Origin: Sialis fuliginosa
Taxonomy: Eukaryota > Arthropoda > Insecta > Megaloptera > Sialidae
Reading direction: 5' to 3'
Length of the DNA stretch: 64,000 nt
NCBI GenBank assembly: GCA_961205875.1
Contig: OY540822.1
Location: 11,410,501-11,474,500 of the forward strand
Positions within the stretch are counted from its first letter, which is position 1. Each line of letters starts with the position of its first letter. The position numbers and the translations under genes were made by a program. The notes under the pieces were generated by a model. It saw only the letters and a program-made list of their open reading frames with translations. It searched no databases and was not told the origin of the DNA. Positions 1 through 64,000 of the stretch are shown one piece after another.

Positions 1-213
1 ATAAAAATTATGGATATTTTTTTGCACAAGTAAAAAAGGATTTAAATATAATTGTTGCATTACTTATACCCTATAAAAATGTATTAAAAATATTGTTTTT
101 TGAAGTGGCGGAATTTTACTTTATATATTATAATATTTTGATTAATAAAATGTATTTGAATTTTTACTTGCTGCCATTCGTATTTATAAGATATTGAAAT
201 ATAATATGCAAAA

Positions 214-571
214 TAAGGTACTGGCACCAGTCTTGGATAATGACCCCATTTTTTAATTAAATGTACTGAATTAGTAATATTTGTTGATATTTGATTATTA
301 CCATTTCTGAATATTAATCTATATACATTTAATGGTATAATTTATTTATTAATTATTATATTATCGTAGCTACTGTTTTACTGGAGAAAAAACATAAACA
401 TAATAAAAGGCTATAATTAAAAAAAAAACTATTTTTGCGGACTTTAGTAATTAAATTGATTAAATAAAGAGTTACTTGTTTTATTAGTAATATGAGTTTA
501 TGAGAATTGCAAAAAAGAAGCCCGTCAATCACAAAAACAGTGTAGCGGCCTTAACTGGTGCCAGTACCTTA
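214..571. mobile_element. MITE with 18-bp perfect terminal inverted repeats
   Basis: TAAGGTACTGGCACCAGT at 214-231 is matched by its exact inverse complement at 554-571. The interior is non-coding. Borders allow a TA or TAA/TTA target duplication, so the superfamily is open. Confidence 0.7.
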
Positions 572-1320
572 GATCAATACTAAAAACTGAAATGCGAAAA
601 TTTCGTTCTGTGCTGTTCCGGTTTATATATAGAGATGGAAAAACAAAACAAAAAAATAATTTTCTTTGTAAATCACTAGCCAAAGATGCTGTAAGAACGG
701 TCAGAAAATAATAAATAACCCTGTCGGAAAACACGGTGGTGTTTTGGGGTAAAAGAAGGGAGTTGCTCCATTTATAGAGGTTCAGATAAATCGAATGGAT
801 CCATAGTATCACTTTATCTTACCATTATCGGACTTTGCAAGGCTGTTCGGCAAAACGAAACAAATGTCCAGCTATTGTCGCAACTGGCTTAGGGAAAGAC
901 AGCTTTTAAATAAGAAATAATGCCAGTTTATAGCGTGCGGGGGTTGCTGACACGAATGCTGACGCTAGAACTGTGACCACTGGTCAATTGGCAGCAGATA
1001 AAACAGAAGTTCTAAACATCGTTCTTACATACATATGTAATACCTTTTAATTTCAATTGTTTTCGAGAAGTGTTTCTCCCCTCTTTTATAAATTCATTTT
1101 ATTTTATTTTATTCATATTAAGAACCATTATTAAAATATGTGTTTTTATTTTTATTTTTTTGTTCTTTTTCTGATTTCGGTTCGGAACATTATAAATAAT
1201 TACGTGAGATAAAAAATCGTTTATTAATCCATAATTATCACGGAGTTTTTTGTGATTACAGTTATGAATATATTTTTAACCAACTACAAAAAGGATTAGG
1301 TTTTCAATTCAATCGATATA

Positions 1321-1716
1321 CAGTGTATTCCAAGTTGATTAGACATAGGAAATTTAACATGGGGGTAATTAGAAGTGTTGTAATAACCTTTGGTCAAATT
1401 TAACGATGTGTGATTGGTGAATTTTAAAATGCCGCCACAAAATTTAATAAAATAGTAATTAGTATTTTGTTTTCAAATTTATATCTACCAAAAAATATTA
1501 TTATAATTTTATCTAGGATGTTTACTTTAATTTCATTAATGTATTTTATTGTTGAAAACAAAATACTGTTGATTAATTTAAAATTTATCAGTTAGTTTCG
1601 AGGCGGTATTTCAAAATGCACCAAACACATGGTTAAATTTAACCAAAGGTTACTACAACATTTCTAATTGTCCCCAAGTTAAATTTCCTATGTCTTAATC
1701 AACATGGAATACACTA
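1321..1716. mobile_element. Mariner-like MITE (about 395 bp)
   Basis: Ends CAGTGTATTCCAAGTTGATT and the inverse of TAGTGTATTCCATGTTGATT. The inverted arms extend roughly 110 bp into AAATTTAACC and GGCGGCATTTTAAA-type sequence. Flanked by TA-rich DNA. Confidence 0.7.
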
Positions 1717-1799
1717 TTTATATATTTATAAATCCGACAAATATTTTGTTGATGGACTTCTTATTTTAAAAATAAAAAAAGTATATAATAATTATAATA

Positions 1800-1928
1800 G
1801 TTTTTGAAGTAGGTGCTAAGCCAATAAAAACATTAAAAAAAAAAGAAAACCGACTTCAAAAACTGTTAAATTTAATTATGGTATACTTTTCAGTGTTTTT
1901 AGATTTTTTTTAAGTCGGTTTTTTTATG
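1800..1928. repeat. Dispersed AAACCGACTTCAAAAA repeat, copy 1
   Basis: Inverted repeat around AAACCGACTTCAAAAACTGT and the inverse AAGTCGGTTTTTTT, with ACTTTTCAGTGTTTTTA between. A second copy lies at about 20414-20551. This motif is common in insect repeats. Confidence 0.55.
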
Positions 1929-2676
1929 ATAAAAAAATAAATAGTATATGTATATGTGTAGCGTTGAAAATGGAAGTTTACGTAGTGTAATCATTATTCA
2001 TCATTTCCATAATTGCTCCCAATTTTCTTTCGTTATACCCTTCATTACTTTCCGCTCCAATACGATTATAAATAAAAGCAGAACCGTATATAAAACTGTA
2101 CTCCAGATTATCTATTCGTCCAAATAAAAATCAAGCTACATAAAGCATCAGTAGGGGTTGCTGAAAATCATGGGTGGTGTGGGGGCAAAACTGAACAATA
2201 AAATTAGACAGCTGGAAAGGAAACAAAAAAGAAAAGAACTTTTTTTGTATATATAATTTTCCCGCTTACTTGTTGAAGAAAATACACACTTGACTAAATG
2301 CTAGTAGATCAGAACTTGGAATAAATCCCGCATCTTTGATTGTATGTATATATGTACATATGTATAGATTCAGAAGCGTGCAAAAAAATGGTATATTTAT
2401 ATCATTCAAAATATAAATAAATTTAAATATGTATATATTTAACATAGGTTATAAATTAAAGTTTTTACATTAACATAAAAAATAAAATTGACCTTTTAAA
2501 ATACACATTCATCTCTATGACTCTTGAAAAAAAAGTAAAGCAGCAAAATTTTTATAATAAAGCATGACAAAAATAAATTAATCAAAATTTGAAAATTGAA
2601 TTTTATAGAAATCATTTAACAATATTAATATAAAATATATTTTTCAACTTTATTTGTTTTGTAGATACATATATAC

Positions 2677-2833
2677 AGTAGCACCTCGTTATAACGGCTA
2701 CTCGCTTATCGTCGTTTCGTAATAACAGCGCTCTTAAATCTTCAAATTTTTAAAAGTAAACAAACACAAAAAAAACCTGAATTTACTTACCGACGTTTTT
2801 CACTTAACGGCGAGGACCTGGTCCCATTAAAAG
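2677..2833. mobile_element. Fragment of pogo-like MITE
   Basis: Starts TATACAGTAGCACCTCGTTA and contains CGTTTTTCACTTAACGGCGA, matching the family copy at 20650-20883; the right terminus is missing. Confidence 0.5.
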
Positions 2834-5800
2834 AAAAAAGTAGAATAAATATTTTTTAATTGTTCAATAATTAATTACCTTTAGTGAATTTAGTACGAGG
2901 AAACACTACGGTAGATGTTTCTCTACATGACATTTTTTTTATTAATCAAAATGTTGAAATTTCCCTTTTTTTGATAATAGAAAAACACTATGTATATGTA
3001 TATATGTACAAAACAGTTATAATTTTGATATTCATTTAGGCCTTTAAATGGTTGAAATCTCTTTATCAAAACATTTAAATCTAAAGTACACTAAAAACAA
3101 TTATTTTTTCTTTGTTCTTTAAAAAAAATCTTAATTTTAATGGCACTGGATATAAAAACACATTTCTTTTTACAACAGATTTAATTCGTGTGTTCATTTG
3201 ATAATTATTTTTCCTCATAACCCCTTGAGCGTTGGTTTCTCTTTGAAAAATACATTCAGAGTAATCAAAATACACTCTTATACTGTCCGATGGTCAAAGT
3301 GATGTTCCAGGAAAAGAAGAAAATGTGTTGTCTATGATGAATCCTCTACATACAACCTCCCACCCATTCGCTCACCCACACCCACCCACTCACACACACA
3401 CACACACGTGCTTACACCACCCTCTATATCTCCCTGTGTCAACAATATGCCCCTACACGACCAATGCTACAGATATTTAAATATAAGGGTTTCAATTTTA
3501 GTATATTGTCAGCAAATTATTTCGCGCCAAACTACAAACGTCACGGATCAGTGGTGTAGAATTTTTATTTTTTATTTAAAAAATCAATTATTTTATTAAT
3601 TGTGTACAGTTTAAAAACAAACATTCAAAGTTTTTGTATGAATTGAAAATTAATCATATTTTCTCAAAGAAAAATTATTCTTTTGAAGTTTTAATGAAGT
3701 TAACACTATTAACTTGTTTTGTTTTTTCTCATTTATTAAAAACTGTCTCGTCATTCTAATGCATTGAAATTTAAAAATAACCTTTTCATCTATTAATTTT
3801 TCTACGTGTTTTAAAGTTTAAACCAGTGCATCTAAAAATGCAACCCCAATCAAATATTTTATTTGCATTGATTTTCGCTGTAAGGTGTTTGTGTATTACT
3901 TTCAAAAATAAATATGGTAAAAGGATTCCAACTCGTTTTTCGAAATCAAATAAAAACTTCAAGAAAGAAAAACAAATGGTTTTATATTACAGTATAGTTT
4001 GATTGATATTGACATTTAAAAACTAAAGAAAGTTTTATAAATGGAAAAGGGTCATATTTTATTATTTATTATGTATTATAATATGAACCACTCAATTGCC
4101 AATACGACTAATTTTATTTTATTTGTCAGAATAGAAATTAAGTTCGTAACTATGAAAAAAATATTACAATTTTAAACTAAATACTTTTTATCTTGTTTTT
4201 GAAATACAAGGTTTATTTCAAAAACAAAACGGTCAATCATTTGGAATTTTTTTATCACATATCAGAATTATAAGCCTTTACTGTTTGATAGTTTTTTTAT
4301 CAAAATCTGTCGATGTTTTTAGTCATGAGAATGGACATAATACGAACTTGATATAGTGGATACGTACAAAAGTGGCAAACTTTGATGATAATTATCTCGA
4401 GTTTAAAACGGTCGATCTCTTTAAAATTTCAAGTTTGGATAGATATCATTATTCTTTTTATGCCCTGAATTTTTTTTTTAATTCTATCGAAATGACGTTT
4501 GCACGAGATCTACCTTAAAGAAAGATTTGTTGTAGATATATTTAAATTTTTAAATAGTAGAGTTGCAATTAAGTATTTTATTTATGTTAGCTCGCATGTC
4601 CAAGGGGCGGAGGGTAAACAGTAGAGAGTTCCAAAAATGTATATATTTTAGACGTAGGGATCTTACAATGAATGATAAGACGTTAAAATACTTTACCGTT
4701 ATGTCATATAAAATAAAAGCCCGGCATAGTATAACATTATGTGAAAAATATGTAAATAATATTGCATAAAACTACGCTGGCATGTGAAATATATACCGTC
4801 CGTGGGAGAAGTAAAGGGAGCGGCAAAATAAGAATGAAGGAGGTGAAATGGATGCTAAGAAATACTAACACTACAATCACTATACGATCATTGTAGAATA
4901 TGAGGGAGGGTTTTAACCTGATACGTTGAATATCAATGGGTTTGTTTCGCTTTAAAGATGCAAATTTTACTTTACACCAAATTATCGTTGTAATATTTAT
5001 ATCAATGATAGTGTGTTGCAATTTTTAAGCGTACATATCGTCAATATGTCCAAATAAAAAATCACACCAGTAGACGATTAACAAAAATAAAATAGTTATT
5101 TTTTAAATTTGCCTTATTTATTAATTATATATTTATATATATGTGTAGACTCGCATGCAGAAGTGGTCGTCCAGTTTTCATTGAAATTCGCTTATCACAA
5201 ACTTAGTAGACTCCTCTCATTTGATTATTATAATACTTAAATCATTTCTCCATGTACTAAACAAAGACAGATATTTTGAAACTTATTTTCTAGATAAAGA
5301 AGTACTCTTCGTTTATAGTACTCATATATATTTGTGCGATTAAATTATTGTATAAGTAAATTTTGTGGCAATAAATATTTGATATGTGTTAAACTTGATA
5401 TAAAATTAATTATGATGATGTTTGTCTTAATATTTTGGAATCTGTTGTAACCGATTCTGACCTTTACGGTGGCAGACGACTTCTGAAGCCCATAGTAAAG
5501 TGCATATATGTATATGAAACCCGAAACTTCAGTTACTAATTAATACCATTTGAACATAAACAAGTTAAGTCATTACAAAACAATGCAACTACGTGCTTAT
5601 TTATAAATTACAAAATAAACAAACAAATATAACATATTTTAGAGATCATATTACCGCGTTTCTACTGTAATTTATTTCGTGTTTATTGTGACTGATTTTA
5701 ATTCTTATAATAACAGAATATCAAATTTCTTTCTGTCACCTTAATTACCTTTCTCACCCCCACTTCCACCTCAATTCGCATCTCGACTTTCTTCAGAAAT

Positions 5801-8503
5801 CTTTACATAACACAATTAGTTAAGGTGCAGAAGAATTTCTGCCACAAACCACGAATATTTTCTGAATACAAATGCAGGCTTTATAAGGGGTGAAGTGTAT
5901 TTTATTTTATTTGTCGGTTTGTTAGGATCTCAACGGTGTGAAACGATTTTGAAAAGTTTTATAAGCCGAAACCAATGGTTCTGAGTTTATTCTGCAAGCT
6001 ATACAGGTGCAAATCCACAAAAATTTCATGAAAAATTATAACTCATCGTGGAAACAGTCGTGATAGGTGCGATTTTTAAAAATATATCACAAAACATGTA
6101 GTATCATGGAAATCTTCAAAGATCTACAACGATCTACAAAGATCTCTAAAGATTTTATTAGATTATTTGGTGTGGCTTGACTCGCGACTGTTTAAAATAT
6201 TATAAAGGATATATTAAAATTAATTTCATGTGGTATCTGGAATTCATTGATCTTTCAAATTTCATCTGTGGAAGAAGAGGGTGTTTGATTTGAAGGGAAA
6301 AGGATAGGGGGAGGAAAGAAAAAAATAAGTTTACAACACGAAAGATAAATTATATTGAAAAATTAATAAAAAAAGTTGTTTTTCATGTAGAAACACTTAA
6401 TGTTCTTTCTACATTCTTCTTGTTTTGAAATTCGTATTTTTTAATATCGAATCGTAAGAAGAAAGTATTTTTAAGAATAATTGTTAGTCTGAATTATGTT
6501 AATGAAAACAATTTATTTATTTTTATCTTTACAAAATATGCAATGTGCTTTTTTCTACACAGAAATTAATTAAGTGCTTCCAATCAACAATGACATTATT
6601 TTTAAGGTTATTTACCATCGTTGATTGCAAAAACAATTGGTGAACAAATAATTACAAAACATCGTATTTGAAATTGCAAATCTTTGAACTTAATGAAGTG
6701 ATAAGCAAAAATCGAAGTTGGTAAGAAATGGGGGTAGGTGTTATATATAAAGAAGGCACGAAGAACCGAAGCCGAGGGTAGTGGCATGAGTTATAGGGGC
6801 GAAGAATAAGTTGAAATATGCATCAGTAAGGTCTGTTTTCTATACATTAATGATTCAATATCAATTAGTACTGTCATGAATTATGTAGCTTTCAATCTGG
6901 GTTCCAGCCGTTCTACCCCTGACGAGAGAGGCGGAGTTATTTCTTCTTGAACCATATCTTACAACACAGAAATATAGCTTTAATTAAATTCATTATTATT
7001 TTAGATTCTTGTTTTTCTTATTTACAACAGTCTAATTTGATTGCTTGCGTCTTTGTGCCATTTCTTGGCATCTATTTGCTCAATGGACAAAAATTCATTT
7101 AGAACATTACTAATGCATTGCTTTACCAGATATTGTGCTTTCGGGTAATTGTGGTGAGAAAGCGAGTAAACACTTGGGGTTGGGCAATTTCAATGTTTAT
7201 CTGATGCAAGGAATTGTTAATCAATTAATATAACTTTTGTTCAAATTGAAAATACATATTTAACAGGTGAATTTTTAGTAGTATAATGAAATTTTGTTTA
7301 TAACGAAGTAATGAATATTTTAGTTTATTGGGTTCAGAGAAATCACCGCTTAAATTACATTTATTTTATATAGACACACTTTTTAAAATATTTACTTGAT
7401 TTTCTCTCATTTACCTATAAATAATTAATATGTAACTCTACTCTTTAAGAGTCGATCCAGACTATCGAGCTGGTCTCGGGCCGGTCTCAGTCCAATCAAA
7501 TCTTATGGTATTCACATTATTTATTTTTATTTGATTAACCTGATTTATTGTTAATAACTCATTTAAAGCAGTTGATTCGTATACGCTGATAAATCGAAGT
7601 AAGAATAAATGCCGTAATGGCGCCACATTCGATTCGAAATCACTATTCTTTTAGTGACTAATTCAATTAGTGAAATAACTACTAATTCAGTTTTAGAGAA
7701 TACATAGATTTAGTTGCTATGAATAATTATAAATTTTGTCATAGATAAATAGACGCTTCTTGTAAGTTATCCGGGCCCAGGCCTTTATTAAAATGTATGT
7801 AGAATGTGTCGAGTATAGGGGCAAGTTTTGTGGACAGATTCTTATTGTAACTGTATTTGAAACAGAAAAAGGTATATTTGTTTTGCCCGCATATACCTTG
7901 AAATATATAACATAGAAGATAATGCTTTGAAATAATGCTTAGACGTAAAAAGGCCCACATCTCTTTAGAAAACACATTATTCTCGTATATACTATAACAC
8001 GTTGATTTCTTTTTTGTACATTTACTATTTATTCTACTATTCTTTGAAATCTGACATAACAGAGATGTATTTATGCAAACGGGAATATTCGTATAAAACA
8101 AACAATTCTGGCTATATATGTAACATATCAGATTTATTTATGTCATTAAACCATAATATAGGTATTTTTGTTTCTGTTCTTTTTCTGTTCCGGACTCAGT
8201 TCAAACTGTATTACTCTATCGTACACTCTCTTGATTTACTCTAATACAAAAGTGTGCTCCTAATAATATACTATTTGTTTTAATATATATCTAAAATAAA
8301 ATCAAAAATTGCAAAATATGAAAAGTGAAATTTAATATTTAAGGGGTTACATACCTCCAGTATTGGTAAAGATTAATACTTTTATGGTTGTATTTTAAGG
8401 ACTATATTGCTAAAAATAAGACTAATTATTTATTGGTCATAAGAAAAAAATGCTTAACAACTTTTTTTTATCATAAATTATATGTGTCAATTGTGATTCT
8501 TTA
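2834..8503. other. Non-coding AT-rich region, no gene seen
   Basis: About 5.7 kb of AT-rich sequence, either upstream of FoxP or within one of its 5' introns. The short open frames here lack family resemblance and plausible exon context. Apart from the simple repeat listed separately I see no gene, RNA gene or clear transposon. Confidence 0.5.
3356..3410. repeat. CA-rich simple repeat
   Basis: C/A-rich tract of CCCA/CCCACT units running into an (AC)n stretch ending CACACACACGTG. Confidence 0.8.
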
Positions 8504-8600
8504 GACCAGTGCTTCTTAAAGTAGTGGGCTGCGGCCCCCTAGGGAGCCGTGGCCTTCCCACAAAGTGGCCGCGTAGAGCTGCAAATATAACAAATAAATA
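8504..8600. mobile_element. hAT-type terminus fragment
   Basis: CAGTGCTTCTTAAAGTAGTG then GGCTGCGGCCCCCTAGGGAG resembles hAT element ends of the CAGTGxTTCTxAAxxTG type. No partner terminus was found; it lies just left of the 8640 MITE. Confidence 0.45.
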
Positions 8601-8639
8601 TATTATTGTTAAATACTATATATATTATGAATTGTACAT

Positions 8640-9739
8640 CAGTGGCGAAGCGTCCATGGAAGCAGGGGAAGCAATGCTTCCCTTACTTTATGGGTAAATT
8701 AATACAAATCTGTGTTTTCAGTATTAACTATTTAAAAATATTATTAGAATATTCGTCTTTATGCGCAACTCAAACATTTTAATCAAAAATAGCATTTAAT
8801 ATTAATTTACACGCTCAGTTATGAAACTATAATACCACTACGTCTTATTTTCTTGTATTTTAGTCGATATTTGAATGACGAGTTGAAGTTCACTGCAGGA
8901 AATTTCACTAAAAAATTTCGAATTTTTGATTTCGTTAAAAGTATGTTTATTGTATAGAAAATGACGTGAAAAGTTGAACTGATCAAACCGCAGATCTGTA
9001 TCTCAAATCGTTCTCGAGATATAGCCTTTCAAAGTTTTAGTTTTTTCAAAATTTTGAAGAAAAATGGCCCTAACTTTTGAATGCGTGGTTGGAATTGATT
9101 TTAGTTGACGGATTTGGAATCAGCGTGTCAAAATCTATATAATGACATGTATAATACCTTAAAACTCGGAAAAAAAAATTTCGCGAAAAATCGAAAAAAT
9201 TCAAAGGGGTATACCTTAAAAAAATGTCGATTTTTGACCAAATTTTTTTTGTCGGATTTTAAAGTATTATACATGTCATTATATAGATTTTGACACGCTG
9301 ATTTCAAATCCGTAAACTAAAATCAATTCCGACCACGCGTTCAAAAGTTATGGCCTTTTTCCTCCAAAAATTTGAAAAAACTAAAACTTTGAAAGGCTAT
9401 ATTTCGAGAACGGTTTGAGATACAGACCTGCGGTTTGTAACAAACAACTTTTCACGTCATTTTCTATACAATAAACATACTTTTAACGTAAACAAAAATT
9501 CTAAATTTTTTAGTGAAATTTCCTGCAGTGAACTTCAACTCGTCATACAAATATCGACTAAAATACAAGAAAATAAGACGTAGAATCATTTAGTTACTAT
9601 ATAAATATATAAGAATTTATTTTAAAAAGTAAAAGCTTGAACTTAAAGTGTTTCATAACTAGTTTTTTTGTTAATAGAAGGGGGAGAATTATATTACAAA
9701 ATATGCTTCCCTTATTAATAATTTCACGCCTCGCCACTG
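8640..9739. mobile_element. hAT-like foldback MITE (1.1 kb) next to FoxP exon
   Basis: Termini CAGTGGCGAAGCGT and the inverse CAGTGGCGAGGCGT, flanked by 8-bp duplications TTGTACAT (8632-8639) and ATGTACAT (9740-9747) with one mismatch, as in hAT insertions. Inside, arms 8838-9170 and 9255-9583 are inverted copies of about 330 bp, so a transcript would fold into a long hairpin. It sits in the intron just before the FoxP exon at 9792. Confidence 0.8.
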
Positions 9740-9791
9740 ATGTACATTCTTGCTTAAATTATTATATTATTTGATATTTTTCTTGTTTCAG

Positions 9792-30158
<20,367 letters not shown>

Positions 30159-30499
30159 TGTACATACTCTATAAATTACGATCGTGAATGGTACTTTAAA
30201 TCGAAGAACTCAAAGCAATCTAAAACAACGATGTGTTTAAGTTATATTCTAAATCTATATTGATTTAAGTGTACAGATGTATATAAAAATACTGTATAGA
30301 AAAGTAGTGTTGGAGCGTGATTGCTGCCAGATTGTAGAACTGGCAGTTACAAAACATGTTCATATGTCTTTAATGTCCGTCAATCTATGTTAGCATACCC
30401 AATAAGTATTAATATATTAAAAAAAACCGCTTTTAGATATTATTTTTAGTTTTTTAATACATTCACTGCATACCTTTGTTTACCGTGATATTAATTAAA

Positions 30500-30757
30500 T
30501 ACAGCCTTTATTTTTATTCCAGCTTCGAAATACCAGCTATTTTAAAAAAACGGCTTGACTTAGAGAGCTGAAAAACGTCACATATCGATTTTATGATGAA
30601 AATTTAATCGGACAAAAAAATTCATCTGATATACGTTTGAATACATTTTTTCGATTACGTTATCAAAAGTAGAAGAAAACGTGAAAAAATGTTTTGTTTT
30701 TCTCTCTAAAATAAGCCGTTTTTGAAATATGAAGCTGGGATACTCTGTATATAGTTT
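30500..30757. mobile_element. Degenerate inverted-repeat element downstream of FoxP
   Basis: TTCCAGCTTCGAAATACCAG and AAAACGGCTTGACTTAGAGAG on the left match in inverse ACAGAGTATCCCAGCTTCAT and AAACGGCTTATTTTAGAGAG on the right. Diverged; may lie in the FoxP 3'UTR. Confidence 0.5.
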
Positions 30758-30944
30758 CTTTATTTCTTTGTTTTAAAAATTTCATTAAATATATAAATAG
30801 ATGAATGTCTGACTGATTTTTTATATGAAATATAATTTATATATTTATTATATTTTCATTGATAAATAAAGTAATAATTTCACAATTTTTTACGAAGTCA
30901 TTTCAGAAACATTAGATTACGTTTAACAATTATTGATATTTATA

Positions 30945-31569
30945 CAGGTGTCCAAGATAAGCGTGAAATACATAGAGAAATCCTAAACGGTAAGAGGTAC
31001 AGCTTTGGTTAAATAAGATTAATTATTTACAAGAAATAAATAAAAAATATTAATAATTCTATGCGGTTTACGTGGTATACAAAAAAAATCTGAAAATTCG
31101 GAATTTCTGTAAATGGCTATAATTTTTTGGTCAAAGTAGATAGGTACTTTTTGTTTGCAGTTTCTTATATCACTTTTAGTTTCCGAGTTACAAGCCCTTA
31201 CTTTAGTTTTTCTTATGGGCCACTAAGTTGAACGTGTTTTTTACTCTACTTTACACCGATATGTAACTTCTCATACTTAGAACAAAGTGATATAAAAATT
31301 CTAAATATATCCAATCAATTCTACACAAAAAGTGCTTTAAGAAATCGTAAGCAAAAAGTACCTATCTACTTTGACAAAAAAATTAAAACCATGACTAATT
31401 GTCAGTTTTTTGATTGGGTATACCGCTTAAACCACATAAAATGTTTAATATTTTTTGATGTAGTAATACTCACCCCTTTCTTATAAATAATTTATCTCAT
31501 TTAATCAAATCTGTATCTCTTACCGTTTAGAAAATCCCCATGCATTTTACGCTTATCTTGGACAACCTG
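30945..31569. mobile_element. Mariner-like MITE (625 bp)
   Basis: Ends CAGGTGTCCAAGATAAGCGT and the inverse CAGGTTGTCCAAGATAAGCGT, flanked by TA. Second-level repeats AAACGGTAAGAG(G/A)TACAG follow at both ends. The core is related to 13600-14045. Confidence 0.8.
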
Positions 31570-32731
31570 TATATTTAACTATGAAAATATCCTCAGGAAT
31601 ATTATTTTATTATTATTATTATTGATAACTTATAAACACTCTTTTTTATTTCACGATGATTGTTACCAAATAATAAATGTATGCATATCCATTTTGTATT
31701 ACTACAGAACGTGATAGTATATTTGAACCCATTAACGTTCAAACTCTTAATTTTAATAAGTCAGTTTTTATTTCAATGTAACTTTGTAATCTTAAAACCA
31801 GAAGATTCCTGGGGCACAAATAAATTTGTTGCCACAATTGTCTATCCTAAATCTCCCCAACACAAAAAATGATATATTTCTAAAGCTTGACCAATCGTAA
31901 TGGCATGCAAAAGAAATAAAATAAAATATTTAGGTATAGTTATTAAAATTAATTTCATTTAAAATGCATTTATATTTTTTTAATTGAAAGCATATGGACA
32001 TTAATGGGTCAATATAAACTACTCAAATAACCTCAGTGAATGTGTTAATTTTAAAGCATCGATACGATGTTTTTTATTTTTATTTATTTATACATATACT
32101 CTCGGTAATTATTGCATTATGATTCAGATTTTTAATAAAGACAAAAGAATAATTAAATTATTAGTCGAAAATTAAATAACTGTTCATAATATAGGTAATA
32201 GTCCAGCCAAAAATAGTTTTTTCCAGGTATTTTGTATTAAAAATACAAATTTTATTCAGGGGCTGATTAAGGAAGAATTACGGCCTAAGCATTTTTGTAA
32301 AAATTATTGGCCCATTTACTGTTTATCAGAATTTTGTTTTCGCCAAACCAGAATTGACGATTTAAGCAGGATAATCAAATATTTTGTAAAAATAAATACG
32401 GTTCTTTTTGGTAAATATTGACTGGGCAATTACAAAATTATTTAATATTTTTCAGTCCAACTGAATATTTGTACATAAATATAAACTATTTAAATGTTAG
32501 TTTTTAAAAAAAATCATCAAGAGCTATTCTAAATAGACTTCGTGATAAACTTGACATTATTTGAGGTTAAAAATAATTATCATGTAGGAGTATATGTATA
32601 AGTGTTTTATATGTATATACATATATATTTAAACTATGAATATCAATGGTATAACTACTTTTTTCAATTAGTATTAAAATAAAATAAAACTAAATTTTGC
32701 ATTGTAGTTACAAAATTGACATAGACATATA

Positions 32732-33363
32732 CAGAGTGGGGCATTTAAAGTGTTACAGATTTTTATCTTTAAATGTTTAAACCAAAAAAATTGTTGTTGT
32801 TGTGAGGGGGTCATCAAATAGTAATATTTATTTATAATTTTAATGTGGCCTTTAAGGATATTTGAAGGTTAACATCATTTTTTAAATAGGAACCTATAGT
32901 TTTCATTTAGTAGTCGTACTCTACGTAAAAAAAAACATGAATCTTTCATTGTAAACTTTTGTTTTGAACAACCTAAGCTTTACAATATATCTAACAAAAT
33001 AATTCGAGATTTTGGACTTTCGAGAATTTTTTACTCTGAAACCATCAACTTAAAAAAAGTACAAGACATAAAAAAATGTTTATTTTGGTCTAATAAAACT
33101 TGGAGAATTATTTTAAAAGTTTTAAAAAAAATTTATTTATTTTATTTAAGCAAAAACAGAAAAATACGAAATGTGAAGATTACTAAATAAATACTATAGG
33201 TTCCTATTTAAAAAAAAAGTTGTTGACCTTCAAAAAACCTTGAAGGCCACATTAAAATAACAAATATTCGATAACCAAACATTTTTTGGTTTGAATTTTT
33301 TTTCAAATATATATACGATGATTCTGAAATAAAAATCTGTAACATTTAAAATGCCCCACCCAG
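32732..33363. mobile_element. Mariner-like MITE (632 bp)
   Basis: Ends CAGAGTGGGGCATTTAAAGT and the inverse CTGGGTGGGGCATTTTAAAT, flanked by TA. Long inverted arms include TAGGAACCTATAGT / ACTATAGGTTCCTA and GTGGCCTTTAAGG / CCTTGAAGGCCAC. Confidence 0.8.
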
Positions 33364-33365
33364 TA

Positions 33366-35739
33366 TATGAATGTATGTATATACATATGTACGTATGTAA
33401 AATGTAAATTATCATTCATAGGTATTGATAATATTTTTTGTAAAATCTTCTCTCAGATAATATATTGAAGGTGCTTTATTTTAATGTTACTTAAAATTTT
33501 AATGAAAAGAACTATCACTCGACATCAATGGTATTTATAAACGTTAAATGTTTTTAATATGTTTTTTTAAGTATTTATAGTAAACAAAAATAATCATTTT
33601 ATCAACATTCCTTCTTAAATAAAATGTGTATATCATAATTTCCTTAAAATTTTCTTTTCTGAAAGCGGGGGTCGATTTTTTTTAATTTTTCGTTTCCATA
33701 AAATAAACACGATTTTTATTATCTTTATGGCCCTCAGTATTAAACAGTTTGTCGACCTCTGTCTTAAATGATTGTTATAGTTTAATCTTGTTGACTTGAT
33801 GTTTATAAATTTTATAGGGCATATCAAAAACTGATAAAAATTGTGAAATTTAATAGAATCTCAATAATTTTAATAAGTACATATATAATAAAATATATAG
33901 CTAAATGTTTACTTAGATAATTTAATTTCATATTATAAAAAATTATTTGAAAAATTTCATTATTAATGTAAAAAATAATTTTAAAGTTTGAAGAGTGGTA
34001 GAAAACTTGTATATATTTCTTTAACTTTGCTTATACAATAAGTTGAAAGAATATGTTAATAGTATACCTAAACAAAGGTACCCGATGTTATTAATATAAT
34101 ATTTTATGTATGAATCATTTGCCTGATACCATTGTAACTGGACTCTTGTTATTATAAACAATAACGAACTATTTTATAACAAATTTTCTCTGATAATTTT
34201 TAGTTAGAAACTTTTTCTATAACAGTATAGATGCTTTTGTAATTTTTTAAATTTGTTTATAAAAAAACTTCATTTCTCGTGTTTCTTTTTTAATTAGTTT
34301 AATAATCCATGTATACAAATTATTATTTCATCTGAGAGTAAAAATTCCATATCACTGAAAAGTATAATTAATAATATCGATGTATAATAAAATAAAAATT
34401 TAATTCTTACAACAAATTTTAATGAGAAATGTGTTTTATTTATTTTTAATATAATTCCAGTGAATATCAACAGTGTTTTTAAGAGGTATGTACATATTTA
34501 TAAATGATATCAAATATTTTGTTTTTTTTTTTATAACGTTAACAATTAAAAATTTTCGACCAAAAAGTAGCAATTTTATAGCATAAAGAATATAAATCCA
34601 GTTTTGCATTTTGTTAAATTAATACTAAACATCTATAAATTACGAGTTTTATGAGGGGGGTGGGGTACATACAGCTTATTTCCATTTTAATAACATGGTG
34701 CAAAAAACACAATTTACCTACATTTTGTAGTACGTTAATTAAAGATCGATTCCCATCAGAGACGTATTTATATTTTTGCCGTCTATAAAAATTAACCGTT
34801 CTTTATAAGCACCGGCCTATTTGGAAATCTAGGCTCTATTCCCTTTATAATTAAAAAGTACTAATTATATTTATTTGAATATTAATATGTATTATAGCTA
34901 ATGCTGGATTTATCAAAGGGCACATTATACACAAGCGTAGGACGGTAAATTGTCAGGGGCGGCAAAATTTTTAACAATTATCTATATAAATATATAAAAT
35001 CTTTGCCTATTTAAGTTGCCTTATATACATGTTATCCCAAAATTCACACTCATTTGTGCACTGATGTATCTCATGAAAGTACATAATACTTTTATTGTTG
35101 TAGAAAGGAAATTTTTACAAACAAGTGATTAATCATTTGAACTTACAGGAAGTAATATATTTGTCATGTAGTCCAATATACAGAAATCTGCATTACCTAA
35201 ATGCATATCTATAATGTCACTTACATTAAATACGCTAGAGGGCAGTGACATCTCATACATACATGCATATTTTAATGATTTTATATTGTAGGTATATAAT
35301 ACAGGCATTAATAATTGTATAAATATATTTATATATAATTTTTAACATATATAATTTTTTTCCTTGAATTAGAGCAAATGGAGCAACGGAAGCAATTGTG
35401 ACTAAGTTGCATGTGTGGTTGCATGGGTTGCATGTACTATACCACTGTCGGCAATCACTATAATCATACAAATTACAATTCCCTATAATGTTCGTAGACA
35501 AAGCTTTCTCATATGAAATGTGTTGAGTAGTTTTATCTATGAATTCTATTGTGTAGTTTGAGAAATTTCAGTGCAGTGTTCAATGGTTACACATAATTAC
35601 ATCGTGTGTCTGATATTGATAGTTTGATTATTTATACGAATTGTATATATTGTTTTTAATTTATTAGTTAATAATGGTTTCAATGGTTAGTATACTTCGT
35701 TATAAAGCAGTTATTTTGCGTAGTTATTCTATGTATCTC
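33366..35739. other. Intergenic region between FoxP and HUWE1
   Basis: AT-rich with no convincing gene. Short open frames have no recognisable family or splice context. Confidence 0.5.
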
Positions 35740-35834
35740 CATCACAGTATCAATATGGCGGATATGGCATGATGATTAATTTCTGTGTATGAGAAACTGT
35801 GCGTTCTAATTTTAGAATAATTTAATTTTAATCG
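35740..35834 (+). promoter_or_regulatory. Candidate HUWE1 promoter / non-coding first exon
   Basis: The sequence around 35753-35763 reads ATATGGCGGATATGGC, a YY1/Pho-type ATGGCGG motif often found at housekeeping start sites. A good 5' splice site, ATCG|GTAAGC, follows at 35834/35835. The coding exon of HUWE1 begins with a splice acceptor at 37381-37382, so a non-coding 5' exon must exist upstream and this is the best candidate I see. Not proven. Confidence 0.3.
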
Positions 35835-37382
35835 GTAAGCGATTTCCAATATTTTTGTTACGATAAATAATTTCTGTGTTAGTTCCTAAGGTAGTTTTTC
35901 AAAATGTAAGTATAGGACTCAAGCACGTCCATAGTAGAGATCATGTTTTTGTTTTCCTTGGTAAGAAGTGATATTCTATCTTATGAAAATCTATTTTTTC
36001 TTTTAATAACACCTTTTTTTATTAAAATATATCATTAACTTGACATTTCTATTAACGCCATCTTAATATCTAAGAACAGTCATACATCGGTTTAAATAAA
36101 ACTTTTGACATTAGGCAAGAAGCGGCACATCGCAATATTTATTATGTATACATAATACATAATTGTATTTTTTGATCAAATTTTATGTTTCACAACTGTT
36201 CAATAAAAATGCTCTGTAATTATAAGAAATTTCATCTTAATGAAAATGCTCTGAAATTATAAAGAATTTCATCTGCATAGCAATAAAATAAAATAAGGCA
36301 TGCAAATAATCAAAATATGTATTATGATACTAAGTATATTTGATTAAGTATAATTTTGTTTATTTATCTTTTTATTTATTTAACAATAACAAGTAGTAAA
36401 ATAATCTAATTAAGTATCAATGAGATCATAGCTTTGTATTAATAATGTATAACATATAGTGTTACATACAAATTTAACTGTTACTTGCTATATAGCAATT
36501 AATAGTATAGTGAAAAATACTTTAGTTAATATAGCATTATGAATAAAATAATGTACTGAATGACAACTTGAACAAATCAGTTTTATGTTTAGTCTACATC
36601 TTATTATTTTAAGAAATGTTATCTTGTTTCAAATATGTCGTTTTTATTTATTTATTTTTATAAAATGCACTGGTTTATATTTACGTACCGCTTCATTCAA
36701 TGAATGTACCGTATTATCCAAAATGGCCATTATAATACATCTGTCATGTGCTTCTAAAAAATATGTGTTTTATCGTTGTTAAATTTGAAAAAGTGCAATA
36801 AATTGTAAATAAATTGTTACTGGTGAATCTTATAAACATCAGTTGTCTTTTAACTAATTGTAGAATATAGTAATTTTTAATATAAACATATTTTTACTTT
36901 TGCCACTGGATAATGTTATATTTTGTTTTCTGACGTTATTTAATCAAGTTTTGAAATGCAATTACAATTTTTAACAAAACATCGATATAATATGTACTAA
37001 TTATAATGTATACTGTGAATTTGAGAAAGAACTAAAATTTTCAGCTATTTAAATAAGGTATAGTTTCTATGTTAACAATGTGATTTGTCATTTTAATCCA
37101 TGAAATATTTTCAGTTTATTTAAAGAAATATAAGAAAGTGTAAAAATTAATTAATATATTGCTTATTTATATAATATAGAATATAGATGATATTTTAAAT
37201 ATTTTTTGTAATGTATGACATTGCATATTTTTCATAGATGACAATCACTAATTCTATTTTTTTAAATTTGAAATTACTCTTCATAAGTTATTATTATTTT
37301 CAGTAAGAAATGATATATAACAAATAATTAAATTATAATTACTTTGATTAAGTAAACACTCATTTTTTCTGTTTTATTTCAG
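35835..37382. other. HUWE1: Probable HUWE1 first intron
   Basis: AT-rich; ends in the acceptor gttttatttcag at 37382. Contains a short direct duplication at 36201-36275 (AAAATGCTCTG(T/A)AATTATAA). Confidence 0.4.
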
Positions 37383-37440
37383 ACCTATGTCATATTTCTC
37401 ACTACACATTAACATCAATGTGCAAATATAAAAGTATAAA

Positions 37441-39143
37441 ATGAAGATTGATAAAACTCGATTAAAAAAAAGTACATCGGAGGTTCCATCGGAATGTCAA
37501 ATTCTAATCGATAAGTTAAGGTTATGTTCACGTCAAGAATTATTGGAAGAACTGTCACGGGTGGAAACGTGGACGTTCGGTAAATGTGAACTATACCATT
37601 GGATCGATATACTTGATATATTTGATGGAATACTTGAAGAGGCTTGCGTTCGGAAAACAGACAACGAATGGGCATTAGCTTGTGATATATCATTCAATAG
37701 CGATGTAAGATTTATAATTCAAATTTGATGGTATTTTTTTTCTAACGTCATTATTTTTATAGAATAAAAAGTTACTACTATGGGTCCTGCATTTCACAAC
37801 GTTACTTGTAGAGCATTCATTTTCTCGACACCTTTACAATTCAATGGAACATCTGGTGTCATTGCTTTCATCTTCGGATATGCAAGTCGTGTTAGGCGTT
37901 TTAAATCTACTGTACATGTTTTCAAAACGTAGTAATTTCATCACGAGATTAAACAGTGAGAAACGCCAAACATTGCTCATACGACTCTTTTATTTAGCTG
38001 AGGTAAGTGTATTTAAATCAGTTAAATATCGTATGTATTTTAATATTTAAATGATTTTACAGTCATGGGGTGGAAAAGAAAATGGATTTGCTTTAGCAGA
38101 AACTTGTAAAGGCCCTAAGTCCGTTCCACAAAGTGCATCCACATTACATTTTGAATTCTATGAAGAGAAATCTGCACAAGATAAAACAAGTCCTCTCCGA
38201 TGTATACATATTGAAAATATAGATAAATATGAAAAATCACCAGCAGAACTAATGTACGATTTAGTACAACATTATAGAATTCCACAGGACAAACAGGTAA
38301 ATCTAATACTAATACTAATTAAAAGAAAAGTGATCTAATTTTATTATATTTCTAGATGCGACTATTCACACAGCTAAGATTGGCTTGCAGTTTCGGAGAT
38401 TATAAAGTTAGAATGTACTGCGTACAAGCACGTTTGCAAGCTTTATCTGTGTTAGTGTACTCAAATGCACTAACAGATAATTTAAACCCACATGTGCTTT
38501 TGTACAATGGCTTATTAGAAGAACTAGTTGAGTTACTGAAACTATCATTGCCTCATCTCGTTGAGATTCGGTCAGCAGCTTTGAGAACATTAACATCTAT
38601 AATTCATTTAGATAGAAGTCCTAGTCCTCATTTTCCTAACAAGTAAGTAAAATAAATCTGATTATGTCTGTCTGTATGTTTCTGATTTGATTGCCATTTT
38701 AGAAAACCCGGTGCTAGATTGAAGAGTATAATAGACGTGACAGGAGCAAGTTCTTATCACGGATTTTTACCATCGATGGTCCGTTCTTGTATTGCAGCAC
38801 TTACTGGCCAATCAACAAATCAGAATACAGAATTTCCTTTACCTTTAGCAACTGCTCTGTTTTCATTTTTATATCATTTGGCAAGTTACGATGTTGGTGG
38901 TAAAGCACTAAAAGCTTGTGGAATGATGGAAGCCCTTTTGAGAGTTATTAATTGGGTAGGAACGGAGCTGGATCACATAACGGTATGCTATTGGTACTGA
39001 TTATAATTGAACATTTTATTTTTATTGGTTTTTATTTTCAGTTTGTAACTCGTGCAGTCCGAGTGATTGATTTAATAACAAACATTGACATGCAGGCTTT
39101 CCAAACACACGGCGGTCTTAACAGCTTTATTTCAAGACTTTAT
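37441..39143 (+). CDS. HUWE1: HUWE1 exons 1-6: N-terminal armadillo-like region (DUF908)
   Basis: Six short exons separated by 54-60-bp introns encode residues 1-469. Recognisable blocks are [63 protein letters not shown] and [20 protein letters not shown]. This is the start of the helical solenoid that forms the ring-shaped HUWE1 scaffold around substrates. The ATG at 37441 sits 58 bp inside an exon whose acceptor ends at 37382, so the 5'UTR is spliced. Confidence 0.95.
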
Positions 39144-42100
39144 GTAAGTTGTAAATTCAGCAGTTATAAGAACACAAATCTATGTTTACTGTTCTGTTGC
39201 AGATGGAAATTAATTTCTGTCGGAAGGAACAACCATTTGAAATAGTTATTAGCGGATCAAATGAAGATTCGACCTTAACATCTGAAGGTACGAGTAATGA
39301 TTATTTGCATCAAGACGTCGTGATGCAAACCGTTGAAAGTGGCAGTAGTTCGGAACGTACACCTCCGTCTCGGACTTGCTTACCACAAAGAGCAGCACTT
39401 CTTAAATCGATGCTGAATTTCATGAAGAAAGCTATACAAGAACCGGCATTTGCTGAAAATATTCGTCATATAATGGAAGGCACTTTACCTTCGTCATTAA
39501 AACACATTATCAGTAATGCTGAATACTACGGACCATCTCTATTCCTTTTGGCAACAGACGTGGTTACTGTTTACGTGTTCCAAGAACCTAGTTTGCTGTC
39601 GTCTTTACAAGATAACGGTCTCACTGATGTTGTTCTTTATGCTCTGTTAATCAAAGACGTACCTGCTACCAGAGAAGTGTTGGCATCTTTACCTAATGTT
39701 TTCAGTGCACTATGTTTGAATGCTCGGGGCTTGGATTCATTTGTGAATTGCAAACCGTTCGACAGATTATTCAAAGTCCTGCTAAGTCCCAGTTATTTGA
39801 CGGCAATGCGTAGAAGGCGTAGTGCAGATCCAATGGGCGACACTGCAACTAATCTAGGCAACGCGATGGATGAACTGATGCGTCACCAGCCGAGTTTGAA
39901 AGTCAGCGCCATGAAAGCGATCATCACCCTTCTTCATGAGCTGTGTCATTTAGGTACAGATGCCAAATATATTTGCTGGAGAGCTCAGAATAAATCTGAC
40001 GTTTCACCTGCTGCTTCCCAAAATCAGAATGGCACCAATGAAGCCGGAAGTTCAGACGAAGAAGATGATGATGAAGAAGAAGCTTCCACGTCATCACACA
40101 ACCAGAGAGTAGATGCTACACAAGAAAATGCAGATGTCTGCACAAACAATGAAAAAATTCCAATTGCCCTTGTAGATTATATTGTTAATGTAACTAAATT
40201 TGTAGACGCTATTTTGAGCAATAATTCAACAGACGATCATTGTAAAGAATTTGTATTTCAAGAAGGTCTAGTACCTTTGCTGAAAATCCTGAGTTTACCT
40301 AACTTACCCGTTGATTATCCTGTTACAATTGCAGCACAAAGTGTTGCATCAGTTTGTAAGAGCATTTTAAATCTGGCACACGAGCCACAAGTGTTAAAAC
40401 AAGGCTTGACAGAATTAGGACATGTATTACATCAGCTTAAAGATTTACACGATCCGGTGAAGTCTGTTGAAGGTTCGGTTTTACTCCACGAATTAGCGAA
40501 TGCACCTTCGTTAGAATCTGCATTTTCTACGAGTCATTATACGCCGCTCCTACATGCGATGGGTGCTGCTCACGGATATGTAGTTATGTTTGTTCACGTG
40601 TGTCGTACTGGACAAAGTGATATTCGGCAATTGTCTTTACAGCACTGGGGCTCTGAAACTGGGCTTGAAGTGCTGAAAGGCCTTGCTGAATTATATACGG
40701 CTCTTGTTTGGGAAAGTACGATTCTCTTGGCTTTGTGTAGTGATGATATCATCCCAGAAAATTGTGATTTTGGAAAACAAGATATGGACAAATTAATTTC
40801 ACCGGAATGTAAAATCGATGACGGCTCCCACGATAACAGTAATGGAATGACGTGCGCAATGGAAGCTTTATCAACTGACCCATCTCCAGTCAGTATGGAA
40901 GTAGAACAAGAGATACCTGCTGTGGAAAAACCGAAGAAATCTGAAGAACGCATATCATTGACAGCACATCAACTAAAATATATTAAACCGCTATTAGGAG
41001 CATCCTCACGGTTAGGTCGTGCTCTAGCTGAATTGTTCGGTTTGTTAGTGAAACTGTGTGTAGGAACTCAAGCTCGTAATCGACGAGGTCAGAACAGTAT
41101 AGCTACGTTAACACTACCTAGTTATCCAGCACGGCAAGTTGCAACAGCACTGAATGAACTGTTAACTAGAGGCATGGCTTGGGAATTGCTACCCCAATCA
41201 CCAATACCCAAATTCAGACTTACCTTTTTAATATGCAGTGTTGGATTCACAAGCCCGATGCTTTTTGATGAGAAACGATACCCTTATCATTTAATGTTGG
41301 AAAAGTTTGTTAACCTTGGTGGTCAAGCTGCATTCTTTGAAACATTTAAATGGGCTTTATCAGGAGGCTACACTTTTCCTTTAGAAGAAGGTTTAGAACA
41401 TCCTGACTTACCGGATGGTACAGGCGAATTTCTGGATGCCTGGTTGATGTTGCTTGATAAAATGGTGAATCCAACAGCGTTAATAGAATCACCTCATATT
41501 TGTTCAAGCAAAATAATAACTCACGATAAAGCTAAGTCTCTCCAGAAGAACGCGACAGATTTTGATCCATTAAATTATTTGATTAATATTCAAAAGCTTG
41601 CTTTTGAATCTGTAATGTTATTGTGGGGTAAAAAACCTTTGAAAACTTACGGAGCTCGAATGAGTGAATCGATATTATCTATTTTAAGACACATTCTTCA
41701 AGCTGAAAAAATAATAAATGATGCAGTTCAAAAGAAATCAACAGATAAAGCATCTGGCAGTAATTTCACTAATAACACAGTGTGTACAAATCACCAAACA
41801 GAAAATGTTAACCCTGATCATTTACGTCAGTTGATGGACATGGGATTCAGTCGTGAAATGTGTACTGATGCTTTACTCCAGACTAACACTGTAGAACAAG
41901 CGACAGACTATCTGTTGAACAGTGCCGGTCACAGAACATTCGACATGGACGTTGGCGAAGAAGACCAGATGGTGAAAGCTATAGCCATGTCTTTAGGAGA
42001 AACAACCGAAGATGAACTAACGCCTCTGGGCTCAGATGCAATAGATAAGTTCAGTCAAACAGTACTTGACGTTTCTCTAAACCTGATTGATCAATTACCC

Positions 42101-45100
42101 GACACTGTATATTCAGTATGTGAACTGTTATTTGCCATAATACGACGTAAGAAGTCATGGGAAATGTTAAGGCAAAGAATAGTTATGGACATTCAAGAAA
42201 AATGTGTAGCTCTTTTAAACTTAATGAAAGGCCGCAACTATAAAGAAGTAACAGAAGAGTTGATGAACAATGAAATCGGTGCAAAAGCAGCTGTCAGAAT
42301 GCATCTACTTGCTCTATTGATCGATGCACCAAATTACAGAGTAATGAAAATACCTGGAGGTTTGGCCATCACAGAGAGCGGTCTGTTGAACATAATGATA
42401 AGTTTACTGTGTGCAGCTGAACAAGCAATGTCTGCAGCACCAAGAGAAGCCATTACATCCACTCCAAAATGGTTAGCCACTCTTCTATTGTTGATAGATT
42501 TAACTGACAAAGTGGCTGTACAAACATTAAACAAGAACCGTTTATGTGATTCGACAGGTACTATCTGGCAATGGTTTGATTTTTCTTTAGGAAAATGGAA
42601 CCGATACACTCAAATCAATAACGATTTAATCAACGCTGCATACAGAGCAGAAGATCCTATAACTAGAGTGACTTGCGGTAGACGTAGATATACCTTGAAT
42701 TTCGCTCACATGATTCAAGTTTCAGAAGAAACAGGCAACCAGAGACCTATAACAAGGAACATGGTAAACATGATAAATACAACAAAGCCAGCAGATTCTC
42801 CGATGGATGGCTGTAATGACACTAAAGAATATCAAGTTGTTAATGGGGTCGATCCAACATTAACAAGGTTTATCACTCGTGCTTGTGTACGTTTACTGAA
42901 ACTTCCAATTAATACGGACACTCTACATGCTATAATGAGGGTGCTTCTTCGTTATACTAGAAACTATGAAAATGCAAAACTTTTTGCTCGGGAAGGAGGA
43001 ATCAAACTTTTATTATCCATAACGCAAGCTTCTAGCTTCAATGGATTTGAAACAATAGCAACATTGATTATAAGACACGTTTTGGAAGCTCCAGAAATTC
43101 TTAAAGTCACAATGGAAAGAGTTATAAGAAGTAGAACATCTTCAAATATTCCAACTGAATTCAGAGAAATAGTATATGTAGGAAGACAGTTGAGTTCTGC
43201 TATTTGCAGAGACCTGGACACTTTCCACAATGTTGCCCTAGAAATATGGAAACCTGATAATACTGTAGATGTAAATAAAAAAAGTAAGTGTTCGTTAAAT
43301 CATTAAATTTACCTTATTTAACTCACCGCAATATTTATTTATATACTTATGTTATTAGCAATTTTATTTCCATAGATACAGTTTGTACTTAATACATTAC
43401 TGCCAATTAAAAATATTTTAGTTATTTTTGGTAAGAATTCAGGAGGTATGAACTTTAAAAAAAAATATTTGAATATATTTAACTAAAAATTTAAAAATGA
43501 AAATTTAAACAAAAAGCAGTTCTTTTTTTTTAAAGATGAAGAAGAGTTAGGTATTTTTTTAACATTATGAAGAAAATCTACTTTTAAAAAATACAATATT
43601 TTCTGCTTTTTAATAGATTTAAAGCAAATTATTTTTATTAATGTGTTGTATTTCATACTTAAGATAACTGATCTTTCCAGATGAAGATAATCCCAGCGAA
43701 GAAATTTTCATCAAATGTAAAACGGTGAATGCACCGCAAGATATCTGTATTACTGAAAAAGAAACAATAGAGTGTATATCAGATTTATTAATCGCTCTTG
43801 CTAAACCTGATACTCCACATTGTGCTCAAACAACAGAGACCAGCACTGTTTCTTCTCCAACTACATCAAACAAGTTTTTATCCACCAGTACCCCAAATGC
43901 ATTTGTTCCAAGACTCTTACAATCCAGCATTATTTTACCTACATCAGACTTGGAAGATGAAATTGTTTCATTACCTGGTCGTTCGGGAATATCAAAAGAG
44001 ACGCATACCACATCTTCTAGTCACGGAAAAGTTAATGACAGTGAATCAAAAAAACCTTTGATCCGGAAATCAGACATCTTGAAGATATTATCAGATGCTG
44101 TTCGATCATATCCTATCATCGGAAAATATATATTATATTTTGTCTATCATCCTAAACATTCAGAACTTATTACAGAGGTAAGATGATATAATTTATTTAT
44201 AATAAAGTGTGTCCATATTTTTCTTATTTTATATTAGGTTGCCTTCATATAAAAATCGAAAGAAAAAAAAAAGTGGTCATAGAATTTATTTAAAACTGTA
44301 AAATTAAATAATTTTTTTTTATCAGGGATTTATAATATGCTATTGTACGCAGCTAGTGTTTCTCTTTTTTTAGTATTTCAAATCTCAAACATTTATATAC
44401 GACAACGGATGTCCATTCAAAAAATGAAATAAAATATTACAAATTTTGAAATTATAATATTTTGTCAAGTCACAAGGCTTTAGTAGATATATTTTTAGTT
44501 TTATTAAAAACAAATTTAGTTAAAATGGCAAAACAGGCAGTGGTTAGATTATAAAGTTTTCCTGGACTTTTTTATGACACTGAAGCTAGCGGCCAGACCT
44601 CAGTATTCACTATATAGAATTATAAGTGGTTAAAACAATTGTAAAAATCATTACTCCGCAATTTTTCAGAATTTTTTTGGCTTAATAAAACTAATTTTCA
44701 CGTTATTTACAATTAATTAAGCCATGACAGTTATCAGGACAGACAATTTTGCGACTTTTTAAATAGATGCAAATATCAAATCTGACATATTTGAAAATAA
44801 ATGGACTATTACAGGCGATAACATTTTTTTGGAATTTTTATTTGTTTTGTATGTTATTACAACTGTAAATACCTACATTTTGATACCCATATAAAGTGGG
44901 GAAAGACATTTTTACAATTTACTGAGCGGTTTTTAAAGGCGCCCTTAAAAACCACTCAGTAAATTATAAAAATGTCTGTCCCCACTTTATATGGGTATCA
45001 AAATGTAGGTATTTACAGTTGTAATAACATACTGAGGTCTGGCTAGCTTCAGTGTCATGACTTTTTTGAGTGTGTGTTAATTTACAAAATATTAATATAA

Positions 45101-48100
45101 AAAAATCAGGAAGAAAAATCAAGGAATGTATTCTTTATTTTATTAAAAAAGATACGTACTATAAATATTTAAAGTTGAACGATTTGAAAAAAATGGTCAG
45201 GGAATTTTGTTTTCAAAAACCATGCAGAAAAAATGTTAAATAAAAATAAATTTCAGGACATGACAGCAATAACTTTTCTTCTTGACAAACTGATGCCTTC
45301 ACACGAAGTAGTTGAAGATCCAGACAGACATGCTCTGATACGTACATTGATATCATCAATGGCAGCATGCCAACAAGTATTAGAAACCCAACACACGTTA
45401 ATTTGGGACATCCGTAACTCGCTCCTTCGAGCTATCAACATGCCTGAGTCGGCAGAAAAACATATACAGATGCAGATGCTAGCGTCTCTGATATCGTCGA
45501 TAATTGAACACTGTCCCCCGGTTAATAACTACACGTTAAAGAGTTCGTACCACATGCAGCCTTGGAATTGTATGAACGTTAATAATATGATACGATTAAT
45601 GCTGAGGCGTGGAATAATGGCAGATTTAGCTAGATTTGCACATTGTATAGATATGTCGAGTCCTCATTTGGCTGCTACTATAAATGCAGCACTCAAACCT
45701 TTAGAAATTCTCACTCGTGTCCTGAACCAGCCTGTCCCTAATATTGCAAAAGTAATCAGGAAGACACAGTTGAACGGAAATGAACCAATACCCAATCAGG
45801 AAAATGCAAGCTCAGAATCACGTAGTCAGGTATAAATTGTAGTATTGTTTATATTAAATATGGATTGTTTATAAAATCTTCTATTTTTAGAATGAAGAAC
45901 CGACTGAAGAAGGTGACGGTGGAAGCGTAGAAGTTGATTTGTCTACTGTGACTCAAGAACCTGGATCAGAACTGAGACTCGCACAGATCATGGGCCAGTT
46001 CTTGGAACAGCCGAGAAATACAAGTCGTGAACAATCGAATGAAAACATGGATATAGATGAAGATGATGACAGTGATGATTCAGAATCAGAGTCAAGTACA
46101 TCTGACGATGACGAAGATGAAGATGATGATGAAGAAAATGATGAAGATGATAACGAACGTAAGTCTCATTTATCAACAATGTTAAATTTAAGCCAACAAA
46201 AAAAATTGTCAAAAATTAATACATTACATGTAACCCCTTAATACAATTTGAATAATAATTAAATTGATGAAAAGTATACATAACACAATTGTTAGGTCAT
46301 ACAGCTATTCACAATGAAGAATCGTCAGCATATGATGATGATACGGAACCAGAACCTGATATAGAAGATGCTGAAACAGAGATATTTGAAGATGATCGAC
46401 AAGAAGTGTTCCACATGGTTCCTGGTTTTGAACGAGATAATGAAGATGTCCTCATGATACAGTTTTCTGAACAAGACGCCGAGCCTGAACGCACCATCAG
46501 AAGATTCCACTGGACTACCAATGGGTTTTCTGTTCCATTCAGTATGCAGTTTGAGGATTCAGGTAAATTAATTTTTTTTAACAGTTTAAAATTTCGTAAC
46601 AAATAATATATTTTTTTTTAGCACCACCAAATCACCCTTTGCTTGTCAATCGCCATAATTCCGATATGATGAACACACCAGGATCTAGAGGTCAAAGAAC
46701 AAACAGACAAAGACGTTATCAGTATTTACACCCGTTAAATGCTAATCCACCTCCTATAATATTACAACGGTAAATATTTTAAATTACGCACATTCATCAT
46801 TAAATAAATTAAGGGATCAAAAATAGGCATTAAAAAAAAATATCCATGTTTATAAAATTTATACTGTTTTTTACATACGAATGTTTATAATTTACAAAAA
46901 ATTTGATTAATTCCTTAATTTTTTTGATGAGTTAAGGTCAAAATAATTTTAATGAATTTATTTGATTGAACAGTTTGGCATCGCGAGTGCGCAGACTTTT
47001 AGGACCAATTCCCGACCCCAACTTTTCACCAATATCTATAATGGAAGACACTCCAAGAGTGGTAATTGTTGATCACAATTTTGGTCTTTTCTCCAACGAA
47101 GAAGAACATATTGATGTTGTAGATCAATCAGGGTATCTGTTTGGTTCACCGCTAAGTACAAACATGACGAACCTTCCGACTGCTTTATTCTGGTGGAACG
47201 AAGAAGCTAAATTGCTAGATGGTGATGCAATGTACGACTGTGCTATGTACTTAAGTAACCTTATGTACGCCCATCTTGATAAGCTAAGAGAAGATGAAAT
47301 AACTACAAGGAAACAGACTGCATTAGCTACAGAGGAAGCCCGTAAAAAACTTGATAAGAAAAGGAATAATGCTCCTAGAACTGATGCTAGTTCAGGCAGT
47401 ACTACTCCCCTTGTGCCGGCCTTACCGATTTCATCATCCTCAATTGTAGCACCGATTTCTTCTTCTCCACAAAATACAATAGCTGACAATGTTCCGCAGT
47501 TATTGTCATCCATTGTTGATCTAGGTAAAGTTTCAAAATCAGCGACCTTAATTTTGTATATTTATGTATTTTTATTATAAATTTCAGCAAACAATACAAG
47601 TTCTACAATAAGATCATTAGCTCTATCGTCTCCGTCAAGTACAGTGACTACAAGCTCAGTTCAATTGACCCCTGAACCAAGCCACTCACAAATAGGCTCT
47701 CCGCCTCCGTTAATCCGTATAACTAACCGAGAACCAAGACGTGCGTCAGGAGCACCCGACATTCCTATACTTTTCACGCGTCGTAACAACAGTCGCTCAG
47801 AAAACAACTCTCCACAAGATCAGCTTCATCGTCCATACCACTTGAACCCTATGTTACGTTCGTTTAGACCTTACTCGTCGATACAGAGGTACAGGAGAAG
47901 GCCTGATGGAAGTCCAGCTAGCGGTTCGGCAAACGCAGGAACTGCTACCCAACCAGAGAGGCCTGTTACAGACCAAGGTACTGTACAGTCTTCATCAGCC
48001 TCGTCTGTACCAGAAAGCATATTCGATGTGGAACCACCAATTGAATGGTTTGATGGCGATGCTGACATGACAGTTGAAGAAATGGATCCAATAGCAGGTG

Positions 48101-51100
48101 ATGTTTCATCAGACGACTGGGTCAGGAGGCAGTTGTGTAATACGACATGGGAAAGAGGAGATGGGGTCATCAATACTGTGGAAACAGTCCAAACGTAAGT
48201 TTTAATATCTGTACTAATATTGTTTTCAGTTTTTAAACTAAATAAGAATTATTAAAATAAATAAGGCCTGCTAAGCTTAAATTTAAAATAAAATGAAAAA
48301 CATTGCATGTAATCAAGAAAATTTATTATCATTCTGTCTCTCTGAGTCATATAAATAAACTAAAACAAAAAAAAGATCAATTCTATCAATAACCAAAACA
48401 AAAATAATCATTTTTAAAATTAACATAAATAGGCCTTATTATACTACGGTAGCATAATAAGGCCTAAATGTAAAATCTTCAAAATTAATCTAAGTATCAA
48501 CATGTATTACCCTCAAGTAACTTACTTGTGCTTAAGTAGATTTTTAAAATTTCCTCTTTTTTGTTTTCATTAAGTACTGAAAACCCGAGTGAAGAAACAC
48601 CAGAGCTGGAATTAGTATCTGGTGACGTGCCAGCTGTAATAGCAGAAGCAGTGACAGCAGTTGCAGCTCCCGAACAAGACATCGTCGCAAGCGGTGTAAC
48701 CAATACCACAGATAACATGCTAGAAGGTGTAGATCCATCATTCTTAGCTGCGCTACCTGTAGATATGCGTGAGGAAGTTATAGCTGAACAGTTGCGACTG
48801 CAGAGGTTCAGACAACGGGCTCAACAGCAAACAGATTCGAATGTTTCTACAATACATGAAATGAATGAAGTGAGTCCAGATTTCTTGGCAGCATTACCAC
48901 CGGCTATTCAGGAAGAGGTTTTGGCACAGCAGAGACTTGAACAACAACGGCAGGCTGCCGCTTCGACTAATCCTAATGATCCAGTCGATGCTGCAGCATT
49001 TTTCCAGAATTTGCAGCCATCTTTGCGACAAGCCGTAAGTTCTTATTTTGAAACTGTTTTCATGTTATAAAAATTATACAAAATATAAATTTAATTTCAG
49101 ATTCTTGCTGATATGGAAGAATCTCAAATATCGGTTCTGCCTCCGGATCTTGCAGCCGAAGCTCAAAATCTGAGGAGAGATTGGGAAGCTCGAAATCGTC
49201 AAATGATGCAAGAACGTTTTCTGAATCAAATATCTCAGTCAAACAATGCCTTATCATCAATATTGCGTGGTTCGGGTCGAAGCAACAGGGGCCCTCGTTA
49301 TGCGATCCACGCTGTTCCCCACCGGAGTCACTGGAGTCCCTGGAGTACATCAGATCGCCCGGGTCCATCTGGACAGAGGAACTCAAACAGTACTGTGATT
49401 CGTGTTCGTGGAAAACAATTATTAGACTTAGAATCAATTTCGTGTCTGTTAGTTTTATTATTCCAAAACGATCCTAAATTACACATGTTAAGACTGCATA
49501 GAGTTATTCGTAATTTATGTTATCATGGTCCGACGAGAGAGTGGATCATCTGGGCGCTGTTAGCTATTTTAGAAAAGAGTTTCGTCTCGAAACCCGAGAC
49601 AACATCCAAAGGCAAAAAGACAAACGTAGATCAACGCAGCAGTCAGAATTGGTTGAACATCAGTCTGGATGCAGCGTTGGGCTGTAAAACAAATGTGTTC
49701 ATAATGCAGAAACAGAATTCTGGCAAGAAGAGTGACAAACAAAACGGAACATTAATCCAGATCCATCCTCAGGCCGCACCTATTGTTGGGAGACACACTT
49801 TAGAAGTTCTCATGACACTGGCTAAAAATTTCCCAAGCTGCTTTTTGCCTTTGAGAATAAAAGAAGGGCTCAAGAAAAAGAACAATTCTTCGAAGAACAA
49901 GTCTGAGAATTTGAACTTCTGGGATATCTTAGTGAAACTGGATGCAACACCACCCCTGAGTACATTGAAAAAATTCAAATCTCAAAACCGAATGTACACA
50001 AATGTGCACACTCCAGACTCAGACTGGAACTTTGCTAGTTCATTTATCAGTTCTGGTTTTGGACAATTGTTGCACATGCTAGACAAACCTATAGTGAAGA
50101 AAAACACGAGCCTCGTAGACAAGTTCCTCAGATTGCTTTCAATGATCACACTGGGTCTTCCGGAATTAACCAAATACGTATCGGGTAACAAACACATTGT
50201 TCGATTCAGATTCATTGAAAAGTACGAGAGCATAATGAACTACGAGGAGTCTTTAAGAATCATCATACGTATTATTACCTCGAAGAACTGTTCAGAAGAG
50301 GGATTGGAATTTGCGACTGTGATGTTATTAAATTTGTCTCATGTGTCTGACGAAATGCGAATGATTGTTTTGAGTTTGTTGTGGTACGGAGTGTTTGTGT
50401 TGTCTCGTTTTGTCACGAGTCACATCGAATCTCTGATGATAGAACTGGAATCAATGAATGCTCAACAGACGTCAAACGATGCGATCTCTGATGAAGCAGG
50501 AATAGATGTGCGACTCCATCAAGGTGTCCTTAATGACCGTTTTACAAAACAACCTATAGTTGTCACAGCTTCGGGTAAATCGTCCAACAACCATTGTGAA
50601 CTACAACTCAATTCAATGGCACCCCTCGTTTCAAAAACTTCTAGTCAAGTTTTTTTCTTAAAACTACTTAGAGTTATTTTCCAAATTAGAGACACAATGA
50701 AGAAACAATCTAGAGGTAGATTATCTATATATTTAATATTTAGACTGTTGTATTTATTTTGTTATTTTATTTAGAACGGACGAGAACTACCGATTCAGAA
50801 ACAATGGAAGTTGCCAGTGATGCGAGTTCTTCGATTTTTGAGACAAAAACTGAAGATTCGTTCTCATTGAGTGAAATGCCCAACTTGGATTATTTATGGG
50901 GAGCTTTAAGTAAATGCTTATTAGAATTAGAACACACTTCAGATCATCATGCAGTACTAGTTTTACAGGTACATATTCATTTTTGTTATGCAATAATTGA
51001 AGTATTTAATAAAATGTATTGTTTATAATAGCCTGCGGTAGAAGCATTCTTCCTCATGCATTCACCATCTGTAGAGAAATCAAATAAGAGGAAAACAGAC

Positions 51101-53344
51101 GAAACAGCTGAAACAGATGACAGATCACACTTAACACCATTCCAAGGAGCTTACGATGACCACGGTAATCCTGTCAGTGATGAATCGGGTTCTGGAAACA
51201 CAATCGCTCCTTTATTGTCTCCGTTACAGGGCGATGGTACTTCCCAGTTAGATTTTACTGAAGGGTAATAGAATAAAATTGATTATTTTCTTTGAAACAA
51301 ATATATTATATTTGTTTTTTATTTTAGAACTGAATCGAGTTTAATGGATCAAACTGTAAATGTTTCATCACTTTTCTCCAGTTTTGCTGCTGCTACATCT
51401 GCATCATCTAATACTACAGAAAAGGAGAAAAAGAGGAAAGATAAAGATATAATAAACATTAAAGATGATCAAGCGAAATTCTTAGAATTTGCTGGTGAGT
51501 AAAATATTTTTCTTTAGAATTAAAGAAAATATTAATTTATTATGTGCACGATTTTCTCAGTAACTACTCAACGGATTTTATTCCGGTTATCACTAATGGA
51601 TAGTGTTTTACGAGGAAGGCTTAGGTGTATAACTTGTGGATATTTTATGTAAATTTGCACTTCGTAAATACTTAGCGATAAATGAACTTAATATTTAATA
51701 GATTTATTACAGATTAAATTTAACTCTTCGGGTAACATCGGGTCCAATGCGCTAGCATAATATAAATATAATAATGCCACACCCTGTACATATTATATTG
51801 TATTAAAATCATAGAAAAATGATATCTTGAAATTATTTTAAAGTGAATATTTATTTCAGTTCGCCACCGTACGGTATTAAATCAAATTCTACGACAAACG
51901 TCTGGAAATTTGGCAGATGGGCCGTTTGCGGTTTTAGTAAACCATACAAGAATACTAGATTTTGATGTGAAGCGTCGCTACTTTAGATTTGAGTTAGAAC
52001 GTTTAGATAACGGAGTCCGTAGAGAAGAATTGGCCGTCCATGTACGTCGAAGTCATGTTTTTGAAGATTCTTTCAGAGAATTATATCGACGTAGTCCTGA
52101 AGAGTGGAAGAACAGATTCTATATTGTGTTTGAAGGTAATTTAAATAACTGAAGTTATATTTTCTATTGTGATATTTATATATTTTTTTAATAGATGAGG
52201 AAGGTCAAGATGCTGGAGGTCTATTACGTGAATGGTACGTGATTATAAGTCGGGACATATTCAATCCAATGTATGCGTTATTCACTGTATCTCCCGGAGA
52301 TAGAGTCACATACATGATCAACCCGTCGAGTCATTGTAATCCCAACCACTTGTGTTATTACAAATTTGTCGGACGAGTTATTGCTAAAGCAATCTACGAT
52401 AATAAACTATTAGAATGTTATTTCACACGTTCCTTCTACAAACATATTCTCGGTAAACAAGTAAAGTACACGGATATGGAAAGTGAGGATTACAGTTTCT
52501 ATAAAGGATTGGTTTACTTAATGGAACATAACGTGTCTGATTTGGGATACGATTTAACATTCAGTACCGAAGTACAGGAGTTTGGTGTTACGAATGTAAG
52601 AGATTTAATTACAAATGGAAGTAAAGTAGCCGTCAATGAAGAAAACAAAATGGAGTATATTCGTTTAGTTTGCCAAATGAAAATGACTGTATCAATACAT
52701 AAACAGTAAGTTATTCGAGTATTGATGGATAATTAAGTAATTCTAATGTATGTTACTTGTTACTTTTAGGCTGGCAGCATTTTTAGAAGGATTCTATGAT
52801 ATCATACCAAAGAGACTGATTTCTATATTCAATGAACAAGAATTAGAATTATTGATTTCGGGCTTACCAGATTTTGACATTGAAGATTTGAAGAACAATA
52901 CTGAATATCACAAGTATCAATCAACATCATTGCAGGTATTTTTTTGTAAATTGTTTAAGGAATAATGATAATGCATATTGTTTTTATTTAGATACAATGG
53001 TTTTGGCGAGCGTTACGTTCATTCGATCAAGCTGATAGAGCTAAGTTCTTGCAATTTGTAACAGGAACCTCTAAAGTTCCTCTCCAAGGTTTTGCTGCAT
53101 TAGAAGGCATGAACGGTGTACAGAAATTCCAGATTCACAGAGATGATCGTTCAACTGATCGTCTGCCATCGGCCCATACTTGGTAAATAAATATAAATAC
53201 AAATGTGAATTGAGTGATATATTGTTTTTATTTGATTTCAGCTTCAATCAGTTAGATTTACCTGTATATGAGACATATGACAAACTAAGAACAAATCTGT
53301 TAACGGCTATTCAAGAATGCAGTGAAGGATTCGGTTTCGCCTAA
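37441..53344 (+). CDS. HUWE1: HUWE1 HECT-type E3 ubiquitin-protein ligase, complete, 24 coding exons
   Basis: Giant E3 ligase that takes ubiquitin from an E2 onto its own cysteine and transfers it to substrates; in mammals these include MCL1, p53, MYC and histones. Coding exons: 37441-37704, 37763-38002, 38063-38296, 38356-38642, 38703-38982, 39042-39143, 39203-43283, 43681-44177, 45257-45829, 45891-46158, 46296-46562, 46622-46769, 46974-47524, 47588-48194, 48575-49034, 49101-50715, 50775-50968, 51032-51264, 51328-51494, 51860-52135, 52195-52705, 52770-52935, 52992-53182, 53242-53344. They total 12315 nt, an exact multiple of 3: 4104 aa, slightly shorter than human HUWE1 (about 4370). The start [10 protein letters not shown] matches the family start. 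Domain order: DUF908, DUF913, UBA (about 1341-1377), UIM (about 1388-1404), WWE (about 1575-1645), acidic region, UBM repeats, HECT with Cys4071. Every intron is GT-AG. Confidence 0.97.
39203..43283 (+). CDS. HUWE1: HUWE1 exon 7: 4081-nt exon with DUF913, UBA, UIM, WWE
   Basis: One exon encodes residues 470-1829. DUF913 blocks include [20 protein letters not shown] and [20 protein letters not shown]. An acidic patch lies at about 40055-40085. The UBA is [20 protein letters not shown] onward from 41816 (ubiquitin binding), the UIM is [15 protein letters not shown] from 41957, and the WWE is around [15 protein letters not shown] from about 42566 with GRRRYTLNF (poly-ADP-ribose-type binding fold). 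The exon ends at ...AAAAAA before gtaagtg in phase 1. No stop codon interrupts the 4.08 kb. Confidence 0.96.
43681..48194 (+). CDS. HUWE1: HUWE1 exons 8-14: central linker, BH3-like and acidic regions
   Basis: Seven exons (43681-44177, 45257-45829, 45891-46158, 46296-46562, 46622-46769, 46974-47524, 47588-48194). The segment around [18 protein letters not shown] and [18 protein letters not shown] matches the part of HUWE1 that carries the BH3-like motif. Exons 10-11 encode a long Asp/Glu/Ser run (45891-46562), probably disordered. Exons 13-14 carry [18 protein letters not shown] and the Ser/Pro/Thr-rich linker. The intron between exons 8 and 9 (44178-45256) holds a palindromic MITE. Confidence 0.93.
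44574..45058. mobile_element. MITE with near-perfect 180-bp palindrome in HUWE1 intron 8
   Basis: Outer ends ATGACACTGAAGCTAGC and the inverse ATGACACTGAAGCTAGCC enclose CCAGACCTCAGT on both sides. Inside, arms 44850-44939 and 44941-45031 are almost exact inverse complements with essentially no loop (centre GGC|GCC at 44940). Non-coding. Confidence 0.8.
48575..50715 (+). CDS. HUWE1: HUWE1 exons 15-16: ubiquitin-binding (UBM/DUF4414) region
   Basis: Exon 48575-49034 encodes two related helices-with-LP repeats, [20 protein letters not shown] and [20 protein letters not shown]. Exon 49101-50715 starts with a third, [20 protein letters not shown]. These are the tandem ubiquitin-binding motifs of HUWE1. 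Downstream blocks [40 protein letters not shown] and [13 protein letters not shown] continue the C-terminal scaffold. The 66-bp intron between them is phase 0. Confidence 0.94.
50775..51494 (+). CDS. HUWE1: HUWE1 exons 17-19: linker before HECT
   Basis: Exons 50775-50968, 51032-51264 and 51328-51494. Recognisable HUWE1 blocks are [20 protein letters not shown] and [19 protein letters not shown]. The rest is a charged and Ser/Thr-rich linker ([14 protein letters not shown]), then [20 protein letters not shown] leading to LEFAV at the HECT boundary. Confidence 0.93.
51495..51859. other. HUWE1: HUWE1 intron 19
   Basis: 365-bp AT-rich intron before the HECT exons; no gene or clear transposon. 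Confidence 0.6.
51860..53344 (+). CDS. HUWE1: HUWE1 exons 20-24: HECT catalytic domain
   Basis: Exons 51860-52135, 52195-52705, 52770-52935, 52992-53182 and 53242-53344. Contains [40 protein letters not shown], the C-lobe [20 protein letters not shown], and the active-site block LPSAHTCFNQLDLP. The catalytic Cys (residue 4071) is encoded TG|C across the last intron (53183-53241). Thirty-three residues follow, ending SEGFGFA, with TAA at 53342-53344. The full HECT fold is present with no missing motif. Confidence 0.97.
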
Positions 53345-54450
53345 ATTTAATGATTGAGACTGATTTAATAATGTTTTTGCAGATAAATATCTCAAGTTTA
53401 TTTTATTTGTATAAATCAGCTGTGGTGCAGTTCACTGTATTATATAAAATGTATTTCTCTTCCATTCGCTAAAGGGTAAAATGGTATTACACCAAGAATA
53501 TGAAGTTAGTTATTTGGTTAACACATTGTGGACAGTTCGTGCTTGTTTTGAATGGAAGGTGGTTTTCTATTGTTCTATTTGTTCAGATGTGTAATAAATT
53601 AACCAATTATTGTACATTTGTCTTTGTTATTCAATTATAGAAACAATTTTATTGTACATAATGTCATTGATGTTATTTTTAAACAGATTTTGCTTGAAAT
53701 GATAATGATAAATTTAATTTTCTGTGCAAAGTTAATACTTGGCATAATTTATAGATACACGACATGATTCGCAGTTATTATTTGTGTTGCGTTGCTGTAC
53801 GAAGAGCTGAGTCTTGCCGAATGGTTGAAAAATACCCGTCCACAGTGGGTTAACGTTGCACACTGATGAATAAATTTATGTTTTATGTAATAACGAACGT
53901 GGAATTGTAACTGCGTCGTTCTGATACTTGAATTGTAATATTTTGAGGCGTTGTTTTAATGTTTATTTCTATTTATGTTTTGTTTTATATCAGAACGATA
54001 ATGTTGGTGTTTGTAGAGCTGACAACATTAAACTATAATATTTTGTAATACTATTTTTTTTAATGCAAATTCTATGTTAGAACGGTCCGTAATATTTATT
54101 TAGGTTGGTAAATGAGTGAACATAAATAATTGTATATTATCTGAATTGTAAATTATATTGTGGTATATTCTGAAATGAGAAATAGATTGTGAAAGCGTCC
54201 GATGTACGTCCAGAATGCAAACAGTAGTGTTTAGAGTTTGTAGATGAACGGTGATGTTATATAGAATGTTTTCCAAATAGGTTTGTAATTTCATCTCTGG
54301 ATGTGCATTGTACGATTAATTCAAATAAGACTTAGTCTTTTTAAAATAAGATAAAGTAATATATTGTAAAATTTGTTGTACCAGCCTAAAATTTGCAGAT
54401 ATCTGTCATAAGTGAGTGGAAATAAACAACTTTCTTATTCATAAATGTTT
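53345..54450 (+). other. HUWE1: HUWE1 3'UTR (approximate)
   Basis: About 1.1 kb of AT-rich non-coding sequence after the stop. Candidate polyadenylation hexamers AATAAA occur at 53869-53874 and 54421-54426, the latter about 170 bp before the stop codon of the convergent SERF gene. The extent is inferred. Confidence 0.5.
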
Positions 54451-54599
54451 TTATATTTAAACCTTACTTCAGAAATAATACAAATCAAGTCTTAATAGCC
54501 TCGTAATATAACATGATAAGAAGGCTATCGTCCGGTCAATACGCAACATTAAAAGTAATTTAAATTAAGAAATATTATCGGTAAATTCGGTGGCCTTGA

Positions 54600-54927
54600 T
54601 TAGTTTTTAGCGGTGCTGTTAGCTTCGGCAGCTTTTCGTTGTTTCTCTCGCATTAATTCAGCATCCCTGAAACAATGTATTATTAATGCATGGATGTGTC
54701 ATCGAGACAATGTAAAAAATTACGTTTTTACCGAAATTTTCTTTGTTCAAGCGTTAGGCCGTCACTTCCAGGTCCTCCTCCTTTCTTTTTAGCTTGTTCT
54801 TGTTGTTTCTTTTGATTTTTCATACGAGCTAAATCTCTTTGATTTCCTCCTGAAATAAATTTTCTATATTTATTACGTGTACAGTGACATATTGTTTTTA
54901 ATGCCATTAATAGAACTTACGTGTCAT
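54600..54927 (-). CDS. SERF: SERF-family small EDRK-rich protein (4F5-like), 3 exons
   Basis: Spliced minus-strand gene: ATG at 54927-54925 with coding exons 54927-54921, 54849-54732 and 54666-54600 (stop TAA at 54602-54600), all GT-AG, giving 63 aa. The protein starts MTRGNQRDLARMKNQKKQQE, continues with a Lys/Gly-rich stretch, then SDGLTLEQRKFRDAELMREK and a short Ala-rich tail. MTRGNQR and the DxL...R-K-x-R-D block are the SERF/4F5 signature. SERF proteins are small, basic and disordered, and are known as modifiers of amyloid aggregation and RNA/nucleolar binders. It converges with HUWE1. The first coding exon contributes only seven nucleotides, which would hide it from a simple frame scan. 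Confidence 0.9.
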
Positions 54928-55269
54928 TGTAATTGACTTAATCTCCGACTATCAAGTATTAAAAGAAAAAGAAATCCCAAAAGGGTAAAGTAATTGCTTT
55001 CAGCTCCCAGTCCTTGTATCCCTCGTATCCTAAATTAATTGATGTGAAAGTAAACCAAACAGGATGTAAAATAGTACCTTATTCCCAACATTCAAAAAAT
55101 AAATTCCCGACTAAGAATCGTCCTGTTCCTAATTTCAGCAGTCTAATCAATTCATATATGTACATACATACATATGTATTTTCTAGCTGTATAAACTTAT
55201 TGTTAGCGACGGTCAGGGTATGGTACTCCATATGGAAGGGATGAAGCTTTTCACTACATCGTTTATAGC

Positions 55270-55410
55270 GCTAGTGTGACTATCACGTGACTGTATTTTG
55301 AATTTACAGCTGTTTGTATACATTGGTATGTATCAAGGTTAGTAAATGACAAGGTTGCCTCATAACTTTTTGACCAATCAGCGGCTGCGTGTGATGACGT
55401 CACCCTGAGG
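55270..55410. promoter_or_regulatory. Promoter-like motif cluster upstream of SERF
   Basis: CACGTG (E-box) near 55283-55290, CCAAT within GACCAATCAGCG at 55374-55378, and a perfect CRE TGACGTCA at 55395-55402 lie within 140 bp, about 350-480 bp upstream of the SERF start codon. This stretch is less AT-rich than its surroundings. It is a plausible promoter for SERF or for a divergent transcript; motif matching only. Confidence 0.35.
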
Positions 55411-55744
55411 AACCTTTAAACGTTGTTTCATATATTAAGTTTTTTTTCAAATTATTTCGAATTTTTGGATATTTGTATTTAAAAAAAGTAAATATTATTG
55501 TTTATTACAGAAGCACATATAATATTTCTTCATAAAAACTTTAAAATGATGTCAGAAATCAATGCTTAAAGAAAATACATTTGTTGGTTACACATAAAAA
55601 AAACACTTGTTTAAAACTATAATTTATAATAATAAAATAATAAAAATTTAGATTTAAAACTCAGTACACTATCAATATCAAATGAAAATATTTAAAAACA
55701 ACTTACAATAAATCAGCTTAACTAAAATAAAGAGTAAATACACT

Positions 55745-56035
55745 GCAAATGCTAGTTTGTTAAAAACACACCAAAATGTGTTACAAAACACACATGAGTG
55801 TGTTATTTGACACACATAAGTGTGTAGTCAAGATTAAGTGTGTTTATTGACACACTTATCCGTGTTAAAAGAGTAACACACTTTCTGGTGTGTAAAAAAT
55901 AATTTGTAAATAATAATCAAAAATATTATTTACACACTTGAGTGTGTTGAAATGACACGTTTAATATCTACTAACACAATTTTTGGAGAACTACACACTT
56001 TGAAAATAAACACACTTGTTGGTGTGTTAGAATAT
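55745..56035. repeat. Cluster of ACACAC/GTGTGT mini-hairpins
   Basis: At least six short inverted repeats in 290 bp, for example CACACATGAGTGTGT, CACACATAAGTGTGT, CACACTTATCCGTGT, ACACACTTGAGTGTGT and CACACTTGTTGGTGTGT, separated by AT-rich spacers. No clear outer termini. Possibly an unrecognised transposon interior. Confidence 0.6.
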
Positions 56036-56246
56036 AATATAGGTGAATATAGCCTATATACATTCGATCTTTCTCTCTCTATAGTCATGATACCATATTC
56101 GCTCTCACTCTTTTGCCATATAGAGTATAGAACGATTTGACATTTATCATGTCGCGTCATAATCTTTCGTTGTTTTGAGTGAATTGAGCTTGATATTTGT
56201 ATATTAAATTAATATAGAAACGAAAGTTTATTGTCTAATAGGTGAA

Positions 56247-56381
56247 ATGTGTAAGTGCATTAAATATTCACCACAAAAAGATATATCGGGTGTAGAATTG
56301 ATACGTCAAGGATTAATAAACGCAACTACAACTGACAGCATTCTGAAGATGATGCTACAGGGAAAATTAATTATTTTATAA
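56247..56381 (+). CDS. Small open frame of unknown function (44 aa)
   Basis: ATG to TAA reading MCKCIKYSPQKDISGVELIR then QGLINATTTDSILKMMLQGK and LIIL. The composition is protein-like rather than AT-noise. It lies just outside the minisatellite complex and has no recognised family. It could be a fragment of a host exon, a transposon gene remnant or chance. Confidence 0.2.
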   Translation: MCKCIKYSPQKDISGVELIRQGLINATTTDSILKMMLQGKLIIL

Positions 56382-56475
56382 AAAGATGACCCGGATAGAA
56401 ATAATAAAATATGTGATGTGGAATTGTAGATGAAATTTCGGATAAAAGTGATGTCTATATTGTTTTGATATCATC

Positions 56476-57815
56476 CAAGTATTTTCACGGCACCAAGTAA
56501 TTTCACGGCACCAAGTAATTTCACGGCACCAAGTAATTTCACGGCACCAAGTAATTTCACGGCACCAAGTAATTTCACGGCACCAAGTAATTTCACGGCA
56601 CCAAGTAATTTCACGGCACCAAGTAATTTCACGGCACCAAGTAATTTCACGGCACCAAGTAATTTCACGGCACCAAGTAATTTCACGGCACCAAGTAATT
56701 TCACGGCACCAAGTAATTTCACGGCACCAAGTAATTTCACGGCACCAAGTAATTTCACGGCACCAAGTAATTTCACGGCACCAAGTAATTTCACGGCACC
56801 AAGTAATTTCACGGCACCAAGTAATTTCACGGCACCAAGTAATTTCACGGCACCAAGTAATTTCACGGCACCAAGTAATTTCACGGCACCAAGTAATTTC
56901 ACGGCACCAAGTAATTTCACGGCACCAAGTAATTTCACGGCACCAAGTAATTTCACGGCACCAAGTAATTTCACGGCACCAAGTAATTTCACGGCACCAA
57001 GTAATTTCACGGCACCAAGTAATTTCACGGCACCAAGTAATTTCACGGCACCAAGTAATTTCACGGCACCAAGTAATTTCACGGCACCAAGTAATTTCAC
57101 GGCACCAAGTAATTTCACGGCACCAAGTAATTTCACGGCACCAAGTAATTTCACGGCACCAAGTAATTTCACGGCACCAAGTAATTTCACGGCACCAAGT
57201 AATTTCACGGCACCAAGTAATTTCACGGCACCAAGTAATTTCACGGCACCAAGTAATTTCACGGCACCAAGTAATTTCACGGCACCAAGTAATTTCACGG
57301 CACCAAGTAATTTCACGGCACCAAGTAATTTCACGGCACCAAGTAATTTCACGGCACCAAGTAATTTCACGGCACCAAGTAATTTCACGGCACCGAGTAA
57401 TTTCACGGCACCAAGTAATTTCACGGCACCAAGTAATTTCACGGCACCAAGTAATTTCACGGCACCAAGTAATTTCACGGCACCAAGTAATTTCACGGCA
57501 CCAAGTAATTTCACGGCACCAAGTAATTTCACGGCACCAAGTAATTTCACGGCACCAAGTAATTTCACGGCACCAAGTAATTTCACGGCACCAAGTAATT
57601 TCACGGCACCAAGTAATTTCACGGCACCAAGTAATTTCACGGCACCAAGTAATTTCACGGCACCAAGTAATTTCACGGCACCAAGTAATTTCACGGCACC
57701 AAGTAATTTCACGGCACCAAGTAATTTCACGGCACCAAGTAATTTCACGGCACCAAGTAATTTCACGGCACCAAGTAATTTCACGGCACCAAGTAATTTC
57801 ACGGCATCAAGTAAT
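56476..57815 (+). repeat. 18-bp minisatellite, left outer array (about 74 copies)
   Basis: Tandem unit AAGTAATTTCACGGCACC. Copies are almost identical; I saw one G variant at 57395 and a degenerate last unit (GGCATCAAG). The open frames with LGAVKL or related six-residue repeats are by-products of the 18-bp period and are not genes. Confidence 0.97.
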
Positions 57816-57819
57816 TTAA

Positions 57820-57984
57820 ATGCATCTGCTTCTGTCAGTTGCATTCAAATTTCGATCACGTGATCAGAGTACTGTGAGCACAGATGCAATAAAGCTACAG
57901 TACTGCGGCAGTAGTAAAATGGCGGCGATCAATGACGTCATCACCACTGGCCAGTGCTCACAGTGTATATCGGAACATAGACTC
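57820..57984 (+). repeat. Left 165-bp terminal inverted repeat with regulatory-like motifs
   Basis: Contains GATCACGTGATC (palindromic E-box) near 57856-57867, AATAAA near 57889, AAAATGGCGGCGATC near 57917-57931 and TGACGTCA at 57933-57940, in that order inward. The inverse copy is at 59018-59182. Confidence 0.85.
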
Positions 57985-59017
57985 GGTGCCGTGAAATTAC
58001 TTGGTGCCGTGAAATTACTTGGTGCCGTGAAATTACTTGGTGCCGTGAAATTACTTGGTGCCGTGAAATTACTTGGTGCCGTGAAATTACTTGGTGCCGT
58101 GAAATTACTTGGTGCCGTGAAATTACTTGGTGCCGTGAAATTACTTGGTGCCGTGAAATTACTTGGTGCCGTGAAATTACTTGGTGCCGTGAAATTACTT
58201 GGTGCCGTGAAATTACTTGGTGCCGTGAAATTACTTGGTGCCGTGAAATTACTTGGTGCCGTGAAATTACTTGGTGCCGTGAAATTACTTGGTGCCGTGA
58301 AATTACTTGGTGCCGTGAAATTACTTGGTGCCGTGAAATTACTTGGTGCCGTGAAATTACTTGGTGCCGTGAAATTACTTGGTGCCGTGAAATTACTTGG
58401 TGCCGTGAAATTACTTGGTGCCGTGAAATTACTTGGTGCCGTGAAATTACTTGGTGCCGTGAAATTACTTGGTGCCGTGAAATTACTTGGTGCCGTGAAA
58501 TTACTTGGTGACGTGAAATTACTTGGTGCCGTGAAATTACTTGGTGCCGTGAAATTACTTGGTGCCGTGAAATTACTTGGTGCCGTGAAATTACTTGGTG
58601 CCGTGAAATTACTTGGTGCCGTGAAATTACTTGGTGCCGTGAAATTACTTGGTGCCGTGAAATTACTTGGTGCCGTGAAATTACTTGGTGCCGTGAAATT
58701 ACTTGGTGCCGTGAAATTACTTGGTGCCGTGAAATTACTTGGTGCCGTGAAATTACTTGGTGCCGTGAAATTACTTGGTGCCGTGAAATTACTTGGTGCC
58801 GTGAAATTACTTGGTGCCGTGAAATTACTTGGTGCCGTGAAATTACTTGGTGCCGTGAAATTACTTGGTGCCGTGAAATTACTTGGTGCCGTGAAATTAC
58901 TTGGTGCCGTGAAATTGGTGCCATACCAAGTTATTTCACGGCACCAAGTAATTTCACGGCACCAAGTAATTTTACGGCACCAAGTAATTTTACGGCACCA
59001 AGTAATTTTACGGCACT
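57985..59017 (-). repeat. 18-bp minisatellite, inner array with orientation switch
   Basis: Units GGTGCCGTGAAATTACTT from 57985 to about 58916 (one variant with A at 58511). A short junction (ggtgccatacc) follows, then about five units in the opposite orientation, the last three with T instead of C (TTTTACGGCACC). Confidence 0.95.
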
Positions 59018-59182
59018 AAGGCTATGTTCCGATATACACTGTGAGCACTGGCCAGTGGTGATGACGTCATTGATCGACGCCATTTTACTACTGCCGCAGT
59101 ACTGTAGCTTTATTGCATCTGTGCTCACAGTACTCTGATCACGTGATCAAAATTTGAATGCAACTGACAGAAGCAGATGCAT
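59018..59182 (-). repeat. Right 165-bp terminal inverted repeat
   Basis: Inverse complement of 57820-57984 with a few substitutions, for example GATCGACGCCATTTT here where the inverse of the left copy would read GATCGCCGCCATTTT. Retains the E-box palindrome and the CRE. Confidence 0.85.
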
Positions 59183-59370
59183 TTAAGGTTAACTTTGGAT
59201 GTATTTTTTATTATCAGGTTATTTGAAGATGAATTAATAACATTTATGGTATATATAATCAAAAGTAAGTATAAATAAGAATAAATAATTTAGCCTCAAT
59301 TGAAATGCACTAATATAATTAAGCAAATTGACGCAACAATATAAATTTTTTGAATTGCTATTTTTTTTTG

Positions 59371-59652
59371 TTTACGGCACCTAGTATGCCCTAGAATTCC
59401 ATGGTGCCGTAAAATACCTTGGTGCCCTAGAATTCCTTGGTGCCCTAGAATACCTTGGTGCCGTAAAATTATTAGGTGCCCTAAAATTACTTGGTGCCCT
59501 AAAATTACTTGGTGCCGTAGAATTCCTTGGTGCCGTAAAATACCTAGGTGCCCTAGAATTCCTTGGTGCCCTAAAATACCTTGGTTCCCTAGAATTCCTT
59601 GGTGCCGTAAAATACCTTGGTGCCCTAGAATTCCTTGGTGCCCTAGAATACC
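59371..59652 (-). repeat. Degenerate 18-bp minisatellite, right outer array (about 15 copies)
   Basis: Units such as TTGGTGCCCTAGAATTCC and TTGGTGCCGTAAAATACC. They are related to the left array but in opposite orientation and much more diverged, and they use the T variant seen in the inner right units. Confidence 0.9.
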
Positions 59653-59796
59653 AATTGTGAATTGATTTAAAATCTATTATCAATTCTGATATCAGCGAGT
59701 CATATTACATTCGATGGAGTGTCAATTATTTTCAAATTCAATAAGGATGTGTTTTTCAGTATATTGAATTTGAAAATATTGTAACATTCTTTTTAA

Positions 59797-60306
59797 CCCT
59801 TTACTTCCCAGTGTCCTATTTATAGGACATCATATTTTCTATTTTTTTCCTCTAACACAATAACGTTGTTCATTTGGTTAACATTACTAATATGTTTTTT
59901 AACTCTCACTACTTACAATAAATTTCATGGACACCTCTAGAGTTCATTCAATGACAAATTATAATCCCTTTAGAGTAATCGTGTTTTATGCCAGCTAGCC
60001 GACTTTTATAGTTAAATTTTTTTCACTTAGTAAAGTGTTTTTAAAATTACATACAATATTACTTATGAGAGTGTAAATAAAGCAAAATAATAGCAATACA
60101 TTTAAAAAATAAATCCAGGGACAGACTGTCGTAGTTAAAATGTGTTATTCTATAAATATGACACTGGAAACTCATGGCAATAATCTAGTACTGTGATTGA
60201 TTATTATTTTATCTTGTATTGAATTTATCTTTTTGTTCATATTTTCAACAAGAATTGAGAACATGCCAAAAAAATTCGAAGAAATAAAAAGTCGGGAAGT
60301 AATGGG
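59797..60306. mobile_element. piggyBac-type MITE (510 bp)
   Basis: Termini CCCTTTACTTCCC and GGGAAGTAATGGG are inverted repeats flanked by TTAA at 59793-59796 and 60307-60310. CCC...GGG ends with TTAA duplication are the piggyBac hallmark. No transposase frame inside. Confidence 0.75.
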
Positions 60307-60493
60307 TTAAGGTGGTACAGATATTTTGCTCCAAGCTCAGTGGAGAAGGGGGGGGTCGGTAGCTAAAAAAAAAATTGTAAGTTGTTACTCTAGCAATACA
60401 ATAGAATTTAATTTGGGCGCCACATGGTTTATGCCCCCTAAGGCAGACCATGAACCTCTAAAGCCCAGGTATATTTGAATATTAGTCCGCACC

Positions 60494-61351
60494 TGTAATT
60501 CAAGGTGGTAAGATACGGATTGAATAGAGGTGAATAATAGACATACATAAATATATGGAATAGTATAACAGAAAGTATAATTCGACTAAATTAAATAATG
60601 AAAATAAAATACATAATTATAAGATAGAATTAATATAAATGTCTTAAATATAATGCCTTATTATTAACTTAAACTCGGACACAAGTGAGGGGGACGTGAG
60701 ACACTGAGTTTACGGCACAACTTAACTTTTATTTAATATTAACCCTTTTTTCCCGTTTTAACGTAGTTTAGCGTACGCGCACTACGCTCGGTAAATCTTT
60801 AACAGCGCGGGCGGTTACAAAACAGAGGCCAAAAATAGTACTTAACTGTTGCAGAAGACCACGGCTCGCCCAATTACTCCTTACGTCAGGACCAGTTTGG
60901 ACCTCCACTTCCAGTCCAGCTTCCTCCGAAGGTTGAGAAAGGCAATAATCCCACCACGTGGTGAATGAGAATAGGACCTCCAATTTCCTCACTCTAATAT
61001 TCCTCCTCTCAATTTCTTCTTCTGGAATGGGTGTCGCCTGTCTTTCTACTCACTGTTCTCCCGTCTCTCTAAAACGCCTTACTGCCAAACCACGATCCCA
61101 GTTGCTACCGCGTTATCAGCGGACAAGTCGCGGCCGGCTTACCGATGACGCGCAAGGTCGTTCGTACATCGATTACATTAAATATAGTATGGTTGTATTC
61201 AGATACAGAAGAAACAACAATCTTGCCGGGATTTTATATAGAAAATAGTAACAAAAGAAAATAGAAATAGTTTGACGAATTATTAGTTAAATATTATAAA
61301 AATTAAGAAAATATATTGAACGAATTCGGCGGAAAATGTGAAATCGTTACA
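60494..61351 (-). mobile_element. 3' LTR of the Ty3/gypsy element
   Basis: On the minus strand the LTR starts TGTAACGATTTCAC right after a purine tract (gagaaagaaggggg) and ends ...GAATTACA. The termini TGTAA...TTACA are inverted repeats. Inside, a TATATAAAAT box lies near 61240-61231 and an AATAAA near 60733-60728, in promoter-then-polyadenylation order. Length 858 bp. The matching 5' LTR is not in the window, so no target-site duplication can be scored. Confidence 0.8.
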
Positions 61352-61399
61352 CCCCCTTCTTTCTCCCGAGCGAATTTCTGTCAGAAATTTGGCTTCAGA

Positions 61400-63700
61400 T
61401 CAATATGGCTTCAGATCAACTACGTGCCAAACACCCTTGCTGTTTCCCTCGTCGTCTTCCAGTTCGAATGCTAGGTCGGAAGCTCTACGACAAATCCTGA
61501 AAGGACCGACAAACTTGGGTGCCAAACCCGCCGCAAAGTGACGTGCAGCATCGGAGAGAACGTAATTTCGCTTCATGACCAATTGTCCAACCGTATAATC
61601 TACTGGTCGTCGCCGTAGGTTGTATGTTCTCTCGTTGCGTTCATGTGCTTTTTGAAGTTGTTCTTTTACGTTCGTCCAAATTGTTCTAAAGGGTTCCGTT
61701 TTCCTCGTAGGATCATCTCCTCTCTCAATCTCGAGATCAGGCCGAACTTCCTGCCTTCCGAACAATGTGCCGTTAAGAATGTGCTGCCGCCCAAAGTTAA
61801 CGAAATAGGGTGTAGCCTCTATTACATCGTGTCTAGCAGTCCTTAGAGCACAACCGAACTTCGCCAAATTCTCGTCCCACTTCTTATGGTTATCCTTCAG
61901 GTACGAACGTATCATCGTTTTGATGACCCGGTTGACACGTTCTACCGGATTGGCCTGAGGATGATAGTGAGCCGTATAAAGTACCTGGACGCCATACTTT
62001 TGGAGTGTTCTCTTAAACTCGATGCTCTTAAATTGTACGCCATTGTCACAAATGAGATATTGTGGAGCACCGAAGAGTAAGAATACTTCATCCTCCAGTT
62101 TCTTTATGATCGGCGGTGTCTTGGCCGTCCGAAGGGGAAAGAGTAGTGAGAATTTGCTGAAGTAATCCGCGACTACTAAAATATAACAGTGTCCTTGACT
62201 TGAGCGCGGTAGTGGACCGATTAAGTCTACGCTGAGGAGCTGCCATGGTTGAGAGATGTTCGGGCGCCGGCCCATCAATCCTGCAGGTCTTGTTTGTGCG
62301 GGTTTTTGTTCCGCACACACCTGACAATTCCTTACGTATCGTTTTACGTCGGCCCGCATTTTCGGCCAATAATATAGTTGAGCCAGACGGTGGTATGTCT
62401 TATTGGCTCCCATATGACCGGATGTCGGTTCATCGTGACCTTCAAATAAGGCCTCGGCACGACATTCTTTTGGAAGAACTTTCCGCCAACCGCTATCTCC
62501 GGTTGTTGCTGAGCTGCGCATTTTCTTGTACAAATCGGTGCCATCAATGCGCCAATTTGCCATTTTCCTCGGAAGTTCTTGTGTTTTTAAGTGTACCCGA
62601 GTGTACCACTTATCCGCTGTGTCAGGCGGAATCTCGACGACATCTACTGGTACAGACCTCGATAAGGCATCAGGCACTACGTGATCCTTGCCTTTACGAT
62701 GTAGAACGGAGAAATCGTACTGTTGGAGTCTGATCGCCCATCTGGCCAATCTCCCTGCTGGATCTTTTAAATTACTCAGCCATACCAAAGAGTGATGGTC
62801 GGTAATGACGGTGAACTTAGATCCTTCCAAGTAGGGGCGAAACTTTTCTATTGACCAGATGACAGCCAGACACTCCTTCTCTGTTGTCGAGTAGTTCCTC
62901 TCCGCCTTATTAAGGGTACGACTCGCGTATCCGATGACGTGCTCTCCATCGGGGAACTGTTGTGAAAGCACGGCACCAAGCCCATAGTCGCTCGCATCAG
63001 TCTGGACCACAAACGGAAGGTCAAAATCTGGACAAGACAGAATCGGTGCCGAGATCAATGCATTCTTAAGATCTCCCAACGCCTTATCACAGGTTCCTGT
63101 CCAGGACCACCTTTTGGTTTTCTTCAGCAACTCGGTCAGTGGTGCGATGGTTGTAGAGAAATTCGGTATGAATCGTCGGTACCAGCTTGCCATTCCAATG
63201 ATGCGACGTACTTCTGGTACATTCTTAGGAGGTAGAATATTGACTATAGCAGACACCTTGTCCGGATCGACATGCAGGCCGTTCTGGTCGACTACGTAGC
63301 CCAAGTACTTAAGTTCTGGCCTACAGAACTGACATTTCTCCGCGCTAAGTGACAGGTTCGCTTCCAATAACCTGGAGAAGACTCTTCGTAGGACGTCTAG
63401 ATGTTGTTCGAACGTTTGCGTACTTATAATGATATCGTCCAAATAGACGAACACGAATGGTTCTAACTCCGGTCCTAGAACACGGTCGATCAAACGCTGC
63501 CAAGTAGCCGGGGAATTGTGAAGGCCAAACGGCATACGACGGAATTGGAATAGGCCTCTCCCTGGAACCGTAAATGCCGTCTTATCTCGACTGTCCTTCG
63601 CCACTGGGATCTGCCAGTAGGCTGACTTGAGGTCAAGAGACGATAGGTATCTGGCGTCCCTCAGTCGATCTAATATGGCAGATATGTAATATGCCATCAT
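61400..63700 (-). CDS. Ty3/gypsy retrotransposon pol fragment (RT-RNaseH-integrase)
   Basis: Open minus-strand frame of 766 codons with no internal stop. Reverse transcriptase: SSLDLKSAYWQIP with catalytic D23, the FRRMPFGLHNSPATWQ block, and YLDD at 86-89. RNase H: TDAS (D235) and ITDHHSLVWL. Integrase: zinc motif with His at about 422-437 and C459/C462, catalytic D492, D552 (CDNG) and E587 (NPVE), then a C-terminal GPF-containing module ending HVVDLKPY. Protease, gag and the first part of RT are absent: the frame begins in the middle of the RT fingers (YISAILDRL). Upstream sequence is unrelated AT-rich DNA, so this is a 5'-truncated copy. The retained catalytic residues and lack of stops suggest it is young. 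Confidence 0.92.
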   Translation of the reverse strand: MMAYYISAILDRLRDARYLSSLDLKSAYWQIPVAKDSRDKTAFTVPGRGLFQFRRMPFGLHNSPATWQRLIDRVLGPELEPFVFVYLDDIIISTQTFEQHLDVLRRVFSRLLEANLSLSAEKCQFCRPELKYLGYVVDQNGLHVDPDKVSAIVNILPPKNVPEVRRIIGMASWYRRFIPNFSTTIAPLTELLKKTKRWSWTGTCDKALGDLKNALISAPILSCPDFDLPFVVQTDASDYGLGAVLSQQFPDGEHVIGYASRTLNKAERNYSTTEKECLAVIWSIEKFRPYLEGSKFTVITDHHSLVWLSNLKDPAGRLARWAIRLQQYDFSVLHRKGKDHVVPDALSRSVPVDVVEIPPDTADKWYTRVHLKTQELPRKMANWRIDGTDLYKKMRSSATTGDSGWRKVLPKECRAEALFEGHDEPTSGHMGANKTYHRLAQLYYWPKMRADVKRYVRNCQVCAEQKPAQTRPAGLMGRRPNISQPWQLLSVDLIGPLPRSSQGHCYILVVADYFSKFSLLFPLRTAKTPPIIKKLEDEVFLLFGAPQYLICDNGVQFKSIEFKRTLQKYGVQVLYTAHYHPQANPVERVNRVIKTMIRSYLKDNHKKWDENLAKFGCALRTARHDVIEATPYFVNFGRQHILNGTLFGRQEVRPDLEIERGDDPTRKTEPFRTIWTNVKEQLQKAHERNERTYNLRRRPVDYTVGQLVMKRNYVLSDAARHFAAGLAPKFVGPFRICRRASDLAFELEDDEGNSKGVWHVVDLKPY

Positions 63701-64000
63701 ATGTAAAACGACACGCTGATATCATATATTACACAAGATTAAATTTCCTTCGTTTGTTAAAACTTTCAAGCAAATTTTTTAGATAAATGTTGATAAAAAA
63801 ACGTTTTATTTTATCCTTTTTTTATCCTTACTTGGAAATGTACTCTTTATTTGTAATTTAGATTTTAATGATCTTTTTTTTATAGTCGACAATCTCAAGT
63901 TTTTTTTTTATGTAATTGTACATTTCCTATTAACTTTATTTTCACGAATAAAAATATATGTAACATTTTCAAGAACCAAATAAAAGTTTTACGCTGCCGC
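63701..64000. other. AT-rich flank of the truncated retrotransposon
   Basis: No coding sequence seen; low-complexity T/A-rich DNA beyond the truncation point. Confidence 0.5.

Follow-up and report, generated by a model that had tools for sequence, protein, structure and literature searches.

A candidate foldback-type element with TTAA borders and opposed 18-bp minisatellite arrays in Sialis fuliginosa

The origin of satellite arrays is an open matter, and the locus described here raises the question of whether a mobile element has given birth to a minisatellite or has merely come to lie beside one. We analysed a stretch of 64,000 nucleotides from Sialis fuliginosa (contig OY540822.1, positions 11410501 to 11474500), referred to below as the window, in which a pair of inverted ends encloses tandem arrays of an 18-bp unit and further arrays lie outside (Table 1). 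If the repeats grew from the element, the locus would show the stages of satellite birth side by side, namely diverged units in array D, mixed units in array C, and a young unit type in array B and, outside the element, in array A. If the genome's other copies agree, the unit types could date the birth of the arrays relative to insertion. If the locus is a single-copy local rearrangement, it would be only a curious inverted minisatellite.

Table 1. Parts of the locus in order along the window
Feature	Position	Strand	Basis
Outer array A, 74.6 units, consensus unit of B, opposite orientation, reaches left TTAA	56475..57817	-	TRF and unit table
Left border TTAA, putative target-site duplication	57816..57819	.	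Direct reading
Left terminal inverted repeat (TIR), non-repetitive outer part of the arm	57820..57980	+	98.8% to right arm
Inner array B, 52 units of GGTGCCGTGAAATTACTT, inward from left end	57981..58916	+	TRF and unit table
Hinge region, two arrays head-on	58917..58924	.	Direct reading
Inner array C, 5.3 units, opposite to B	58925..59020	-	TRF and unit table
Right TIR	59022..59182	-	Self-comparison of window, arrays masked
Right border TTAA	59183..59186	.	Direct reading
Outer array D, 14.6 diverged units (84% matches)	59387..59649	+	TRF and unit table

When the arrays were masked and the window was compared with itself, the inverted ends fell at 57816-57980 and 59022-59186, each 165 bp long with TTAA included, and they were 98.8% identical with two mismatches (E = 2.3e-78). 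An earlier reading of the sequence alone had proposed equal inverted termini of this length, TTAA at both borders and the absence of CCC ends. All of this was borne out; the element begins ATGCATCTGC (first bases ATGC) directly inside each TTAA. The flanks outside the two borders are unrelated to each other. When up to 3 mismatches were allowed, the 20-bp end was found as two exact copies in the window, against a mean of 0.00 in 100 shuffles. The G+C content of the window is 32%, and TTAA occupies 1.35% of its positions outside the locus. With TTAA this common, and with its second occurrence tied to the first by the inverted-repeat relation of the ends, the borders by themselves are no more than suggestive. 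In addition, TA forms a direct duplication at both borders, inside TTAA.

The same reading had described the interior as made only of 18-bp repeats. The units are there, but they do not form one minisatellite: two opposed arrays meet at a hinge, where the stem TTGGT/ACCAA (58915-58919 and 58925-58929) encloses the 5-base loop GCCAT, and array C reads GGTGCCGTGAAATTACTT with variants inward from the right. When the element was cut at 58919/58920, the right half (267 bp, hinge loop included) could be aligned from end to end with the left half (1104 bp); 256 positions matched, 11 did not, and the only gap, of 837 bp, fell inside the repeats. Since the whole right half aligns to the left half with one gap, the element is one border-to-border palindrome with a one-sided surplus of about 46 units in its left arm; this difference was either gained by the left arm or lost from the right. 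In the minimum-energy single-strand DNA fold, the two termini form a stem that starts at TTAA and runs inward, at -408.3 kcal/mol as computed without a shuffle control, and the centroid structure holds the outer arms only. For the left arm by itself, the gain in folding over shuffled sequence is modest (z = -2.07), and 7 of 200 shuffles did equally well.

The minisatellite had also been taken as the core of the element. The interior does consist of the 18-bp repeat, but the same repeat extends outside it, in the two arrays A and D. Array D starts 200 bp past the right end and is immediately preceded, at about 59371-59386, by a 16-base unit fragment in the opposite orientation (15 of 16 bases matching). 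Together, A and B form inverted arms of 936 bp around the left TIR as the loop; in their best ungapped register, 933 of the 936 positions are identical (99.7%). A scan of the window for the unit with at most 3 mismatches returned 149 matches, only 2 of which fell outside 56.4-59.7 kb. These two outlying matches, at 5824 and 50606, carry 3 mismatches each, and 2.48 such matches are expected by chance from shuffles of the whole window. The association between unit and element is therefore not accidental, and at this sensitivity the repeat family is confined to the locus within the window.

The arrays differ in the type of unit they hold. At unit position 9, an A is found in 15 of the 16 stretches cut for D, and the sixteenth, at the left edge, is not a unit. 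Among the 5 units of C, the 3 nearest the right TIR carry A at this position and represent a GTAAAA variant, and the 2 inner ones carry G. The exact G-type consensus was recovered in 71 of the 75 stretches cut for A and in 50 of the 53 cut for B. Among the stretches that depart from the consensus, A and B each have one that overlaps the TIR, and the remaining 3 in A and 2 in B differ at 1-3 positions. Judged from divergence, the simplest order would place D as the oldest array, followed by C, with the G type then expanding into B and A. The G-type unit can accordingly be read as the younger one, probably expanded both inside the element and in A. Because A has the unit type of B and not that of D, it appears to be part of the element's own recent expansion rather than an older host satellite, as the comparison of units suggests. 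Later homogenisation between A and B would look identical to such an expansion of the G type. The last unit of A before the border reads GCATC where the consensus has GCACC and equals the adjacent TIR end, which gives a weak hint that the border unit was joined in an exchange.

The explanation towards which we lean, with somewhat more confidence than doubt, is that the locus holds a nonautonomous DNA transposon of the foldback/MITE type, probably targeting TTAA, whose 161-bp outer arms are recognised by a transposase acting in trans, and whose arm repeats expanded and seeded local arrays. Taking the anatomy, the unit types and the array orientations as they are observed, we infer from this one copy that transposition, a duplication of the target and a spread of repeats from the element to its flank probably took place. 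In this scenario, a transposase encoded elsewhere would bind the unique 161-bp outer arms and insert the element at TTAA. The starting point would have been a near-perfect palindrome with an estimated size of about 0.53 kb, each of whose halves (about 265 bp) had about 5 units of the 18-bp repeat behind TTAA and a 161-bp unique stretch. The array of the left arm would then have grown by about 46 units via slippage or unequal exchange, and the young G-type unit would also have built the 75-unit array outside the left end, which would make the element a source of the local minisatellite. Palindromic arms with short units may promote template switching at stalled forks as well as slippage and unequal exchange; such events would lengthen one arm and could set units past the terminus in inverted orientation, as in A. 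This explanation is supported by the near-identical arms, which stop at the palindromic TTAA, past which the flanks differ. On the other side, a plain insertion leaves unexplained why A ends exactly at the left border, and the ATGC termini match neither of the two TTAA superfamilies whose end motifs were compared. The TTAA could also be no more than the end of an inverted duplication, or TA could be the sequence that was duplicated. A bolder version, which we offer tentatively and regard as rather unlikely, is that the element belongs to an undescribed TTAA-targeting foldback family with ends of neither the piggyBac nor the Kolobok kind, and that the palindrome itself drives satellite birth: hairpin replication or repair would copy arm repeats past the terminus, leaving a young inverted array outside (A) as well as inside (B).

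Alternatively, a transposon that had acquired its inner repeats earlier from such satellites may have landed at the edge of a pre-existing 18-bp satellite, with A and D being host satellite. Array D, 200 bp to the right, is probably older, given its divergence, and both outer arrays could be remnants of one satellite locus. However, A shares the consensus of B and not that of D, which is unexpected if A and D represent one old satellite. Hitting the exact edge of an array would in addition be a coincidence, and the window outside the locus holds only the 2 chance-level unit matches. We therefore consider such an insertion improbable, though worth keeping in view.

A scenario that involves no transposition at all seems to us similarly doubtful. 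Here, a minisatellite locus prone to inversion and template switching would have undergone an inverted duplication of a 161-bp unique segment that merely ends at TTAA. Both array orientations do occur inside and outside the element, including the inverted unit fragment beside D, and the 936-bp arms of A and B, at 99.7% identity, are a configuration expected to rearrange. Nevertheless, the 4-bp palindrome at which the arms stop is a known target of transposons and accounts for 1.35% of positions, the flanks are unrelated, and the symmetry of the element extends from one border to the other. The lack of a second copy would also fit a local rearrangement: exact and degenerate patterns of the element end and of the repeat unit had 0 matches in the viral and prokaryotic contig collections that we scanned. 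This absence says little, however, because collections of viral and prokaryotic sequence do not cover the host.

There is little to recommend a third alternative, a TA-duplicating family of the Tc1/mariner type whose ends begin AATGCATC and in which the outer T stands beside each TA by chance. TA is indeed a direct duplication at the borders as well, but one extra coincidence is required, and we take the ends to be unlike known Tc1/mariner termini. As stated in passages of a survey of 98 insect genomes, TA is the target duplication of Tc1/mariner MITEs, and TC1-Mariner is the largest MITE superfamily there (PMC5199201). A mirrored read, which would make the element an assembly artefact, was discarded as an explanation: the halves disagree at 11 aligned positions, some of which give the unit type of D, and the flanks past TTAA are unrelated. 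An older element spanning A to D was likewise considered; the orientation of A and D (minus, then plus) is opposite to that inside the element, and at E 1e-4 the array-masked self-comparison yielded no inverted pair joining the sides of A and D other than the TIRs.

What kind of element is this? The comparison with foldback transposons made in the sequence-only reading fits well: the inverted ends are long, and the inner arms consist of tandem repeats in inverted orientation, as in the structural class of foldback elements. Foldback (FB) of Drosophila melanogaster and Galileo likewise have long inverted ends with internal tandem subrepeats and can snap back; they are not known as TTAA elements, and their target duplications are longer. 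By structure, the nearest foldback element appears to be Tetris of Drosophila virilis, whose arm repeats became satellite arrays and on whose example foldback elements have been proposed as one source of satellites, according to the portions of the article compared here (PMC4079207). These portions describe an apparently nonautonomous element without a conserved ORF; its inverted ends combine an outer domain with an inner tandem-repeat domain, and its repeats also occur in long homogeneous arrays and vary in number between alleles (PMC4079207). Tetris differs in its target duplications (8-10 bp, here TTAA), its outer domain (up to 866 bp, here 161 bp) and its repeats (about 220 bp, here 18 bp), and where only a hinge is found here, it has a middle domain and one more inner TIR domain (PMC4079207). 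Moreover, compared with Tetris as portrayed there, the repeats of the present locus also lie outside the end, in the opposite orientation.

A second likeness is found in Xmix and Xstir of the T2-MITE family of Xenopus, which in the consulted parts of two papers are nonautonomous, target TTAA and have an amplified internal segment that forms a large tandem-repeat family (PMC6004289, PMC9659126). A table in one of them gives the TIR as the source of Xstir (PMC9659126), and the ends of T2-MITEs carry AGGRR in the corresponding text, whereas those found here read ATGCATC (PMC6004289). Tetris and Xmix/Xstir thus offer earlier examples of TIR elements that carry tandem repeats and amplify them. The CMITEs of corals, which are piggyBac-type MITEs, share the TTAA borders, the nonautonomous state and a link with tandem arrays; in the excerpted account, however, their ends begin CC[C/T]T and their arrays consist of whole elements (PMC2872659). 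The literature matches also included a minisatellite within a miniature inverted-repeat element of Porphyromonas gingivalis, a bacterial case compared by its title and the start of its abstract (PMC4596501), and a mosquito Mutator-like element, likewise represented by part of its record (PMC5225508).

Assignment to a superfamily was attempted through the end motifs. The CC[C/T]T given for piggyBac/TTAA MITEs in the section at hand (PMC2872659) does not occur at the ends, which begin ATGCATCTGC, and the 5'-RR ... YY-3' ends beside TTAA given for Kolobok/T2-MITE elements in extracts of two papers (PMC9587614, PMC6004289) are not found either, the first bases being AT. Because a start with ATGC fits neither piggyBac (CCYT) nor Kolobok (RR), we assigned no superfamily and placed the element no further than among the foldback-type nonautonomous elements, a structural class. 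TTAA duplication is also a property of Sola3. A TTAA preference like that of piggyBac, as suggested before, would fit the borders, where TTAA stands on both sides; a TA duplication would fit as well, and the piggyBac end motif is absent.

The kind of element is already known, and this member may be new. It was not recognised among the elements described in the open-licence PMC literature, as represented mostly by titles and abstracts, and six sequence stretches of the locus occurred in 0 papers when searched in the text of open-licence PMC papers. Rfam gave 0 matches at the gathering score in the window, and no Pfam match was obtained in the left arm for the plus-strand frame from 57820.

E-box and CRE sequences had been pointed out in the termini. 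They are present: GATCACGTGATC and TGACGTCA occur in both arms, and ATGGCGGC of the left arm is replaced by the one-base variant ATGGCGTC in the right. The further suggestion that these sites recruit host factors is weak, because the richness of the arm in palindromes covers both: the E-box and the CRE are two of the four palindromes of at least 8 bp in 158 bp of the left arm, which start at 57854, 57898, 57932 and 57945 and include GATCACGTGATC and ATGACGTCAT. Four such palindromes compare with a mean of 0.59 in 5,000 base shuffles (P = 0.0048), and the two 12-bp palindromes of the arm gave P = 0.00065 in 20,000 base shuffles. Among 383 window tiles of the same size outside the locus, 12 had at least as many palindromes of at least 8 bp, 2 had two 12-bp palindromes, and 35 had at least one. 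The left arm is therefore palindrome-rich but not unique in the window. It is also not enriched in CpG, as the observed/expected ratio is 0.83 in the arm and 1.05 in the window. Outside the locus, the window contains CACGTG 4 times, TGACGTCA 2 times and ATGGCGGC once.

The window holds other inverted-end elements. A diverged MITE-like element whose inverted termini span about 240 bp (ends TAGGGTGTRTC) lies at 24600-25381, and another, at 30941-31573, has inverted ends of about 240-250 bp (ends TATACAGG), with TTAA one base away on one flank; parts of it are similar to 13601-14089, and it is thus probably a repeated family in the genome. A third, with ends of about 200 bp and GGGGCATTT near the tip, occupies 32719-33378, and short inverted ends of about 75 bp around AGTACGTTTACACAGCGC were seen at 16622-17176. 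When four inverted pairs were checked as possible relatives of the element, 0 had TTAA at both arm ends. At 55754-56030, ACACAC and GTGTGT words are interleaved and clustered in both orientations, possibly a decayed palindromic element, and a tandem direct duplication of about 190 bp with 81% identity lies at 27207-27549.

As for coding sequence, a FOXP coiled-coil reading frame was found at 17287-17826. DUF913, UBA and WWE domains at 39170-43306 and a HECT domain at 52173-52709 make up a set that we take to be a HUWE1-like ubiquitin ligase. On the minus strand, a pol reading frame with RT, RNase H and integrase, presumably of the Gypsy type, spans 61400-63721; the RT match begins only at position 55 of the Pfam profile (205 positions), which shows the 5' end of the frame to be truncated or interrupted.
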